The position numbers and the translations under genes were made by a program. From Agromyces sp. H17E-10 (GTDB lineage Bacteria; Actinomycetota; Actinomycetes; Actinomycetales; Microbacteriaceae): a stretch of 64,000 nt of DNA. Each line of letters starts with the position of its first letter. Positions within the stretch are counted from its first letter, which is position 1. Shown piece by piece: positions 1 to 64,000 of the stretch. A model generated the notes under the pieces. That model saw only the letters and a list, made by a program, of their open reading frames with translations, made no database searches and had not been told where the DNA came from. The stretch spans positions 682,001 through 746,000 of the forward strand of contig NZ_CP095042.1 in assembly GCF_022919715.1 (NCBI RefSeq), in the 5' to 3' direction.

Positions 1-29
1 TCGACAGGCTCAGCGAGCGGGTGGTGCGG

Positions 30-1205
30 TCAGATGCGCTCGATGACGGTGGCGTTCGCCATGCCGCCGCCTTCGCACATCGTCTGCAGGCCGAAGCGCC
101 CGCCGGTCGCCTCGAGCTGGTTGACGAGCGTTGTGAGCAGGCGCGTTCCGGAGGAGCCCAGCGCGTGCCCGAGCGCGATCGCGCCGCCGCGCGGGTTGAG
201 CTTCTCGGGGTCGGCCCGGGTGTCGGCGAGCCACGCGAGCGGCACCGAGGCGAACGCCTCGTTCACCTCGTACGCGTCGATGTCGTCGTGCGTGAGCCCG
301 GCTCGCTCGAGCACCTTGGCCGTCGCCGGGATCACGCCCGTGAGCATGTAGAGCGGGTCGCTGCCGACGACCGAGAACGCCCGGAACCGCGCGCGGGGGG
401 TGAGCCCCAGCTGCGAGGCGCGTTCGGCGCTCATGATGAGGGCTGCGGATGCTCCGTCGGTGAGCGGCGACGAGTTGCCGGGCGTGATGCGCCAGTCGAG
501 TTCGGGAAAGCGCTCGGCGAGCGCGTCGGTGCGGAACGCCGGCTTGAGCCCCGCGAGCGACTCGGCGCTCGTGCCGGGGCGAACGGTCTCGTCCGTGAGC
601 GAGTCGACGCCGGGCACGGGCACGACCTCGGTCGCGAAGGCGCCCGACTCGGTCGCGGCGGCCGCGAGCTCGTGCGAGCGCGCGGAGAACGCGTCGAGCT
701 CGTCGCGCGAGAAGCCCCACTTCGCGGCGATGAGCTCGGCCGAGACGCCCTGGTTCACGAGCCCCTCGGGGTAGCGATTGCGCAGGCGCGAGCCGAAGGG
801 GTCGGCGCCGGCGGCGCTCGTGCCGAGCGGCACGCGGCTCATCGACTCGACGCCGCAGGCGATCACGATGTCGGCGCTGCCCGCGATGACGGCCTGGGCG
901 GCGAACGTCGCGGCCTGCTGGCTCGACCCGCACTGCCGGTCGATGGTCGTTCCGGGGACGTGCTCGGGGAAGCCGGCGGCGAGCACCGCGTTGCGGGTGA
1001 TGTTGTAACTCTGCTCGCCGATCTGGCTGACGCAGCCGCCGATGACGTCGTCGACGAGTCCCGGGTCGAGGTCGCTGCGCGAGACGAGCGCGTCGAGCAC
1101 CCCCGCGAGCAGATCGACCGGGTGCACGCCCGAGAGGAGTCCGCCGGGCTTGCCGCGCCCGACGGGGGTGCGCACGACGTCGACGATCACGGCTTCGTTG
1201 CTCAT
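30..1205 (-). CDS. Thiolase family acetyl-CoA C-acyltransferase
   Basis: A 391-residue thiolase, the usual family length, catalysing reversible CoA-dependent cleavage or condensation of 3-oxoacyl-CoA in the cytoplasm. The nucleophilic Cys is C92 in the motif RQCGSSQQA. The C-terminal half carries the GHALGSSGTR histidine motif and the second catalytic Cys in MCEGGG. A GGAG Shine-Dalgarno lies just before the ATG at 1205. The gene is monocistronic as far as visible and sits downstream of GAPDH on the same strand. Whether it is biosynthetic (acetoacetyl-CoA) or degradative (beta-oxidation) cannot be decided from sequence. It could act with a fatty-acid or steroid-type pathway outside the window. 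Confidence 0.9.
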   Translation of the reverse strand: MSNEAVIVDVVRTPVGRGKPGGLLSGVHPVDLLAGVLDALVSRSDLDPGLVDDVIGGCVSQIGEQSYNITRNAVLAAGFPEHVPGTTIDRQCGSSQQAATFAAQAVIAGSADIVIACGVESMSRVPLGTSAAGADPFGSRLRNRYPEGLVNQGVSAELIAAKWGFSRDELDAFSARSHELAAAATESGAFATEVVPVPGVDSLTDETVRPGTSAESLAGLKPAFRTDALAERFPELDWRITPGNSSPLTDGASAALIMSAERASQLGLTPRARFRAFSVVGSDPLYMLTGVIPATAKVLERAGLTHDDIDAYEVNEAFASVPLAWLADTRADPEKLNPRGGAIALGHALGSSGTRLLTTLVNQLEATGGRFGLQTMCEGGGMANATVIERI

Positions 1206-1233
1206 GGCTCCAGCCTACGTCGGCCGCGAACGG

Positions 1234-1271
1234 CGGATGCCCCGGACGCGGACTCGCGCACGGGGCATCCG
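1234..1271 (-). terminator. Rho-independent-type hairpin after GAPDH
   Basis: Perfect 11-bp inverted repeat (CGGATGCCCCG at 1234-1244 and its complement at 1261-1271) with a 16-nt loop, placed about 18 nt beyond the GAPDH stop on the minus strand. There is no strong T-run. The stem base contains the GGATGCC word that recurs in other terminators of this window. Confidence 0.6.
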
Positions 1272-1288
1272 ATCGATCGTGAAGCAGG

Positions 1289-2785
1289 TCAGACGGGCAC
1301 GACCTCGCGCTCGAGCGAGGCGAGCACGACGGGCTGGCGCTCGGGGAAGACGATCGGGTGCGAACCCGCCATCGCCTCGATGACGCGCACGACCTGGCAC
1401 GAGTAGCCGTACTCGTTGTCGTACCAGACGTAGAGCACGGTGTCGGTGCCGTCGGCGATCGTGGCGAGGCCGTCGACGATGCCCGCGCGGTTGTTGCCGA
1501 CGAAGTCGGTCGAGACCACCTCGGGCGACTCGATGTAGTCGATCTGCTGGCGCAGCGGCGACGTGAGCGACACCTGGCGGAGGTACTTGTTGATCTCGTC
1601 CTTCGAGGTCGGCCGCTCGAGCTGCAGGTTGAGGATCGCGAGTGACACGTCGGGCGTGGGCACGCGGATCGCCGAGCCGGTGAGCTTGCCCTCGAGCTCG
1701 GGCAGCGCCTTCGAGACGGCCTTCGCCGCACCGGTCTCGGTGATGACCATGTTGAGCGCCGCCGAGCGGCCGCGACGGTCGCCCTTGTGGAAGTTGTCGA
1801 TGAGGTTCTGGTCGTTCGTGAACGAGTGCACGGTCTCGACGTGTCCGCGCACCACGCCGTAGGCGTCGTTGACGGCCTTCAGCACCGGAGTGATCGCGTT
1901 CGTCGTGCACGAAGCCGCCGAGAGGATGCGGTCGGCGTCGACGATGTCGTCGGTGTTGATGCCGTGCACGATGTTCTTGATCGCGCCCTTGCCCGGCGCG
2001 GTGAGGAGCACGCGCGAGACGCCCGTCGACTGCAGGTGCTGGCTGAGGCCGGCCTCGTCGCGCCAGCGGCCCGTGTTGTCGACGACGATCGCGTCGTGGA
2101 TGCCGTACTCGGTGTAGTCGATCGTCGCGGGGTCGTTCGAGTAGATGACCTGGATGAGCGTGCCGTTGGCGAGGATCGTGTTGTTCGCCTCGTCGACCTC
2201 GATCGTGCCGGCGAAGGGGCCGTGCACCGAGTCGCGGCGCAGCAGGCTCGCGCGCTTCATGAGGTCGTTGTCGCTGCCCTTGCGCACGACGATCGCGCGC
2301 AGGTTGAGGCCCTGGCCGCCACCCGAGTGGGCGATCAGGATGCGGGCGAGCAGACGGCCGATGCGGCCGAACCCGTAGAGCACGACGTCGGTGCCGGATG
2401 CCTCGGGGGCGGCGCCGCCCGCGACGGGGGCGATCTCGGCGCGCACGAAGTCCGTGAACCCGGGCGCCTCGCCAGCGGCCTGCGCGGCGGCGTGGCGGCT
2501 CACGATGCGGGCGACGTCGATCGACGCGGGGCCGGGGGCGATCTCGCGGAGCGCCTCGAGCACGCGCATCGTGTCGGCGAGGTCGAGCTCGTCGTCGCCG
2601 GCCTGACGTGCGAAGCGGTGCGCCTTCACGAGCTCGATCGCGGAGCGGTTGATGAGGCGGCGGCCGTGGATCGAGGTCACGACCCCGTGGTCACGGTAGA
2701 GGCCGCCGATGAGCGGAATCATCCGCTCGGCGAGCTCCTCCTTGGCGATCCATTCAGCACGGCGGGCGTCGAACTCGTGGCTCAC
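1289..2785 (-). CDS. Long-form glyceraldehyde-3-phosphate dehydrogenase
   Basis: A 498-residue GAPDH converting glyceraldehyde-3-phosphate to 1,3-bisphosphoglycerate with NAD(P). About 125 N-terminal residues precede the Rossmann motif YGFGRIGR, so it belongs to the long actinobacterial class (C. glutamicum GapB-like, usually about 480 residues), which in that organism favours gluconeogenesis. The catalytic Cys lies in SAASCTTNAITPV. The start is taken as GTG at 2785, preceded by a GGAAG Shine-Dalgarno; the frame stays open upstream but the extension has no GAPDH character. The gene is monocistronic with a terminator hairpin at 1234-1271. A minus-strand TATGAT box at 2888-2893 is a candidate -10. 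The cofactor preference is inference. Confidence 0.92.
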   Translation of the reverse strand: MSHEFDARRAEWIAKEELAERMIPLIGGLYRDHGVVTSIHGRRLINRSAIELVKAHRFARQAGDDELDLADTMRVLEALREIAPGPASIDVARIVSRHAAAQAAGEAPGFTDFVRAEIAPVAGGAAPEASGTDVVLYGFGRIGRLLARILIAHSGGGQGLNLRAIVVRKGSDNDLMKRASLLRRDSVHGPFAGTIEVDEANNTILANGTLIQVIYSNDPATIDYTEYGIHDAIVVDNTGRWRDEAGLSQHLQSTGVSRVLLTAPGKGAIKNIVHGINTDDIVDADRILSAASCTTNAITPVLKAVNDAYGVVRGHVETVHSFTNDQNLIDNFHKGDRRGRSAALNMVITETGAAKAVSKALPELEGKLTGSAIRVPTPDVSLAILNLQLERPTSKDEINKYLRQVSLTSPLRQQIDYIESPEVVSTDFVGNNRAGIVDGLATIADGTDTVLYVWYDNEYGYSCQVVRVIEAMAGSHPIVFPERQPVVLASLEREVVPV

Positions 2786-2978
2786 GGTCTTCCTTCTCGG
2801 CCGAGCGCGCGGGCGTCGTCGACCAGGGTCGTGCGACCGCGTCTGCCGGTGGGCAGCGCTGGCCGCATTCTTTCCGGGGATGTCTCGATCATACGTGGAC
2901 ATCGATGCGTGATTGCTGTACGTGACGTCGAACGCATGCGTCGGCGCGCGACGGCACGGCGACCTCGTGCGACCTCCG

Positions 2979-2984
2979 TAGACT
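2979..2984 (+). promoter_or_regulatory. Candidate -10 box for leaderless VanZ-RDD gene
   Basis: TAGACT ends 8 nt before the GTG at 2993, the geometry of a leaderless actinobacterial transcript. There is no Shine-Dalgarno before either the GTG or the in-frame ATG at 3005. Confidence 0.45.
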
Positions 2985-2992
2985 GCTGTGAC

Positions 2993-4096
2993 GTGGATCG
3001 CATCATGCCCGGCGTCATCGCGATCATCGTGGGCTCCGCCGCGCTCGTCGTCGTCTTCGTGCCGCTCGTCGCCCTCAGCTACCGCCGCCGCGGCGGCTTC
3101 TCGGGAGCCCGCCTGCTCGGCTGGATCGCGCTGCTGTTCTACGTCATGGGACTGTGGGCGTACACCCTGCTCCCGCTGCCCGACGGCGCGTACGACTGCG
3201 TCGGCGTCGAACTGAACCCGTTCGCCGTCGTCACCGACATCGCTCGGCTGCAGGCCGAGCACGGCGGTTCGCTGCTGCGCAACCCGGCGTTCCAGCAGCT
3301 CGTGCTCAACATCCTGCTGTTCCTGCCGCTCGGCTTCTTCGCGCGGGCGCTCTTCGGCCGGGGCGTCCTCGTCGCCGCCGGGTCGGGAGCGATCGTGTCG
3401 CTCGCGATCGAGGTCACCCAGCTGACGGGTGTGTGGGGACTCTTCCCCTGCGCGTACCGGCTGTTCGACACGGGTGACCTCGCCGCGAACACGGTCGGCG
3501 CCGTGCTCGGTTCGGCGATCGCCGCGGCGGCGCTGCACCCGTGGCGCGGGCGGGGCCGGGCGACTCCGGCGACCGCCGACGACGCGCCGGTCACGGCAGG
3601 ACGCCGAGTGCTCGCGATGGTCGTCGACCTGCTCACGGTGTGGCTCACCGCCTACGGGCTCGCCGTGATGGCGTCCGCGGTCGTCTCGGTGCTCGCCGGA
3701 GGTCTGCCGGCGTGGTTCGACCCCGATCGCGTCGGGCTCGCGACCACGCTCGTCGCGATCGGTGCGCAGGCGTGGTCGGTGCTCGCCGGCGGCGTCACCA
3801 TCGGCGAGCGCGTCGTGCTCATCGAGGCCGTCGAGATGCGGCCACCGAAGCTCGGACGCCGAGTCGTCCGTTTCGCCGTCGGCATCGGCGGCTACACGAT
3901 CGCGGGTCTGCTCCCGGGTCTGCTCGCCCTCGTCGCCCCGGTGCTCGCGATCGCCAACCTCGTGGGCGCCTTCACGACCCGCGGCCACCGCGGGTTCGCC
4001 CAGGCCGTGGCGGGCATGGACGCGGTCGGGCGTGCGCGGCCGGCGACGGCGAAGACGGCGCTCGGTGAGGCCTCGTCGACGACGACGCCGCGTTAG
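2993..4096 (+). CDS. VanZ-RDD fusion membrane protein
   Basis: A 367-residue integral membrane protein. The N-terminal half has VanZ-like helices (motifs NPFAVVTD, LNILLFLPLGFF, SLAIEVTQL, FDTGDLAANTVGA). The C-terminal half, from about residue 205, is an RDD-type domain opening with AGRRVLAMVVDLLTVWL and continuing through GERVVLIEAV. VanZ proteins are linked to teicoplanin resistance or envelope functions and RDD proteins to transport; the role of the fusion is unknown. The start is GTG 2993 (leaderless pattern) or ATG 3005; GTG is chosen because a TAGACT box sits 8 nt upstream. It is divergent from GAPDH and stands alone. Confidence 0.8.
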   Translation: MDRIMPGVIAIIVGSAALVVVFVPLVALSYRRRGGFSGARLLGWIALLFYVMGLWAYTLLPLPDGAYDCVGVELNPFAVVTDIARLQAEHGGSLLRNPAFQQLVLNILLFLPLGFFARALFGRGVLVAAGSGAIVSLAIEVTQLTGVWGLFPCAYRLFDTGDLAANTVGAVLGSAIAAAALHPWRGRGRATPATADDAPVTAGRRVLAMVVDLLTVWLTAYGLAVMASAVVSVLAGGLPAWFDPDRVGLATTLVAIGAQAWSVLAGGVTIGERVVLIEAVEMRPPKLGRRVVRFAVGIGGYTIAGLLPGLLALVAPVLAIANLVGAFTTRGHRGFAQAVAGMDAVGRARPATAKTALGEASSTTTPR

Positions 4097-4117
4097 GCGG
4101 GTGCCGCGCTCGACCGC

Positions 4118-4423
4118 TCAGGCGATGCGGACGTCGTCGACGTAGCCGATCTCCTTGCTCGCGATGCGCTCGGGGATGCCCTCGAAGATCGCCGCCCGCT
4201 CGGGCGAGACGACGTAGGCGGCCTCGGTGCGCTCGAACTCGGCGCGGTCGCCGGGCACGCTCACGGCCCACACGAACTCGTTCGCCTCGGGCACGCCGTA
4301 GGCGAACTCGACCGCGAAACCCGTCGCCCGCCGCACCGGGGGCATCTTCGCCTCGAACCACGAGACGAACGCCTCGTACTCGCCGGGGACGATCTGGTAG
4401 CGGCGCAACTGCACGGTCTTCAT
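4118..4423 (-). CDS. NIPSNAP-like dimeric alpha/beta-barrel protein
   Basis: A small 101-residue soluble protein with a ferredoxin-like pattern: beta strand KTVQLRRYQIVPG, a helix EYEAFVSWFEAKM, a central FAVEFAYGVPEANEFVWAVSV strand pair, then a helix and a last strand. This layout resembles NIPSNAP/antibiotic-monooxygenase-type dimeric barrels. No catalytic residues can be assigned. It sits alone between two unrelated genes; no operon partner is evident. Function is unknown and the family call is tentative. Confidence 0.7.
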   Translation of the reverse strand: MKTVQLRRYQIVPGEYEAFVSWFEAKMPPVRRATGFAVEFAYGVPEANEFVWAVSVPGDRAEFERTEAAYVVSPERAAIFEGIPERIASKEIGYVDDVRIA

Positions 4424-4520
4424 GCGTCAATCATGCCGTGGCGGGCGGGCCCGTGACGCCTCGCGTCGCAGGCCGGCACCCTGACGCCTCGCGTCGGGTG
4501 CCGGCCCGCGACGGGCGGGC

Positions 4521-6023
4521 TCAGCCGAGGTGCTCGGCCGTCGCGCCCTCCGCGCCGTGGCCGATGCGGCGGTAGACGTCGGGCCGCCGCCCGCGGAGCA
4601 CGAGGCCCCAGACGATGCCGACGACCCCCGCGAGCACGATGAGCGCCGGCAGCAGGAAGGTCGTGGCGTCGGGCTCGGCCTGGCCGAGCAGCACGGTGAA
4701 GTTCATGACGATGAGCACGAGCACCGTCGTGAGTGCGAGGAACGAGAGCACCGGCGACACGATGCGCGAACCCACGCCGACGTCGCGCTGGTCGCGGCGG
4801 AAGTAGCCGATGACCGCGAGCGAGACCACCGCCATGAGCAGCACGAGCCCGAGGGCACCCGTGTTGGTGAGCCAGTTGAAGAGCGTGACGACGGGGAACA
4901 GCGGCCCGAGCTCGCTGCCGGCACCGGCGATCGCGAAGACCCCGACGACGACGAGCGCCAGGACCGACTGTGCGATCGAGCCGGCCCACGGCGAGCCGCT
5001 GCGCTCGCGCACCTTGGCGAACCAGGCGGGCAGCACGCCCTCGCGGCCGAGTGCGAACCCGTACCGGGCGACGGCGTTGTGGAAGCTGACGAGCGCGGCG
5101 AACAGGCTCGTGATGAACAGCAGCGACATGAAGTCGACCATGATCGGTCCGAGCCGCTCGGCGACGAACGCGAAGAACAGCGGCGGTCCGGCCTCCTCGG
5201 GCGAGATGCCGCCCGAGGAGATCTTGTCGGTGCCCACGGCGAGCGCGAGCGCCCAGGAGGAGATCGCGTAGAACACGCCGATGATGATGACGGCGGCGAA
5301 CGTGGCCCGGGCGACCGTGCGCTTCGGGTCCTTCGCCTCCTCGCCGTAGATCGCCGCCGACTCGAAGCCCATGAACGCGGCGATGCCGAAGACGAGCACG
5401 GCGCCGATGCCGGGCAGCAGGAGCGAGGCGGGCGAGATGGGCGCCGCCGTGAAGCCGTCGGCGGGGTTCGCGAACGCGACGACGTCGAAGACGGTGACCA
5501 CGACGAACTCGAGCACGACGATGACGCCGAGCACCTTCGCCGAGAGGTCGACCCGGTTCACGCCGAGCAGGCCCACGATGAGGATGAAGACGACCACGCC
5601 GACCCACCACGGCACGTCGATGCCGAGCTTCTCGCTGACGAGCACCGAGATCTGGAAGCCGAACATGCCCCAGATGCCGATCTGCATGCAGTTGTACGCC
5701 ACGAGGGCAATGAGGGCGACGCCGACGCCGACGGGGCGCCCGAGCCCCTGCGCCGCGTAGGCGTAGAACGCGCCGGCGTTCGTGATGAACCGGCTCATCG
5801 CGGCGTAGCCGAGCGAGAACACGGCGAGAACGGCGGCGAGCACGAGATACCCGATCGGCACCGCGATCGAGCCGGTGACGGAATAGGCGGTCGTGGCACC
5901 GCCCGCGATGACGGTGAGGGGCGCGGATGCCGCGATGATCAGCACCACGATCGCGGGAACGCCGAGCTTGCCGCGGGTACGGTGCTCGGGAGCGATCGTG
6001 TCGGGGAGCGTGCTCGCACTCAT
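4521..6023 (-). CDS. APC-superfamily amino acid/amine permease
   Basis: A 500-residue cytoplasmic-membrane transporter with about 12-14 hydrophobic segments. The first helix carries AASAPLTVIAGG, the typical APC substrate-binding unwound region, and a later segment reads AAFMGFESAAIYGEEAKDPKR, a hallmark of the amino acid permease family. The ATG at 6023 has a TGGAG Shine-Dalgarno; upstream codons are not needed. It is divergent from the TetR gene 6165, which may regulate it. Its position beside the tyramine/aromatic cluster suggests uptake of an aromatic amine or amino acid, but substrate specificity is inference. Confidence 0.88.
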   Translation of the reverse strand: MSASTLPDTIAPEHRTRGKLGVPAIVVLIIAASAPLTVIAGGATTAYSVTGSIAVPIGYLVLAAVLAVFSLGYAAMSRFITNAGAFYAYAAQGLGRPVGVGVALIALVAYNCMQIGIWGMFGFQISVLVSEKLGIDVPWWVGVVVFILIVGLLGVNRVDLSAKVLGVIVVLEFVVVTVFDVVAFANPADGFTAAPISPASLLLPGIGAVLVFGIAAFMGFESAAIYGEEAKDPKRTVARATFAAVIIIGVFYAISSWALALAVGTDKISSGGISPEEAGPPLFFAFVAERLGPIMVDFMSLLFITSLFAALVSFHNAVARYGFALGREGVLPAWFAKVRERSGSPWAGSIAQSVLALVVVGVFAIAGAGSELGPLFPVVTLFNWLTNTGALGLVLLMAVVSLAVIGYFRRDQRDVGVGSRIVSPVLSFLALTTVLVLIVMNFTVLLGQAEPDATTFLLPALIVLAGVVGIVWGLVLRGRRPDVYRRIGHGAEGATAEHLG

Positions 6024-6151
6024 GTGAACTCCAGTGTTCGACGGGGACGGGGCAGACGCAATACTCCCCCGCCGCATCCGCGCCGTCTTGTCCGGCGGCG
6101 CACGGTGCTTGACCACCGCGGCATGCCGGCGCCGCTCGCGCGCCGGCCCGC

Positions 6152-6157
6152 TATCGT
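6152..6157 (+). promoter_or_regulatory. Candidate -10 box of tetR gene
   Basis: TATCGT ends 7 nt before the GTG at 6165, consistent with leaderless initiation. No clear -35 or Shine-Dalgarno is visible. Confidence 0.4.
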
Positions 6158-6164
6158 GCTCGCT

Positions 6165-6788
6165 GTGAGCAGTGAACGCCCCTCGCCCCCGGCCGACGAC
6201 ACCGAGACGCCGGCCACGACGTCATCGACGCCCGCGGCGACGACCTCCGGCCGGCAGGCCCTCTTGGCCGCGACGATCACGGTGGTGGCCGAGTCGGGCC
6301 TGCGAGCGCTGACCTACCGGGCGGTCGCGGCCGAGGCCGGCGTCTCGCACGGACTCGTGCGTCACCACTTCGGCACACGCGACCAGCTGATCGCCGAGGC
6401 GCTCTCGTTCGCGGTCGACGAGAGCCTGCGCGAGACGAACATGGCGGGTCGCGGAGCGCCGGGCGACACGGCGCACTTCGCGGAGGGGCTCGCGTCGCTC
6501 GCCTCGCGCAGCACGGCGGTGCAGGCGTTCCAGTACGAGCTGCTGCTCGAGTCGCGACGCCGGCCCGAGCTGCGCCCCGCGGTCGAGCAGTACTACGAGA
6601 CCTACCGACGGGCGACCCGCGACCGGCTCCTCGAGCTCGGCATCGACGACGACGAGCTCATCGAGGTGATCTGGTTCGCCCTCGACGGGCTCGTCTTCAA
6701 GACCCTCGTGCTCGGGGTCGACGCCGACGCCGAGCGGGTGCTCGCGCGCATCCGCCGACTCGTCGAGGAGCACGCGACCCGCAGCTGA
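6165..6788 (+). CDS. TetR/AcrR family transcriptional regulator
   Basis: A 207-residue cytoplasmic DNA-binding repressor. After a 30-residue Pro/Thr/Ala-rich leader, the TetR N-terminal helices begin at GRQALLAATITVVAESG, with the helix-turn-helix TYRAVAAEAGVSHGLVRHHF. The C-terminal part is an all-helical ligand/dimer domain (LLESRRRPELRPAVEQYYE). It lies between the divergent APC permease and the AraC regulator. Start GTG 6165 is chosen for the TATCGT box 7 nt upstream; GTG 6156 is an alternative. It plausibly controls the permease or the downstream amine oxidase genes. Confidence 0.85.
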   Translation: MSSERPSPPADDTETPATTSSTPAATTSGRQALLAATITVVAESGLRALTYRAVAAEAGVSHGLVRHHFGTRDQLIAEALSFAVDESLRETNMAGRGAPGDTAHFAEGLASLASRSTAVQAFQYELLLESRRRPELRPAVEQYYETYRRATRDRLLELGIDDDELIEVIWFALDGLVFKTLVLGVDADAERVLARIRRLVEEHATRS

Positions 6789-6825
6789 GGCGCGAGGGCG
6801 CAGCATCCTCGACCCGCCCGATTTC

Positions 6826-6854
6826 TTGACTATCCAAATGGATAGTCCTATGGT
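6826..6854 (+). promoter_or_regulatory. Strong sigma70-type promoter with embedded dyad operator
   Basis: TTGACT at 6826-6831 and TATGGT at 6849-6854 are separated by exactly 17 nt. The spacer is almost filled by a perfect inverted repeat GACTATCC-AAAT-GGATAGTC (6828-6847). A protein bound here would block polymerase, so this is a likely repressor operator, perhaps for the TetR protein encoded just upstream. Confidence 0.75.
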
Positions 6855-6891
6855 GTTCGCAACCATCGAGGCGGTTCGAGGAGGAATGGCG

Positions 6892-7824
6892 ATGGGTCGA
6901 GCGACGACGACGGGAAGTCTGGACTTCCCCCGATTCCGCACGGCGGTGAGCGAGTCCTTCGTGCCGCTCCGGGTGACGACCGACCGTCCCGACCCGTTCG
7001 GCGGGGGCATCCGCCACGTCGCCGCGGGCGACGTGCACTGCTCGATCGTCGCGGCCGACGAGCACCTCGTCGAGCGCACGCCGAGACTCATCGCCGACTC
7101 GCCGCGACGCTGCTACAAGGTGGGCCTGCAGCTCGAGGGCACCGGCCTCCTCGTGCAGCACGGACGCGAGACGGTGCTCCGGCCCGGATCGCTCGTCATC
7201 TACGACACCGACCACCCCTACTCGCTCGCCTTCGAGGAGCGGTCGAGCACCTTCGTGCTCATGTTCCCGGCGCACGCCCTCGACCTCCCGCACGACGCCG
7301 TCGGCGAGCTCACGGCGACGTCGCTCGGCGACGCCGGCGGGCTCGGTGACGTCGTCGTACCGCACCTCGCGAACCTCGCCGGCAACCTCGAGCTGGTCGG
7401 CGGACCCGGCGGCGACCGCCTCGCCCGCACGAGCGTCGACCTCGTCGCCGCCATGCTCTCGAACGAGCTCGCGACGGCCCGGGTGTCGACGAGCCCGCGA
7501 CAGCGGTTGTTCAGCGAGGTCACCCGCTACATCGACGAGCACCTGCGCTCGACCGAACTCGACCCGGGCAGCCTCGCAGCGGCGCACTTCGTCTCGCCCC
7601 GCCACCTGCATTCGCTGTTCCACGAGCACGGTGCGACGGTCTCGGGCTGGGTGCGCCGGCGCCGGCTCGAGGAGTGCCGCCGCCGCCTCGCCGACCCCGC
7701 GTTCGACCACCGGTCGATCTCGAGCATCGCGAGCGAGTGGGGCTTCGCCGACGCGGCGCACTTCAGCCGCGTGTTCCGCACCGAGTTCGACCGCTCGCCG
7801 AGCGCGATCCGCGGCGAGCGGTAG
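6892..7824 (+). CDS. AraC family regulator, FeaR-like
   Basis: A 310-residue regulator with an N-terminal cupin-type ligand domain (about residues 20-170: RCYKVGLQLEGTGLLVQHG, PGSLVIYDTDHPYSL) and a C-terminal AraC double helix-turn-helix (SLAAAHFVSPRHLHSLFHEHG; SIASEWGFADAAHFSRVFRTEF). The architecture matches the AraC-binding-2 group containing E. coli FeaR, which activates the tyramine oxidase and phenylacetaldehyde dehydrogenase genes; exactly those two activities follow downstream. ATG 6892 is preferred because GAGGAGG (6878-6884) is spaced 7 nt; ATG 6886 is too close. The gene is transcribed from the dyad-containing promoter at 6826-6854. Confidence 0.88.
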   Translation: MGRATTTGSLDFPRFRTAVSESFVPLRVTTDRPDPFGGGIRHVAAGDVHCSIVAADEHLVERTPRLIADSPRRCYKVGLQLEGTGLLVQHGRETVLRPGSLVIYDTDHPYSLAFEERSSTFVLMFPAHALDLPHDAVGELTATSLGDAGGLGDVVVPHLANLAGNLELVGGPGGDRLARTSVDLVAAMLSNELATARVSTSPRQRLFSEVTRYIDEHLRSTELDPGSLAAAHFVSPRHLHSLFHEHGATVSGWVRRRRLEECRRRLADPAFDHRSISSIASEWGFADAAHFSRVFRTEFDRSPSAIRGER

Positions 7825-8046
7825 CCCGCGCTCGGCCGCGTCGACGACCTGCGCCTGCGGCGACATCGCGCCGCAGCATCCCGAACCCGCACTCGAGCTC
7901 GTATGCGCGCAGCACGCGCACGCGCGCCCCGCCACCGCCCCGCCAACCGCACCCGCACCCGTGCGCGCACGGAACACCACCGCGCCCGGAGCGACAAGAC
8001 GACGACGCACCCGCCACGAAGACTGGGAAACGACCCTGGAGGATCC

Positions 8047-10029
8047 ATGCACCACCACGAACTGCTCACCGTCGCCCCGACCGAGGTGCGCCACCCCCTC
8101 GACCTGACGACCGCGGAGGAGTTCGAGCGCGGACGCGAGATCCTGGTCGAGGCCGGGCGGGTCGGCGAGCACACGCGGTTCCCGAACGTCATGCCCGAGG
8201 AGCCCGACAAGGCACTCGTCGCGGGCTTCGCCGAGGGCGACCCCGTCGAGCGCCGGCTGCGCTACACGATCCTCGAGCTCGACACCGGCCAGGCGGCCGA
8301 GGCCGTCGTGAACCTCACGACGGGCGAGATCGACGACTGGCGCGACCTCGACCCGCAGCATCCGCCCTACGGGCAGCCCCAATACCTGTTCGAGGAGTAC
8401 GAGCTCGCCGCCGAGATCGTGAAGTCCTCCCCCGAGTGGCGCACCGCGATGGAGCGCCGAGGGCTCGCCGACAAGATCGAGCTCGCGTTCTGCGGCCCGC
8501 TCGCGCCGGGCTTCTTCAACCGGTCCGACGAGGTCGGTCGCCGCGTCATCCGCTCGCTCACGTTCCTCAAGGACTCGCCCGGCGACAACCACTGGTCGCA
8601 CCCCGTCGAGGGCCTCGTGGTGCACATCGACCTCACCGAGCGCCGGGTCATCCGCGTCGAGGACCACGACGGCGCCCCGGTGCCCGACCTCGACGGCCGC
8701 TACGACGCCGAGTCGGCAGGCCCCGCCCGCACGAGCCTCAAGCCCATCGAGATCACCCAGCCCGAGGGGCCGAGCTATCGTGTCGACGGCAACGCGGTCG
8801 AGTGGGAGAACTGGCGGTTCCGGGTCGGCTTCAACGCGCGTGAGGGGCTCGTGCTGCACCAGGTCTCCTTCCGCGACGGCGACGAGCACCGCCCCGTGCT
8901 CTCCCGCGCGAGCGTGCCCGAGATGGTCGTGCCGTACGGCGACACGTCGCCCACCCGCTTCTGGATCAGCTACTTCGACGCCGGCGAATACCTGCTCGGC
9001 AAGAACGCGAACGCCCTGCAACTGGGATGCGACTGCCTCGGCGTCATCCACTACTTCGACGCCCACGTGGCCGACGATCACGGCAACCCCGTGCGCATGC
9101 CGAACGTCGTCTGCATGCACGAGGAGGACTACGGCATCCTCTGGAAGCACAACGAGATGGGCGAGCGGCCCGAGGTGCGGCGCAGCCGGCGCCTCGTGAT
9201 CAGCTACTTCGCGACGATCGGCAACTACGACTACGGCTTCTTCTGGTACCTGTACCTCGACGGCACGATCCAGATGGAGGCGAAGGCCACCGGCATCGTC
9301 TTCGCCGGCGCGGGCGAGCCCGGCCGCGACGACCCGCACGCGAACGAGATCGCGCCGGGCCTCTTCGCACCCGTGCACCAGCACCTGTTCTGCGCCCGTC
9401 TCGACGTCTCGATCGACGGCGACGACAACACGCTCGCCGAGATCGACGCGGTCGGGGTGCCGACCGGCCCGGAGAACCCCTACGGCAACGCCTTCACGTG
9501 GAAGGTCACCCCGATCACGCGCGAGTCGGAAGCCGGCCGCGTCGCGAACGGCGCGACCTCGCGGGTCTGGCAGGTCGCGAGCGCATCGCGGCGCAACGCG
9601 GTCGGGCGCCCCACCGCCTTCTGGCTCATCCCCGAGGGCAAGTCGACGCTGCTCGCGCAGCCCGACTCGACCGTGTGGGGCCGGGCGAACTTCGCGACGA
9701 AGCACCTCTGGGCGACGGCCTACTCGCCCGACGAGCGCTTCCCCGCGGGCGACTACCCGAACGCCCATGCGGGCGGTGCCGGCATCCCCGCCTGGCAGCA
9801 GGCCGACCGCGACCTCGACGGCACCGACCTCGTGCTCTGGCATGTGTTCGGGCCCACACACCTCCCGCGCCCCGAGGACTGGCCGGTCATGCCTGTCGAC
9901 TACTCGGGCTTCCTGTTCAAGCCGCACGGCTTCCTCGACCGCAACCCCGCGCTCGACCTGCCCGATGCGAGCCGGGCGGATGCCTCGGGCTGCTGCGGCA
10001 CGGGCGACGCCTGCGCCTGCGGGCACTGA
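8047..10029 (+). CDS. Copper amine oxidase (tyramine/phenylethylamine oxidase)
   Basis: A 660-residue quinoprotein oxidising primary aromatic amines to aldehydes with release of ammonia and hydrogen peroxide. The precursor Tyr of the topaquinone cofactor is Y394 in TIGNYDYG, the catalytic base is D311 in YFDAGEYLLGK, and the copper ligands are H444, H446 (HQH) and H605 (GPTHLP). All keep a near-constant 12-13 residue offset from Arthrobacter globiformis amine oxidase (D298, Y382, H431, H433, H592). No signal peptide is present, so it is probably cytoplasmic. The ATG follows a GGAGG Shine-Dalgarno. The C-terminus is an unusual Cys/Gly/His tail (CCGTGDACACGH). Between the FeaR-like regulator and an aldehyde dehydrogenase, tyramine is the best substrate guess. 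Confidence 0.95.
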   Translation: MHHHELLTVAPTEVRHPLDLTTAEEFERGREILVEAGRVGEHTRFPNVMPEEPDKALVAGFAEGDPVERRLRYTILELDTGQAAEAVVNLTTGEIDDWRDLDPQHPPYGQPQYLFEEYELAAEIVKSSPEWRTAMERRGLADKIELAFCGPLAPGFFNRSDEVGRRVIRSLTFLKDSPGDNHWSHPVEGLVVHIDLTERRVIRVEDHDGAPVPDLDGRYDAESAGPARTSLKPIEITQPEGPSYRVDGNAVEWENWRFRVGFNAREGLVLHQVSFRDGDEHRPVLSRASVPEMVVPYGDTSPTRFWISYFDAGEYLLGKNANALQLGCDCLGVIHYFDAHVADDHGNPVRMPNVVCMHEEDYGILWKHNEMGERPEVRRSRRLVISYFATIGNYDYGFFWYLYLDGTIQMEAKATGIVFAGAGEPGRDDPHANEIAPGLFAPVHQHLFCARLDVSIDGDDNTLAEIDAVGVPTGPENPYGNAFTWKVTPITRESEAGRVANGATSRVWQVASASRRNAVGRPTAFWLIPEGKSTLLAQPDSTVWGRANFATKHLWATAYSPDERFPAGDYPNAHAGGAGIPAWQQADRDLDGTDLVLWHVFGPTHLPRPEDWPVMPVDYSGFLFKPHGFLDRNPALDLPDASRADASGCCGTGDACACGH

Positions 10030-10080
10030 GCCGACGACCGCTCTTCGAACCGACCGAACGAACCCGAGAAGGAGACCCTC

Positions 10081-11490
10081 ATGAACAGCGAAGCAGAGCT
10101 GCTCGCCGCGATCGCCCCGGCCGACGGCCCGAGCCGCGAGGTGCACGACCCCGCCACCGACGAGGTGATCGGCCGAGCGCCCGTGCACGGCCCCGCCGAT
10201 CTCGACCGCGCGATCGCACGGGCGACCGCGGCCCAGCCGGCATGGGCTGCCCTGGGCGACGACGAACGCCGGGCGACTCTGCACCGCGTCGCCGACGCGA
10301 TCGAGGCTGCGGCCGAGCCGCTCGCCCGGGTGCTCTCGCGCGAGCAGGGCAAGCCGCTGAACGGCCCGAACGCCCGCTTCGAGGTCGGCGCCTGCGTCGG
10401 CTGGCTGCGCGCGACCGCCGAGACCCCGCTCCCTGGCGAGGTCGTCGTCGACGACGGCGAGACCTACGCCGAGCTGCACTACCGCCCCGTCGGCACCGTC
10501 GCGGCGATCACCCCGTGGAACTGGCCGATGATGATCGCGATCTGGCAGATCGCGCCGGCGCTGCGCATGGGCAACACGGTCGTCGCGAAGCCCAGCGAGT
10601 ACACGACGCTCTCGGGCCTCGCCCTCGCCACCGTCATGAACGAGGTGCTCCCCGAGGGAGTCCTCGAGGTCGTCGCCGGCGACGGCGCCGTCGGCGCCGA
10701 GATGGTCGCCCGCCCCGAGTTCGGCAAGATCATGTTCACCGGCTCGACCGCGACCGGCAAGCGCATCATCGAGGCCTCCGCCGGCAACCTGACGCGGCTC
10801 ACGCTCGAGCTCGGCGGCAACGACGCCGGCATCGTGCTGCCCGACGTCGACCCCGCGGCGATCGCCGAGGGGCTCTTCTGGGGCGCGTTCATCAACACCG
10901 GGCAGACGTGCGCCGCGATGAAGCGGCTGTACGTGCACGACGACGTCTACGACGCGGTCTGCGAGTCGCTCACGGCGTTCGCCGCGCAGATGCCGATGGG
11001 CGTCGGACTCGACGAGCAGAACGTGCTCGGCCCCCTGCAGAACGGCATGCAGTTCGGCGTCGTCGACCGGCTCGTCGAGGCGGCCAAGGCGTCGGGCGCC
11101 CGCGTGCTCGTCGGCGGCGAACCCGACCGAGAGCAGCCCGGCCATTTCTACCCGACGACCCTCGTCGCCGACATCGACCCGCAGAACCCGCTCGTCGTCG
11201 AGGAGCAGTTCGGCCCGGCGCTGCCGATCATCCGGTACTCCGACGTCGACGAGGCCGTGCGGCTCGCGAACGACGTCGAGGTCGGCCTCGGCGCCTCGGT
11301 CTGGTCGGGCGACCGCGACCGCGCCCGCGAGATCGCCGCCCGCCTCGAGGCCGGCACCGTCTGGATCAACTCGCACGGCGGCGTGCACCCCATGATCCCC
11401 TTCGGCGGGGTCAAGCAGTCGGGGTACGGCCTCGAGTTCGGCGTCGAGGGCCTGAAGGCGGTGTCCGTCCCGCAGGTCGTCAACGGCTGA
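10081..11490 (+). CDS. NAD(P)-dependent aldehyde dehydrogenase (phenylacetaldehyde-type)
   Basis: A 469-residue ALDH-fold enzyme. The catalytic Cys is C277 (NTGQTCAAMKRL), the general base Glu lies in LELGGNDAG and the cofactor loop is FTGSTATGKR. It starts 51 nt after the amine oxidase with an AAGGAGA Shine-Dalgarno, so the two are probably co-transcribed. In the FeaR-TynA-FeaB arrangement of enterobacteria this position is held by phenylacetaldehyde dehydrogenase; here it would oxidise 4-hydroxyphenylacetaldehyde to 4-hydroxyphenylacetate. It might instead, or also, oxidise succinic semialdehyde, the end product of the hpa pathway. A hairpin follows at 11505-11535. Confidence 0.9.
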   Translation: MNSEAELLAAIAPADGPSREVHDPATDEVIGRAPVHGPADLDRAIARATAAQPAWAALGDDERRATLHRVADAIEAAAEPLARVLSREQGKPLNGPNARFEVGACVGWLRATAETPLPGEVVVDDGETYAELHYRPVGTVAAITPWNWPMMIAIWQIAPALRMGNTVVAKPSEYTTLSGLALATVMNEVLPEGVLEVVAGDGAVGAEMVARPEFGKIMFTGSTATGKRIIEASAGNLTRLTLELGGNDAGIVLPDVDPAAIAEGLFWGAFINTGQTCAAMKRLYVHDDVYDAVCESLTAFAAQMPMGVGLDEQNVLGPLQNGMQFGVVDRLVEAAKASGARVLVGGEPDREQPGHFYPTTLVADIDPQNPLVVEEQFGPALPIIRYSDVDEAVRLANDVEVGLGASVWSGDRDRAREIAARLEAGTVWINSHGGVHPMIPFGGVKQSGYGLEFGVEGLKAVSVPQVVNG

Positions 11491-11504
11491 GGCCGGATGC
11501 CGCG

Positions 11505-11535
11505 GAGCGCCGACGTCCTCAGGGCGTCGGCGCTC
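11505..11535 (+). terminator. Hairpin downstream of aldehyde dehydrogenase
   Basis: GAGCGCCGACG at 11505-11515 pairs perfectly with 11525-11535 around a 9-nt loop, 15 nt past the dehydrogenase stop. No T-tract follows, as is common in actinobacteria. It separates the amine-oxidase unit from the ThDP gene. Confidence 0.5.
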
Positions 11536-11650
11536 GGCGCTCCGTGCTGCGTGCTGCGTGCCGCGTGCGCGCGTCGTCAGCCAGGCGCGCGGCCGAGGAC
11601 GCACGACCCTCCGTGCCCCGAGCCGGGCCGCCGAACGCACGAGGGGCGGC

Positions 11651-11664
11651 GTCGTATACTCGAC
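11651..11664 (+). promoter_or_regulatory. Candidate promoter and GntR-like site before ThDP gene
   Basis: The core GTATAC (11654-11659) lies in GTCGTATACTCGAC and overlaps a good -10 box TATACT (11655-11660). The same GTATA core occurs in the palindromes before hpaH (13526-13543) and the FAH-RraA gene (15313-15330), but the flanks are poorly symmetric here. The rest of the 301-nt gap 11491-11791 holds only the hairpin above and a GAAAGG Shine-Dalgarno. Confidence 0.45.
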
Positions 11665-11791
11665 ACGTCCAGGCGCCGCCGATCGTCGATCGCGCGCGGC
11701 GCCGGTGCTCGAAAAATGGGCACGAAGCGGGCCCCTGCCGCGAGACACATACGGAATCCACCACCTCCGTCACGTCTCGAAAGGCTCCGCG

Positions 11792-13471
11792 ATGCCCGCG
11801 ACCTCGTCCACCACCGTCTCCGCACACGTCGCCCACGCGCTCGCCGCCCACGTCGACCACGTCTTCGGCGTCATGGGCAACGGCAACGCCTACTTCCTCG
11901 ACGCGCTCGAGAAGGAGACGGGTGCCGCGTTCACGGCGGTCCGCCATGAGGCCGGCGGGGTCGTGGCCGCCGACGCGCACTACCGCGCCTCGAAGCGGCT
12001 CGCGGCGGCGACGTCGACGTACGGCGCCGGTTTCACGAACACGCTCACCTCGCTCGCCGAGGCGGCGCAGGCGCGCGTGCCGCTCGTGCTCGTCGTCGGC
12101 GATGAGCCCACCTCTGGTCCCCGCCCGTGGGACGTCGACCAGATCGCCCTCGCCTCCGCCGTCGGGGCGCGCACGTACACCGTCGGCCGCACCGACGCCG
12201 CCGCGACCACCGTCATCGCCGTCGAGCACGCGCTCAACTACCGGGTGCCCGTCGTGCTCGCGATCCCCTACGACGTCGCGTCGGTCGAGGCCGGCCCGCT
12301 CGTGGAGGCGCCGGCCCCGCGGCATCCCGCGCCCCTCGCCCCCGCCGGCGAGTTCGCGGTGGCGACGATCGCCGAGATCGCACGCGCGCTCGCCGGCGCC
12401 GAGCGCCCGTTCCTCCTCGCCGGCCGCGGCGCCTGGCTCGCCGACGCGGGCGAGGCGCTCGGCGAGCTCGCCGCGGCGACCGGAGCCGTGACCGCGTCGA
12501 CCGCGCTCGGACGGGGCATCTTCCCCGAGACCAGCTACGACCTCGGCGTCACCGGCGGATTCGGCGCCGACGGCGCGATGGCGCTCGTGCACGAGGCCGA
12601 CGTCGCCGTCGTCTTCGGCGCCTCGCTCAACCAGTTCACGATGCGGTTCGGCGAGCTGTTCGCGCCCGGCACCCGGGTGTTCCAGATCGACGTCGCACCG
12701 GCTGCGACCCACCCGCACGTCGGCGGATACCTCCGTGCCGACGCCGGCGTCATCGCCCGCGCACTCGTCGCCGAACTGGCCGTGACCGGTGCCACGCCGT
12801 CGGGCTGGCGCGAGTCGGTCGACATCGCCGCACTCCGCGCCTACCCCGGCCCCGACCGCCCCGACGGCCTCGCGGGCGACGGCCGCCTCGACCCGCGCGC
12901 GGTCGCGACGCGGATCGCCGAACTGCTGCCCGAGGACCGGGTCGTCGTCTCCGACGGCGGGCACTTCATCGGCTGGGCGAACATGTACTGGCCGGTCGCC
13001 TCGCCCGACCGCATGATGATGGTCGGCACGGCCTTCCAGTCGATCGGGCAGGGTTTCCCGAGCGTCGCCGGCGCCGCGGCCGCGAAACCCGACGCGACGA
13101 TCGTGCTCACGTCGGGCGACGGCGGCGGGCTCATGGCCCTCGCCGACCTCGAGACCGCCGTGCGCACCGCGGCCGGCCGCGGCATCGCCGTGATCTGGAA
13201 CGACGCCGCCTACGGTGCCGAGGTCAACCTGTACGGGCTGAAGGGCCTCGCCGAGGCTCCGATGCGCATCCCCGAGGCGGACTTCGCGGGCGCTGCGACC
13301 GCGTTCGGCGCCCAGGGCGTCGTCGTGCGCACGCTCGCCGACCTCGAGGCGCTCGCCGAGTGGGCGGCACGGCCGGTCGCCGAGCGGCCGTTCCTCATGC
13401 TCGACTGCCGCATCTCAGGATCGGTCATCGCCCCGTACCAGCACGAGATCATTCGGGTGAACTCGCGCTGA
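11792..13471 (+). CDS. ThDP-dependent enzyme (acetolactate synthase/decarboxylase superfamily)
   Basis: A 559-residue enzyme with the three-domain POX fold. The N-terminal pyrimidine domain has the activating Glu in VRHEAGGVVAAD, there is a central DHS-like domain, and the C-terminal pyrophosphate domain has GDGGG ... WNDAAYG binding ThDP and Mg. It lies between the amine-oxidase unit and hpaH and shares a GTATAC operator core with the hpa genes. A plausible role is decarboxylation of an arylpyruvate such as 4-hydroxyphenylpyruvate to the same aldehyde made by the amine oxidase, giving a tyrosine entry route; this is inference. Acetolactate synthase is less likely because no regulatory subunit is nearby. 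Confidence 0.8.
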   Translation: MPATSSTTVSAHVAHALAAHVDHVFGVMGNGNAYFLDALEKETGAAFTAVRHEAGGVVAADAHYRASKRLAAATSTYGAGFTNTLTSLAEAAQARVPLVLVVGDEPTSGPRPWDVDQIALASAVGARTYTVGRTDAAATTVIAVEHALNYRVPVVLAIPYDVASVEAGPLVEAPAPRHPAPLAPAGEFAVATIAEIARALAGAERPFLLAGRGAWLADAGEALGELAAATGAVTASTALGRGIFPETSYDLGVTGGFGADGAMALVHEADVAVVFGASLNQFTMRFGELFAPGTRVFQIDVAPAATHPHVGGYLRADAGVIARALVAELAVTGATPSGWRESVDIAALRAYPGPDRPDGLAGDGRLDPRAVATRIAELLPEDRVVVSDGGHFIGWANMYWPVASPDRMMMVGTAFQSIGQGFPSVAGAAAAKPDATIVLTSGDGGGLMALADLETAVRTAAGRGIAVIWNDAAYGAEVNLYGLKGLAEAPMRIPEADFAGAATAFGAQGVVVRTLADLEALAEWAARPVAERPFLMLDCRISGSVIAPYQHEIIRVNSR

Positions 13472-13525
13472 GGCATCCCGCCCGCCGCGCTCGCCCATCT
13501 GCGCAGGCCCCTGTGCAGGATGAGC

Positions 13526-13543
13526 CAGATCGTATACGATCTG
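13526..13543 (+). promoter_or_regulatory. 18-bp perfect palindrome, probable GntR operator
   Basis: CAGATCGTATACGATCTG is its own reverse complement and lies 33 nt before the hpaH start. It overlaps possible -10 hexamers (TACGAT). GntR/FadR regulators bind short palindromes of this size and the GntR gene at 16902 is in the same operon. Confidence 0.7.
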
Positions 13544-13576
13544 TGATGAACGCCCCGACGACGAAGTGGAGCCCGC

Positions 13577-14362
13577 GTGCTTGACCAATCCGCCATCGAG
13601 TCGATCGCCGACGAGCTCGTCGCTGCCGATCGCGACCGCAGCATCGTGCCGCGGCTGACCGCGCGGCACCCCGACATGACCGTCGACGACGCATACGCCG
13701 TGCAGAAGGTCTGGGCCGACCGACGCATCGCCGGTGGCGCCCGGCTCGTCGGCCGCAAGATCGGCCTCACCTCGAAGGTCATGCAGGTCGCGACCGGCAT
13801 CACCGAACCCGACTACGGCGTCATCCTCGACGACATGGTGTTCGAGTCGGGTGCCGAGATCGAGTTCGACCGGTTCTCGAACGTGCGCATCGAGGTCGAG
13901 CTCGCGTTCGTGCTCGCGAAGCCGCTCACCGGCCCGAACACGACGATCTTCGACGTGCTCGACGCGACCGCGTACGTCGTGCCGGCGCTCGAGATCCTCA
14001 ACTCGCACATCGAGCTGCAGGGCCGCACGATCGTCGACACGATCAGCGACAACGCGGCGATGGGCGCGATGGTGGTCGGCGGACGCCCCGTGAAGGTCGA
14101 CGAGGTCGACCTGCGCTGGATCGGCGCTCTGCTCTACCGCAACCAGACGATCGAGGAGTCGGGCGTCGCCGCAGCCGTGCTCGGCCACCCGGCGATGGGC
14201 GTCGCCTGGCTCGCGAACAAGCTCGCCCAGCACGGCCAGTCCCTCGAGGCGGGCGAGATCATCCTCGCCGGCTCGTTCACCCGGCCCATGTGGGTCGAGC
14301 GGGGCGACACCGTGCACGCCGACTACGGACAGCTGGGGGCGATCACGTGCCGATTCGCCTGA
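13577..14362 (+). CDS. hpaH: 2-oxo-hept-4-ene-1,7-dioate hydratase
   Basis: A 261-residue member of the fumarylacetoacetase-like hydratase family (MhpD/HpaH, usually about 265 residues). It adds water to 2-oxo-hept-4-enedioate in homoprotocatechuate degradation. Recognisable segments are GRKIGLTSKVMQ, EPDYGVILDDMVFE, IEVELAFVLAKPL (metal-binding Glu residues) and GEIILAGSFTRP near the end. Start GTG 13577 has a GGAG Shine-Dalgarno. The last 16 nt overlap the aldolase gene, indicating translational coupling. The palindrome at 13526-13543 just upstream suggests GntR control. Confidence 0.93.
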   Translation: MLDQSAIESIADELVAADRDRSIVPRLTARHPDMTVDDAYAVQKVWADRRIAGGARLVGRKIGLTSKVMQVATGITEPDYGVILDDMVFESGAEIEFDRFSNVRIEVELAFVLAKPLTGPNTTIFDVLDATAYVVPALEILNSHIELQGRTIVDTISDNAAMGAMVVGGRPVKVDEVDLRWIGALLYRNQTIEESGVAAAVLGHPAMGVAWLANKLAQHGQSLEAGEIILAGSFTRPMWVERGDTVHADYGQLGAITCRFA

Positions 14363-15252
14363 ACCTCCCCGAGCCGTTCATCAGCCGGGTCACCGGGGCC
14401 GACCGCCCGCTCATCGGCATGTGGGTGTGCTCGGCGAGCCCGCTCGTCGCCGAGATCGCGGCGGGCAGCGGCGTCGACTGGCTGCTCATCGACGCCGAGC
14501 ACTCCCCCAACGACCTGCAGACGATCCTGAACCAGCTCTACGCCGTCTCGGCGTACCCGGTCTCGACGCTCGTGCGCCCGCCGTACGGCGACACCGTCGT
14601 CATCAAGCAGTACCTCGACCTCGGCGTGCAGAACCTGCTCGTGCCCATGGTCGACACGGCCGAGCAGGCACGCGAGATCGTGCGTGCCGTGCGGTATCCG
14701 GGCACCGCGGCCCACGCATCCGAGCCGGATGCCTCGGGCCATCGCCCCGGCCCGACCGACCACGGCGTGCGCGGCGTCGGTGCCTCGCTCGCGCGGTCGT
14801 CGCGCTGGAACCGCGTCGAGGGCTACCTCGCCGGCGCCTCGGCGACCGTGAGCCTCACCGTGCAGATCGAGTCGGCGACCGCGGTCGCGAACGTCGAGGA
14901 GATCCTCGCGGTCGACGGGGTCGACGCGATCTTCGTCGGCCCGGCCGACCTCGCCGGCTCGATGGGACTGCTCGGCCAGCCGTCGCATCCCGATGTCGTC
15001 GACGCCGCGATGGCCGCCATCCGCGCCGCGCAGGCGGCCGGTAAGCCCGTCGGCATCAACGCCTTCGTCGCCGAGGACGCCGACCGCTACCTCGCGGCCG
15101 GTGCGTCGTTCGCCGCCGTCGGCGCCGACGTCGCGATCCTCGCCCGCGCCTCCGAGGCGCTCGCCGACCGGTTCATCGCCTCACGACCGGTCGGGCCCGA
15201 TGCCGCAAGCGAGACGGATGCCCCGGCCACGCCGCCGCGCACGAGCTACTGA
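14347..15252 (+). CDS. hpaI: 4-hydroxy-2-oxo-heptane-1,7-dioate aldolase
   Basis: A 301-residue class II HpcH/HpaI aldolase that splits the hydrated intermediate into pyruvate and succinic semialdehyde. Conserved parts are WLLIDAEHSPND (catalytic His), LVRPPYGD, VQIESATAV (metal Glu) and FVGPADLAGSMG (metal Asp). Compared with E. coli HpaI (YPPAGIRGVGS), about 18 extra residues (roughly 119-137, rich in Ser/Gly/Pro/His) are inserted before RGVGASLARSSRWN. The insertion is in frame, so the gene looks intact. The GTG start at 14347 follows GGGGG inside hpaH. Confidence 0.93.
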   Translation: MPIRLNLPEPFISRVTGADRPLIGMWVCSASPLVAEIAAGSGVDWLLIDAEHSPNDLQTILNQLYAVSAYPVSTLVRPPYGDTVVIKQYLDLGVQNLLVPMVDTAEQAREIVRAVRYPGTAAHASEPDASGHRPGPTDHGVRGVGASLARSSRWNRVEGYLAGASATVSLTVQIESATAVANVEEILAVDGVDAIFVGPADLAGSMGLLGQPSHPDVVDAAMAAIRAAQAAGKPVGINAFVAEDADRYLAAGASFAAVGADVAILARASEALADRFIASRPVGPDAASETDAPATPPRTSY

Positions 15253-15312
15253 GCCACGTGGCATCCCGTGTCTGCACCGATGCCGACGCGCGCGGCCCTT
15301 CACAACCCCAGC

Positions 15313-15330
15313 CAGATCGTATATGATTTC
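15313..15330 (+). promoter_or_regulatory. Second GntR-type operator
   Basis: CAGATCGTATATGATTTC matches the 13526-13543 palindrome at 15 of 18 positions and lies 24 nt before the FAH-RraA start. It argues for a second regulated promoter inside the pathway cluster. Confidence 0.6.
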
Positions 15331-15354
15331 TGATATCACGAGACGAGGACGTCA

Positions 15355-16905
15355 ATGACCTTCGGTATCCCGACCCCCGGCAAGATCATCGCCGTGCACC
15401 TCAACTACCCGTCGAGGGCCACGCAACGTGGTCGTACGCCCGCGCAGCCGAGCTACTTCTTCAAGCCGGCGTCCTCCCTCGCTCCGACCGGCGGCACGAT
15501 CGAGCGCCCCGCGGGCACCGAGCTGCTCGCCTTCGAGGGCGAGATCGCGATCGTCATCGGCGAGCCCGCCCGCCACGTCTCCCCCGCCGACGGCTGGAAG
15601 CACGTCGCCCAGGTCACCGCCGCGAACGACTTCGGCCTCTACGACCTGCGCGCCGCCGACAAGGGCTCGAACGTGCGCAACAAGGGCGGCGACGGCTTCA
15701 CCCCCATCGGGCCGGCCGCGATCCCCGCGAGCGTCGCGGGCGAAGACGGCTGGCGCGTGCGCACCTGGGTCAACGGCGAGCTCGTGCAGCTCGACACCAG
15801 CGACACCCTGCTGTTCCCGTTCGGGCGACTCGTGGCCGACCTCTCGCAGCACATGACGCTCGAGACGGGCGACGTCATCCTGACCGGCACGCCCGCCGGC
15901 TCCTCGGTCGTCGTGCCGGGCGACGTCGTCGAGGTCGAGGTCGACGCGCCGCTCGCGCCCGGCACGCCGACGACCGGCCGCCTCGTCACGACCGTCACCG
16001 AGGGCGACGTCCCGTTCGGCGACTTCGGCACCAAGCCCGCCATCGACGACGCCCAGCGCATCGAGGCGTGGGGCTCGGAGGCCGAGCACGCCGCGGCCGT
16101 CGCCGCCGGCAAGGCCAGCCCGCTCGACGCACCGGCCGCGACCGGGGCGGATGCCGCGGCCGGCGCCGTACCTGCGGCATCCCCGACCGTGCTCACCGAC
16201 GAGGTGCGCGACCTGCTCTCGAGCGCGGCCGTCGCGACGATCTCGGCGGCACTCCGCAAGCGCGGCTACCACGACGTGTTCATCGAGGGCGTGTACGCGA
16301 ACCACCCGGGCGACCGCATCGTCGGCACCGCGAAGACGCTGCGGTTCATCCCGTTCCGTCCCGACCTGTTCAAGGAGTTCGGCGGCGGGTTCAACGCCCA
16401 GAAGCGCGCATTCGACACGGTCGAGGCCGGCGAGGTGCTCGTCGTCGAGGCCCGCGGCGAGCGCGGCACCGGCACGGTCGGTGACGTGCTCGCCCTCCGT
16501 GCACAGGTGCGCGGCGCGGCCGGCATCGTCACCGACGGCGGTGTGCGCGACTTCGACGCGGTCGCCGAGTTCGACATCCCGGTGTTCAGCCAGGGCCCGC
16601 ACCCGAGCGTGCTCGGCCGCCGCCACGTGCCGTGGGAGACGGATGTCACGATCGCCTGCGGCGGCGCTGCCGTGCAGCCCGGCGACGTCATCGTCGGCGA
16701 CGGCGACGGGGTGCTCGTGATCCCAGCGGCGATCGCCGCGGAGGTCGCGGCCGAGGCGGCCGCGCAGGAGGCGGAGGACGCCTGGGTCGCCGAGCAGGTC
16801 GCGGCCGGGGCATCCGTCGACGGCCTGTTCCCCATGAACGCCGAGTGGCGGGCGCGGTACGAGGCGTCCCTCCGACCGGTTCAGGACGAAGCGGACGAAC
16901 GATGA
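15355..16905 (+). CDS. FAH-RraA fusion, probable 5-carboxymethyl-2-oxo-hexenedioate decarboxylase/isomerase
   Basis: A 516-residue two-domain protein. Residues 1-245 form a fumarylacetoacetate hydrolase fold with metal ligands E61, E63 (AFEGEIAIVIG) and D92 (AANDFGLYD) and the motif ILTGTPAG. Residues 246-280 are an Ala-rich linker. Residues 281-500 are an RraA-like domain with GTVGDVLA and GIVTDGGVRD (R398, D399), the active-site pattern of HMG/CHA aldolase-oxaloacetate decarboxylase relatives. E. coli HpaG does the isomerase and decarboxylase steps with two FAH repeats; here one repeat appears replaced by an RraA domain. The ATG has a GAGGAC Shine-Dalgarno. The stop overlaps the GntR start (ATGA). 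The exact split of the two reactions is inferred. Confidence 0.85.
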   Translation: MTFGIPTPGKIIAVHLNYPSRATQRGRTPAQPSYFFKPASSLAPTGGTIERPAGTELLAFEGEIAIVIGEPARHVSPADGWKHVAQVTAANDFGLYDLRAADKGSNVRNKGGDGFTPIGPAAIPASVAGEDGWRVRTWVNGELVQLDTSDTLLFPFGRLVADLSQHMTLETGDVILTGTPAGSSVVVPGDVVEVEVDAPLAPGTPTTGRLVTTVTEGDVPFGDFGTKPAIDDAQRIEAWGSEAEHAAAVAAGKASPLDAPAATGADAAAGAVPAASPTVLTDEVRDLLSSAAVATISAALRKRGYHDVFIEGVYANHPGDRIVGTAKTLRFIPFRPDLFKEFGGGFNAQKRAFDTVEAGEVLVVEARGERGTGTVGDVLALRAQVRGAAGIVTDGGVRDFDAVAEFDIPVFSQGPHPSVLGRRHVPWETDVTIACGGAAVQPGDVIVGDGDGVLVIPAAIAAEVAAEAAAQEAEDAWVAEQVAAGASVDGLFPMNAEWRARYEASLRPVQDEADER

Positions 16906-17573
16906 ACGCCGAATCGAAGTCGCAGCGGGCCTACCGGTTCATCCGCGAGCGCATCGACGACGGGCGCTACGTGCCCGGCTACCGGCTCGTGCTCGGCCCG
17001 ATCGCGGCCGAGCTCGACGTGAGCGTCGTGCCCGTGCGCGAGGCGATCCGCCGGCTCGAGGCCGAAGGACTCGTGACGTTCGAGCGCAACGTCGGCGCGC
17101 AGGTCGCCCTCATCAAGGAGACCGAGTACCTGCACACCATGCAGACGCTCGCCCTCGTCGAGGGCGCCGCGACCGCGCTCTCGGCTCCCGCCCTCACGCC
17201 CGAGCACCTGCGCCGCGCCCGCGAGATCAACGAGCGCATGCGCCGCTCGCTCGACGACTTCGACCCGCACCGCTTCACCGAGCTCAACCTCGAGTTCCAC
17301 GCGGTGCTCTACGAGGAGTGCCCGAACCCGCACATCCTCGACCTCGTGCACCGCGGCTGGAACCGCATGAAGGTGCTGCGCGATTCGTCGTTCAGCTTCG
17401 TGCCGGGCCGCGCGCACGAGTCGGTCGACGAGCACGAGCACATCGTCGCCCTCATCGAGCAGGGCGCCGACGCCCTCGAGATCGAGCTCGCCGCACGGGC
17501 CCACCGCACGGCCACGCTCGACGCCGTGCTCGAGCACCAGGCCGAGCTGCGGCATCCCGTGCCGACCCCCTGA
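16902..17573 (+). CDS. GntR family (FadR/FCD) regulator of the hpa genes
   Basis: A 223-residue regulator. Residues 5-70 form the winged helix (SQRAYRFIRERIDDGRYVPG, then PVREAIRRLEAEGLV), followed by an all-helical FCD ligand domain with LNLEFHAVLYEECPN and the late EHEHIVALI histidines typical of metal/ligand binding. It overlaps the upstream fusion gene by 4 nt. Autoregulation and control of the hpa operon through the GTATAC palindromes at 13526 and 15313 is the simplest reading. The inducer is probably an aromatic acid or a pathway intermediate. Confidence 0.88.
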   Translation: MNAESKSQRAYRFIRERIDDGRYVPGYRLVLGPIAAELDVSVVPVREAIRRLEAEGLVTFERNVGAQVALIKETEYLHTMQTLALVEGAATALSAPALTPEHLRRAREINERMRRSLDDFDPHRFTELNLEFHAVLYEECPNPHILDLVHRGWNRMKVLRDSSFSFVPGRAHESVDEHEHIVALIEQGADALEIELAARAHRTATLDAVLEHQAELRHPVPTP

Positions 17574-17632
17574 CCCCGCGTGGCGCGCGAGCCGCGCCGC
17601 CCACCCCGACCACACACGAAGGCGAGCAACAG

Positions 17633-19177
17633 ATGACCGATTACACCGACTACACGCCCGAGGGGCTGCCCGACCGCATCCGCCACTACATCGACGGCGA
17701 GTTCGTCGACTCGATCGACGGCGACACCTTCGAGGTGCTGAACCCCGTCACGAACGAGACGTACGTGCACGCCGCCGCCGGCAAGAAGGCCGACATCGAG
17801 CGCGCCGTCGCCGCCGCACGTCGCGCCTTCACCGAGGGCCCGTGGCCCCGGATGCTCCCCCGCGAGCGCTCGCGCGTGCTGCACAAGATCGCCGACATCG
17901 TCGAGTCGCGCGACCAGCGCCTCGCCGAGCTCGAGTCGTTCGACTCCGGCCTGCCGATCACGCAGGCGCTCGGCCAGGCCCGCCGCGCCGCCGAGAACTT
18001 CCGCTTCTTTGCCGACCTCATCGTCGCCCAGGCCGACGACGCGTTCAAGGTGCCCGGCAAGCAGATGAACTACGTGAACCGCAAGCCGATCGGCGTCGCG
18101 GGCCTCATCACGCCGTGGAACACGCCGTTCATGCTCGAGTCGTGGAAGCTCGGCCCCGCGCTCGCGACCGGCAACACCGTCGTGCTCAAGCCCGCCGAGT
18201 TCACGCCGCTCTCGGCGTCGCTCTGGGCCGGCATCTTCGAGGAGGCGGGCCTGCCCAAGGGCGTGTTCAACCTCGTCAACGGGCTGGGTGAAGACGCGGG
18301 CGACGCGCTCGTGAAGCACCCCGACGTGCCGCTCATCTCGTTCACGGGCGAGAGCTCGACCGGACAGCTCATCTTCGGCAACGCCGCCCCGTACCTCAAG
18401 GGCCTCTCGATGGAGCTCGGCGGCAAGAGCCCCGCCGTCGTCTTCGCCGACGCCGACCTCGACGTCGCGATCGACGCGTGCATCTTCGGCGTGTTCTCGC
18501 TCAACGGCGAGCGCTGCACCGCGGGCAGCCGCATCCTCGTGCAGCGCGACGTGTACGACGAGTTCGTCGAGCGCTACGCCGCGCAGGCCGCGCGAGTGAA
18601 GGTGGGCCACCCGCACGACCCGAAGACCGAGGTCGGCGCGCTCGTGCACCCCGAGCACTACGACAAGGTCATGAGCTACGTCGAGCTCGGCAAGACCGAG
18701 GGCCGGCTCGTCGCGGGCGGCGGCCGCCCCGACGGCTTCCCGACGGGCAACTACGTCGCCCCCACCGTGTTCGCCGACGTCGCACCCGACGCGCGCATCT
18801 TCCAGGAGGAGATCTTCGGCCCGGTCGTCGCGATCACGCCGTTCGACACCGAGGATGAGGCGCTCGCCCTCGCGAACAACACGAAGTACGGGCTCGCCGC
18901 CTACATCTGGACGAACGACCTCAAGCGCGCGCACAACTTCGCCCAGTCGGTCGAGGCCGGCATGGTGTGGCTCAACTCGAACAACGTGCGCGACCTCCGC
19001 ACCCCCTTCGGCGGCGTCAAGGCCTCGGGCCTCGGCCACGAGGGCGGTTACCGCTCGATCGACTTCTACACCGACCAGCAGAGCGTGCACATCACGCTCG
19101 GCGCGCCGCACAACCCCACCTTCGGCAAGCAGCAGGTCCACGAGGCATCCGACCTCGACGACCCGGACCCCCGCTGA
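17633..19177 (+). CDS. hpaE: 5-carboxymethyl-2-hydroxymuconic-semialdehyde dehydrogenase
   Basis: A 514-residue NAD-dependent ALDH, the length of HpaE proteins. The catalytic Cys is C295 (NGERCTAGS), the Glu is in MELGGKSPAVVF, and the substrate tunnel motif ITPWNTPFMLESWKLGPAL is typical of hydroxymuconic semialdehyde dehydrogenases. It oxidises the ring-cleavage product of HpaD. The ATG 17633 is preceded by GAAGGCGAG. It is followed after 33 nt by hpaD, so the two are co-transcribed. Confidence 0.93.
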   Translation: MTDYTDYTPEGLPDRIRHYIDGEFVDSIDGDTFEVLNPVTNETYVHAAAGKKADIERAVAAARRAFTEGPWPRMLPRERSRVLHKIADIVESRDQRLAELESFDSGLPITQALGQARRAAENFRFFADLIVAQADDAFKVPGKQMNYVNRKPIGVAGLITPWNTPFMLESWKLGPALATGNTVVLKPAEFTPLSASLWAGIFEEAGLPKGVFNLVNGLGEDAGDALVKHPDVPLISFTGESSTGQLIFGNAAPYLKGLSMELGGKSPAVVFADADLDVAIDACIFGVFSLNGERCTAGSRILVQRDVYDEFVERYAAQAARVKVGHPHDPKTEVGALVHPEHYDKVMSYVELGKTEGRLVAGGGRPDGFPTGNYVAPTVFADVAPDARIFQEEIFGPVVAITPFDTEDEALALANNTKYGLAAYIWTNDLKRAHNFAQSVEAGMVWLNSNNVRDLRTPFGGVKASGLGHEGGYRSIDFYTDQQSVHITLGAPHNPTFGKQQVHEASDLDDPDPR

Positions 19178-19210
19178 AGCCCGCCGACCCACCCACGCAA
19201 GGACGCTGAC

Positions 19211-20353
19211 ATGACCAACCGCGACGATATGACCCTGACGTCGTCGGGCTTCTACGTTTCGCAGGAAGCCCCCATCTCCACCGACAACCCGGTGCCGACC
19301 CCGTCGGCCCCGGCCCCCGACATCCTGCGCTGCGCCTATATGGAGCTCATCGTCACCGACCTCGCCGCGAGCCGCGAGTTCTACGTCGACGTGCTCGGCC
19401 TCTACGTCACCGAGGAGGACGACGAGGCGATCTACCTGCGCTCGACCGAGGAGTTCATCCACCACAACCTCGTGCTGCGCAAGGGCCCGATCGCGGCGGT
19501 CGCCGCGTTCTCGTACCGGGTGCGCACTCCCGAGGAGCTCGACAAGGCGGTCGCCTTCTACACCGAACTGGGATGCCGCGTCGAGCGTCGCCCTGAGGGC
19601 TTCACGAAGGGCATCGGTGACTCGGTGCGCGTCGAGGACCCGCTGGGCTTCCCGTACGAGTTCTTCTACCAGGCCGATCACGTCGAGCGGATGAGCTGGC
19701 GCTACGACCTGCACGTGCCCGGCGAGCTCGTGCGCCTCGACCACTTCAACCAGGTCACGCCCGACGTGCCGCGCGCGGTGAAGTTCATGCAAGACCTCGG
19801 CTTCCGCGTCACCGAGGACATCCAGGACGAGGAGGGCACGGTCTACGCCGCGTGGATGCGCCGCAAGCCCACCGTGCACGACACCGCCATGACCGGCGGC
19901 GACGGCCCGCGCATGCACCACGTGTGCTTCGCGACGCACGAGAAGCACAACATCCTCGCGATCTGCGACAAGCTCGGTGCGCTGCGCCGCTCCGACGCGA
20001 TCGAGCGCGGTCCCGGCCGCCACGGCGTCTCGAACGCGTTCTACCTGTACCTGCGCGACCCCGACGGGCACCGCGTCGAGGTCTACACGCAGGACTACTA
20101 CACGGGCGACCCCGACAACCCCGTCGTCACGTGGGACGTACACGACAACCAGCGCCGCGACTGGTGGGGCAACCCCGTCGTTCCCTCGTGGTACACGGAC
20201 GCCTCGCTCGTGCTCGATCTCGACGGCAACCCGCAGCCCGTCGTCGCGCGCACCGACTCGTCGGAGATGGCCGTGACGATCGGCGCCGACGGCTTCTCGT
20301 ACACCCGCAAGGGCGACGAGGAGCAGGGCTTCAAGCTCGGCAACACGCTGTAG
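19211..20353 (+). CDS. hpaD: 3,4-dihydroxyphenylacetate 2,3-dioxygenase
   Basis: A 380-residue extradiol ring-cleaving dioxygenase of the vicinal-oxygen-chelate superfamily, like Brevibacterium HPCD and Arthrobacter MndD (about 365 residues). The metal ligands are H178 (RLDHFNQV), H237 (MHHVCFAT) and E290 (HRVEVYTQDYYTG), a constant 23-residue offset from H155, H214 and E267 of HPCD. Two tandem VOC modules are visible, the first at about residues 40-160. The metal (Fe or Mn) cannot be told from sequence. It is the last gene of the catabolic unit, with a hairpin at 20373-20402. Confidence 0.95.
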   Translation: MTNRDDMTLTSSGFYVSQEAPISTDNPVPTPSAPAPDILRCAYMELIVTDLAASREFYVDVLGLYVTEEDDEAIYLRSTEEFIHHNLVLRKGPIAAVAAFSYRVRTPEELDKAVAFYTELGCRVERRPEGFTKGIGDSVRVEDPLGFPYEFFYQADHVERMSWRYDLHVPGELVRLDHFNQVTPDVPRAVKFMQDLGFRVTEDIQDEEGTVYAAWMRRKPTVHDTAMTGGDGPRMHHVCFATHEKHNILAICDKLGALRRSDAIERGPGRHGVSNAFYLYLRDPDGHRVEVYTQDYYTGDPDNPVVTWDVHDNQRRDWWGNPVVPSWYTDASLVLDLDGNPQPVVARTDSSEMAVTIGADGFSYTRKGDEEQGFKLGNTL

Positions 20354-20372
20354 GCCGACGGCTTCGGTTGAC

Positions 20373-20402
20373 GGGGCGTCGCGGCGATCGCTGCGGCGCC
20401 CC
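20373..20402. terminator. Bidirectional hairpin between hpaD and hydrolase
   Basis: GGGGCG (20373-20378) pairs with CGCCCC (20397-20402), with further imperfect pairing inside. It lies between two convergent genes and could end both transcripts. Confidence 0.5.
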
Positions 20403-20410
20403 TTCGCCGT

Positions 20411-21220
20411 TCAGGACCCGAGGAACCCGATCGCCGCGTCCTTGAACACGCGCGACGTGAGCGTCGACACGTGATCGCGCCCGGGCACGGTCACGAGCTC
20501 GGCGCCGTGGTCGCGCGCGAGTTCGGCCACACCGGCCGGAACCGGGTCGAGCTCGCCCGCGACGAACAGCACGGGCACGCCGCCGGGAACCTCGAGGGGC
20601 GCGCCCGCGAACCCCGAGACGACCGCGAGCAGCACCTCGGGGTCGGCGCCGGCGTCGAGCGCCGGCTTGAGCACCTGCTCGACGACCGGGTCGCTCGACG
20701 GCACACCGTCGAGGAGGAGCGCCCGCACCTCGTCGAGCCGCCAGGCCGCGAAGTGCTCGCGCGGCCCTGCCCCGCCGAGCACGAGGCGTCGCAGACGGTC
20801 GGGCGCGAGCGTCGCGAACGCGGTCGCCACGCGGCATCCCATCGAGTAGGCCACGACGTCGACCACGGGTACGCCGACCGAGTCGAGCACGGCGACGAGG
20901 TCGGCGCCGAGCACCGCCGCGCGGTAGGCGTCGGCCTCGATCGGCGTGTCGCTCTCGCCGTGTCCGCGCAGGTCGACGGTGATGACGTCGCGTCCGGCGT
21001 CGACGAGCGCCTTCACCCAGCCGGTGCCCTGCCAGGTCACGCGGGCGTCGGTCGCGAAGCCGTGCACGAGCAGCACGGGCGGCAGCTGCGGCCCCGCCGC
21101 TGCCGCCACGGCCCCCGCGGCATCCGCGCCTGCGCCGCCGTAGCGCCGATACGCGATGAGGGCGCCGTCGTCGGCCTCGGCGTGAAGTGTCGGCGTGCGA
21201 TCGGGCGCGCCGCCGATCAT
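20411..21220 (-). CDS. Alpha/beta-hydrolase
   Basis: A 269-residue serine hydrolase fold. The nucleophile elbow is AYSMGCR, the oxyanion region is LLVHGFATDARVTWQ, and the late catalytic His is in PGRDHVSTL; the acid is probably in FVAGELDPV. No signal peptide is seen, so it is cytoplasmic. Its ATG overlaps the pncA stop by 4 nt, so it is translated from the same mRNA. Substrate is unknown. Confidence 0.88.
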   Translation of the reverse strand: MIGGAPDRTPTLHAEADDGALIAYRRYGGAGADAAGAVAAAAGPQLPPVLLVHGFATDARVTWQGTGWVKALVDAGRDVITVDLRGHGESDTPIEADAYRAAVLGADLVAVLDSVGVPVVDVVAYSMGCRVATAFATLAPDRLRRLVLGGAGPREHFAAWRLDEVRALLLDGVPSSDPVVEQVLKPALDAGADPEVLLAVVSGFAGAPLEVPGGVPVLFVAGELDPVPAGVAELARDHGAELVTVPGRDHVSTLTSRVFKDAAIGFLGS

Positions 21221-21855
21221 TCCGCGGTTCCGGACGCCTCGGTGTCGTCGCCCGCCGCATCCGTCGCGCCGACCGCGCCCGAGTCGGCGATCGTCGCACC
21301 CGCATGCCCGAGCTCGGCGAGCGCCGCCGCCGACGATTCGGCCGCGACGCCGGCGACGAGGTCGGTCAGCACGCGCACGTGCTGGCCGTGCTCGAGGGCG
21401 TCGAGCGCGCTCGCGCGCACGCAGTAGTCGGTCGCGATGCCGACGACGTCGACGTCGGTGATCCCGTGGCGGCCGAGCACCTCGCTCACGCTCTCGCCGG
21501 CGTCGTCGGTGCCCTCGTAGATCGAGTAGGCGGGCACGCCCTGCCCCTTGCGGATGTGCACGTCGATCTCGTCGACGGCGAGCGCGGGATGGTACTCGGC
21601 GCCGAGCGTGCCGGCGACGCAGTGCGAGGGCCAGGTGTCGACGAAGTCGGGTTCGGCATCGGTGGCGAAGTGGCCGCCGTTGTCGTTGTCGCCCGAGTGC
21701 CAGTCGCGCGACGCGATGACGAGCGAGTACGCGTCGCGGTGCTTCGCGAGCAGGTCGCTCACACCGGCGGCGACGGCGGCTCCCCCGTCGACCCCGAGGG
21801 CACCCCCCTCGGTGAAGTCGTTCTGGACGTCGATGATGAACAGCGCGCGGGTCAT
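21217..21855 (-). CDS. pncA: Nicotinamidase / pyrazinamidase
   Basis: A 212-residue isochorismatase-fold amidase that converts nicotinamide to nicotinate in NAD salvage. The catalytic triad is D9 (FIIDVQNDF), K103 (IRKGQGV) and C145 (ATDYCVRAS); metal ligands are in SRDWHSGD and GGHF. The last 25 residues are an Ala/Gly/Asp-rich tail beyond the usual length. It is first gene of a two-gene unit with the hydrolase. Confidence 0.93.
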   Translation of the reverse strand: MTRALFIIDVQNDFTEGGALGVDGGAAVAAGVSDLLAKHRDAYSLVIASRDWHSGDNDNGGHFATDAEPDFVDTWPSHCVAGTLGAEYHPALAVDEIDVHIRKGQGVPAYSIYEGTDDAGESVSEVLGRHGITDVDVVGIATDYCVRASALDALEHGQHVRVLTDLVAGVAAESSAAALAELGHAGATIADSGAVGATDAAGDDTEASGTAE

Positions 21856-21942
21856 GACTCCATTGTCTCTCCGACCGCGCGGCCGACAACCCCGAGCGGC
21901 GGCGGCGGTTGAGACCGTCTGCCCGGGATGCCGCGACCCGCG

Positions 21943-23439
21943 CTACTGGTTCGACAGGTTGTCGCCGCAGAGGTAGAAGCCGGTCGCGAGCGTGTCGATC
22001 GCGGTCTTCGCCTCGTCGGTGACGTCGCCGAGTGCATAGATCGCGAACGTGAGGTCGGTGCCGTCCTCGGCGCGGATCACGCCGGCGAGCGTGTAGCCCG
22101 TGTTGATCCAGCCGGTCTTCGCGATGACGCTGCCGTCGGCCACGGCGTTGTCGCCCCAGAAGCGGTCGTCGTACGAGAGCGAGCCGCGCTCCCCCGCGAC
22201 GGGCAGCGAGTCGAGCAGGTACCCGAGGTTCCCCTCGCGGGCGTTGATCTTCACGAACAGCCGGGTGAGGTAGGCGGGCGGAACCGCGTTGTCGTCGGAC
22301 AGCCCGGAGCCGTCGACGATCGTGATGCCCGCGGTGTCGACGCCGTAGCCCGCGAGCCCCTCGAGCACACCCGCGTTGATCGCGGAGAACGTGTTGCCCG
22401 AGCCGGTCTCGATCGCGACGAGGCGGGCGAGCATCTCGGCGACCGTGTTGTCGCTGACGACGAGGGCCTTGTCGACGAGCTCGGCGACGGTCGGCGAGAG
22501 CACCTGCCCGAGCTGCTGCGCTCCTGCCGGCGCGGTGCCGCGCTCGATGGTCGCGACGCCGCCGAGCGCATCGGCGAATGCGACGCCCGCGCGGCTGATC
22601 GGGTCGTCGCTGCGCGTCGAGGTGTTCGAGTACGGGTCGTCGCGGTCGCCGTCGACCATGAGCGCCGTGATGTTCGACATGTAGCCGTCGTCGCGCTCGA
22701 CGAGCTCCCAGCTCGGCTGCCATTCGTCGCCGCCGAAATACGAGGCGTCGAGGATGAGCTTCGTGATCGGCGGGTTCGCGGGGTCGGCGGCCCAGGCGGC
22801 CTGCACCTGCGCGGCGAGGTCGTCGAGGTGCGCGGCGCCCGGATACACGGTCTCGTCGCCCGACGGCGTGCGCGAGAGGGTCACGTCGCCGCCGCCGACG
22901 AGCACGATCGACCCGGGCTCGGCCCCCTTCACGACCGTGGTCGCCGCCCGGTGGTCGGGGCCCAGCACCGAGAGCGCGGCGGCCGACGTCAGCACCTTCA
23001 TGACGCTCGCCGTGCGCGACGCCGTCGTGCCGCCGCGGTCGTAGAGCACCTCGCCCGTCTTCGCGTTGAGCACCTGAGCCTGCAGGTTCGCGAGCCTGGC
23101 GTCGGCCGCCCGGTCGGCGACCGAGCAGGTGCGGATGCGACTCACGGGAGCCGCGGTCGGCACGGGGCGCGCCTCGGGGGTCGGCGTCGGCGTCTCGCTC
23201 GGCGTCGGTGCCGCGATCGCGGTCGGCTCGGCGACGGTCGCGGCGCCGGCGAACACCGCCGCCGTGCCGGCGAGTGCGAGCGCGACCACGCCGCCGACGA
23301 TGGCGAGCGGCACGCGGTGCTTGCGAACGAACCCGATGAAGGATGCTCCGGTGCGAGGCGTCGCTGCATCGGTGTCGGTCGTGCTCGACGGCTCGACGGA
23401 GCCCGGCGTCTCGCCCGGAGCATCCGTCTCGTCGTTCAC
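21943..23439 (-). CDS. dacB: D-alanyl-D-alanine carboxypeptidase/endopeptidase (PBP4, S13)
   Basis: A 498-residue peptidoglycan-trimming enzyme. After a disordered cytoplasmic Ser/Thr/Glu-rich start, one membrane anchor spans about residues 41-70, then a Pro/Thr linker. The S13 motifs are SVMK (S145, K148), SDN (VVSDNTVAEM) and KTG (IAKTGWINTG). It removes terminal D-Ala or cross-links outside the membrane. Start is GTG 23439, with TATGAT only 6 nt upstream and no Shine-Dalgarno, so the mRNA is probably leaderless. It is monocistronic. Confidence 0.92.
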   Translation of the reverse strand: MNDETDAPGETPGSVEPSSTTDTDAATPRTGASFIGFVRKHRVPLAIVGGVVALALAGTAAVFAGAATVAEPTAIAAPTPSETPTPTPEARPVPTAAPVSRIRTCSVADRAADARLANLQAQVLNAKTGEVLYDRGGTTASRTASVMKVLTSAAALSVLGPDHRAATTVVKGAEPGSIVLVGGGDVTLSRTPSGDETVYPGAAHLDDLAAQVQAAWAADPANPPITKLILDASYFGGDEWQPSWELVERDDGYMSNITALMVDGDRDDPYSNTSTRSDDPISRAGVAFADALGGVATIERGTAPAGAQQLGQVLSPTVAELVDKALVVSDNTVAEMLARLVAIETGSGNTFSAINAGVLEGLAGYGVDTAGITIVDGSGLSDDNAVPPAYLTRLFVKINAREGNLGYLLDSLPVAGERGSLSYDDRFWGDNAVADGSVIAKTGWINTGYTLAGVIRAEDGTDLTFAIYALGDVTDEAKTAIDTLATGFYLCGDNLSNQ

Positions 23440-23445
23440 CCGGGC

Positions 23446-23451
23446 ATCATA
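23446..23451 (-). promoter_or_regulatory. -10 box of dacB (leaderless)
   Basis: TATGAT on the minus strand with 6 nt to the GTG start codon at 23439. Confidence 0.55.
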
Positions 23452-23493
23452 CGCGCCGGCCGCTGGGAGCCGCAGGAGACCGGCCTTCGCCGA

Positions 23494-24480
23494 TCACTCC
23501 CCCGGATAGGCGAGCCCGATCTGCGCGCGGATGCGGTCGAGGGTGCCCATGACGGCGACGCTCTCGCGGGTCGGCAGGATGTCACCGCCGTCGAGTCGCC
23601 CGTCGGCGACCGCGCGCTCGAGCGCGGCGGCCTGGTAGTGCATGCCGCGGCCCTCGACCTGGGAGACGTACTCCTCGACGACGACCCCGTCGGGCCGCAC
23701 CACGCGGAACGTTGTCGGCGAATACCAGACCGAGTCGATCTCGATGCGGGCCTCCGAGCCGAGCACGACGGCCGTGTTCGGGCCCTGCGTGTTCGAGGCG
23801 GAGAAGGTCGACGCCGTGCGTCCGCCGTCGTAGCGGAACACCGCCGACACCTGGGCGTCGGCTCCGGACGGCTTGAACGTCGCCGCAGCGGTGATCTCGG
23901 CCGGCTCGCCGAACAGGTCCCACGCGAACGAGATCGGGTAGATGCCGAGGTCGAGCAGAGCGCCGCCGCCGAGCTCCAGCGCGTTCAGGCGGTGGGCCGG
24001 GTCCTCCGACAGGAGCTGCGTGTGGTCGGCGATGAGGCCCCGGAGGTCGCCGATGACGCCGGCCGCGACGAGTTCGCGGATGCGCACCATGTGCGGCAGG
24101 TACCTCGTCCACATGGCCTCGAGGGCGACCCTGCCGTTGGCCTCGGCCGCCTCGGCGATGCGCCGCGCCTCGGCCTCGTTGAGCGCGAACGCCTTCTCGA
24201 CGAGCACGTGCTTGCCGGCCTCGAGGGCGCGCACCGCGTTCTCGGCGTGCATCGGGTGCGGGGTCGCGACGTAGACGACGTCGACCTCGGGGTCGGCGAC
24301 GAGCGACTCGTAGCTGCCGTGCATGCGATCGATCTCGAACTCGTCGGCGAATCGCGCGGCCGACGACTCGGAACGCGAGCCGACCGCCCGGACGTCGAAG
24401 CCGTGCAGGCGCAGGTCGGTCGTGAACATCCGGGCGATGCCGCCCGTCGCGAGAATGCCCCAGCGCAGTGATTCGGTCAT
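23494..24480 (-). CDS. Gfo/Idh/MocA family oxidoreductase
   Basis: A 328-residue NAD(P)-dependent dehydrogenase. The N-terminal Rossmann fold begins RWGILATGGIARMFTTDL, and the catalytic Lys lies in HVLVEKAFALN (consensus EKP). The C-terminal half is the substrate-binding sheet with GGGALLDLGIYPISFAWDLFG. Relatives act on trans-dihydrodiols or sugars; the substrate is not known here. Upstream, TAGTCT is followed by GGAGCGC and the ATG, so it has both a leaderless-type -10 and a possible Shine-Dalgarno. It is divergent from the SGNH genes. Confidence 0.9.
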   Translation of the reverse strand: MTESLRWGILATGGIARMFTTDLRLHGFDVRAVGSRSESSAARFADEFEIDRMHGSYESLVADPEVDVVYVATPHPMHAENAVRALEAGKHVLVEKAFALNEAEARRIAEAAEANGRVALEAMWTRYLPHMVRIRELVAAGVIGDLRGLIADHTQLLSEDPAHRLNALELGGGALLDLGIYPISFAWDLFGEPAEITAAATFKPSGADAQVSAVFRYDGGRTASTFSASNTQGPNTAVVLGSEARIEIDSVWYSPTTFRVVRPDGVVVEEYVSQVEGRGMHYQAAALERAVADGRLDGGDILPTRESVAVMGTLDRIRAQIGLAYPGE

Positions 24481-24562
24481 GCGCTCCAGACTATTGCCGT
24501 CACGCTGCCGTCGACGGCCGCACCCCCTGATCTGGGATATGCGGATTACTCACCTTCGCTCC

Positions 24563-24568
24563 TAACGT
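24563..24568 (+). promoter_or_regulatory. Candidate -10 box of first SGNH gene
   Basis: TAACGT ends 6 nt before the ATG at 24575, with no Shine-Dalgarno in between. Confidence 0.4.
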
Positions 24569-24574
24569 TGGGTC

Positions 24575-25408
24575 ATGAACGCGCCTTCACCCCGGCCGGC
24601 GCGACGCGGCATCGTCGCCGCTGCGCTCGCCTCCGTCCTCCTGGCGATCCCGATCGGGTTCGCATCACCCGCGCAGGCGGCGCCCCCGGAGCATCCCGTC
24701 GCGAAGTACGTCGCACTGGGCGACTCGCTCGCCGCCGGGCAGGGTGCGGGCGTACCGCTCGATGCCTGCCTGCGCACCGGCGCCGGCTACGCGAACCTGC
24801 TCGACGAGATGCCGCGCCTGAACCTGCTGCGCAACGCGGGATGCAGCGGCGCGACGATCGGCGACGTCGCCGGGTCGCAGCTCGGCCAGGTCAACCGCGG
24901 CACGACCCTCGTCACGATCACCGCCGGTGCCGGCGACCTCGGCATCGGCGACGTGTATGCGGCGTGCGTGCCCGACCCGTCGAGCCTCGCATGCGCCGCC
25001 GCCTACGGCGCAGCGGTCGAGGTGCTCGAGTCGGGCGCGGTCACGACGCGCATGTCGGGCCTCGTCGCGGCCGTGCACGCGCGGTCGCCGCAGGCGCAGA
25101 TCCTGGTCACGGGCTATCCGATCCCCTTCGACGGCGCGGTCCCCGGCCTGCCGACGCTCATCGACCAGGCGGTGGCGACCCTCAACGGGCAGGTCGCGGC
25201 GGGCGTCGCATCCGCGGCCGCGACCGGTTCGCCGACCGTTTTCGTCCCCGTCGCCGACGCGTTCGCGGGCCACGGCGCCGAGGCGGGTCCTGCCGCGTGG
25301 CTGGGCTCGAACCCGCTCGATCCCGTCACGTTCCTGCACCCCAACGCCGCGGGCTACGCGGCCTACGCCGAAGTCGTCCACGACGCCTACCTGGAGGTGG
25401 CACCATGA
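24575..25408 (+). CDS. Secreted SGNH/GDSL hydrolase with altered block III
   Basis: A 277-residue exported esterase-like protein. The signal peptide covers about residues 1-35 (RRGIVAAALASVLLAIPIG, cleavage near AQAAP). Block I is ALGDSLAAG with the nucleophile Ser, block II NAGCSG, and block V FLHPNAAGY with the His. Block III, normally GxND, reads TAGAGDLG, so the oxyanion-hole Asn is replaced by Gly. The stop overlaps the next SGNH gene (ATGA). The pair is probably a tandem duplication in which this copy has diverged; it may be weakly active or bind rather than cleave. Confidence 0.88.
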   Translation: MNAPSPRPARRGIVAAALASVLLAIPIGFASPAQAAPPEHPVAKYVALGDSLAAGQGAGVPLDACLRTGAGYANLLDEMPRLNLLRNAGCSGATIGDVAGSQLGQVNRGTTLVTITAGAGDLGIGDVYAACVPDPSSLACAAAYGAAVEVLESGAVTTRMSGLVAAVHARSPQAQILVTGYPIPFDGAVPGLPTLIDQAVATLNGQVAAGVASAAATGSPTVFVPVADAFAGHGAEAGPAAWLGSNPLDPVTFLHPNAAGYAAYAEVVHDAYLEVAP

Positions 25409-26241
25409 ACATCCGCCGCACGCTGGCCGCGGCATCCGCAGCCGTCGTCATCACCGCTCTCGCCCTCGCCGGCGCCTCGCCCGCGTTCGCCGCGAAGGGC
25501 GGCGGCGGCAAGCCCGGCGGAGGCGGTGGAGGCACGACCGAGCTCACCTACACGGCGCTCGGCGACTCGTTCGCCGCAGGCCAGGGCGGCGGCAGCTACC
25601 TCGACACGAGCTGTTACCGCAGCAGCAACAGCTACCCGAAACGACTCGACGCCGACGCCGCGATCAAGCTGACCGCGTTCCCGGCGTGCTCGGGCGCGTC
25701 GACCGTCGAGGTCTCAGCCGGCCAGATCGCCGCGATCCCGCTCGGCACGAAGCGCGTCACGCTGACCGTCGGCGGCAACGACCTCGGCTTCTCGAACATC
25801 ATGCAGAACTGCTTCGTGTTCATCTCGAACACGACCTGCCAGTCGCAGCTGTCGACGGCCGAGGGCATGATCGCGGGCGGCACGTCGAGCGTCGTCGGCG
25901 CGAAGGTCGCCGGCGTCATCACGCAGATCAAGTCGCGCCTCGCCGCCGACGGCAAGGTCGTCGTCACCGGGTACCCGAAGCTCTTCAACGAGCCGTCGAG
26001 CTACGCATACGCCGCACGGGTCAACGCCGACACCGCCACGCTCAACGACGTGCTCGAGGCGACCGCGGCCGCGAACGGCGCGGGCTTCGTCGACGTCGAG
26101 GTCGCGTTCACCGGCCACGGCATCGGCAGCTCGTCGCCGTGGATCAACAGCTTCAGCTGGTTCAACACGACTGCGGCATTCCACCCGAACTCGACCGGGT
26201 ACGCGAACTACGCGGCACTCGTCAAGCCCGCACTCGGCTGA
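25405..26241 (+). CDS. Secreted SGNH/GDSL esterase/lipase
   Basis: A 278-residue exported hydrolase. The signal peptide ends near SPAFAAKG, followed by a Gly-rich linker. All four SGNH blocks are present: ALGDSFAAG, FPACSGAS, VGGNDLGFS and AFHPNSTGY. Like Streptomyces lipase relatives, it likely uses a Ser-His pair, with no clear Asp three residues before the His. Cys pairs suggest disulphides. It is translationally coupled to the upstream paralogue through a GGAGG Shine-Dalgarno. Two hairpins follow at 26253-26305. Confidence 0.92.
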   Translation: MNIRRTLAAASAAVVITALALAGASPAFAAKGGGGKPGGGGGGTTELTYTALGDSFAAGQGGGSYLDTSCYRSSNSYPKRLDADAAIKLTAFPACSGASTVEVSAGQIAAIPLGTKRVTLTVGGNDLGFSNIMQNCFVFISNTTCQSQLSTAEGMIAGGTSSVVGAKVAGVITQIKSRLAADGKVVVTGYPKLFNEPSSYAYAARVNADTATLNDVLEATAAANGAGFVDVEVAFTGHGIGSSSPWINSFSWFNTTAAFHPNSTGYANYAALVKPALG

Positions 26242-26252
26242 CGTCCCCGAGA

Positions 26253-26305
26253 CTCTCCCGCGACCTCCCTCGGGAGAGCGCGATGGGCCCGGCGAACCCG
26301 GGCCC
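26253..26305 (+). terminator. Two successive hairpins after the SGNH genes
   Basis: First stem: CTCTCCCG (26253-26260) with CGGGAGAG (26271-26278). Second stem: GGGCCCGG (26285-26292) with CCGGGCCC (26298-26305), followed by TTCGT. Either could end the SGNH transcript. Confidence 0.6.
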
Positions 26306-26350
26306 TTCGTGCGTGCGAGCCCCGTCTCGTGCACGCCCCCGGAACGGCGG

Positions 26351-26376
26351 AAGGCCCCGGATCTCTCCGGGGCCTT
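26351..26376. terminator. Terminator of tRNA-Thr
   Basis: Perfect 10-bp stem (AAGGCCCCGG and complement) with a 6-nt loop, 5 nt past the tRNA 3' end on the minus strand. Its symmetry also lets it act on the plus strand. Confidence 0.75.
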
Positions 26377-26380
26377 CTGG

Positions 26381-26456
26381 TGGAGCCGCCTGTGGGAATC
26401 GAACCCACGACCTTCTCATTACGAGTGAGACGCTCTGCCGACTGAGCTAAGGCGGC
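26381..26456 (-). tRNA. tRNA-Thr (anticodon CGT)
   Basis: A 76-nt cloverleaf including encoded CCA. The acceptor stem GCCGCCT pairs with AGGCGGC, the D arm is GCTC...GAGC, the anticodon loop CTCGTAA is closed by TCTCA/TGAGA, and the T arm is GTGGG-TTCGATT-CCCAC. Loop positions 34-36 read CGT, decoding ACG. The discriminator base is T, as in other actinobacterial threonine tRNAs. Confidence 0.97.
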
Positions 26457-26599
26457 GTGACTCGCGATGCGCGTTGCGCACCGCGTGGCACGAGAGTCAA
26501 TACTAGCGGATGGTTCGGGGTGCGAATGACCACTCCCCGGCTTCGACGAACCGGATGCCCCGGCGCCGCGTCACCCGGCCGGCTGGCGCACGGCCGCCC

Positions 26600-28189
26600 T
26601 CAGCACTTCGGGTCCTTCGCGGGAACGGTGCCGTCGATGAAGTACGACTCGACGGCGTCGTTCACGCACGAGTTCGACTTGTTGTACGCCGTGTGCCCCT
26701 CGCCGTCATAGCTCACGAGCACGCCCGAGTCGAGCTGGTCGGCGAGCGCGACCGCCCACTCGTACGGGGTCGCCGGGTCACCGGTGGTGCCGACGACCAT
26801 GATCGGGTCGGCGCCGGCGGCGTGGATCTCGGACCGCTCGCTCGCCGGCGGGTACGGCCAGTCGATGCACGCGAGATCGCCGTAGCCCATGTACGGGCCG
26901 ATCGTCGGTGCCACGTCGGCCATCTCGGCGGCATGTTCGCGCATCACGTCGGCGTCGGACTGGTACGTGTAGTCGAGGCAGTTGACCGCGCGGAACGCCT
27001 CGGTCTGGTTGTCGGCGTACGTGCCGTCGGGGTCGCGACCGTTGTAGGCGTCGGCGTAGGCGAGCGCGAGGTCGCCGTCGCCGAACATCGTCGCATCGAA
27101 CAGGTCGTCGAGGTAGCCCCACATGTCGGCGCTGTACAGCGGGTAGATGATCGCCGTGACGAGGGTGTCGGCGCCGACCATGCGGCCGTCGCTGCCCCGC
27201 AGCGGGCTCTCGTCGACCGACGCGATCAGGCGACCGATCTCGTCCTTGGCCTCGTCGACGGTGCCGTCGAACGGGCAGTCGCCGTCGGTCGATGCGAGGC
27301 AGTCGTCGAGATAGGCCGCGAGCGCCTGCTCGAATCCGACCGACTGCGCCTTCGTCACCTCGAAGTCGCTGGCAGACGGGTCGATCGCGCCGTCGAGCAC
27401 GAGCCGGCCGACCTTCTCGGGGTAGAGGTCGGCGTACGTGGCACCGAGGAAGGTGCCGTAGGAGTACCCCAGGTAGTTGAGCTTCTCGTCGCCGAGGACG
27501 GCGCGCAGCAGGTCGAGGTCGCGTGCCGCGCTCTTCGTGTCGACGTTCGCGAGCAGGTCGCCCGTGCTGTCGGCACATGCGGCGCCGAACGCAGCCGATG
27601 CCTCGCGACGGTCTGCGATCCATTCGTCGCTGCCGCGCTCACCGGGTGTGATGCCGTAGAGATAGTCGTCCATCTCGGCGGGCTCGAGGCACGAGACCGC
27701 CGACGAACGGCCGACGCCCCTGGGGTCGAACCCGACGATGTCGAACCGCTCCTGCAGGGGCTGTCCGACGGCGTAGTCGAGCGAGTCGTGGATGAAGTCG
27801 TAGCCCGACCCGCCGGGCCCGCCGGGGTTCACCAGCAGCGACCCGAGCTTCTCGCCGGTGGCGACGTGGCGCACGAGGGCGAGGTCGATCTCGCCCGCCG
27901 CTGGGTCGCTCCAGTCGAGGGGCGCCTTCGCCGTGGCGCAACCCAGTCCGTCACCACAACGCTCCCACTCGAGGACCTGCGTGTAGAAGGGCTCGAGGTC
28001 GGCCGCGACGTGTTCGCCCGTCGGCGTCGAGACGGGCTGCTTCTGCTCGAGGAACGACGGCACGCAGCCGCTCAGCGCGAGCACCGCGACGAGTGCCGCG
28101 GCGAACGCCGCGCGGCGCCGGCCACGAGGCATCCGCACCGTCGAGAACCGGCGGACGGGACCGGTCGGGCTGGGGGTCGTGTCGGTCAT
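26600..28189 (-). CDS. Exported lipoprotein alpha/beta-hydrolase, tripeptidyl aminopeptidase type
   Basis: A 529-residue serine peptidase anchored outside the membrane. The signal peptide ends in the lipobox LSGC (about residue 42). The oxyanion motif is NPGGPGGSGYDF, the nucleophile elbow GYSYGTFLGA, and the C-terminal TAP-like part has TTGDPATPYEWA with the acid and DGEGHTAYN with the His. Streptomyces Tap/SlpD enzymes of this family release N-terminal tripeptides. The ATG overlaps the holB stop by 4 nt, so it is the last gene of the topA-tmk-holB operon. Confidence 0.9.
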   Translation of the reverse strand: MTDTTPSPTGPVRRFSTVRMPRGRRRAAFAAALVAVLALSGCVPSFLEQKQPVSTPTGEHVAADLEPFYTQVLEWERCGDGLGCATAKAPLDWSDPAAGEIDLALVRHVATGEKLGSLLVNPGGPGGSGYDFIHDSLDYAVGQPLQERFDIVGFDPRGVGRSSAVSCLEPAEMDDYLYGITPGERGSDEWIADRREASAAFGAACADSTGDLLANVDTKSAARDLDLLRAVLGDEKLNYLGYSYGTFLGATYADLYPEKVGRLVLDGAIDPSASDFEVTKAQSVGFEQALAAYLDDCLASTDGDCPFDGTVDEAKDEIGRLIASVDESPLRGSDGRMVGADTLVTAIIYPLYSADMWGYLDDLFDATMFGDGDLALAYADAYNGRDPDGTYADNQTEAFRAVNCLDYTYQSDADVMREHAAEMADVAPTIGPYMGYGDLACIDWPYPPASERSEIHAAGADPIMVVGTTGDPATPYEWAVALADQLDSGVLVSYDGEGHTAYNKSNSCVNDAVESYFIDGTVPAKDPKC

Positions 28190-29415
28190 GCGGCCCTTCG
28201 GGTGTCGGGTGCGCGCACGGCCGAGACCAGCATGGCCTCGAGGGCGAGGGCGGGCTGGACGTTGCCCTCGATGCGCGTGCGTGCGGTCTGGATGGCGTCG
28301 AGCGTCGCGAGCGTGCGGGCCGGCGTCGCCTGATCGGCGGCGCGCTCGAGGCGCGGCAGCAGCTCGCGGTTGACGAGGTCGACGTCGGCGTCGAGCTGGA
28401 TGAGCAGGATGTCGCGGTACAGCGACGCGAGGTCGACGAGGATGCGGTCGATGCCGTCGCGGAGGCTCCGCGTCGCGCGCCGCTTCTGGTCGTCTTCGAG
28501 GGCCTTGATCTGGGGCCTGAGTGCCGGCGGGACCGCCTGGCCGGGTGCGATGCCGAGCGAGTGCAGCGCGTGCTCGCGCTCCTCGGCGTCGCGCAGCTCG
28601 GTGATCGCCTTCGCGTCGTCGCCCGCGATCTCGAGGAAGCGTGCGGCCGTCAGCACGGCGCTCGCCGTCGAGCACACGTCGAGCGCGAGCTCGAGCGTCT
28701 CGGACCGACGGGCGCGCGCCTGCTCGTCGGTCGCGAGCCGGTGCGCCATGCCGATGTGGCTCTGCGCCTCGCGCGCAGCGCGCTCGGCGAGCTCGGCGTC
28801 GACGCCGTCACGGCGCACGAGCAGCTCCGCCACGTCGGCGACGCTCGGCACCTGCAGCCGAACGGAACGCACGCGCGAACGGATCGTCGGGATGAGGTCG
28901 GCCTCGCTCGGCGCGCACAGGATCCAGACCGTGCGCTCGGGCGGCTCCTCGAGCTCTTTGAGCAGGAAGTTCGACGTCTGCTCGGTCATGCGGTCGGCGT
29001 CTTCGACGATGATGACGCGGTGCCGCCCGATCGACGGCGCGTAGTGCGAGCGCTTGACGATCTCGCGCACGTCGTCGCGCTTGATGATCACGCCCTCGGT
29101 CGCGAGCACGTGCAGGTCGGGGTGGCTGCGGGCATCGACCTGGATGCGGGTCGCGTCGTCGCCGTCGGGCCGCCCCGAGATGAGCGCGGTCGCGAACGCG
29201 TACGCAAGATTCGAGCGCCCCGAACCGGGCGGGCCGGTGATGAGCCACGAGTGGGTCATCTGCTGACCGGGACCCGACTTCGCCATGACCGTTCCGTCGC
29301 CGTCGGTCACGGTGGAGGCGGTGGATGCCCCGGGGCGGACGCCGGCGGCTTCGGCAGCCGCCCGGAAGACGGCGATCGCCACGTCCTGGCCGGTCAGCTC
29401 GCTCCACACGCTCAC
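28186..29415 (-). CDS. holB: DNA polymerase III subunit delta'
   Basis: A 409-residue clamp-loader AAA protein. The P-loop is GPPGSGRSNLAYAF, Walker B VIIVEDADRM, the sensor-1 region NFLLKELEEPP, and the SRC-like motif RSRVRSVRL. The usual zinc-binding Cys cluster is absent, replaced by a HPDLHVL segment, as often seen in actinobacteria. GTG 29415 is chosen over GTG 29409 because the frame starts SVWSELTGQ, matching homologues. It follows tmk after 35 nt and overlaps the peptidase gene. Confidence 0.92.
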   Translation of the reverse strand: MSVWSELTGQDVAIAVFRAAAEAAGVRPGASTASTVTDGDGTVMAKSGPGQQMTHSWLITGPPGSGRSNLAYAFATALISGRPDGDDATRIQVDARSHPDLHVLATEGVIIKRDDVREIVKRSHYAPSIGRHRVIIVEDADRMTEQTSNFLLKELEEPPERTVWILCAPSEADLIPTIRSRVRSVRLQVPSVADVAELLVRRDGVDAELAERAAREAQSHIGMAHRLATDEQARARRSETLELALDVCSTASAVLTAARFLEIAGDDAKAITELRDAEEREHALHSLGIAPGQAVPPALRPQIKALEDDQKRRATRSLRDGIDRILVDLASLYRDILLIQLDADVDLVNRELLPRLERAADQATPARTLATLDAIQTARTRIEGNVQPALALEAMLVSAVRAPDTRRAA

Positions 29416-29450
29416 GGGTTCCACGCTACCTTCCGCCGCCGACGCGAAGC

Positions 29451-30110
29451 TCAGAGCCCGGTCAGCAACGCCACGCGCTCGCGGATCTTCGCCGCGATCT
29501 CGTCGACCGGCTGCGAGGCGTCGACGACGAGGAACCGCTCGGGCTCGGCCTCGGCGAGCCCGAGGTACGCCGAGCGCACCCGGTCGTGGAACTCGGATGC
29601 CTCGGCCTCGAGCCGGTCGTAGCGCGTGCGGGCCTCGTCGAGCCGACCGCGCGCCGCGACGGCGTCGAGGTCGAGCAGGATCGTGAGGTCGGGCATGAGC
29701 CCCTCGGTCGCCCACTCGGAGAGGCCGCGCACGGCCTCGGGGTCGAGCACCCGTCCGGCACCCTGGTAGGCCACCGACGAGTCGATGTAGCGGTCCTGGA
29801 TGACGACCTCGCCGCGCGCGAGCGCGGGGCGCACGACGGTCGCGACGTGGTGGGCGCGGTCGGCCGCGTAGAGGAGCGCCTCGGCGCGCGGGGCGATGTC
29901 GCCGCGGTGGTGCAGCACGATCTCGCGCACCTCGATGCCGACGGCGGTGCCACCCGGCTCGCGGGTGCGCACGACGGTGCGGCCCTCGCCGGCGAGCCAC
30001 TCATGCAGCAGTTCGGCCTGGGTCGTCTTGCCCGAGCCGTCGCCGCCTTCGAGGGTGATGAACAGCCCGCGACCCGTCACCGAGCCGGATGCCGGTTCGA
30101 CACCGGTCAC
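29451..30110 (-). CDS. tmk: Thymidylate kinase
   Basis: A 219-residue kinase phosphorylating dTMP. The P-loop is LEGGDGSGKTTQ, the substrate motif TREPGGT, DRYIDSSVAYQG binds the base, and the lid carries ARTRYDRLE. The N-terminus is about 12 residues longer than usual; an internal GTG (GRGLF region) could be the real start. Its ATG overlaps the topA stop by 4 nt, giving tight coupling. Confidence 0.95.
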   Translation of the reverse strand: MTGVEPASGSVTGRGLFITLEGGDGSGKTTQAELLHEWLAGEGRTVVRTREPGGTAVGIEVREIVLHHRGDIAPRAEALLYAADRAHHVATVVRPALARGEVVIQDRYIDSSVAYQGAGRVLDPEAVRGLSEWATEGLMPDLTILLDLDAVAARGRLDEARTRYDRLEAEASEFHDRVRSAYLGLAEAEPERFLVVDASQPVDEIAAKIRERVALLTGL

Positions 30111-32887
30111 TTCTTCGACGCCGTCCTCTTCGCCGCGGGCTTCTTGGCGGCCGCCTTCTTGCGCGGGGCGGCCGGCCCCTTGTCGCGCTTGATCTGCAGC
30201 AACTCCACCGCACGCTCGAAGGTGATGTCCTCGACCGACTCGGCCCGCGGGATCGTCGCGTTCGTCGTGCCGTCGGTGACGTACGGGCCGAAGCGGCCGT
30301 CCTTCACCTTGATCGGCTTGCCGCTCACGGGGTCGTTGTCGAACTCCTTGAGCGCGCTCGACGCCCGGCGAGCGCCGTACTTCGGCTGTGCGAAGAGTTC
30401 GAGGGCGCCGGCGAGGTCGATGTCGAAGATCGCGTCCTCGCTCGGGAGCGTGCGCGTGTCGGCGTCCTTCTTGAGGTACGGGCCGTAGCGACCGTTCTGC
30501 GCGGTGATCTCGACGCCCGACTCGGGGTCGAGCCCGACGACGCGCGGCAGGTCGAGCAGCTTCAGGGCCGTGGCGAGGTCGACCTCCTCGATCTGCATGC
30601 TCTTGAAGAGCGACGCGGTGCGCGGCTTCGCGGCCGCCGCCTTCTTCGGCGCGCGCTTCGACTTCGGCGGCTCGACGACCTCGCCCGTCGCCGGGTCCAC
30701 GGTCGCCTCTGCCGTCGCGGGGGCCTCGGGTTCAGGCTCGAGCTCGGTCACGTACGGGCCGAACCGGCCGTCCTTCACGACGACCTGCTTGCCGTTCTCG
30801 GGGTTCGCGCCGAGCACGCGATCGCTCTGGACCGGTGCCTCGATCAACTCGCGAGCCTTGGCCTCGGTGAGCTCGTCTGGAGCAAGCCCCTCAGGCAGGT
30901 TCACCCGGCGCGGGGCGGCATCGGTCGCGGCATCCGCATCGACGGTCTCGAGATAGGGGCCGTACTTGCCGATGCGCAGCGTGATGTCGGGTGCGATCGC
31001 GACCGAGTTGATCTCGCGCGCGTCGATGTCGCCGAGGTTGTCGACGACCTGGCGGAGGCCGCGGTGCTGGTCGGAGCCGAAGTAGAAGCCGTTGAGCCAG
31101 TCGACCCGGTCGGCCTCGCCCGAGGCGATGCGGTCGAGGTCGTCCTCCATCTCGGCGGTGAAGTCGTACTGGACGAGTTCGCCGAAATGCTCCTCGAGCA
31201 GGCGGACGACCGAGAACGCGACCCAGCTCGGCACGAGCGCCTGGCCGCGCTGCGTCACGTAGCCGCGGTCGAGGATGGTCGAGATGATCGACGCGAACGT
31301 CGACGGGCGCCCGATGCCAAGCTCCTCGAGCCGCTTGACGAGGCTCGCCTCGGTGTAGCGCGGCGGCGGGCTCGTCTCGTGCCCCTTGGCCTCGAGCTCG
31401 GGCATCGCGAGCGACTGCCCCTCCTTCAGCGGGGGCAGCTTCGCCTCGCCCGGCGCGTCGTCGGCGTTGCGCTCCTCGTCGCGTCCCTCTTCATACGCGG
31501 CGAGGAACCCGCGGAACGTGATCACGGTGCCGCTCGCCGTGAACTCGGCGATCGTGCCCGCGATCGGCACGGCGGCGCCCTCGGGCGTCACGGCGTCTGA
31601 CTTCGTGGGACCGACGGCGATCGTGACCGTCGCGGTCTGGCCCTTCGCGTCGGCCATCTGCGAGGCCACGGTGCGCTTCCAGATGAGGTCGTAGAGGTCG
31701 AACTCGCGACCGCGGAGCGCGCCCTGCAACGACGACGGCGTGCGGAACACCTCGCCCGACGGGCGGATCGCCTCGTGCGCCTCCTGCGCGTTCTTCGACT
31801 TGCCGGCGTACACGCGGGGCTTGTCGGGAATCGAGTCGGCGCCGTAGAGCGCCGTCGCCTGGGTGCGCGCGGCCGTGATCGCCTGCTGCGACAGCGACGA
31901 CGAGTCGGTACGCATATAGGTGATGTAGCCGTTCTCGTAGAGCGACTGCGCCACGCGCATCGTGTCCTTGGCCGAGAGACGGAGCTTGCGGGCCGACTCC
32001 TGCTGCAGGGTCGACGTCGTGAACGGCGCCGCCGGACGACGCGAGTACGGCTTCGACTCGACCTTCGAGACGGTGCGCGAGACCCCGTCGGCGCGGAGCG
32101 CGGTGACGAGTGCCTCGGCCGCGGCCTCGTCGAGCACGACGGCCTTCGACTTCAGCTTGCCGGCGTCGTCGAAGTCACGACCGGTCGCGACCCGTTCGCC
32201 GCCGAGGCGCACGAGCTTCGCCTCGAACGAGCTCGATGCGGATGCCTCGTCGGCGAAGCGTCCCGCGAGGTCCCAGTAGCCCGCGGCGACGAACGCGAGT
32301 CGTTCGCGCTCACGGTCGACGACGAGGCGCGTCGCGGCCGACTGCACGCGTCCGGCCGAGAGGCCGGGGCCGACCTTGCGCCAGAGCACGGGCGAGACCT
32401 CGTAGCCGTAGAGGCGGTCGAGGATGCGTCGGGTCTCCTGCGCGTCGACGAGGGCGGTGTCGAGCTCGCGAGTGTTGTCCTTCGCCTTCTGGATCGCGTC
32501 CTTCGTGATCTCGTGGAAGACCATTCGGCGCACGGGCACCTTCGGCTTCAGCTCCTGCAGCAGGTGCCACGCGATGGCCTCGCCCTCGCGGTCCTCATCG
32601 GTTGCGAGCAGGAGTTCGTCGGCGCCCTTGAGCGCGCGCTTGAGTTCGGCGACCGTCTTCTTCTTCGAGTCGGAGACGACGTAGTAGGGCTCGAATCCGT
32701 TGTCGACGTCGACGGAGAACTTGCCGAGCGGGCCCTTCTTGAGCTCGGCGGGAAGATTCTTCGGCTCGATGAGATCGCGGATGTGACCGACCGAGGAGAG
32801 CACCTCGTAGCCCTCGCCCAGGTACTGGGCGATGGACTTCATCTTGGTCGGCGACTCGACGATCACCAGTTTTTTCGCGCCTGACAC
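30107..32887 (-). CDS. topA: DNA topoisomerase I
   Basis: A 926-residue type IA topoisomerase that relaxes negative supercoils. TOPRIM starts at KLVIVESPTKMKSIAQYL with ATDEDREGEAIAWHL; the catalytic Tyr is in GYITYMRTDSSSLS. Four C-terminal repeats of the type GRFGPYVTE follow instead of zinc fingers, and the protein ends in a Lys/Ala tail (KKAAAKKPAAKRTASKK), both typical of actinobacterial TopA. GTG 32887 is preceded by AGAGGAG. It heads the operon with tmk, holB and the peptidase. Confidence 0.97.
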   Translation of the reverse strand: MSGAKKLVIVESPTKMKSIAQYLGEGYEVLSSVGHIRDLIEPKNLPAELKKGPLGKFSVDVDNGFEPYYVVSDSKKKTVAELKRALKGADELLLATDEDREGEAIAWHLLQELKPKVPVRRMVFHEITKDAIQKAKDNTRELDTALVDAQETRRILDRLYGYEVSPVLWRKVGPGLSAGRVQSAATRLVVDRERERLAFVAAGYWDLAGRFADEASASSSFEAKLVRLGGERVATGRDFDDAGKLKSKAVVLDEAAAEALVTALRADGVSRTVSKVESKPYSRRPAAPFTTSTLQQESARKLRLSAKDTMRVAQSLYENGYITYMRTDSSSLSQQAITAARTQATALYGADSIPDKPRVYAGKSKNAQEAHEAIRPSGEVFRTPSSLQGALRGREFDLYDLIWKRTVASQMADAKGQTATVTIAVGPTKSDAVTPEGAAVPIAGTIAEFTASGTVITFRGFLAAYEEGRDEERNADDAPGEAKLPPLKEGQSLAMPELEAKGHETSPPPRYTEASLVKRLEELGIGRPSTFASIISTILDRGYVTQRGQALVPSWVAFSVVRLLEEHFGELVQYDFTAEMEDDLDRIASGEADRVDWLNGFYFGSDQHRGLRQVVDNLGDIDAREINSVAIAPDITLRIGKYGPYLETVDADAATDAAPRRVNLPEGLAPDELTEAKARELIEAPVQSDRVLGANPENGKQVVVKDGRFGPYVTELEPEPEAPATAEATVDPATGEVVEPPKSKRAPKKAAAAKPRTASLFKSMQIEEVDLATALKLLDLPRVVGLDPESGVEITAQNGRYGPYLKKDADTRTLPSEDAIFDIDLAGALELFAQPKYGARRASSALKEFDNDPVSGKPIKVKDGRFGPYVTDGTTNATIPRAESVEDITFERAVELLQIKRDKGPAAPRKKAAAKKPAAKRTASKK

Positions 32888-32990
32888 CAGACTCCTCTTG
32901 TTCCACTTCTGAGACGAGAACGCACATCGATTGCCGCGCCCCCGAGCGGTGTGCCATGGTCGGCGGTACGCTCCGCAGACAGCCACACCT

Positions 32991-33011
32991 TACACACCCC
33001 GGCGGTGTGTA
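32991..33011 (-). promoter_or_regulatory. Dyad over putative topA -10 box
   Basis: A perfect 8-bp inverted repeat TACACACC-CCGGC-GGTGTGTA overlaps a minus-strand TAAGGT (32987-32992), about 100 nt before topA. It may bind a regulator or respond to supercoiling. The rest of 32888-33096 shows nothing else clear. Confidence 0.4.
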
Positions 33012-33096
33012 CGCCCACCGCCCCGCACCGATTCCGCCCGCTGCGCCGCGCAGCGCCACCCCTTGCGGTTCCCCCGCGTCGGAGGAGAATGGCCGC

Positions 33097-33333
33097 ATGG
33101 ACACGTCATCTCAGGGCTCGTACACGGCCAAGCTGATCGACGGCCCGCTCGAGGGCAAGACCGTGGCGACGGCATTCCTGGAGACGGGCGACCCCAAGCC
33201 GCGACTCGAGCTCGGCGTCGACGCGGGCAAGCGCTACGTCTACTCCCGCGCGGCGGGCCTCGAGTTCGACACGCCGGGCGACGACCGCCCGTCGGCGGTC
33301 GAGTACCGCTTCATCGAGACCGTCTTCGACTGA
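33097..33333 (+). CDS. Small conserved-looking hypothetical protein
   Basis: A 78-residue soluble protein with no membrane segment. It has alternating beta-type stretches (YTAKLIDGPLEGKTV, KPRLELGVD, KRYVYSRAAG, SAVEYRFIETVFD), suggesting a small beta fold. The strong GGAGGAG Shine-Dalgarno at 33081-33087 with 9-nt spacing to the ATG fixes the start. It is divergent from topA and convergent with the Tad genes. I do not recognise a family. Confidence 0.7.
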   Translation: MDTSSQGSYTAKLIDGPLEGKTVATAFLETGDPKPRLELGVDAGKRYVYSRAAGLEFDTPGDDRPSAVEYRFIETVFD

Positions 33334-33347
33334 GCCTGACCGGCCTC

Positions 33348-33393
33348 CGACCGAAGCGCGTGCCGATTCGGTCGAAGCGCGTCTCGATTCGGC
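33348..33393. repeat. 21-bp direct repeat containing a hairpin between convergent genes
   Basis: Two 21-nt units (33352-33372 and 33373-33393) start with CGAAGCGCGT and end with CGATTCGG. CGACCGAA (33348-33355) pairs with TTCGGTCG (33367-33374), so the first unit can form a terminator-like hairpin between the 78-aa gene and the Tad operon. Confidence 0.55.
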
Positions 33394-33424
33394 CGAGCTC
33401 GCCCCGGGTCGGGTGGGGAACACG

Positions 33425-33793
33425 TCATCCCTCCCATCCCGGCGGACCGGCCCTCGCCCGCGCTGACACGGTGAATCCGAGGACGTCGGCGTGCACCGAG
33501 ACGTCGGCGACCGGGCCGTCGAGGGTGCATGACGCGAGCATCGCGCCGTTTCGCGATGCGAGGTCGGCGGCGCGTTCGCACGGTACGCCGGTGACGATGC
33601 CGGCCGAGGCGTCGGCGGCGGCGAGCGCGGCCGCGTCGGCGGCATTGGCTGCGCGTTGCGACATGACGAAGGCACCGAGCGCCGGGACGAAGACCGACGC
33701 GACGAGCACGATCGCACCGACCAGCCCGACCGCGACCACGGTCGCCGCGCCACGCTCGTCGCCGCGATCCACCCGCCGCACAGCCCGCCTCAC
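33425..33793 (-). CDS. Rv3654c-type TadE/G-like pilus protein
   Basis: A 122-residue membrane-anchored protein. A charged start is followed by RGAATVVAVGLVGAIVLVASVFVPALGAFV, the prepilin-like helix, then QRAANAADAAALAAA, a signature of helicase/secretion-neighbourhood TadE-like proteins (M. tuberculosis Rv3654c). GTG 33793 overlaps the previous stop by 4 nt, better than a start inside that gene. It is the last gene of the Tad operon. Confidence 0.82.
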   Translation of the reverse strand: MRRAVRRVDRGDERGAATVVAVGLVGAIVLVASVFVPALGAFVMSQRAANAADAAALAAADASAGIVTGVPCERAADLASRNGAMLASCTLDGPVADVSVHADVLGFTVSARARAGPPGWEG

Positions 33794-34134
33794 AGCCCGC
33801 CCCCGAGCGCGCACGATCGTGCCTCGAGACGCACCGCCGACAGGAGCCCCGCCCCCGACGTGCTCAACAGCGCGCACACGATGTCGCCGTCGTTCACGAC
33901 CTCGATCGCGACATCGCCCGCGACGCGTGCGGCGATCGAGCGGGCACTGCCGGCGTCTTCACCGCGGCCGAGCGCTCGCGCGGCATCGGCAGCGGCATCC
34001 GTGAGTCGCACCTGCTGCGCCGCGAGCAGCACCGCACCGAGGCAGACGGCGAGGACGAGCGCGATCGCCGGCAGCGCGACGGCGAACTCCGCCGTCACGC
34101 TGCCGCGTTCGCGATCAGCCGACCGTGAGCGCAT
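33790..34134 (-). CDS. TadE-like pseudopilin (Rv3655c type)
   Basis: A 114-residue pseudopilin. The pattern ERGSVTAEFAVALPAIALVLAVCLGAVLLAAQQ is a class III prepilin-like segment with the Glu at the +5-type position, followed by DAAADAARALGRGED. The likely start is ATG 34134, overlapping the upstream gene by 20 nt; GTG 34098 would remove the signal, so it is rejected. It probably assembles with the pilin-like protein encoded upstream. Confidence 0.82.
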   Translation of the reverse strand: MRSRSADRERGSVTAEFAVALPAIALVLAVCLGAVLLAAQQVRLTDAAADAARALGRGEDAGSARSIAARVAGDVAIEVVNDGDIVCALLSTSGAGLLSAVRLEARSCALGGGL

Positions 34135-34420
34135 TCCGCACGAGATCGGTGAGGATGCCGCGCACCTCGTCACCGCGCAGGATGACGACGAGGAGCCCGG
34201 CGAAGCCGACGGCCGCCATCGTGGCGACGGCGTACTCGGCGGTGGCGGCGCCGCGCTCACCGGCCACGCGGCGCGCCAGACGGCGGAACAGGCTCGCTCG
34301 GCGCACATCGGCGGAGCCGCCGGCGTCGACGTCGAACGGGAGACGATCGGTCGCGCCGCCCGTGGCAGCGGCGGCCGGCACGTCGGGCGCGTCGATCGCC
34401 GCGGTTGAGGGGTTCTGCAT
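34115..34420 (-). CDS. DUF4244-type Flp pilin-like protein
   Basis: A 101-residue small pilin. After a 50-residue polar N-terminus comes ERGAATAEYAVATMAAVGFAGLLVVIL, the Flp pilin hydrophobic helix with the conserved Glu-Tyr. Mycobacterial Rv3656c occupies the same place in the Tad operon. The start ATG 34420 has AAGGG upstream. The longer-than-usual polar leader before the processing site is notable. Confidence 0.85.
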   Translation of the reverse strand: MQNPSTAAIDAPDVPAAAATGGATDRLPFDVDAGGSADVRRASLFRRLARRVAGERGAATAEYAVATMAAVGFAGLLVVILRGDEVRGILTDLVRNALTVG

Positions 34421-34481
34421 GTCGGTATTCCCTTCGGTTTCGCCGGCGGACCGGCGGCTGTGCGGCACGAGCCTGGGGCCG

Positions 34482-35438
34482 TCACATCGCACCGCCGAGG
34501 GTGCCCGTGACGACGGAGATCATGAGCGGTGCGACGCCCAGCAGCACGAACGCCGGCAGCACGCAGGCGCCGAGCGGCAGCATGAGACGCACGCCGAGCG
34601 CCGCAGCCCTCGACTCGCCGTCGGTGCGCGCCGCACGGCGGACGCGGAACGCCTCCGCCCGGAGCAGTTCGGCGACGGGTGCGCCGGCCCGCTCGGCGAG
34701 CCCGACGACGTCGTCGACCACGGTGCCGTCGCCCGCGACCCTCGGGAGATGCCGCTGCATCGCGGCCAGGGCGAGGGCGCGGGCCCGCTGGATCGAGGCG
34801 CCGCTCGACATCGCGATCGCGAGCAGCTCGAGCTCGAGACCGGCGTCGGCGCGCGAGGCGGAGGCCGAACGGGCGAGGCGGCGATTCCACCGTGCGCCGA
34901 CCCAGAGGAAGAGCGAACCGAGCACGAGACACGCGAGCCCGAGCGGGTTGCCGAGCAGGATGCCGATGGTGTCGAACCCGAGCATCGCGCCGAAGCCGAG
35001 CGCGACCACGGGCAGCGCCGACACGAGTCGGGCACTCGCGGCAGGCCCGGCGAGCGCGGTGGCGACGTCGCGTCGCAGCTGCGCCTCGTCGCGGAGCACC
35101 GCAGCGAGCGACCTGAGGCTCGCGGCGAGCGGGGCTCCGGCCTCCGCGGCGACCGACCATGCCGCAGCGAGCACCGCCCACGTCGCGGCCGTTCCCGGCC
35201 GCTCCTCGCACGCTCGCCGGATCGCCTCGGCGATGTCGTCTCCTTCGCCGGCGGCCGTCGCCGCGGCCGCGAGCACCTGCTCGTCGGCCGCGTTGCGACC
35301 GATCGCGACGTGACGCCAGGCGGTCGCCGCGGGCACCCCGGCGGCGAGCAGCACGGCGAGCCGCTCGGTGATACCGGCGACGGCGTCGACCTCGGCGCCC
35401 GGGTCGATGCGGGGGCGCAGCCTCAGGCGTGTCTTCAC
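34482..35438 (-). CDS. Fused TadB-TadC-type inner-membrane platform protein
   Basis: A 318-residue protein with two type II secretion F-like units. The first has ERLAVLLAAGVPAATAWRHVA ... GAPLAASLRSLAAVLRDE, then membrane helices around residues 150-200. The second has LELLAIAMSSGASIQRARAL ... GAPVAELLRAEAFRVRR, then a terminal helix pair. In M. tuberculosis these are separate (Rv3658c and Rv3657c). It forms the membrane platform driven by TadA. Its ATG overlaps the tadA stop by 4 nt. Confidence 0.82.
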   Translation of the reverse strand: MKTRLRLRPRIDPGAEVDAVAGITERLAVLLAAGVPAATAWRHVAIGRNAADEQVLAAAATAAGEGDDIAEAIRRACEERPGTAATWAVLAAAWSVAAEAGAPLAASLRSLAAVLRDEAQLRRDVATALAGPAASARLVSALPVVALGFGAMLGFDTIGILLGNPLGLACLVLGSLFLWVGARWNRRLARSASASRADAGLELELLAIAMSSGASIQRARALALAAMQRHLPRVAGDGTVVDDVVGLAERAGAPVAELLRAEAFRVRRAARTDGESRAAALGVRLMLPLGACVLPAFVLLGVAPLMISVVTGTLGGAM

Positions 35439-36712
35439 AGGGCCTCGATTCCGAGTCGCCCGTCTTCAACCACGAACCACCCCACCTGCGCGAGCCGACG
35501 GCGACCCTCGACGCGTTCGAGATGCAGCACGAGGTCGAACGCACTCGCCGTCTGGCGGGCGACCGCGTCAGCGGTGAGCCCGGCGGTCGCCCCGAGCGCC
35601 TCGAGCCGCGCGGGCACGTCGGCGAGCGAGTTGGCGTGCAGGGTTCCGGCGCCACCGTCGTGGCCGGTGTTGAGCGCCGCGAGCAGTTCGCGCAGTTCGG
35701 CGCCGCGGCACTCGCCGACGACCAGTCGATCGGGACGCATCCGCAGTGCCTCGCGCAGGAGCGCGTCGAGCCCGATGCGACCGGTGCCCTCGAGGTTCGG
35801 CTGCCGCGCTTCGAGGGCGACGACATGCGGGTGCTCGACCCGGAGCTCGGAGACGTCTTCGATGACGACGAGCCGTTCGTGCGCGGGGGCGAGGCTCAGG
35901 AGCGCGGCGAGCATCGTGGTCTTGCCGGTGCCGCCGGCACCGGTGATCAGCAGGTTCTCACGGGCGGCGACGGCGGCCGTGAGCCGCTCGCGCTGCCGAT
36001 CGTCGAGCATGCCTCCGGCGGCGAGGTCGTCGAGCGAACGCCCTGCTGCGCGCGGGATGCGCACCGAGACGAGCGTGCCCGCAGTCGACACCGGCGGCAG
36101 CACGACGTGAACGCGGATGCCGCGGCCGAGCCGCACGTCGACCGCGGGCGTCGCTTCGTCGACATGTCGGCCACCCCGGGCGATGAGTCGCACGGCGAGC
36201 GCACGTACCTCCGCCTCGTCGGCCGACCAGGCGAGCTCGCGAACGGCGCCGTGCCCGCGGTCGACCCAGAGGCCGGCGGCACCGTTCACGAACAGGTCGG
36301 TCACCGGGCCGTCGGCGGCGAACGGTTCGAGCGGGCCGAGTTCGGCGAGGTCGACGGCTTCGACGTGCCCCGAGGCGCCGGAGAAGGCGACCGGTGCCGT
36401 CGGCACGAATCTCGAGCGACCCGCGCCGTCGGCGTCCGCCCCGTCCTCGCGCTCCCGATCGACGTCGGCTGACCCCGCCGGCCCGAGAACGCCGGCGCGC
36501 TCGGGCGCTGCGGACGGGCTCGCGACACGGCCGGCACGCGCACCGGACACCCCCGGCACCGCGGGCGCATCCGGCAGCGCGGGCGCATCCGGCAGCGCCG
36601 GCGCTCCCGGCACCGCGGACACCCGAGGCACCGCGGACGCCCCCGGCACCGCGAGCACGGGGGCCGAGGCGCTCGCGCGCCAGGACGGCGTCGCAACGAA
36701 CGGAAGGCTCAT
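35435..36712 (-). CDS. TadA/CpaF-type pilus assembly ATPase
   Basis: A 425-residue secretion ATPase energising Flp pilus assembly. The core starts near FAADGPVTDLFVNGAAGLWVDRG; Walker A is TGAGGTGKTTMLAALL, followed by the Asp box ERLVVIEDVSELR, MRPDRLVVGECRGAELRELL (Walker B) and the His box TLHANS. Residues 20-55 are a Pro/Ala hexapeptide repeat tract (36555-36662) not usual in TadA. No TadZ homologue is encoded upstream. Start ATG 36712. Confidence 0.92.
   Translation of the reverse strand: MSLPFVATPSWRASASAPVLAVPGASAVPRVSAVPGAPALPDAPALPDAPAVPGVSGARAGRVASPSAAPERAGVLGPAGSADVDREREDGADADGAGRSRFVPTAPVAFSGASGHVEAVDLAELGPLEPFAADGPVTDLFVNGAAGLWVDRGHGAVRELAWSADEAEVRALAVRLIARGGRHVDEATPAVDVRLGRGIRVHVVLPPVSTAGTLVSVRIPRAAGRSLDDLAAGGMLDDRQRERLTAAVAARENLLITGAGGTGKTTMLAALLSLAPAHERLVVIEDVSELRVEHPHVVALEARQPNLEGTGRIGLDALLREALRMRPDRLVVGECRGAELRELLAALNTGHDGGAGTLHANSLADVPARLEALGATAGLTADAVARQTASAFDLVLHLERVEGRRRLAQVGWFVVEDGRLGIEAL
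36555..36662 (-). repeat. Six 18-bp tandem repeats inside tadA
   Basis: Six in-frame 18-nt units beginning GGCACCGCG or GGCAGCGC(G/C) on the plus strand encode the hexapeptides AVPGAS, AVPRVS, AVPGAP, ALPDAP, ALPDAP, AVPGVS. The units differ by a few bases. Copy number may vary between strains. Confidence 0.85.
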
Positions 36713-36770
36713 GCGGCGAGCGTACGAACGGCGACCGTTGCTCGAATCCGTCTCAGGCCCGGATGTGGAA

Positions 36771-36806
36771 AGAGTCCCCCTCCACGGCGTTGTGGAGGAG
36801 GACTCT
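36771..36806 (-). terminator. Strong terminator downstream of the 6C RNA
   Basis: A 15-bp stem with one mismatch (36771-36785 with 36792-36806), 6-nt loop, followed on the minus strand by TTTCC. It lies between the 6C RNA and tadA. Confidence 0.75.
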
Positions 36807-36842
36807 CTCGGCACCGCGAGACTGATCGGTGCGTTAACAGAA

Positions 36843-36940
36843 GGGGGCGGCACCCATTGGGGGGAACAGGTGCCGCCTCGGCAGCACAAGGATTGGGGGG
36901 AATCTCGAGTGCTGCAGGCCTCGAAACGAGTGTTCGGGCG
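36843..36940 (-). ncRNA. 6C small RNA
   Basis: On the minus strand two hairpins occur in tandem, each with six consecutive C residues in the loop. Hairpin 1 has GCAGCAC (36909-36915) pairing with GTGCTGC (36881-36887), loop containing ATTCCCCCCAAT. Hairpin 2 has GGCGGCACC (36869-36877) pairing with GGTGCCGCC (36846-36854), loop containing TTCCCCCCAAT. This is the defining structure of the actinobacterial 6C RNA (Rfam 6C; M. tuberculosis B11/ncRv13660c, located beside the same Tad operon). A promoter is visible upstream and a terminator downstream; the exact 3' end is uncertain (after hairpin 2 or at 36771). Its Mtb relative affects replication and secretion genes by pairing through the C-rich loops. 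Confidence 0.87.
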
Positions 36941-36946
36941 GTACTC

Positions 36947-36974
36947 AGTGTACGGCCTCAGAAACAATGCGCAA
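36947..36974 (-). promoter_or_regulatory. Promoter of the 6C RNA
   Basis: Minus-strand TTGCGC (36974-36969) and TACACT (36952-36947) are spaced 16 nt and would start RNA near 36940. The remaining 36975-37174 is unusually AT-rich, has an IR TGTCC-N10-GGACA (36983-37002) and a candidate acs -10 TAGTGT (37109-37114). Confidence 0.6.
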
Positions 36975-37174
36975 GCATTTTTTGTCCTCATTTGTGCGGA
37001 CACTCAGAATTCTCTGCGCAAAGGCACAGTAGCGCCTCTCGAACGCGCGCGGAAGAGCATTCGCACGAAGTGTTTCCGCACGCGTGCAACACGGTCATGG
37101 CCGCGGGGTAGTGTGCTGGGTGGGGCAGGCGACCCAACCGATGAAACAGATCGCGAAGGAGCGACCGGAGAACC

Positions 37175-39127
37175 ATGACCGTTCAGATCGATCACGCACT
37201 CGAGGAGATCAGGCGCTTCCGTCCGAGCCCCGAGTTCGCCGCCCAAGCCATCGCCGACGAGAGCCTCTACGAGGCCGCGAAGACCGACCGGCTCGGCTTC
37301 TGGGCCGACCAGGCCCGCGAACTGCTGACCTGGCAGAAGCCGTTCACCCGAACCCTCGACTGGTCGAACCCGCCGTTCGCGAAGTGGTTCGACGACGGCG
37401 AGCTCAACGTCGCCGTCAACTGCCTCGACCGACACGTCGAGGCCGGACTCGGCGACCGCGTCGCCATCCACTTCGAGGGCGAGCCGGGCGACAGTCGCGA
37501 CATCACGTACGCCGAGCTGACCGACGAGGTCAAGCGGGCGGCCAACGTGCTCGAAGGACTCGGCGTCGGCGAGGGCGACCGCGTCGCCATCTACCTGCCG
37601 ATGATCCCCGAGGCCGTCGTCTCGATGCTCGCCGTCGCGCGCATCGGCGCGATCCACTCGGTCGTGTTCGGCGGCTTCAGCTCCGACAGCCTCGCGTCGC
37701 GCATCGACGACGCCGAGGCGAAGGTCGTCATCACCGCCGACGGCGGTTACCGCAAGGGTCGCGTCTTCCCGCTGAAGCCGACCGTCGACGAGGCGATCGC
37801 GAAGACGGCCGGCTCGGTCGAGAAGGTGCTCGTCGTCAAGCGCACGGGCAACGACGTCGACGTCGAGGCGGGCCGCGACGTGTGGTGGCACGACGCCGTC
37901 GGCGAGGCATCCGCAGAGCACGAGGCCAAGGCCTTCAACGCCGAGCACCCGCTGTTCATCCTCTACACGTCGGGCACGACGGGCAAGCCGAAGGGTGTGG
38001 TGCACTCGAGCGGCGGGTACCTGACCCAGGCCGCGTTCACCCACAAGAACGTCTTCGACCTGCACCCCGAGACCGACGTCTACTGGTGCACCGCCGACGT
38101 CGGCTGGATCACGGGCCACTCGTACGTCGTCTACGGCCCGCTCGCCAACGCGGCGACGCAGGTGCTCTACGAGGGCACCCCCGACACGCCGCACCCGGGC
38201 CGCTGGTGGGAGATCGTCGAGAAGTACAAGGTCTCCATCCTCTACACCGCCCCCACGGCGATCCGCTCGTTCATGAAGCTCGGCCGGCAGATCCCCCACG
38301 AGTTCAACCTGCGCTCGCTGCGCCTGCTCGGCTCGGTCGGCGAGCCGATCAACCCCGAGGCGTGGATCTGGTACCGCCACGTCATCGGCGGCGGCTCGAT
38401 CCCCGTGGTCGACACGTGGTGGCAGACCGAGACCGGCGCGATCATGATCTCGGCGCTGCCCGGCATCACCGACCTCAAGCCGGGTTCGGCGCAGGTCGCC
38501 ATCCCCGGCATCTCGATCGACATCCTGAGCGACGACGGCACCCCGGTCGAAGGAGAGGACGGCGGGCTCCTCGTCATCACCGAGCCGTGGCCGTCGATGC
38601 TGCGCGGCATCTGGGGCGATCCCGAGCGCTTCAAGGAGACCTACTGGGAGAAGTTCGGCGACAAGTACTTCGCCGGTGACGGCGCCCGCCGCGATGAAGA
38701 CGGCGACATCTGGCTGCTCGGCCGGGTCGACGACGTCATGAACGTCTCGGGCCACCGCCTCTCGACGGCCGAGATCGAGTCGTCGCTCGTCGCCCACCCG
38801 TGGACCGCTGAGGCCGCGGTCGTCGGCGCGTCCGACGAGACGACCGGTCAGGCCGTGGTCGCGTTCGTCATCCTCAAGCAGAGCCAGGCCGAGCACGGCG
38901 ACGACCTCGCCGCCGCGTCGGAGGAGTTGCGCAAGCACGTCGCGACCCAGATCGGCGCCATCGCCCGCCCGCGGCAGGTGTTCATCGTCAACGAACTGCC
39001 GAAGACCCGCTCGGGCAAGATCATGCGCCGCCTGCTGCGCGACCTCGCCGAGGGCCGTCAGATCGGCGACACCACGACGCTGGCCGACACCTCGATCATG
39101 CAGATCATCAGCGAGCAGGTGAAGTAG
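37175..39127 (+). CDS. acs: Acetyl-CoA synthetase
   Basis: A 650-residue AMP-forming acetate:CoA ligase. The P-loop-like A3 motif is [14 protein letters not shown], with WWQTETG (A5) and the acetylatable Lys in [11 protein letters not shown] (K615), which in other bacteria is controlled by Pat/CobB-type acetylation. ATG 37175 follows GGAG. It is monocistronic and ends in the 40-bp palindrome. The upstream AT-rich region contains candidate regulator sites. It assimilates acetate, fitting the gluconeogenic GAPDH. Confidence 0.97.
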
Positions 39128-39150
39128 CGCACCGCGCGCTCATCTGAGAC

Positions 39151-39190
39151 ACGGATGCCTCGGCGGGAAGCTTCCCGCCGAGGCATCCGT
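39151..39190. terminator. 40-bp perfect palindrome, bidirectional terminator
   Basis: Positions 39151-39170 are the exact reverse complement of 39171-39190; it begins ACGGATGCCTCGG. It sits between convergent acs and ridA. Confidence 0.85.
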
Positions 39191-39206
39191 ATTCAGGTCG
39201 GGTGCG

Positions 39207-39677
39207 TCAGGCGAACTCGACGACCAGTTCGAGCTCGACGGGCGAGTCGAGCGGCAGCACCGCGACGCCCACGGCGGAGCGAGCGTGGCGGCCGGCGTCG
39301 CCGAAGATCTCGCCGAGCGCCTCTGAAGCGCCGTTGATGACACCGGGCTGACCGGTGAAGGCCGGGTCGCTCGCGACGAAGCCGACGAGCTTCACGATGC
39401 GGGTGACGCGGTCGAGCGAACCGATCTCGGCGCGCACGGCCGCGAGCGCGTTGAGCACGCACGTGCGGGCGTAGGCCTTGGCGTCGTCTGCGGGCACGAG
39501 TCCGTGACCGTCGCCGACCTTGCCGGTGGCGGGCAGGGACCCGGCCGTGAACGGCAGCTGGCCCGAGGTGTAGACGTACGAACCGGTCACGACGGCGGGC
39601 ACGTAGGCGGCGACGGGTGCGGCGACCTCGGGAAGCTCGATACCGAGCTCGGCGAGGCGGGCCTCGTAGCCGGCCAT
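39207..39677 (-). CDS. RidA/YjgF family protein
   Basis: A 156-residue trimeric imine/enamine deaminase-type protein, related to mycobacterial Rv3678c. Recognisable parts are VVTGSYVYTSGQLPF, ARTCVLNALAAVRAEIGSLDRVTRIVKLVGFV and the end SAVGVAVLPLDSPVELELVVEFA. The Arg that binds the carboxylate in true RidA (usually in a CxRxxV-type end motif) is not obvious, so this may be a RidA-subfamily protein with a different role. Its start overlaps the DUF4177 stop. Confidence 0.9.
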   Translation of the reverse strand: MAGYEARLAELGIELPEVAAPVAAYVPAVVTGSYVYTSGQLPFTAGSLPATGKVGDGHGLVPADDAKAYARTCVLNALAAVRAEIGSLDRVTRIVKLVGFVASDPAFTGQPGVINGASEALGEIFGDAGRHARSAVGVAVLPLDSPVELELVVEFA

Positions 39678-39910
39678 CAGGCGTGCCCCTCGCCCTCGAA
39701 CTGCTTCGCGGCCTGGGCTGCCGCAGCCGCGCCGGCCTGGGCGGCAGCCGACGACTCGTCGCCCTTCGGCCGCTTCAGGTAGGCGACGAGGCCGCCCTCG
39801 GGCCCCTGCACGATCTGCACGAGCTCCCACCCCTCCGAGCCCCAGTTGTTGAGGATGGCAGCGGTGTTGTGGATGAGCAGCGGAGTGGTGATGTACTCCC
39901 AGGCCTGCAT
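39677..39910 (-). CDS. DUF4177-type small protein (Rv3678A-like)
   Basis: A 77-residue protein. The front half MQAWEYITTPLLIHN...GSEGWELVQIVQGPEGGLVAYLKR is the compact DUF4177 pattern; the rest is an Ala-rich tail. It overlaps ridA by ATGA and precedes it in the operon, the same gene pair as Rv3678A-Rv3678c of M. tuberculosis. Function unknown. Confidence 0.85.
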   Translation of the reverse strand: MQAWEYITTPLLIHNTAAILNNWGSEGWELVQIVQGPEGGLVAYLKRPKGDESSAAAQAGAAAAAQAAKQFEGEGHA

Positions 39911-40024
39911 ATGGGCTCCTCTTCGGATGTCTCGTGCACGATGCGTGCGGGAATCACCGGACTCGGCGTGTCTTCCCTGATACGACGCCCAGCGCGCGTA
40001 TCGGGATTTGCCAGCCTTCTCCGA

Positions 40025-40030
40025 TACGCT
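40025..40030 (+). promoter_or_regulatory. Candidate -10 box of ponA2-like gene
   Basis: TACGCT ends 7 nt before the ATG at 40038; no Shine-Dalgarno lies between. Confidence 0.4.
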
Positions 40031-40037
40031 CCACTAT

Positions 40038-42707
40038 ATGTCTGCCCAAAAACGAACGATGAGCGACGTCGGCACCGGAATCCTCGGCTTCGTCGGCCTG
40101 AGCGCTCTCGCCGGCATCCTCGTCACCGCTGCGGTGACCCCGGCACTGGCCGTGACCGGCATGGCTGCGAACAACAGCATCACGATGTTCGAGAACCTGC
40201 CGAGCTCGCTCGAGATCGGCGATCTGGCGCAGAAGTCGACCATCTACGCGGTGAAGGCCGACGGGTCCGCGTCGCCCATGGCGTGGTTCTACGACGACAA
40301 CCGCGAAGAGGTCTCGCTCGAGTACATCTCGCCGTTCCTGAAGGACGCGGCGGTCGCGGGCGAGGACCCGCGGTTCTACGACCACGGCGGCATCGACATC
40401 GCGGGCACGGTCCGCGGCGCGCTTTCGACGATCAGCGGCGGCGGCACCCAGGGTGGCTCGTCGATCACGCAGCAGTACGTGAAGAACGTCCTCGTCGCCA
40501 ACGACATGGCCAAGGCGAAGACGCAAGAGGAGCGCCTCGAGGCTTGGGAGAAGCACACCAAGACCTCGGTCGACCGCAAGCTGAAAGAGATGCGGTACGC
40601 GATCTCGGTCGAGAAGAAGTACTCGAAAGACGACATCCTGCGCGGCTATCTCAACATCGCGGGCTTCGGCGGGCAGATCTACGGCGTGCAGACCGCCGCG
40701 CAGTACTACTTCGGCACGAACGCCCACGACCTGACGCTCGCCCAGGCGGCGAGCCTCATCGCGATCGTGAACAGTCCCGAGGAGTTCCGCCTCGACTACC
40801 CCGACGACGAGCTGAACGGCGCTGCGACCGTCGTCGACGGCGAGACGGTGCCGTACGCGCGCAACAAGGAGCGTCGCGACTACATCCTCGACAAGATGCT
40901 CCAGCAGAAGAAGATCACGAAGGAGCAGCACGACGCGGCGAAGGCCGAGCCGGTAGCGCCGAAGATCACCGAGCCCTCGAGCGGTTGCCAGGCCTCTCCG
41001 GTGTACGCGTACTTCTGCGACTACGTGACGTGGGAGATCAAGAACAAGCTCGACGACCCCGAGACTCCCGACGTCAACGAGGGTGCGGAACGGCTCGAGC
41101 GCGGTGGCCTCGACATCTACACCACCGTCGACATGGACCTCCAGACGGCTGCGTACTCGGCCGTGCACGACAACGTGCCTGGCTCCATCCCCGAAGCGAA
41201 CATCGGCAGCTCGGCCGTTTCGGTCGAGGTCGGCACCGGCAAGGTGCTCGCCATGGTCCAGAACACGACGTACAACGTCGACCCCGAGGTGACCGGCGAC
41301 CAGTACGACGCGGTCAATTACAACGCGACTGCCGACTACGGCAGCTCGAGCGGATTCCAACCCGGGTCGACGTTCAAGATCTTCACCCTCGCCGAGTGGC
41401 TGAAGGAAGGGCACTCGGTCAACGAGAGCATGGACGCCCGACGCCGCTCCGACTGGGGCACCTTCAAGAGCAGTTGTCCCGAGGACAACACCTCCACGGC
41501 GGGCTGGAACCCCGGCAACGACGAGGGTGGCAACGGCGGCTACTGGTCGGCGCTCTTCAACACCGTCAACTCGGAGAACACCGGCTACATCGCCATGGCG
41601 AAGCAGCTCGACTTGTGCGGCATCAAGAAGGGTGCGACCGCACTCATGAGTTCCGGGCGCGCTGACGGCAAGCCGCTCGGCGAAGGCATCAATGAAGAGG
41701 GCAACCGCATCGCGTTCGGTCCCTCGGCTGTGCTCGGCACCGAGGAGATCGCACCGATCTCGATGGCCACGGCGTTCGCCGCGGTCGCCGGTGGCGGCAA
41801 GTCGTGCACGCCGATCGTGATCGACCACATGACCGATGCCAAGGGCGAACCGGTCGAGGTGCCGAAGTCGACCTGTACGCAGGCGATCACCCCCGAGGTG
41901 GCGGCGGGCATGGACTATGCCCTTCAGCGGGTCATGACGGAAGGCACGGGCGGATCCTCGCGCCGGCAGATGGACACCGCCGGGACTCCGATGATCGGCA
42001 AGACCGGTACGACGGACGACGCCGTCGCGACCTGGATGAGCGGCGCCTCCACGCGCGTCGCCACGGTCGTCGGCGTCTACAACACGACGGGCTTCGTGAA
42101 CCTTCGCGAGACGTTCATCAACGGTGAGCAGGCCGCCGTGCTCCGTCACAACATCTGGCCGCGCATCATGGACGTCGCGAACACGAAGTACCCGGGCGGG
42201 GCTTTCCCCGAGCCCGACCAGAAGTTCCTGACGACCCCGATGGCCAACGTGCCGAGCGTGCTCGGCCTCTCGCCCGAGGCCGCGCAGAAGGCGCTCCAGG
42301 ATGCCGGCTTCGGCTGGTCCATGGACGGCGAAGTGGATTCGGCGCAGCCGAAGGGCACGATCGGCAGCCAGTCGGCGACCGGTCAGGCACCGAAGGGCTC
42401 GTCGATCTCGCTGAAGACCAGCCGCGGCAACCTGAGCGCATTGCCCGACGTGACGGGCATGCAGGCCGATCAGGCTGAGGCGACCCTCTCCGCGGCCGGC
42501 TTCCGCGTCGATCGTGATCGTCAAGACACCGATGACCAGTCGAAGGACGGTCTCGTCATCTCGCAGTCGCCGGGCGCCGGCGAGAATGCGAAGCCCGGCC
42601 AGAAGGTCACGATCGTGATCGGCCGCTTCACCGGAGGCGGCGGCGACGGCGGCGACGGCACGCCGGGCGGCGGAACCGACGGCAACACACCGCCGGTGGC
42701 CGGTTGA
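40038..42707 (+). CDS. Bifunctional class A penicillin-binding protein with PASTA domains
   Basis: An 889-residue peptidoglycan synthase, orthologous in position to mycobacterial PonA2. A short cytoplasmic start and one anchor helix (LGFVGLSALAGILVTAAVTPALAV) are followed by the GT51 domain with AGEDPRFYDHGGIDI and GGSSITQQYVKN. The transpeptidase has SxxK in QPGSTFKIF, SxN in NSENTG and KTG in GKTGTTDD. Two PASTA units follow (from VPSVLGLSPEAAQ and LPDVTGMQADQAE), then a Gly-rich tail. It polymerises and cross-links glycan outside the membrane. Confidence 0.95.
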   Translation: MSAQKRTMSDVGTGILGFVGLSALAGILVTAAVTPALAVTGMAANNSITMFENLPSSLEIGDLAQKSTIYAVKADGSASPMAWFYDDNREEVSLEYISPFLKDAAVAGEDPRFYDHGGIDIAGTVRGALSTISGGGTQGGSSITQQYVKNVLVANDMAKAKTQEERLEAWEKHTKTSVDRKLKEMRYAISVEKKYSKDDILRGYLNIAGFGGQIYGVQTAAQYYFGTNAHDLTLAQAASLIAIVNSPEEFRLDYPDDELNGAATVVDGETVPYARNKERRDYILDKMLQQKKITKEQHDAAKAEPVAPKITEPSSGCQASPVYAYFCDYVTWEIKNKLDDPETPDVNEGAERLERGGLDIYTTVDMDLQTAAYSAVHDNVPGSIPEANIGSSAVSVEVGTGKVLAMVQNTTYNVDPEVTGDQYDAVNYNATADYGSSSGFQPGSTFKIFTLAEWLKEGHSVNESMDARRRSDWGTFKSSCPEDNTSTAGWNPGNDEGGNGGYWSALFNTVNSENTGYIAMAKQLDLCGIKKGATALMSSGRADGKPLGEGINEEGNRIAFGPSAVLGTEEIAPISMATAFAAVAGGGKSCTPIVIDHMTDAKGEPVEVPKSTCTQAITPEVAAGMDYALQRVMTEGTGGSSRRQMDTAGTPMIGKTGTTDDAVATWMSGASTRVATVVGVYNTTGFVNLRETFINGEQAAVLRHNIWPRIMDVANTKYPGGAFPEPDQKFLTTPMANVPSVLGLSPEAAQKALQDAGFGWSMDGEVDSAQPKGTIGSQSATGQAPKGSSISLKTSRGNLSALPDVTGMQADQAEATLSAAGFRVDRDRQDTDDQSKDGLVISQSPGAGENAKPGQKVTIVIGRFTGGGGDGGDGTPGGGTDGNTPPVAG

Positions 42708-43681
42708 CCGGCCGCCTGACGCCCGTCGCGCGGATCGCCCTGGCGATCGGCGCGGCGGGCGTCGCCGCGTTCGCGTGGGGCTCGCTCGTCGAGCGCACCC
42801 GGTGGACGCTGCGCCGCGCCGAGGTGCCTGTGCTTCCGGTCGGCGCCGAGCCGATCCGGGTGCTGCACCTCTCCGACCTGCACATGGCACCGTGGCAGCG
42901 CGACAAGCAGGACTGGGTGCGCGCACTCGCCGAGCTCGAGCCCGACCTGATCGTCGACACCGGCGACAACCTCGGGCACGAGCGCGGGCTCGAGGGCATC
43001 CGCCGGGCGTTCGAGCGATTCGAGGGCATCCCCGGCGTGTTCGTGAACGGTTCGAACGACTACTTCGGCCCGACCCCGAAGAACCCGTTCGGCTACTTCA
43101 CGGGTCCGTCGCGGCACCGCCCCAAGTCGAAGCGGCTCGACATCGACGCCCTGCACGGCTATTTCGCCGAGCTCGGCTGGCAGGACCTCGACAACACCGC
43201 GGCGAGCCTCGACCTGCGTGGCACGCACTTCGAGTTCTTCGGGGTCGACGACCCGCACAAGGGATACGACCGGCTCGACCTGATCACGGCGGCGATCGAC
43301 GAACTCCGGGCCGACGACCCGCTCGGCGATGAGACCTGGCCCGACGTCGGCACGAGCCGTTCGGCTGCCCGACCGACCGTGACGATCGGCGTCGCCCACG
43401 CCCCGTACCAGCGCGTGCTCAACTCGTTCGTCAACCACGGAGCCCAGCTCATCCTCGCCGGCCACACGCACGGCGGCCAGGTCTGCGTGCCCGGCTACGG
43501 TGCGCTCGTCACGAACTGCGACATCCCGCGCAAGCAGGTCAAGGGGCTGAGCGTCTGGCGGCACGGCCTCCGATCGGCCTTCCTGAACGTCTCGGCCGGT
43601 CTCGGCACATCGATCTTCGCCCCGGTGCGGTTCGCCTGCCCGCCCGAGGCGACGCTGATCACCCTCGTTCCGGCCGCCTGA
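42704..43681 (+). CDS. Membrane-anchored metallophosphoesterase
   Basis: A 325-residue calcineurin-like phosphoesterase, related to Rv3683. One N-terminal hydrophobic helix (ARIALAIGAAGVAAFAWG) anchors it. Metal-binding motifs are HLSDLHMAP, DTGDNLG, NGSNDYF (the usual GNHD replaced by GSND) and GHTHGGQVCVPGYG. The start is TTG 42704, which overlaps the ponA2 stop (TTGA), so it is translationally coupled. It may act on an envelope phospho-ester; the substrate is unknown. Confidence 0.9.
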   Translation: MTGRLTPVARIALAIGAAGVAAFAWGSLVERTRWTLRRAEVPVLPVGAEPIRVLHLSDLHMAPWQRDKQDWVRALAELEPDLIVDTGDNLGHERGLEGIRRAFERFEGIPGVFVNGSNDYFGPTPKNPFGYFTGPSRHRPKSKRLDIDALHGYFAELGWQDLDNTAASLDLRGTHFEFFGVDDPHKGYDRLDLITAAIDELRADDPLGDETWPDVGTSRSAARPTVTIGVAHAPYQRVLNSFVNHGAQLILAGHTHGGQVCVPGYGALVTNCDIPRKQVKGLSVWRHGLRSAFLNVSAGLGTSIFAPVRFACPPEATLITLVPAA

Positions 43682-43786
43682 TCGCGTACGGATGCTCGGG
43701 CGCGATGTCTCGCGCCCGCGCCATCCGCTCGGTGGTCAGCGGCGTTCGAAATATCGGCTATCCTTGTTGAGGCCCTGCGGGGCCAC

Positions 43787-43863
<77 letters not shown>

Positions 43864-43867
43864 TACG

Positions 43868-43899
43868 CAGAACCCCCTCCGAGATCGGAGGGGGTTCTG
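43868..43899. terminator. Terminator after tRNA-Pro
   Basis: A 15-bp perfect stem (43868-43882 with 43885-43899) around GA, directly after the tRNA. It may also end the ugd operon from the other strand. Confidence 0.85.
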
Positions 43900-43954
43900 T
43901 CGTTCCCGATGTCGGTCTCGGTACGGGGCGCTGCGCACCGCTCGACGACCGGCC

Positions 43955-45268
43955 TCACGGCCGCCCGATCCCCCGCAGCTCCCATCCGGCCGCGCGCCAC
44001 ACTCGGGCGTCCAGCACGTTGCGTGCGTCGATGATGCGGCGGCCCGAGACGAGCCGGCCCGTGTCGACGGGGTCGAGGGCGCGGTACTCGCGCCATTCGG
44101 TGACGAGCACGACGAGGTCGGCACCGCGCAGCGCCTCGCGCGTCGACGAGACGTAGTCGAGCTGCGGGTGCCTGGCGCGCGCGTTCTCAATACCCTCGGG
44201 ATCGGTCGCGACGACATCGGCGCCGAGCCCCTTGAGCTGTACGGCGACGTCGAGGGCGGGCGCGTCGCGCACGTCGTCGGACTCGGGCTTGAACGTCACC
44301 CCGAGCACGGCGACGCGGTTGCGGTGCACGCTTCCGCCGAGCGCATCGACGGCGAGGTCGACGACACGCTGCCGCTGGCGCAGGTTGATCGCATCGACCT
44401 CGCGCAGGAACGCGAGCGACTCGCCCCGGCCGAGCTCCTCGGCTCGGGCGGCGAACGCCCGGATGTCCTTCGGCAGGCACCCGCCGCCGAACCCGACGCC
44501 GGCGTTCAGGAACCGTCGCCCGATGCGGGCGTCGTGGCCGATCGCGTCGGCGAGTGCGACCACGTCGGCACCCGTGACGTCGGCGATCTCGGCCATCGCG
44601 TTGATGAAGCTGATCTTCGTCGCGAGGAACGCGTTGGCGGCGACCTTCACGAGTTCGGCGGTCGCGTAGTCGGTGACGATGCGCGGCGTGCCCGCCTCGA
44701 TCGCGGCCCGGTAGACGTGATCGAGCACGGATGCCGCGTGGCCGTCGCCGCTCGGATCGGCGACGCCGTACACGAGCCGGTCGGGCTCGAGCGTGTCGCG
44801 CACCGCGAACCCCTCGCGCAGGAACTCGGGGTTCCAGGCGAGCTCGGCGTGGGGCGCGAGGCCCGAGAGGCGCTCGGCGAGGCGCTCCGCCGTGCCGACC
44901 GGCACCGTGCTCTTGCCGACGACGAGCGCACCGTCGGCGAGATGCGGGGCGAGCGACTCGAACGCCGCGTCCACGTAGCGCAGGTCGGCGGCATTCGAGC
45001 CGGCCGACTGCGGCGTGCCGACGGCGACGAAGTGCACCTCGGCGTCGGCTGCGTCGGCGACGTCGGTCGAGAAGCGCAGTCGCCCCGACGCGATCGCCGA
45101 CGTCAGGATCTCGTGGAGGCCGGGCTCGAAGAACGGGGGGCGCCCGGCCGCGAGCTCTGCAATCTTCGCCGAGTCGACGTCGACGCCGACGACGTCGTGC
45201 CCGAGCTCGGCCATCGCGGCGGCGTGCACCGCTCCGAGGTAGCCGCAGCCGATCACCGAGATGCGCAT
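43955..45268 (-). CDS. UDP-glucose 6-dehydrogenase
   Basis: A 437-residue NAD-dependent enzyme making UDP-glucuronate for envelope polysaccharide. The Rossmann motif is MRISVIGCGYLGAVHAAAMA, the substrate part EFLREGFAVRDTLEPDRLVYG, and the catalytic Cys lies in GFGGGCLPKDI. The C-terminal NAD-sugar domain has LGVTFKPESDDVRDAP. ATG 45268 follows AAAGGACC. It overlaps the upstream membrane gene by 16 nt, forming a three-gene operon with it and the stress protein. Confidence 0.95.
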   Translation of the reverse strand: MRISVIGCGYLGAVHAAAMAELGHDVVGVDVDSAKIAELAAGRPPFFEPGLHEILTSAIASGRLRFSTDVADAADAEVHFVAVGTPQSAGSNAADLRYVDAAFESLAPHLADGALVVGKSTVPVGTAERLAERLSGLAPHAELAWNPEFLREGFAVRDTLEPDRLVYGVADPSGDGHAASVLDHVYRAAIEAGTPRIVTDYATAELVKVAANAFLATKISFINAMAEIADVTGADVVALADAIGHDARIGRRFLNAGVGFGGGCLPKDIRAFAARAEELGRGESLAFLREVDAINLRQRQRVVDLAVDALGGSVHRNRVAVLGVTFKPESDDVRDAPALDVAVQLKGLGADVVATDPEGIENARARHPQLDYVSSTREALRGADLVVLVTEWREYRALDPVDTGRLVSGRRIIDARNVLDARVWRAAGWELRGIGRP

Positions 45269-46383
45269 GGCAGGTCCTTTCGAGCCGGGCTTCCATTCTC
45301 GCGGCTGCGCCCGCTCGCCGCGCGCAGCAGCCGTTCGAGCGGACCGCGGCCGAGCCACCGGCGCCAGCACCAGGCGAAGACCATGCTGCCGACGACGAGG
45401 CCGATCGTGAGCGCCCAGGAGTCATCGGTGAAGTACCCGTCCTCGACGCGCTTCGCCGCCGAGATCACGATCAGGTGCAGCGTGTAGATGCTCAGCGGCA
45501 TCGCACCCATCGCGGTCACCGGCGACAGCACGGCGCCGGCGACGCGGCGGACGCCAGGGACCGCCAACGCGGTGAGCGTGACCATGCCGGCCACGATCAC
45601 GAGGCCGACGCCGACGTTTCCGAGCGCAAGCGCGGAGGCCGACACGGCGTGCGCGAAGACGGGAGCCGTGGCATCCCCCTCGTCGGGCAGGAGCCGGGTG
45701 AGCGGCAGCATGACGACCGCGACGAGCGCCCCGGCGAGCGCATACGAGGCGACCACCCGGGGCCGGGCCGCACCGAGGCGCGCGAGGCCGAGCCCGATGA
45801 GCATGACCGGCACCCAGACGATGACCGGATAGGCGCCCGTGAGCACCCAGTCGACAAGCAGGCCGACCTCGCCGTCGCCGGCGGCGACGACCTGCGGGTC
45901 GTACTGCGCGGCCGCCGCGAGGCCTGGAGCGATCGCGAGCAGCACGCCGCCGAGCACGAGCGCGACCCGGGCCGGAAGGAACAGCAGCGGCAGCATGATG
46001 AGGAACGCCACCCCGTAGACGTCGAGGATGATGTAGACGAGCGGGTGCAGCGTGGCCGCGATCAGCAGTCCGAGGGCGATGAGGATGAGTGCGCGCACCG
46101 TGATCTGCCGGCGCAGCACGCCCCGTCGCTCCGCGATCGGCCGGGTACCGCCCGAGATGAACCCGAGCCCGAATCCCGCGGTGAGCGCGAACAGCAGGCG
46201 CGGTCGTTCATCGGCCATCGCGATGAGCTCGGCGACCTGAGGCGAGGAGACGGCAGGTGCGACGTGCGCGACGAACATGCCGATGAGTGCCAGCCCTCGC
46301 GCCGCGTCGATGCCGTCGACGCGGGCGGGAGCAGGAGCGCGAACACGGTCCCGCACCGCCGGCACGTCGGGCGTCGTGCTCAC
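45253..46383 (-). CDS. DUF418/DUF1624-like membrane acyltransferase-type protein
   Basis: A 376-residue membrane protein with about ten helices. The start ARVDGIDAARGLALIGMFVAHV is the typical opening of the heparan-alpha-glucosaminide acetyltransferase-like/DUF418 group (D-ARG-A). The end ALTIGLVVGSMVFAWCWRRWLGRGPLERLLR matches DUF418. It probably acylates a surface glycan or sugar; the donor and acceptor are unknown. GTG 46383 overlaps the stress-protein stop (GTGA). Confidence 0.8.
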   Translation of the reverse strand: MSTTPDVPAVRDRVRAPAPARVDGIDAARGLALIGMFVAHVAPAVSSPQVAELIAMADERPRLLFALTAGFGLGFISGGTRPIAERRGVLRRQITVRALILIALGLLIAATLHPLVYIILDVYGVAFLIMLPLLFLPARVALVLGGVLLAIAPGLAAAAQYDPQVVAAGDGEVGLLVDWVLTGAYPVIVWVPVMLIGLGLARLGAARPRVVASYALAGALVAVVMLPLTRLLPDEGDATAPVFAHAVSASALALGNVGVGLVIVAGMVTLTALAVPGVRRVAGAVLSPVTAMGAMPLSIYTLHLIVISAAKRVEDGYFTDDSWALTIGLVVGSMVFAWCWRRWLGRGPLERLLRAASGRSRENGSPARKDLPCASR

Positions 46384-47231
46384 CGCACGACGACCGTCGG
46401 CGCCTCGAGGCGCGAGAGCACCCCGTGACTCACCGACCCGAGCAGGAAGCGTGCGATCGCTCCCCTGCCGTGGCTGCCGACGACGAGCAGCTCGGCGGAG
46501 GCTGCCGCCTCCGAGAGCGCCGTGACCGGATCGCCCGCCTCGATGCGTCGCTCGATCTCGAGTTCGGGGCGCTCGGCGACGATCGGGTCGAGTACGTCGT
46601 CCAGCACGGTGCGTGCCGCGTCGCTGAGGTCGTCGACGGCGACCATCGCCGGACCGTAGCCGTATTCGCCCCCGGCCATGAGCGCCATGTCCCACGCGTG
46701 CACCGCGACGAGCGGCACCCCGCGGCCTTCGGCCTCGTCGGCGGCGAAGGCGAGGGCACGACCGCCCGGCTCGGAGCCGTCGACGCCAACGACCACCCCT
46801 CGCCGGGCTGAGACGTCGATGTCGGGCACGACGGCGACGGGCGCCTCGCTCGCCGCCGCGATGCGCAGGCTGTGCACGCCGCGCCGGCTCGGCCGTTTGC
46901 CGCCGTGCCAGTCGCTGCCGACGACGAGGAGTCCCGCTCCGCGCGACCGGGCCGCGAACACGTCGACCGGGGAACCCTGCTCGAGATCGGTCTCGACCTC
47001 GAGTGCCGGGTCGACGTCGAGCGCGACGCCCGCCGCGTCGGCCAGCGATGCACGCGCGCGGTCGAGGGCGGCGAGCAGCAGCTCCGCATCTCCGGTGGCC
47101 TCCACGGCACTGTCGACGACGTGCACGAGCCGCAGCCGTGCCCGCTGCGCCGAGGCCCGTTCGGCGCCCCAGCGCACGGCCCGCAGGCCGGCCTGTCCGG
47201 CGGTGCTGACTCCGACGACGATCTCACTCAT
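46380..47231 (-). CDS. Tandem-domain universal stress protein
   Basis: A 283-residue cytoplasmic protein with two UspA domains. The first starts EIVVGVSTAGQAGLRAVRWG, with ATP-loop-like VVGSDWHGGKRPSRRGVHS; the second starts GVVVGVDGSEPGGRALAFA and ends LVVGSHGRGAIARFLLGSVSHGVL, a clear ATP-binding G-2x-G-9x-G(S/T) motif. It is probably an ATP-binding stress/dormancy protein. First gene of the ugd operon. Confidence 0.93.
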   Translation of the reverse strand: MSEIVVGVSTAGQAGLRAVRWGAERASAQRARLRLVHVVDSAVEATGDAELLLAALDRARASLADAAGVALDVDPALEVETDLEQGSPVDVFAARSRGAGLLVVGSDWHGGKRPSRRGVHSLRIAAASEAPVAVVPDIDVSARRGVVVGVDGSEPGGRALAFAADEAEGRGVPLVAVHAWDMALMAGGEYGYGPAMVAVDDLSDAARTVLDDVLDPIVAERPELEIERRIEAGDPVTALSEAAASAELLVVGSHGRGAIARFLLGSVSHGVLSRLEAPTVVVR

Positions 47232-47261
47232 GCGGCGGCCCTCCCGCCTCCATCATCACGC

Positions 47262-47354
47262 GGATGCCGCGGCGGCACCACCCTCTCGGACGCCGTGCAC
47301 CCGCGACGCGACATCGTGCGACACCGGGAACGCACGACCTCGGCCGCGGCATCC
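47262..47354. repeat. Wide 12-bp inverted repeat in the usp-tdk gap
   Basis: GGATGCCGCGGC (47262-47273) is complementary to 47343-47354, 69 nt apart. The right arm is immediately beyond the tdk stop. It may act as terminator or processing hairpin. Confidence 0.45.
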
Positions 47355-47357
47355 CGC

Positions 47358-47972
47358 TCAGTGACGACCGTTGAGCACCCCGCCCGACTCCTGCAGGTAG
47401 CAGACCCCGCAGAGCGACTCGTAGGCGACCTCGACCCCGTCGATCGCGACCTGGTCGCCATCGAAGATGTAGCGGCCGTCGATTCGGCGGCCGTTGAAGA
47501 TGGCCTTGCGGCCGCACCGGCAGATCGTCTTCAGCTCTTCGAGCGAGTGCGACACCTCGAGCAGTCGCCGGCTGCCGGGAAAGGCGACCGTCTGGAAGTC
47601 GGTACGGATGCCGTACGCGAGCACCGGGATGCCGTCGATGAGGGCGATGCGCAGCAGGTCGTCGACCTGGTCGGACGACAGGAACTGCGCCTCGTCGACG
47701 AGCAGGCAGCTCACGTCGCGGCCGGCCTCCTCGATCACGCGGGTGCGATGCCCCTGGAACCGGTCGAGCACGGGCGCGTCGGGTTCGATCACGAAGTCGA
47801 CCTCGCGCACGACGCCGAGCCGGGAGACGATGTCGCGGTCGCCCTTCGTGTCGATCGCGGGCTTCGCGAGCAGCACCCGATGGCCCCGCTCCTCGTAGTT
47901 GAACGCCGCCTGGAGCAACGCCGTGGACTTGCCGGAGTTCATCGCCCCATAGCGGAAGTACAGCTTCGCCAT
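47358..47972 (-). CDS. tdk: Thymidine kinase
   Basis: A 204-residue type II thymidine kinase of the salvage pathway. The P-loop is FRYGAMNSGKSTALLQ, Walker B is CLLVDEAQFLS, and the nucleoside lid follows. Zn-binding Cys residues are in TICRCGRKA and LCGVCYL. It starts directly at the stop of the response-regulator gene with no gap, so it is part of that operon. Confidence 0.95.
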   Translation of the reverse strand: MAKLYFRYGAMNSGKSTALLQAAFNYEERGHRVLLAKPAIDTKGDRDIVSRLGVVREVDFVIEPDAPVLDRFQGHRTRVIEEAGRDVSCLLVDEAQFLSSDQVDDLLRIALIDGIPVLAYGIRTDFQTVAFPGSRRLLEVSHSLEELKTICRCGRKAIFNGRRIDGRYIFDGDQVAIDGVEVAYESLCGVCYLQESGGVLNGRH

Positions 47973-48650
47973 CTACTCGAGGAACCCGTCTTCCGCCGCC
48001 CGGCGGATCAGTTCCGCCTTGCGACTGGCCGGCTTGCCGACCTTCGCGTACTTCTCGCGCACCCGTCGCAGGTACGTCTTCGCCGTCTCGTAGCCGACGT
48101 CCATGCGCTGGCCGACCTCGAGCGTGCTGAGGCCCTGCGCGTAATAGCGCAGCGCCCGCTCCTCGGCCGGACTGAGGTGCACACCCGACATCGTCGTGGT
48201 GCCGCCGCTGGTGCCGACGGCGCCGATCGGCCGGGGATGCCGCGGCAGACGTTCTCCGCGCATCACGCGTCGCGCGTAGTCGACGAGGGTCTCGGCCGGC
48301 AGCGTCTTCGAGACGAAGCCCGCCGCCCCCGCGGCCATGCTGCGCTCGCGCGACTCCTCGTCGTCGAGGGCGGTGACGACGATGACCCGGGCGCCGGCGG
48401 CCCGGCACGCGCGAACGCGCGACTCGATCGACACGCTGTCGTTGTCGCCGAGCTGCAGGTCCATCAGCACGAGCTCGACGGGGAACGCTGGACTGCGCAC
48501 GAGGTCCATCCACGAGGTGGCCGTGACGACGACCTCGAAATCGGGTGCGAGGTCGGCGAACCACCTGGCCAGGCTGTCGACGATCAGCCCGTGATCGTCG
48601 AGGATCGCGAGTCGATGGCGCGGCGTCGCTGCCGGTTCACTCGATGACAT
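47973..48650 (-). CDS. NarL/LuxR-type response regulator
   Basis: A 225-residue two-component regulator. Receiver: acidic pair D18/D19 (AILDDHG), phospho-acceptor D64 (LVLMDLQLGD), VVTAL and FVSKT. Output: a LuxR helix-turn-helix around SPAEERALRYYAQGLSTLEVGQRMDVGYETAKTYLRRVREKY. Partner kinases are encoded upstream in the same operon; the 14-nt overlap with the second sensor gene shows coupling. Targets are unknown. Confidence 0.92.
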   Translation of the reverse strand: MSSSEPAATPRHRLAILDDHGLIVDSLARWFADLAPDFEVVVTATSWMDLVRSPAFPVELVLMDLQLGDNDSVSIESRVRACRAAGARVIVVTALDDEESRERSMAAGAAGFVSKTLPAETLVDYARRVMRGERLPRHPRPIGAVGTSGGTTTMSGVHLSPAEERALRYYAQGLSTLEVGQRMDVGYETAKTYLRRVREKYAKVGKPASRKAELIRRAAEDGFLE

Positions 48651-49767
48651 ATCTCAGCTCCACACTGACATTCTCCCGCGTCGAGACCGATTCGGCACCC
48701 AACGCCACAGCGCGAGCCACGGCGACGAAACGATCGAGTTCACGCTTCGCGGGCGGACGCCCCGACGGATCGGCCACGATGCGGATCAGCCCGCCGCCCG
48801 GCTCGGGTGCGAACGACACGCCGACGCGCTCGGAACGACCGGTCTCGGCGAGCCAGGTGATGAGAGCGGTCAGTGCCGAGCGCTGGTCGTCGCCGAGCAG
48901 GTCGGCGGCGCCCGTGGGGTCGTCGACGAACGTCTCGACACCGCGGCTCACCCGCAGATTCGCGGCGAGGTCGTCGAGCCAGGTCGACTCGATACCGGCG
49001 CGCAGCGCCCGGCGCAGCTCCTCCGCGAGCTCGCGGGCGCGGTCGGCGTCGGCGACCGAGATGCGTTCGGCGGTCATCACGCCCGCGAGGAACGGCAGCA
49101 CCTCACGACCGAGCACCGAGACCCGGCTCTGCTGCACCGACCGCGCGATGCCGGCGCGCAGCTCGGCGTCGCGCTGGAGCGCGGCCCGGTTCGCCTCGCG
49201 CTGCCACGCGAGCGTCTCGGCGATGATCGCGTAGGCGTAGCCCGCCGCGGCGGCTGTGAGGGCGATGACCGGAGCCGCGTTGATCGCGATGAGCGCCGCG
49301 ACCGGGGCGTCGGCGAGCACGTACGCCGAGGCTCCGACCACGAGGATGGACAGCACGATCGAGGCGAGCACCCCGGCGAGCGCGAGCGAGAGCCAGGTGC
49401 AGAACGGCGCGACCGAGAGGATCAGCATGCCGATCACGACCGGACCGAAGTCGTCGTAGAGGTACTGGTTCGAGCCGACCGTGCTCATGTACTCGGCGAT
49501 CGCCGCGCCGACCGCGAGCGTCACCACGAGCCACAGCCGCTCCGCGGTGAACGGCGCACGCGACGGGGCCGCGGAGATCGCGGCGACCACGCCCGCGGCG
49601 GCGACGAGCACGATCGATGCGATCGCGGCGGCGGGCGCGACGATCTCGGCTCGGTGCACCCAGGTGAGCGCGAGCGAGGTTCCGAACGAGAGCACGGCCC
49701 CGATGACGACGATCGGGGCGGCCGTGATGGCGCCGATCGGGTCGGCCTCCTGCTGGGTCAACCGCAT
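48637..49767 (-). CDS. Membrane protein, degenerate sensor kinase partner
   Basis: A 376-residue protein. Eight or so hydrophobic stretches fill residues 12-195, then a coiled region (LQRDAELRAGIARSVQQSRVSVLGREVLPFLAGVM) and a C-terminal domain that resembles a HATPase fold in size (to RENVSVELRYVIE) but lacks recognisable N, G1 and G2 boxes; the DxGxG motif is missing. No His box of HisKA type is visible. It probably modulates the kinase encoded just upstream or senses a signal. Start ATG 49767 after a GGGGGTG stretch. Confidence 0.7.
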   Translation of the reverse strand: MRLTQQEADPIGAITAAPIVVIGAVLSFGTSLALTWVHRAEIVAPAAAIASIVLVAAAGVVAAISAAPSRAPFTAERLWLVVTLAVGAAIAEYMSTVGSNQYLYDDFGPVVIGMLILSVAPFCTWLSLALAGVLASIVLSILVVGASAYVLADAPVAALIAINAAPVIALTAAAAGYAYAIIAETLAWQREANRAALQRDAELRAGIARSVQQSRVSVLGREVLPFLAGVMTAERISVADADRARELAEELRRALRAGIESTWLDDLAANLRVSRGVETFVDDPTGAADLLGDDQRSALTALITWLAETGRSERVGVSFAPEPGGGLIRIVADPSGRPPAKRELDRFVAVARAVALGAESVSTRENVSVELRYVIE

Positions 49768-49771
49768 CGGT

Positions 49772-51181
49772 TCACGCACCCCCTTCGGGGACCGTGAGCA
49801 CGATCGTGGTGCCGATGCCCTTCGTGGACCACAGGCGGACCGTGCCCTCCTGCTGCTCGATCCGGGCACGGATCGAGGTGCGCAGCCCGATGCGGTCGTC
49901 GGGCACGGCCGACTCGTCGAAGCCGACGCCGCTGTCCATGACGGCGACGGTCACCTCGCCGCCGCCGAGGCCGAGCGCGAGCTCGGCCTCGCCGACGCCC
50001 GCGTGACGGGCCACGTTGATGAGGCACTGGGCGACCGCGGCGTCGAGCGCTTCGGCGCGCGCCGGCCCGAGCACGTGCATCACCCCGACATCACCCGTGA
50101 CGCGCACCGTGAGCCCGGCGTGCTCGGCGGCGGTGAACGCCTGTGCGAGCGGCGGACCACCGTTCGACATCGGCAGCGGATCGGCCGCTCCCCTGGCCGG
50201 GCCCGCTCCGGCGGAGCCGTGGGCCGTCGAGCGTCGCGTGGCACCCCGCCGGCGGGCCCGGCCCGCGCTCGTCGCGAGCGTGTCGTCGACCGCGGCGGAC
50301 TCGCCCGCGCCGGCGGCGGTCGTCGCGGCGGCGGTCGTCGCGACCGTGCTGCCGCGCGACGTCGATGGCGATTGTGCGCCCGAGCGTTGTGCGGGCGCGG
50401 TTCTCGTGGCGGGACCGGCGTGATCGATCGCCCAGTCGCGACCGACGATGAGGCCGAGATCCTGTCGGATCCCCGCACGCAGCCGCTCGTCGACGGCGCC
50501 CGACCCGGCGGCGGCGATCGCGATGAGGTGGCTGAGGGCGGTGTCGTGCAGTCGCGCCGTCGCTCGCAGCTCGTAGTCGTGTCGGATGGCGAGCTCGCGG
50601 GTCTGCTGGCTCGCCCGGTGCAGTCCCGTCTCCTGACGTGCGTCGGAGCGGCGGGAGACCCCGTCGAAGACCCGCACGACGAGGAGGATGCCGAACGCGG
50701 CGGCCGCCGCGGTGTTCGTCGCGTACACCCCGCCGGCGAGCGCGACCCCGAGGAACATCGCCGCCTCGCCCAGTGCGTAGCCGAGCGTCGCCCAGACGAT
50801 CGCGATGAGCGAACCGCTGCCTGCACCGCCGACGAGCAGCAGGGCGATGCGCGGGAGCGCGAGCAGGGCGTTGTTCGTGGATTCGAACCCGCCCGGGCGC
50901 ATGATGAGCACGGTGAGCGCGAGGACGACGCCCGTGCCGACGACGAGTGCGAGCACGGTCAGCGTGACCGTCGGGAATCGTGCGACCGCGGCGAGCGCGA
51001 GCACCATGACGCCCGACAATGCGGCGCCCGCCCATCCGCCCGACGCCCCGCCGATGGTCGCGACGATGATGCCGACGGCGATCGAGACGGCGAGGCAGGC
51101 GAACGCGGCGCAATGGCCCGCGAAGGCGAGTGCGCGGCTCAGGCTGTCGCGTGCGAGGTGCCCCGGCAACCCCAGGCTCAT
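49772..51181 (-). CDS. Membrane sensor histidine kinase (NarL-type partner)
   Basis: A 469-residue kinase. Residues 15-165 carry about six membrane helices, followed by a linker (ASQQTRELAIRHDYELRATARLHDTALSHLIAIA) where LHDTALSHL is the probable phospho-His region. A Ser/Thr/Ala-rich disordered insert of about 90 residues separates this from the ATPase domain with AVAQCLINVARHA (N box), VMDSGVGFD (G1) and GLRTSIRARIEQQEGTVRLWS...GIGTTIVLTVP. It is first in the operon and likely phosphorylates the 47973 regulator. Confidence 0.82.
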   Translation of the reverse strand: MSLGLPGHLARDSLSRALAFAGHCAAFACLAVSIAVGIIVATIGGASGGWAGAALSGVMVLALAAVARFPTVTLTVLALVVGTGVVLALTVLIMRPGGFESTNNALLALPRIALLLVGGAGSGSLIAIVWATLGYALGEAAMFLGVALAGGVYATNTAAAAAFGILLVVRVFDGVSRRSDARQETGLHRASQQTRELAIRHDYELRATARLHDTALSHLIAIAAAGSGAVDERLRAGIRQDLGLIVGRDWAIDHAGPATRTAPAQRSGAQSPSTSRGSTVATTAAATTAAGAGESAAVDDTLATSAGRARRRGATRRSTAHGSAGAGPARGAADPLPMSNGGPPLAQAFTAAEHAGLTVRVTGDVGVMHVLGPARAEALDAAVAQCLINVARHAGVGEAELALGLGGGEVTVAVMDSGVGFDESAVPDDRIGLRTSIRARIEQQEGTVRLWSTKGIGTTIVLTVPEGGA

Positions 51182-51312
51182 CGTGAACCTCCACCACTCG
51201 CGACGCCGGCCCGATCGGTCATGTGGATCGGGCTCAGCGAATTATCCCAGTTCTGCGCCGTTCCGCGCATCCGGGCCGCTTCATGATCGGCTTCGAGCAG
51301 TCGCTCGAAACC

Positions 51313-53439
51313 TCAGAACAGCATCCCGGGGTCGCTCGGCGCGGCGATGTCGAGCGGCAGCTCGGCGCCGGATCGCTGCTGCGCCGCACGTCGGCCGCCG
51401 CGCAGCGCGGTGGAGCGCACGCCACCCGTGACCGGGTCTTCGGTGCCGCGGGCGAGTCCGTGCGCCCTGATCAGCGGCTGCATGCGCTGACCGAGCCAGC
51501 GCCGGTACTCCTTCGGTGCGTAGGCGTTGCCGCCGTAGTACATCGACCGGTACTTCGGCACGAGCTCGGGGTGTTCGCGCTCGAGCCAGTGCATGAACCA
51601 GGGTTTCACCGCCCCGCGCAGGTGGAGTGCGGTGTACAGCACGCTCGTCGCGCCGGCCGCCTTGGCCTGTCGGAGCGCCTCGTCGAGGTGCGCCTTGGAG
51701 TCGGTGAGGTACGGCAGGATCGGCATGAGGAAGACCGCGCAGTCGAGGCCGGCGTCGCGCACCGCGGTCACCGTCGCGAGCCGTGCCTTGGTCGACGGCG
51801 TGCCCGGCTCGATCGACTGCTGCAGCTCGGGGTCGTAGATCGCGATCGACATCGCGAGGTCGACCGGCACGTGCTCGGCGGCCGCGGCGATCTTCGGCAG
51901 GTCGCGCCGCAGCAGCGTGCCCTTCGTCAGCACGCTGAACGGCGTGCCGCTCGCCGTGAGCTCGTCGACGATGCCGGGCATGAGCGCGTAACGCCCCTCT
52001 GCGCGCTGGTACGGGTCGGTGTTCGTGCCGAGCGCGACCGGTTCATGCCGCCACGACGGGCGCGCGAGCTCTTTGCGCAGCACCTCGGCGACGTTCACCT
52101 TGACGATGATCTGCCGGTCGAAGTCGTCGCCCGCGTCGAGGTCGAGATAGCTGTGGGTCGGTCGGGCGAAGCAGTTGTGGCTGACCACGCCGTTCGCGAT
52201 GAAGTCGCCCGTAGACGTCGTGATGTCGAGCATGTCGAGGGTCGCGCCGAGCGGCTCGATCGCGACCACGCGGAGGTCGCCCAAGGTCTTCACAGTGGTG
52301 CCGGCGAACGCGAGCTTACGGCTGATCGCCGGCTGGCTGACGGCGAAGAACGCGTTGCGCGCGCTGAGCCCGCCCCGTACCCGAACGCTCGAGACACCGT
52401 TCTCCCGCTGCCCCTCGCGCACATAGTCGATGCGGAACCGGCTCAACGCCGCCTCGATCGCACAGAGGATCGTCTCGTCGGAGTTCGAAATACGGAGCGC
52501 CCCGCGTGAACACGAACCTTCCGCGTCGAAGATGCCGCCGAGATATCCGGCGTCCCACTCCTCGGTCGACTGTTTCGGCCACTCGACCAAGGCAGTGATC
52601 GCGTCGAAATCGCGGGCCCTCGACGTTCGGATCGCGGTCATCTCGCGACGGCGTGCTGTCGCGGCCGAGAACTGGAACGTGGACGTCGGAACGCCGAAGG
52701 ATTCCAAGTACTGACGTGTTCTGTCCAACGCCTCCTCATCGGCAAGAGCCAGCCTGAAACGATGCGCGACGTACGAACCACCGGTCGAACGTGCATACGT
52801 GCGTCGAAGCATCATCGCGTCTCCGCGGATCATGCCGGTGAGATAGCCGCGACGATAATCTTCAGACGTCGAAGGCGGGAACGGCACTGCCCTTCCGCCA
52901 CCGAACCCGACGAGCGAGTTGTTCGTCGTGAGATATGGACGCTGTGACGCACCCTGCATCGCGCCCGTCACGTGCTTCCAACCACGCTCGGTGAGGAATC
53001 GATGGTCCCCGCTGGCGATGATCTCCGTGCCGTCTGCGAGGCGAACGCGGTAGGCCGCCTTGCGTGACGACCATTTCGCCAGCACCTTCGCCTGAACATA
53101 CGTGCGATACCGACCGATCGCCCTCGTGCCCATCACCTCGTCGCCGATCTGAATCTCGGCGAGCGACTTCGTACGTCCGTCGGCCATCGTGATCGCCGTA
53201 GACGGATCCAGGCAGTAGACACACGCGTGGCTGCAGCCCCGGTAGGGGTTGATGGTCCACCCGAAGGGCATCATCGACTGGCCGGGCACCCGGTTGAGTG
53301 CCGACTTCGCGAGCACCTCGTGGAAGGTCATGCCGGCGAACTCGGGCGTCTGCACCGAACGCACGAGGTTGTTGAGCCGGGCGAGGCCGGGCAGGGCGTC
53401 GACCTGGTCGACGCCCAGCTCCTGCCCGCTCCATCTCAC
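51313..53439 (-). CDS. Intein-containing Rv2578c-family radical SAM protein
   Basis: A 708-residue precursor giving a 361-residue mature protein after splicing. The radical SAM motif is NPYRGCSHACVYC (CxxxCxxC), continuing FARPTHSYLDLD; other extein parts are LGTNTDPYQRAEGRYALMPG and MPILPYLTD, typical of the SplB-like Rv2578c family. The third cluster Cys is also the residue at the splice junction. GTG 53439 (RWSGQELGVDQ) is chosen by similarity to family starts; a GGAGGA lies very close to it. A LexA-like box is at 53448-53463. In mycobacteria Rv2578c is DNA-damage inducible. The biochemical role is unknown. Confidence 0.92.
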   Translation of the reverse strand: MRWSGQELGVDQVDALPGLARLNNLVRSVQTPEFAGMTFHEVLAKSALNRVPGQSMMPFGWTINPYRGCSHACVYCLDPSTAITMADGRTKSLAEIQIGDEVMGTRAIGRYRTYVQAKVLAKWSSRKAAYRVRLADGTEIIASGDHRFLTERGWKHVTGAMQGASQRPYLTTNNSLVGFGGGRAVPFPPSTSEDYRRGYLTGMIRGDAMMLRRTYARSTGGSYVAHRFRLALADEEALDRTRQYLESFGVPTSTFQFSAATARRREMTAIRTSRARDFDAITALVEWPKQSTEEWDAGYLGGIFDAEGSCSRGALRISNSDETILCAIEAALSRFRIDYVREGQRENGVSSVRVRGGLSARNAFFAVSQPAISRKLAFAGTTVKTLGDLRVVAIEPLGATLDMLDITTSTGDFIANGVVSHNCFARPTHSYLDLDAGDDFDRQIIVKVNVAEVLRKELARPSWRHEPVALGTNTDPYQRAEGRYALMPGIVDELTASGTPFSVLTKGTLLRRDLPKIAAAAEHVPVDLAMSIAIYDPELQQSIEPGTPSTKARLATVTAVRDAGLDCAVFLMPILPYLTDSKAHLDEALRQAKAAGATSVLYTALHLRGAVKPWFMHWLEREHPELVPKYRSMYYGGNAYAPKEYRRWLGQRMQPLIRAHGLARGTEDPVTGGVRSTALRGGRRAAQQRSGAELPLDIAAPSDPGMLF
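52174..53214 (-). other. Intein with LAGLIDADG homing endonuclease
   Basis: A 347-residue in-frame insert. It begins with Cys1 (CLDPSTAITMADG, block A), has GDHRFLT (block B, His71), and ends DFIANGVVSHN (blocks F/G) followed by the extein Cys. Two DOD motifs, GYLTGMIRGDA (about 123-133) and GYLGGIFDAEG (223-233), keep acidic residues, so the endonuclease may be active. Codon usage is less GC-biased than the flanks (for example ATA, AAA, TTA-type codons), consistent with mobility. Excision restores CVYC-FARP, completing the FeS motif. Confidence 0.95.
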
Positions 53440-53447
53440 TCCTCCAT

Positions 53448-53463
53448 TCGAACATACATTCGA
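53448..53463. promoter_or_regulatory. LexA/SOS-box-like site
   Basis: TCGAACATACATTCGA differs by one base from the actinobacterial SOS pattern TCGAAC-N4-GTTCGA. It lies 8 nt before the GTG of the radical SAM gene, where repression would be effective. Confidence 0.6.
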
Positions 53464-53496
53464 ATCTGGTGCAAGCGCCCGGCATGGGGCGGACGC

Positions 53497-53531
53497 GGAT
53501 GCCTCGGGGTCGCGCCGACCCCGAGGCATCC
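53497..53531 (-). terminator. Terminator of the ABC-F gene
   Basis: Perfect 16-bp stem (53497-53512 with 53516-53531), 3-nt loop, just after the ABC-F stop. It contains GGATGCCTCGG. Confidence 0.85.
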
Positions 53532-53535
53532 CGGG

Positions 53536-55326
53536 TCAGGTCGCCGCAGTTGCCGGAACCGCCGCACCCGAGTGGAGCTCGAGATGCTCCCCCGCCCATC
53601 GCCGGCGCAGCCAGCGGTCGTGACTGGCGATGACGACGGCGCCGGGATAGCCGCCGAGCGCCTCCTCGAGGTCGGTCGCGAGCGCGAGCGACAGGTGGTT
53701 CGTCGGCTCGTCGAGCAGGAACACGTGCGGCGGCCGGGCGATCACGAGCGCGAGCGCGAGCCGGCGCTGCTGCCCGACCGAGAGCGCCCCCACCGGTCGG
53801 TCGAGGTCCCGCAGCGCGATCAGCCCCAGGCCCGAGAGCGGCACCTGCTCGGCGCGTCGCTCGCCGAGCACCCGCGCGTACAGCTCCCGCGGCGTCGCAC
53901 CGGGGTCGGCGAACCGCACGTCCTGCTCGAGCAGCTGCACGCGCAGACCCTTGCGTCGCCGCAGCGTGCCGCGGTCGGGCTCGAGCTCGCCCGCGAGCAC
54001 ACCGAGCAGCGTCGACTTGCCCGCACCGTTCGCGCCCGTGACGAGGAGCCGGGCGAGCGGGGCGAGGTTCAGCTCGTCGATGCGCAGCCGACCCTCGACG
54101 ACGACGTCGCCGAGCTGCAGGAGCGAACCCGCCTCCTCCTCGAGCGCGTGCGAACCCGTCGGGATGCCCGCGAACGCCAGCGGCGTCGGCGGTTTCGGCA
54201 GCTGCTCGCGCTCGAGGACCTCGAGCCGCTGCTCGGCGTTGCGCACCCGGCGCGACACGGTGCGGGCGACGTTCTCGCCCTTGAAGTGCCGGATGAACTT
54301 GTCGTTGTCGGTCGCGGCCCGACCGTAGGCCACGTTGCGCGCCGTCTCGGCGACCGCCGCGCGGAGACGCTTCAGCTCCTCCTGCTCGTCGTCGTACTGA
54401 TGCTGCCAGCGGGTGCGCTCGTCGGCCTTGACCGCGAGGAACTCGCTGAACCCGCCGCCGAACACCGTGCCGCCCGACGCGCTGAGGACGTCGCCGCGGT
54501 TCACGTTGCGACGGCCCGCGCCGTCCCGTCCGTTGCCGCCGGCGGCCGCGTGCGCCGCCGCGATGGCCCCCTGCCGCCCCGGGTCGAGGTCGATGAGTCC
54601 GGTCGCCACACGGTCGAGGAACGCCCGGTCGTGGCTCGCGAAGAGCACCGGCCCGCCCCAGGCGCGCAGTCGCGACTCGAGGAAGTCGGCCGCGTCGTCG
54701 TCGAGGTGGTTCGTCGGTTCGTCGAGGAGCAATGCCTCGGGCGACGAGAGCAGGAGCGCGGCCAGGGCGAACCGCGACCGCTGCCCGCCGGAGAGCTCGT
54801 CGATGCGACGGTCGAGGCCGAGGCCAGCGACCCCGAGCCCCTCGAGCAGTTCGTCGCGGCGAGCCTCGGCCGTCCAGACCTCGGCACGCTCGGCGGCGTC
54901 GAGCGCCGCCGCGTACCGCGACGAGGCGGCCTCGCCGTCGGCGTCGACCTCACCGCCGAGCGCCTCGGCGGCGGCGTCGAGCTCGCGCTCGATCGCCCGC
55001 ACCTCGGCGAGTGCGGCCTCGAGCACGAGACCCACCCGCTCGTCGGGCGCGAACGGCACCTCCTGCTCGAGGAGCCGCGTGCGGCGCGGCCTCGTCACCC
55101 GGCCCGCGACGGATGCCGCGTCGGGGAGACCCGCGGATGCGGCATCCGTGTCGGTGGAGAGGAGGCGCAGGAGCGTGGACTTGCCAGCTCCGTTCTCGCC
55201 GATGAGGCCGACCCGCTGTCCCGGTGCGACCGTGAAGCCGAGGTCGGAGAAGATGCGTCGGTCGGGGAAGGAGACCGACAGTCCGTCGGCCCGGAGATGA
55301 TTCGAGAAGGAAAGCTGTACCGGCAT
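53536..55326 (-). CDS. ABC-F family ATP-binding protein
   Basis: A 596-residue soluble twin-ATPase that likely acts on ribosomes. Domain 1: LIGENGAGKSTLLRLL, signature LSGGQRSRFALAALLL, LLLDEPTNHL. Domain 2: VTGANGAGKSTLLGVL, signature LSVGQQRRLALALVIA, FLLDEPTNHL. The inter-domain linker is about 100 residues with charged helices (RTRWQHQYDDEQEELKRLRAAV). Members give antibiotic resistance or tune translation; which is not decidable here. ATG 55326 is chosen; the frame extends 45 codons upstream but the start of homology is QLSFSNHLRADGLSV. A large hairpin lies upstream. Confidence 0.9.
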   Translation of the reverse strand: MPVQLSFSNHLRADGLSVSFPDRRIFSDLGFTVAPGQRVGLIGENGAGKSTLLRLLSTDTDAASAGLPDAASVAGRVTRPRRTRLLEQEVPFAPDERVGLVLEAALAEVRAIERELDAAAEALGGEVDADGEAASSRYAAALDAAERAEVWTAEARRDELLEGLGVAGLGLDRRIDELSGGQRSRFALAALLLSSPEALLLDEPTNHLDDDAADFLESRLRAWGGPVLFASHDRAFLDRVATGLIDLDPGRQGAIAAAHAAAGGNGRDGAGRRNVNRGDVLSASGGTVFGGGFSEFLAVKADERTRWQHQYDDEQEELKRLRAAVAETARNVAYGRAATDNDKFIRHFKGENVARTVSRRVRNAEQRLEVLEREQLPKPPTPLAFAGIPTGSHALEEEAGSLLQLGDVVVEGRLRIDELNLAPLARLLVTGANGAGKSTLLGVLAGELEPDRGTLRRRKGLRVQLLEQDVRFADPGATPRELYARVLGERRAEQVPLSGLGLIALRDLDRPVGALSVGQQRRLALALVIARPPHVFLLDEPTNHLSLALATDLEEALGGYPGAVVIASHDRWLRRRWAGEHLELHSGAAVPATAAT

Positions 55327-55351
55327 ATGGGACCGCCATTCGCGGAAGGCC

Positions 55352-55399
55352 CCGAACGGTCGCCGGTCGTCGTGAAGCGCGAGCGCGACGACCGTTCGG
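55352..55399 (-). promoter_or_regulatory. Leader hairpin before the ABC-F gene
   Basis: CCGAACGGTCG (55352-55362) and its complement (55389-55399) form an 11-bp stem with a 26-nt loop, 25 nt before the ATG. ABC-F resistance genes are often attenuator-controlled, so this may be regulatory. The rest of 55400-55608 shows no gene. Confidence 0.45.
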
Positions 55400-55608
55400 A
55401 GGCGAAGAGGATTCCCGCCGGGCGTTGCCGTGATGGGTGCGCCGGTCGCGTCGATCGGCACGGCGCCGCGCCGATCAGCTGGAGTTCGTCAACTCCGCGA
55501 GCACACCCGACGTCAACGGCGCCTCAGGCGCGGGACGATGGGTCGTACTCACTTCATAGTGTTGACGACCGTAGCAGACGATCGCGCGGGCGCGCAAGCA
55601 GCCGAGGC

Positions 55609-57087
55609 TCAGGCGGTGAGCCCCAGCACGTCGGCCGTCGCCTTCAGCGACGCCTCGGCGGCGACCGGGTCGTCGGAGAGCGTCGTGCCGTAGCTCGGGA
55701 TCATCTCGCGCAGCTTGGGCTCCCACTCGGCCATGCGGTCGGGGAAGCAGCGGCCGAGCAGGTCGAGCATGATCGGCGCGGCCGTCGAGGCGCCGGGCGA
55801 CGCACCGAGCAGGCCCGCGATCGTGCCGTCGGCCCCCGTGATGACCTCGGTGCCGAACTGCAGCACGCCGCCCTTCTGCGGGTCCTTCTTCATGACCTGC
55901 ACGCGCTGGCCGGCCGTGATGAGCTCCCAGTCGCCGGTCTTCGCCGTGGGCATGAACTCGCGAAGCGCCTTCATCTTCTTCTCGCGGTTCGCCATGAGCT
56001 CGCCGACGAGGTACTTCACGAGGTCGAAGTTCTTGAGACCGACCTGGATCATCGGCCAGAGGTTGTGCAGGCGGACCGAGAACGGCAGGTCGAACCACGT
56101 GCTCGTCTTCAGGAACTTGGGCGTGAAGCCGGCGTACGGGCCGAACAACAGCGCGGTCTCGCCGTCGACGACGCGGGTGTCGAGGTGCGGCACCGACATG
56201 GGCGGCGCGCCGACCGCCGCCTTGCCGTACACCTTCGCCTGGTGCTGGGCGACGATCTTCGGGTCGGTCGTGCGGAGGAACTGGCCCGAGATCGGGAAGC
56301 CGCCGAAGCCCTTGATCTCGGGGATGCCGGAGTGCTGGAGCAGCGCGAGCGCACCGCCGCCGGCCCCGACGAACACGAAGCGCGCGCGCACCATCTTCGG
56401 GGTGTTGCCGACCGTGTGCCGCAGCCGCAGCTTCCACGTTCCGTCCTTCTGGCGCTTGAGCCAGGTGACCTGGTGGTTCGTCTGGATCGACGCACCCCGC
56501 GAGGACATGTCCTCCATGAGGTACTTCGTGAGCGCGCCGAAGTCGACGTCGGTGCCCGCCTCGATGCGGGTCGCGGCCACGCGGGCCTTCGGGTTGCGCT
56601 TCTTCGCGAGCAGCGGCGTCCACTCGGCGATGCGCTCGAGGTCTTCGGTGTACTCGAGGTCGGGGAAGAGCGGCTGGTCTTTCAGGGCGGCGACGCGCTT
56701 GCGCAGGTATTCGATGTTCGCCGAGCCGCGCACGAAGGTCATGTGCGGCGTCGAGTTGATGAAGTTGTGCGGCTCGGGCAGCGCGCCCTGGGCGACGAGG
56801 TAGGCCCAGTACTGGCGGCTGATCTGGAACTGCTCGTTGATCGAGACGGCCTTCGCGGCGCTCACGGTGCCGTCGGGATTCTCGGGCATGTAGTTGAGCT
56901 CGCAGAGGGCGGCGTGACCCGTGCCCGCGTTGTTCCACGCGTTCGACGACTCCTGTGCGACCTCGCCGAGGCGTTCGTAGAGGCGGATCGTCCAATCGGG
57001 CTGGAGCTGGGAGATCAGGGAGCCGAGCGTGGCGCTCATGATGCCCCCGCCGATCAGCACGACGTCGACGGTTTCCTCTGAATTCAC
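55609..57087 (-). CDS. mqo: Malate:quinone oxidoreductase
   Basis: A 492-residue membrane-associated FAD enzyme oxidising malate to oxaloacetate and passing electrons to quinone. The FAD motif is DVVLIGGGIMSATLGSLI; further conserved segments are ESSNAWNNAGTGHAALCELNY, GFGGFPISGQFLR and GLLGASPGASTAAPIML near the end. The length matches Corynebacterium Mqo. Start GTG 57087 has TAGACT 7 nt upstream and no Shine-Dalgarno, so it is probably leaderless. Monocistronic. Confidence 0.96.
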   Translation of the reverse strand: MNSEETVDVVLIGGGIMSATLGSLISQLQPDWTIRLYERLGEVAQESSNAWNNAGTGHAALCELNYMPENPDGTVSAAKAVSINEQFQISRQYWAYLVAQGALPEPHNFINSTPHMTFVRGSANIEYLRKRVAALKDQPLFPDLEYTEDLERIAEWTPLLAKKRNPKARVAATRIEAGTDVDFGALTKYLMEDMSSRGASIQTNHQVTWLKRQKDGTWKLRLRHTVGNTPKMVRARFVFVGAGGGALALLQHSGIPEIKGFGGFPISGQFLRTTDPKIVAQHQAKVYGKAAVGAPPMSVPHLDTRVVDGETALLFGPYAGFTPKFLKTSTWFDLPFSVRLHNLWPMIQVGLKNFDLVKYLVGELMANREKKMKALREFMPTAKTGDWELITAGQRVQVMKKDPQKGGVLQFGTEVITGADGTIAGLLGASPGASTAAPIMLDLLGRCFPDRMAEWEPKLREMIPSYGTTLSDDPVAAEASLKATADVLGLTA

Positions 57088-57094
57088 GGATTCC

Positions 57095-57100
57095 AGTCTA
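57095..57100 (-). promoter_or_regulatory. -10 box of mqo (leaderless)
   Basis: TAGACT on the minus strand, 7 nt before the GTG at 57087; the same hexamer precedes the VanZ-RDD gene. Confidence 0.5.
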
Positions 57101-57145
57101 GATGGGCGCAGAGGGTGCCCTTGACCGGGGTACTCTTCGCGTCAC

Positions 57146-57586
57146 TCAGTCGAGCTGCGGCAACCCTCGCTCGTCGAGCGGCCAGCCCGGGTTGTGCGCC
57201 AGCTCCCACAGGTTGCCGTCGGGATCGGCGACGTACCCGCTGTACCCGCCCCACTCGGTCGCGGCGGGGGCCTTCGAGATCGAACCGCCGGCGAGCACCC
57301 AGTCGCCGACCGCGTCGTCGACCTCGTCGCGCGAGCCGAGATTGATGGCGAGCGCGACCGCACGAAATGCCGGTGCGTTCGCGTGGAACGTGGGCAGTGC
57401 CGCGTCTTTCGCGAGTTCGGCCGTCTGCCAGAGCGCGACCACGCCGCCGGGTGTCGCGAAGAACGCTACCTCGCCCGGCACCGACGAGCGGGCCTCGTGC
57501 CAGCCGAGCCGATGATAGAAGGCGGTCGCCGCCTCGACATCGGCGACGCCGAGCGTGACGAGCGAGAAGCGCTGCGGGATGCTCAT
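57146..57586 (-). CDS. VOC superfamily (glyoxalase-like) protein
   Basis: A 146-residue protein with two beta-alpha-beta-beta-beta modules: FSLVTLGVADVEAATAFYHRLGW and, in the second half, AVALAINLGSRDEVDDAVGDWVLAGG then YVADPDGNLWELAHNPGW. The Asp-Pro-Asp-Gly-Asn and Glu pattern is the common VOC end. Metal use and substrate cannot be told. ATG 57586 is chosen because homologous sequence starts at SIPQRFSLVTLG. Confidence 0.85.
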   Translation of the reverse strand: MSIPQRFSLVTLGVADVEAATAFYHRLGWHEARSSVPGEVAFFATPGGVVALWQTAELAKDAALPTFHANAPAFRAVALAINLGSRDEVDDAVGDWVLAGGSISKAPAATEWGGYSGYVADPDGNLWELAHNPGWPLDERGLPQLD

Positions 57587-57649
57587 GCGCCGAGCGTACG
57601 CCCGACCGCCGACGGCGTCACGTGCCAAGACCGAGCCGTCCGTCGCGAT

Positions 57650-58669
57650 TCAGGCCTCGAGGAGCGCCGCCTCGGGCGACGTCACCGCCGAGACCGCGGC
57701 CCGGGCACGCACGAGCGCCGCATCGCCGGCCCCCGCGGCGCCGAGCGCCAGCAGGGCCGCCCCGACGATGGGTGCGTCGTCGACGATGCCCAGTCGCGCG
57801 CGCGGCGCGACCGCCGCGAGCTCCGACCGGATGCCCCGGAGCAGACGCTCATCGCCCGACCGGGCGATTCCGCCGCCGAGCACCACGGGCACCTCGTGGT
57901 CGAGCAGGTCGAGTCGGGTGAGGCACGCCCGGGCGAAGTCGGCCAGCTCGGTCGCCTGCCGCTCGACGAGCGAGATCGCCACGGCATCGCCGGCGCGCGC
58001 CGCGGCGAACACCGCAGGAGCGAGCGCGATCAGCTCAGAGGCATCCCGGTCGCCGAAATGCAGGCCCTCGATGAGCTCGCCCACCGAGCCGACGGCGAGC
58101 CGGCGCTCGATCTCGCCGACGAGCGCCGTCGCCGGGCCGCGCCCGTCGACCGCGCGCGCGGCATGCCACAGGACCTCCTCGCCGAGTCCGGACCCGCCGC
58201 CCCAGTCGCCCGACAGTGCGCCGAGCGACGGGAACCGCACCTGCGCGCCGTCGGCGCGGATGCCGATCGCGTTCACGCCGGTGCCGCACACGATCGCGAC
58301 GGAGTCGGGCTCGTCGGTGCCGGCCCGCAGGAGGGCGTACAGGTCGTTGTCGACCACGAGCGACGCCGCGGCCCACGAGTGACCCGCGATCGCCGATCGG
58401 TAGCGCTCGATCTCGATCGGCAGGTCGAGGCCCGAGAGGTAGAGGCCGGCATGGACGACGGGCCGCTCCCCCGCGACCGCGCGCACGAGCCCGTCGACGA
58501 CGTCGACCGACGCGTCGAGTCCCTCGAAGTGCGGGCTCGAACCGGGTCCGCGGCGGTGGGCGACGAGTTCGCCGTCGAGGCGCAGCGCGACGGCATCGGT
58601 CTTCGATCCCCCGCCGTCGACCGCGACCACGACGGCCGTGGCATCCGGCTCGTCGACCCGCCCGATCAC
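57650..58669 (-). CDS. BadF/N-acetylglucosamine kinase-type sugar kinase
   Basis: A 339-residue ASKHA-fold kinase. The phosphate-1 motif is VVAVDGGGSKTDAVAL, with VVDNDLYALL (catalytic Asp), IVCGTGVNAIG (phosphate-2) and VVLGGGIARS (adenosine). Eukaryotic NAGK and bacterial MurK belong here, so an amino sugar or glycoside is the likely substrate. GTG 58669 overlaps the GH4 stop (GTGA), and GGAG lies 5 nt before it. Last gene of the sugar operon. Confidence 0.85.
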   Translation of the reverse strand: MIGRVDEPDATAVVVAVDGGGSKTDAVALRLDGELVAHRRGPGSSPHFEGLDASVDVVDGLVRAVAGERPVVHAGLYLSGLDLPIEIERYRSAIAGHSWAAASLVVDNDLYALLRAGTDEPDSVAIVCGTGVNAIGIRADGAQVRFPSLGALSGDWGGGSGLGEEVLWHAARAVDGRGPATALVGEIERRLAVGSVGELIEGLHFGDRDASELIALAPAVFAAARAGDAVAISLVERQATELADFARACLTRLDLLDHEVPVVLGGGIARSGDERLLRGIRSELAAVAPRARLGIVDDAPIVGAALLALGAAGAGDAALVRARAAVSAVTSPEAALLEA

Positions 58670-59922
58670 GCCCACTCCAGGAAGCGGGCGTTCTCGGCCA
58701 TGAGCAGGTCGGTGAGCCGCTCGGCGCGGTCGTGCTGCAGCACGAGCGGGTGGGCGCGCATGGCGCGCAGCACCCGGTCGCGCCCGCCGTGCACGGCCGC
58801 GTCGAGCGCGAGGCGCTCGTAGCCGGCGACCGCTGCCACGAGGCCGGCGAGGTCGTCGGCGAGCGGTGCGACCGGTTCGGCGACGAATCGCCCGTCGCGG
58901 TACGCGGCCGGCACCTCGATGACGTGGTCGTCGGGCAGGAACGGCAGCACGCCGTCGTTGCGGAGGTTCACGACGCGGGCTCGGTCGGCGCCACCCTGCA
59001 TCGCGGCGAGCAGTTCGATCGCGGCCTCCGAGTAGAAGGCGCCGCCGCGGCCCTCGAGGGCCGCCGGCTTCACGTGCTGCGACTCGTCGGCGTAGAGCTC
59101 GAGGAGTTCGCGTTCGATCGCCTGCACCGCCTCGGCACGGGTCGGCTCGGCGAGCTGCTCGCGCAGCACCTCGTCGTGCGCGTAGTAGTAGCGCAGGTAG
59201 TACGAGGGCACGATGCCGAGCTGGGTGAGGAGCTCGGGCGCGAGGTGCACCTCGCCAGCGAGATCGCCGAGCCGGTCGGCGAGGAGCTCGGGCAGTCGGT
59301 CGCGACCGTCGATCGTGACGCTGCGTTCCCACGTGAGGTGGTTGAGTCCGACGTGGCCGAGGTGCACGCGGTCGTGCTCGACCCCGTAGAGCGATGCGTA
59401 CCGACGCTGGAAGCCGATCGCGACGTTGCAGAGGCCGACCGCACGGTGCCCGGCCTCGAGGAGCGCACGCGTCACGATGCCGACGGGGTTCGTGAAGTCG
59501 ACGATCCAGGCGTCGGGCTTCGCGTGGCGCCGCACGGTCTCGGCGATCCGCAGCACGACGGGCACGGTGCGCAGCGCCTTCGCGAGCCCGCCCGGTCCCG
59601 TCGTCTCCTGGCCGATGCAGCCCACCTCGTGCGGCCAGGTCTCGTCGGCGTGACGGGCGTGCTGTCCGCCGACCCGCAACTGGATGAGGACGGCGTCGGC
59701 GTCGGCGACCCCGTCGACGAGGTCGGTCGTACCGACGACGCGGGCGGAATGGCCGGCGTGCTCGAGCATCCGCCGCGACATCCCGGCGACGAGGGCGAGG
59801 CGCGATTCGTCGGGGTCGACGAGCCGCACCTCCTCGAGCGGCAGGGTCTCGCGCAGTCGCGCGAAGCCGTCGATGAGCTCTGGGGTATAGGTCGAACCGC
59901 CGCCGACGATGGCGAGTCTCAT
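58666..59922 (-). CDS. GH4 family NAD/Mn-dependent glycosidase
   Basis: A 418-residue glycosidase of family 4, which cleaves via redox at C3. NAD motif MRLAIVGGGSTYTPELIDG; DFTNPVGIVT; metal Cys in GLCNVAIGF; metal His in GHVGLNHLTW. The shape (NAD Gly-rich loop then SRRMLEHAGHSARV) is nearest to 6-phospho-beta-glucosidases. No PTS is nearby but an ABC transporter and a kinase are, so the true substrate may differ. ATG 59922, 2 nt after the permease stop. Confidence 0.9.
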   Translation of the reverse strand: MRLAIVGGGSTYTPELIDGFARLRETLPLEEVRLVDPDESRLALVAGMSRRMLEHAGHSARVVGTTDLVDGVADADAVLIQLRVGGQHARHADETWPHEVGCIGQETTGPGGLAKALRTVPVVLRIAETVRRHAKPDAWIVDFTNPVGIVTRALLEAGHRAVGLCNVAIGFQRRYASLYGVEHDRVHLGHVGLNHLTWERSVTIDGRDRLPELLADRLGDLAGEVHLAPELLTQLGIVPSYYLRYYYAHDEVLREQLAEPTRAEAVQAIERELLELYADESQHVKPAALEGRGGAFYSEAAIELLAAMQGGADRARVVNLRNDGVLPFLPDDHVIEVPAAYRDGRFVAEPVAPLADDLAGLVAAVAGYERLALDAAVHGGRDRVLRAMRAHPLVLQHDRAERLTDLLMAENARFLEWA

Positions 59923-59924
59923 GG

Positions 59925-60752
59925 TCAGCCTTTCACTCCGGTCATGGTGATGCCCTCGACGAAGACGCGCTGGGCGAAGAAGAAGATGAGCACGACGGGC
60001 ACCGTGACGAGCAGCGTCATCGCCATCGTCAGGCCCCAGTCGGTGCCGTGGATGCCTCGGAACGAGGCCAGCCCGTAGGCGACCGGCCACGCCGCCGAGT
60101 TCTCGGACGTGTAGAGCAGCGGGCCGTAGTAGTCGTTCCACGAGTGGAAGAACATGAAGATCGCGGTGGCGGCGATGCCCGGCTTCGCCATCGGCACCAT
60201 CACCCGGGTGAGCACGCCCCACTCGCCGTTGCCGTCGATGCGAGCGGAGTCCGCGTACTCGGACGGGATCGTGAGGAAGAACTGCCGGAGCAGGAAGATC
60301 GAGAACGCGTCGCCGAGCAGGTTGGGCAGGATGAGCGGCCAGAGCGTGCCGGTCAGGCCGAGCTGCGACCACATGACGTAGATCGGGATCGCCGTCACCT
60401 GCGGCGGCAGCAGCATCGCGATGATGATGGCCGTGAAGATGAGGTTCGCGCCGCGGAACCGGATCTTGGCCAGCACGTACGCCGCGGGCACGCTCGAGAG
60501 CAGCATGAACGCCGTCGCGAGCACCGCGTAGATCGTCGAGTTGCCGAACCAGAGCGCGAGCGGCACCTCGGTGAACGCCGTCGTGTAGTTCGACCACTCG
60601 AACGGGTCGGGCCAGAACGACGCCGTGAGCGTCTGCTCGCTCGACATGAGCGACGTGAGCGCGACGAACACGATCGGGGCGATGAAGAGGATCGCGAGCG
60701 CGACGAGGAGGGCGTTCTCGGCGATCCAGGCGAGGGTCGTGCGGAGTCTCAT
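59925..60752 (-). CDS. Sugar ABC transporter permease (MalG type)
   Basis: A 275-residue inner-membrane permease with about six helices. The EAA loop is EYADSARIDGNGEWGVLTRVMVPMAKPGIAA, which contacts the ATPase. It pairs with the upstream MalF-type permease, overlapping it by 4 nt. No ATPase gene is in the cluster, so a shared MsiK-type ATPase is likely, as usual in actinobacteria. Confidence 0.93.
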   Translation of the reverse strand: MRLRTTLAWIAENALLVALAILFIAPIVFVALTSLMSSEQTLTASFWPDPFEWSNYTTAFTEVPLALWFGNSTIYAVLATAFMLLSSVPAAYVLAKIRFRGANLIFTAIIIAMLLPPQVTAIPIYVMWSQLGLTGTLWPLILPNLLGDAFSIFLLRQFFLTIPSEYADSARIDGNGEWGVLTRVMVPMAKPGIAATAIFMFFHSWNDYYGPLLYTSENSAAWPVAYGLASFRGIHGTDWGLTMAMTLLVTVPVVLIFFFAQRVFVEGITMTGVKG

Positions 60753-61735
60753 GCGGCGTTCTCCGGGGTGAAGGCCTTGAACCGGCGCAGCAGCATCACG
60801 AGGAGCACGCTCGCGACGACGAAGAGGATGACGGCGAGCGCCGAGGCGTAGCCGAGCTGGTAGTTGGCGAAGCCGCGCACGTAGAGCCACTGCGTGTACG
60901 TGAGCAGCGAGTTGTCGGGGTAGCCGAGCGCCGACCCCGTGCCCTCGCCGACGACGGCCTTGCCGTTGGCGACGGTCGAGGCGACGGCTGCCTCGGTGAA
61001 GTACTGGAGCGCGGCGATCACACCGGTGATGACTGCGAACAGCAGCACCGGGCGGATGTTCGGCAGCGTCACGTAACGCAGTTGCTGCACGCCGTTGGCG
61101 CCGTCGAGCGACGCCGCCTCGTACTGCTCGCGCGGGACGTCGAGCAGCGAGGCGAGGAAGATGATCATGATGTCGCCCATCACCCAGATGCCGAGGATCA
61201 CGAGCGAGGGCTTCGACCAGGCGGGGTCGTTGAACCACAGCGGCCCGGGGATGCCGAAGAACTTCAGCACCTGGTTGACCGGTCCGGTGCCGGGGTTGAA
61301 CAGGAACACGAAGGCGACGACGGATGCCACGGGCGGAACGAGCGCGGGGAGGTAGAAGACCGTGCGCCAGACGCCGGCGACGCGCTTCGCTCTCACGAGC
61401 AGCCCGGCGATGCCGAGGGCGAAGATGATCTTGATCGGCACGAGGAACACCACGAACCAGAGCGTGTTGAGCGTCGCGACCCACACCTTCGGGTCCTGGG
61501 TGAACAGGTAGGTGTAGTTGCGCAGGCCGATCCACTCGGGCGGCGACACCAGGTCGTAGCGGGTGAACGAGTAGTACACCGAGGCGACGAGCGGGTACAC
61601 GAAGAAGATCAGGAGGCCCAGCAGGGCGGGCGCGAGCATCGACAGGACGACGAGGTTGCGCCGTCGGCGTGACCCGCGGGGGCGGGCGACGGTCACCGTC
61701 GCCCGCCCCCGGGCCGTGCGTACTGCAGTGGTCAC
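60749..61735 (-). CDS. Sugar ABC transporter permease (MalF type)
   Basis: A 328-residue permease. The N-terminal Arg-rich cytoplasmic leader is followed by a first helix at VLSMLAPALLGLLIFFVYPLV; EAA loop REQYEAASLDGANGVQQLRYVTLPNIRP. Start GTG 61735 lies 4 nt after the binding-protein stop. Forms the channel with the MalG-type partner. Confidence 0.93.
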   Translation of the reverse strand: MTTAVRTARGRATVTVARPRGSRRRRNLVVLSMLAPALLGLLIFFVYPLVASVYYSFTRYDLVSPPEWIGLRNYTYLFTQDPKVWVATLNTLWFVVFLVPIKIIFALGIAGLLVRAKRVAGVWRTVFYLPALVPPVASVVAFVFLFNPGTGPVNQVLKFFGIPGPLWFNDPAWSKPSLVILGIWVMGDIMIIFLASLLDVPREQYEAASLDGANGVQQLRYVTLPNIRPVLLFAVITGVIAALQYFTEAAVASTVANGKAVVGEGTGSALGYPDNSLLTYTQWLYVRGFANYQLGYASALAVILFVVASVLLVMLLRRFKAFTPENAA

Positions 61736-61739
61736 CGGA

Positions 61740-63086
61740 CTACGGGCCGGTCACGAGGGCGAGCTGGTCGTCGATCGCCTGGTCGACCCCGTCGAGGCCG
61801 GCCTGCAGATCGTCGACCGAGCCGTCCTGGTAGGTGTTCCAGAAGTCCTGGAACGTCTGCTGGTACCCGGCGCCGAGCGGGCTCGGCGGCGTCGTCGCCG
61901 AGTTCGGGTCGTTCATGATGTCGAGGAACGTCGTGAACTGGTCGGGAAGGTCGAGGTCGGGGCTCGCGAGCGCGTCGGCCGTGGTCGGCACGTTCTTGAG
62001 TCCGTTCGCGAGCTTCACGACGGCGTCGGTGTCGGTCGTGAGGTACTTGAGCAACGCCCAGGCGAGCTCGGGCTCCTTCGACCCCTTCGAGATGCCCGCG
62101 ATGTTGCCCGTGATGTAGCCCGCGCCGTACAGGTCGTCCTTGCCGTCGAGCACCGGCATGGGGGCCGTGCCGTAGTTCAGGTCGGGCGCCTGGTCGGCGA
62201 TGAAGGCCGTGCGGTACTCGCCGTCGAGGTTCATCGCGACGGCGCCCTTCTGGAAGGGGTTGTCGGCCGAGAACTCCTGGCCGAGGCCCGAGGTGAAGGT
62301 GTTCAGCTTGTCGTAGCCGATCTTCTGCACGTACGCCTCCTGCCACTCCATGAGGTCGTTCCACGTGCCCGACGAACCGACCGCGCTCGTGCCGTCGTCG
62401 TTGAGCCACTCGCCGCCGGCGAGCGGGCCGTAGTGCGCGGCCGAGTTCTCGGCCCAGCCCATCATCGGGTTGAAGCCGAGCGTCTTGATGCTGCCGTCGT
62501 CGTTGTACGTCGTGAGCGCGTCGGCCATCGTCTCCAGCTCGCTCAGCGTCTTCGGCGGCTCCGAGAAGCCGGCCGCGCTCAGCAGGTCCTTGTTGTAGTA
62601 GAGGCCGTAGGCATCGGCGAGCACGGGCATCGAGCAGCGCGTGCCGTCGAACTCGGTGTAGCTCTTGACGATGTCGGGGAACTGCCCGAGGTCGACGCCG
62701 TCGCGCTCGATGACGTCGTTGAGGTCGCGGAACGCGCCCGTCGAGCAGAAGTTGCCGACGATGTCGGTCGAGTAGCTGAGGCCGAGGTCGACCTTGCTGC
62801 CCGTCGCGATCGCCTTGCGGAGCTTCTCGTCGTCCTGGCCGGAGTGCACCTCGACCTTGACACCGGGGTTCTCCTTCTCGAAGTCGTCGACGACGGACTG
62901 GATGACGTCGGCCTCGCGGTCGGAGAAGAAGTGCCAGAAGGAGACGGTGCCCTCGAGGTTCTTCGGCGTGCTGGTGGCGAAGTCGGTGCCGCTCGTGTCG
63001 GACGAGCAGCCGGACAGCGCGAGCGCTGCGGCGGTGGCGAGGGCCGTCGCGATCGCGACGGTGCCGGCCAGTGATCGATTTCTCAT
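61740..63086 (-). CDS. Sugar-binding lipoprotein of ABC transporter
   Basis: A 448-residue family-1 solute-binding protein. Signal peptide with lipobox LSGCSSD (about residue 26), so it is tethered outside the membrane. Typical segments: VSFWHFFSDREADVIQSVVDDFEKENPGVKV and GAVAMNLDGEYRTAF. The ligand is unknown but the GH4 enzyme and kinase suggest a glucoside or amino-sugar oligomer. ATG 63086 has GAGGAC 5 nt upstream. Confidence 0.93.
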   Translation of the reverse strand: MRNRSLAGTVAIATALATAAALALSGCSSDTSGTDFATSTPKNLEGTVSFWHFFSDREADVIQSVVDDFEKENPGVKVEVHSGQDDEKLRKAIATGSKVDLGLSYSTDIVGNFCSTGAFRDLNDVIERDGVDLGQFPDIVKSYTEFDGTRCSMPVLADAYGLYYNKDLLSAAGFSEPPKTLSELETMADALTTYNDDGSIKTLGFNPMMGWAENSAAHYGPLAGGEWLNDDGTSAVGSSGTWNDLMEWQEAYVQKIGYDKLNTFTSGLGQEFSADNPFQKGAVAMNLDGEYRTAFIADQAPDLNYGTAPMPVLDGKDDLYGAGYITGNIAGISKGSKEPELAWALLKYLTTDTDAVVKLANGLKNVPTTADALASPDLDLPDQFTTFLDIMNDPNSATTPPSPLGAGYQQTFQDFWNTYQDGSVDDLQAGLDGVDQAIDDQLALVTGP

Positions 63087-63121
63087 GATGTCCTCATTGG
63101 TGCGGTCGGTGTGAGTGGGAT

Positions 63122-63178
63122 ACGGGTGCAACTGCGGTGGTGCGGTCGTTCACGGGTGCAACTGAGGTGGTGCGTTCG
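63122..63178. repeat. Two 27-bp direct repeats upstream of the ABC operon
   Basis: 63122-63148 and 63152-63178 begin ACGGGTGCAACTG and differ at two positions; spacing 30 nt. On the minus strand each gives TTGCACCCG. They lie between the ROK stop and the binding-protein start and may be regulator sites. Confidence 0.7.
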
Positions 63179-63180
63179 GT

Positions 63181-64000
63181 TCACGCGATGAGGGAACTGA
63201 CGTCGTCGAGGAGCGACGCCCGCACCTCGGCGACGAGTCGGTCGCGCGCGCCGCGGAGCACGGGGTGCTCCTCGACGCTCGTCGCGACGACGTCGGGCGA
63301 CCAGCGCGTGGTGCGCCGGAGGGTCGTGCGCACGGCGTCGGCGAGGGCCTTGCCGCCGGCCGCCCCGGTCGGGCCGCCGAGCACGACGAGTCCGGGGTCG
63401 ACGAGCGCGGCCAGCGGAGCGAGGCCGATCGCGATGCGCTGGGCGAGCTGGGCGATCGCGTCGTCGCGACCGGGCGAGGCCTCGAGACGGGCGAGTCGCT
63501 CCGCGAGCGTACGCCCGGCGATGCCGTTCGCACGGAGCACGCGGCCGACCGCCGGACCGCCCATCAGGTCTTGCAGGTCGACCGCCGTGGGGTCGATGTC
63601 GGCGGCCGCGGCGGGCACCTCGAGGTAGCCGATCTCGCCCGCGCTGCCGCCGGCACCGCGCACGAGGTCGCCGTCGAGGTCGATCGTGACGCCGAGGCCG
63701 TTGCCCATCCAGAGCAGCGCGAAACCCGCCGTGCCGGCGCCCGCGCCGCGCGTGCGCTCGGCGATCGCCGCGAGGTTCACGTCGTTCTCGATCGTCACGA
63801 TGCGCTGCAGGCTGTCTTCGAGGCTGCCGCGGATGCCGCGGCGGGGCCAGCCCGGAAGCGCCTCGGCGAACGACAGCTCGTCCGTGCGGGAGTCGACGGC
63901 GCCCTGCACGCCGACCATGACCCGACGGACGCGCTCGGCGTCGATGCCTGCGGCGTCGGACGCCGCCTCGATCGCCCAGGTGAGGTCGCCGTGGGCCGTG
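63181..64000 (-). CDS. ROK family transcriptional regulator (5' part beyond window)
   Basis: An open frame runs from the stop at 63181 to the window end, so the N-terminal HTH is not seen. The visible 273 residues are the ROK sugar-binding fold: VGVQGAVDSRTDELSF, ENDVNLAAIAER, LLWMGNGLGVTIDLDG and GGSAGEIGYLEV. The kinase motif GTGIG has become GNGLG, the zinc-binding CxCGxxGCxE motif is missing, and the usual His after GEIG is Tyr. It is therefore more likely a repressor than a kinase. An in-frame ATG at 63918 is not the start because conserved sequence continues upstream. Confidence 0.87.
   Translation of the reverse strand, partial: TAHGDLTWAIEAASDAAGIDAERVRRVMVGVQGAVDSRTDELSFAEALPGWPRRGIRGSLEDSLQRIVTIENDVNLAAIAERTRGAGAGTAGFALLWMGNGLGVTIDLDGDLVRGAGGSAGEIGYLEVPAAAADIDPTAVDLQDLMGGPAVGRVLRANGIAGRTLAERLARLEASPGRDDAIAQLAQRIAIGLAPLAALVDPGLVVLGGPTGAAGGKALADAVRTTLRRTTRWSPDVVATSVEEHPVLRGARDRLVAEVRASLLDDVSSLIA

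What the first reader, a model, noticed from the sequence alone, without database searches (positions are those of the whole stretch)
52174..53214. Intein splits the FeS Cys motif of an Rv2578c radical SAM protein
Seen: a 347-residue in-frame element with Cys1, His71, HN terminus and two LAGLIDADG motifs sits exactly before the third Cys of CxxxCxxC. Known: inteins at cluster Cys residues can be redox- or metal-sensitive. Inference: the enzyme stays off until splicing, so splicing could act as a post-translational switch.
Basis: partly seen in the sequence, partly recalled or inferred. Interest (0 to 1): 0.7.

Follow-up and report, generated by a model that had tools for sequence, protein, structure and literature searches.

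The report
Intein inside a radical-enzyme iron-sulfur motif
A soil actinobacterium's radical SAM enzyme is interrupted by what looks like a self-splicing, mobile protein insert placed exactly before its third iron-binding cysteine; this arrangement is already catalogued for the enzyme family, but related inserts sit at the same cysteine in several other radical SAM-type families, including in phages.

Summary
A 347-aa intein (52174-53214) lies in a 708-aa Rv2578c-family radical SAM precursor, exactly before the third Cys of GCSHACVY|C. It belongs to a catalogued family, NCBIfam NF038136 (784 bits, cut-off 700). Inactivity before splicing is a sound inference; a physiological switch is not shown. 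A close precedent exists: the Pyrococcus abyssi MoaA intein has a native Cys-3/Cys1 disulfide that blocks splicing (review passages).

In the window's genus 21 of 59 hosts carry the intein (window included, one host undetermined). On the host tree presence needs 17 changes, as many as shuffled labels, while intein sequences mostly follow the host. That suggests inheritance with repeated loss and some transfer, not a fixed control device.

Beyond the finding, intein-only searches place relatives at the same third Cys of other radical SAM-type proteins (QueE, DUF5131, DUF1848, SPASM) in phages and bacteria: 16 of 16 complete viral frames and 37 of 37 genomes with strong matches in a 396-genome phylum sample.

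The parts
51313..53439 (-). Intein-containing Rv2578c-family radical SAM precursor, 708 aa from GTG (open frame runs up to an ATG at 53529)
   Evidence: NF038136 784 bits, NF038135 501 bits; start chosen by length of homologue P0001, 708 aa
53215..53439 (-). N-extein, 75 aa, ends ...WTINPYRGCSHACVY
53233..53235 (-). First cluster Cys (C-7)
   Evidence: the Cys motif was found in 162 of 162 rows
53221..53223 (-). Second cluster Cys (C-3), candidate disulfide partner of Cys1
   Evidence: precedent
52174..53214 (-). Intein, 347 aa (Hint splicing domain plus LAGLIDADG endonuclease)
53212..53214 (-). Intein Cys1; in the precursor it occupies the third position of CxxxCxxC
   Evidence: invariant in A1, 28 rows
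53002..53004 (-). Block B His71
   Evidence: invariant in A1
52342..52860 (-). LAGLIDADG homing endonuclease domain (intein residues about 119-291)
   Evidence: Profile match to I-DmoI, 2.7e-8; fold match to I-DmoI, TMt up to about 0.78
52816..52845 (-). LAGLIDADG motif 1 YLTGMIRGDA with Asp132
52516..52542 (-). LAGLIDADG motif 2 LGGIFDAEG with Glu232
52174..52179 (-). His346-Asn347, C-terminal splice junction
52171..52173 (-). Cys+1, third cluster ligand of the mature enzyme (ligand role inferred from the motif)
51316..52173 (-). C-extein, 286 aa, with the part of the radical SAM domain that Pfam matches
   Evidence: PF04055 at open-frame residues 482-612

Best explanation
A bifunctional, Cys1/Cys+1 mobile intein of the catalogued Rv2578c radical SAM intein family. 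Steps inferred from family knowledge: after translation the Hint domain removes itself (acyl shift at Cys1, transfer to Cys+1, Asn347 cyclisation) and leaves a 361-aa enzyme whose CxxxCxxC cluster motif is whole again; the LAGLIDADG domain cuts intein-free alleles at the codons of that motif, so the element persists by homing. Shown here: the anatomy, the exact site, empty sites in relatives, low dN/dS in the endonuclease part, endonuclease-less mini-inteins in several relatives, and scattered presence within one genus. Wider claim: the intein belongs to a set of related inteins whose niche is the third cluster cysteine of radical SAM-type enzymes. That residue can hardly be changed without losing the enzyme, which would make it a durable homing site. 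Redox control, if any, would be a by-product of that site.
For: NF038136 784 bits. One match to this intein in the genome (the Pfam intein model also finds only this one, but below its cut-off, so it is not sensitive). The 38 intein loci kept from the family and phylum scans, window included, have C1, HN and Cys+1 at the same place. Of 80 genome-contig loci 78 do so, and there the motif position equals an independent tblastn match start. Empty sites are continuous. dN/dS is low where it could be computed: Hint 0.06-0.29 (26 of 30 pairs), endonuclease 0.09-0.39 (23 of 30). 105 of 108 full-length inteins passed my pattern for both catalytic acids; one of the three failures, L095, still has the Asp. 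Genus: 21 of 59 hosts, 17 changes on the host tree of 56 alleles. For inteins the host topology is far better than 8 shuffled ones (deltaL 114 against 760-990) but is rejected by the AU test (p 7e-8), though not by the SH test (p 0.09): mostly inherited, some transfer. Cross-family site: 16 of 16 complete viral frames found with an intein-only profile, hosts; phylum sample 37 of 37 genomes with E below 1e-15 (sites; for G517 only the N junction was seen).
Against: No splicing or cleavage was measured. One lineage for all radical SAM inteins is not proven: 31 against 8 outgroup inteins, support 74 only, with long branches. Scans used endonuclease motifs and kept only the best hits (80 of 294), so relatives in other hosts may be missed. 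Two of 18 viral hits are endonuclease-only frames without a splicing domain. Two of the 16 complete viral frames (L142, L145, both cut short) have no host-domain match, and in L141, L152 and L153 the Radical_SAM match is below Pfam's cut-off. In 26 of 28 non-identical pairs the intein's Hint part is more diverged at synonymous sites than the host, so recent transfer is shown for two pairs at most.
Confidence: 0.88

Rival explanations
1. Physiological redox switch: Cys-3 and Cys1 form a disulfide under oxidising conditions, splicing stops, and the oxygen-sensitive enzyme is made only when conditions are reducing.
For: Cys-3 and Cys1 are both present here and the motif was found in 162 of 162 rows. 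P. abyssi MoaA has a native Cys-3/Cys1 disulfide that controls its intein (review passages; that MoaA is a radical SAM enzyme is recalled).
Against: Cys-3 is fixed by the enzyme and Cys1 by the intein, so their pairing is automatic and no sign of selection. Presence is scattered within the genus and 36 of 56 alleles in the tree do without it. Natural Ser1 versions exist (L086; L188). Geometry was not measured: coordinates were not at hand and residues 84-87 and 439-454 beside the two junctions have pLDDT under 50.
Confidence: 0.2
2. Cluster- or metal-gated splicing: in the precursor Cys1 completes CxxxCxxC, so an Fe-S cluster or Zn can bind at C-7, C-3 and C1 and mask the nucleophile; splicing runs when the site is empty and hands the position to Cys+1.
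For: The completed motif is visible in the precursor sequence and in related inteins of other radical SAM-type families. Zinc reversibly inhibits splicing of a mycobacterial DnaB intein (title and a passage of PMC7360933).
Against: It follows automatically from putting a Cys1 intein before a Cys ligand. The rest of the radical SAM fold is interrupted, so a stable cluster in the precursor is doubtful. The Ser1 relatives lack the third ligand in the precursor. No measurement.
Confidence: 0.1
3. The cross-family pattern is convergence: unrelated inteins reached the third Cys independently because it is a most conserved site, rather than one lineage spreading among radical SAM genes.
For: Inteins favour conserved sites in general (abstract of PMC2814812). 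The uniting branch has support 74 only.
Against: The pattern came from similarity searches with intein-only profiles: the strong hits were radical SAM-type hosts, while inteins whose flanks I read as RNR, DnaB, UvrD and DnaE matched only weakly or in part.
Confidence: 0.3
4. Dead insert: the intein no longer splices and the gene is broken.
For: One congener, G568, has its intein-bearing gene in two reading frames.
Against: The window copy keeps the splice residues and an open frame of 738 aa; Hint dN/dS is low in relatives.
Confidence: 0.03

Closest known systems
NCBIfam NF038136, intein-containing Rv2578c family radical SAM protein
   Same: Host, insertion region and intein; 784 bits, model positions 1-573 of 574
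   Different: The window intein (347 aa) is longer than the model's implied insert (574 against 317 positions, about 257), perhaps because endonuclease columns are partly missing from the model; it is a further member
Pyrococcus abyssi MoaA intein (Callahan et al. 2011; paper not held; known here from passages of two reviews)
   Same: Cys-3 in the N-extein and catalytic Cys1, with a reported disulfide between them that blocks splicing; MoaA is a radical SAM enzyme (recalled)
   Different: Archaeal, other enzyme; its sequence was not seen here, so common descent is untested. That its +1 residue is the third cluster Cys is inferred from the Cys-3 spacing
Inteins of QueE (L156, L188), DUF5131 (L148, L154, L187, P0174), DUF1848 (L149), SPASM (L150, L152, L155) and PA0069 (P0167, P0209, P0270) proteins
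   Same: Intein at the third cluster-type Cys, similar LAGLIDADG endonuclease, lengths 316-351 aa where cut
   Different: Other host families; 22-45% identical to the window intein in the 16 complete viral cases. That DUF5131 and DUF1848 are radical SAM relatives is my reading of their motif, not a tool result
M. tuberculosis SufB intein
   Same: Iron-sulfur cluster assembly protein as host; a His at -5 helps splicing there (passages of PMC8891592), and -5 is His here too
   Different: Other host and site. The His at -5 here goes with the enzyme: 115 of 116 carriers and 20 of 20 intein-free alleles have it

Membership tests
Intein (class 1) | In-frame insert with Cys/Ser1, block B His, C-terminal His-Asn and Cys/Ser/Thr+1 | tested here: met
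   C1, H71, H346-N347, C+1
Intein (class 1) | Removal leaves a continuous conserved host protein | tested here: met
   20 of 20 intein-free loci read CxxxCxxCFAR without a gap; congeners G079 and G142
Intein (class 1) | Self-excision with ligation of exteins | not testable with these tools
   Needs expression
NF038136 intein-containing Rv2578c radical SAM protein | Whole-protein score over 700 bits | tested here: met
   784.4 bits
LAGLIDADG homing endonuclease intein | Two LAGLIDADG motifs with an acidic residue each | tested here: met
   Asp132 and Glu232
LAGLIDADG homing endonuclease intein | Cuts the intein-free allele | not testable with these tools
   Indirect only: low dN/dS in relatives
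Redox-controlled intein of the MoaA type | Cys-3 in the N-extein and Cys1 | tested here: met
   motif found in 162 of 162 rows
Redox-controlled intein of the MoaA type | Cys-3/Cys1 disulfide that stops splicing | not testable with these tools
   Model coordinates not at hand; junction residues have low confidence
Single lineage of radical SAM third-Cys inteins | Such inteins form one clade apart from other inteins | tested here: inconclusive
   31 rows on one side of a branch against 8 others, support 74, long branches

The most novel reading that the evidence does not exclude
One intein lineage has specialised on the radical SAM iron-sulfur motif itself: it has moved among several radical SAM families, bacteria, an archaeon and phages, settling before the third cluster cysteine. 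Because its own Cys1 completes CxxxCxxC in the precursor, cluster, metal or disulfide at that site gates splicing, so maturation of many radical SAM enzymes would be coupled to redox or iron state by the same element.
Probability: 0.12. Interest if true: 0.8.

Novelty: new member of a known kind. Interest (0 to 1): 0.47.

Why it matters
The window element itself is ordinary for its family. What it opens is wider: related inteins sit at the same cluster cysteine in several radical SAM-type families of bacteria and phages, and in a protein labelled archaeal, next to a published redox-sensitive case (MoaA). That makes a general question testable: is conditional splicing at an iron-sulfur ligand a used control, or an unavoidable chemical by-product of a durable homing site? 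A single genus with 21 carriers among 59 hosts offers matched alleles for the test.

Tried and rejected
Plus-strand reading of the gene: stops, rejected. A second intein in the genome: none found with this intein as query or with PF14890, whose only hit is this intein below the cut-off, so other divergent inteins are not excluded. A solved structure of a close intein: only gp41-1, DnaB-type and generic homing endonuclease or intein matches. Measuring Cys-3 to Cys1 distance: a model was obtained (pLDDT 80.8, pTM 0.53), but no coordinates were at hand and the junctions are low-confidence, so no claim. A known catalytic-RNA family around the endonuclease-only frames L157 and L158: no Rfam match at gathering score. 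A survey of another phylum: not possible, the centre must be a G handle. Papers: no hit for intein with Rv2578c or with DUF5131. The lists for intein with radical SAM, MoaA, SufB, QueE, 7-carboxy-7-deazaguanine and related words show no title or abstract start about radical SAM third-Cys inteins; three were seen only in part (20 of 57, 20 of 134, 15 of 75), one search also matched unrelated words beginning with those letters, most listed papers were not opened, and the library lacks most subscription journals. Circularity: looked for sites with patterns that contain the Cys motif, and one search took the first such motif as the start; searches compare with match starts from intein-only searches and are the independent ones. 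One search was seeded with whole precursors and is biased to radical SAM hosts.

Full report
What is there. The open frame is on the minus strand. It runs 53529 to 51313 and is 738 aa; the GTG at 53439 gives 708 aa, the length of the nearest homologue P0001. Residues 106-452 of the frame are a 347-aa intein (nt 53214 to 52174) with C1, H71, H346-N347 and Cys+1. Pfam finds Radical_SAM and LAGLIDADG_3 over their cut-offs and two intein-type models below theirs. NCBIfam gives NF038136, 'intein-containing Rv2578c family radical SAM protein', 784 bits. The intein has 64.0% G+C, the two flanking coding parts 67.6 and 70.8%, the window 71.0%. It is the only match to itself in the 4.25-Mb genome. Neighbours on the same strand are an HATPase-type protein (49772-51181) and an ABC-F-like ATPase (53536-55461) (the name ABC-F is my reading).

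The host organism. The nearest named homologues are Agromyces, a genus of Microbacteriaceae (recalled). G557, a member of the window's genus, has its gene at coordinates that fit locus L061 of Agromyces sp. S2-1-8, so the genus is Agromyces by inference.

The site. The insert splits GCSHACVY|C immediately before the third cluster Cys. Of 162 rows (161 proteins listed, which each list the best 120 of over 7500, plus the window) the Cys motif was found in 162 and the end in 161; those 161 end in HN followed by Cys. The 38 intein loci kept from the family and phylum scans agree, and so do 78 of 80 genome-contig loci (the best 80 of 294; these sets overlap). The two exceptions are L086, with Ser at position 1 but HN and Cys+1 in place, and L114, whose frame is broken near the start of the intein. 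Intein-free hosts read straight through (20 of 20), and two congeners show the empty site at DNA level.

How common. In a family sample 12 of 150 genomes passed the NF038136 cut-off, with 106 of 150 showing any match at E 0.001. In a phylum sample of 396 genomes I count 35 with an Rv2578c-type intein (27 in one piece, 8 in two, checked). Seven of these are mini-inteins of 150-154 aa and three are 288-312 aa. In the window's genus 59 of 60 genomes have the host; 20 pass the cut-off, window included, and G568 has the gene in two frames, so 21 of 59; one, G590, is only partly covered and undetermined. Five congeners have mini-inteins of 154-196 aa.

How it behaves in evolution. On a tree of 56 congeneric host proteins (20 with, 36 without; L286 dropped as misparsed, G568 and G590 not in it) presence needs 17 changes, 14 forced by well-supported branches; shuffled labels average 16.7. 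Yet the intein tree repeats several host pairs: window/L239, L243/L248, L246/L251, L241/L252, L234/L237. L233 is discordant. Identities of host and intein correlate (Spearman 0.64). The host topology fits the inteins far better than 8 shuffled topologies; the AU test rejects it (p 7e-8), the SH test does not (p 0.09). I read this as inheritance with many losses, several endonuclease deletions and some transfer; regaining from close relatives cannot be told apart from loss. At phylum scale presence is clustered, not scattered (7 changes against 16.8 shuffled, in 58 best-hit loci). There the intein tree largely follows host families (12 changes, the least possible 11; the window's family is one clade, 99), but four families (f9, f15, f41, f47) are split, and congeners L037 and L038 have hosts 90% and inteins 58% identical. 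For dN/dS 30 pairs were tried: two are identical, others have saturated synonymous sites; where computable, Hint is 0.06-0.29 and endonuclease 0.09-0.39, by a simple count method. In two pairs (L105/L115, L095/L103) synonymous divergence is lower in the intein than in the host gene, as expected after recent transfer; in the other 26 non-identical pairs the Hint part is more diverged than the host.

Beyond this enzyme. An intein-only profile (A1, 28 inteins, no host residues) found 18 relatives in viral contigs. Sixteen have complete inteins, of which L150 and L151 are the same. In all sixteen the match starts where the third Cys of a cluster-type motif would stand, with Cys at -3 and another at -7 or, in L148 and L154, at -10, and the intein is followed by Cys (15 distinct inteins). 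Hosts by Pfam and NCBIfam: QueE (L156, TIGR03365 221 bits, cut-off 206), DUF5131 (L148, L154), DUF1848 (L149, motif at the end of that domain), radical SAM with SPASM (L150, L152, L155), PA0069/Rv2578c-like (L141, L144) and further radical SAM proteins. Some of these matches are below the curated cut-offs, and L142 and L145, both cut short, have no host-domain match. L141 lies beside portal and terminase genes and L147 beside a portal gene, so these two are clear phage contexts. In the phylum sample an intein-only profile (A2, 14 viral and 3 Rv2578c-type inteins) gave 42 of 396 genomes at E 1e-10, 37 of them below 1e-15: the 35 above, a DUF5131-type protein (G360, L187; host read from its sequence) and a QueE (G247, L188, TIGR03365 309 bits, intein with Ser1). 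The remaining matches are weak or partial; by my reading of their flanks those inspected are RNR, DnaB, UvrD and DnaE inteins or Hint stretches, not checked against a family library. A search seeded with whole precursors, so biased to radical SAM hosts, listed 118 further proteins: 115 were parsed, 114 with Cys+1 and one read as Gln, which I did not inspect. They include a protein named DUF5131 of a Bathyarchaeia MAG (P0174) and PA0069 proteins of a Betaproteobacterium, a Tepidisphaeraceae and a Usitatibacter MAG. On a tree of 39 inteins those of QueE pair together (85) and those of DUF5131/DUF1848 group together (98); all 31 radical SAM-type inteins fall on one side of the 8 others, but with support 74 only and long branches.

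Mechanism. Shown: anatomy, site, empty alleles, selection on the insert in relatives, scattered presence in the genus. Inferred from family knowledge: splicing chemistry, homing, and inactivity of the precursor. The redox switch has a direct precedent: two reviews report that the P. abyssi MoaA intein forms a Cys-3/Cys1 disulfide that blocks splicing (passages of PMC10663303 and PMC3922620; the original was not held). The window precursor has the same two cysteines. It also keeps a full CxxxCxxC because Cys1 stands in for the third ligand, so metal or cluster binding at the nucleophile is conceivable. Both features follow automatically from putting a Cys1 intein before a ligand Cys, so their conservation is no evidence of use. 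The general rule that inteins prefer conserved sites, which slows their loss (abstract of PMC2814812), is enough to explain the position.

Verdict. The finding is real and correctly described apart from the strand, and already catalogued at family level. The switch remains a hypothesis. The more interesting result is the shared third-Cys site of related inteins across radical SAM-type families; in the limited paper searches listed under Tried and rejected I saw no report of it.

Noticed in passing
L158:4974-6000 (viral contig): A free-standing LAGLIDADG endonuclease frame starting MNRTKIEWAD, related to the endonuclease of this intein, sits directly upstream of a frame that reads like an intein-free DUF5131 protein (MNKSKIEWCNFSWNP..., my reading) and resembles its first residues. 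L157 has a similar endonuclease frame; no second KIEW start was found in its 10.5 kb.
   Followed up: partly
L188 (G247:C4, about 84300-85300) and L086: Natural inteins of this group with Ser instead of Cys at position 1, in a QueE and in a Cryobacterium Rv2578c protein; useful controls for any redox test.
   Followed up: partly
L110: A contig titled Stenotrophomonas maltophilia P13 carries a typical actinobacterial Rv2578c intein gene; contamination or mislabelling seems likely.
   Followed up: no
L247, L289 (G568:C1:93254-95241): A congener whose intein-bearing gene is split over two reading frames of 404 and 521 aa in a single-contig genome; the host protein may be lost there or the sequence may hold an error.
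   Followed up: no
G577:C2:926592-927305: A second, weaker intein-free Rv2578c-type match in one congener (302 bits).
   Followed up: no
window 49481-51286 and 53227-57081, plus strand: Long plus-strand open frames lie opposite the likely real minus-strand genes; they look like by-products of high G+C content.
   Followed up: no
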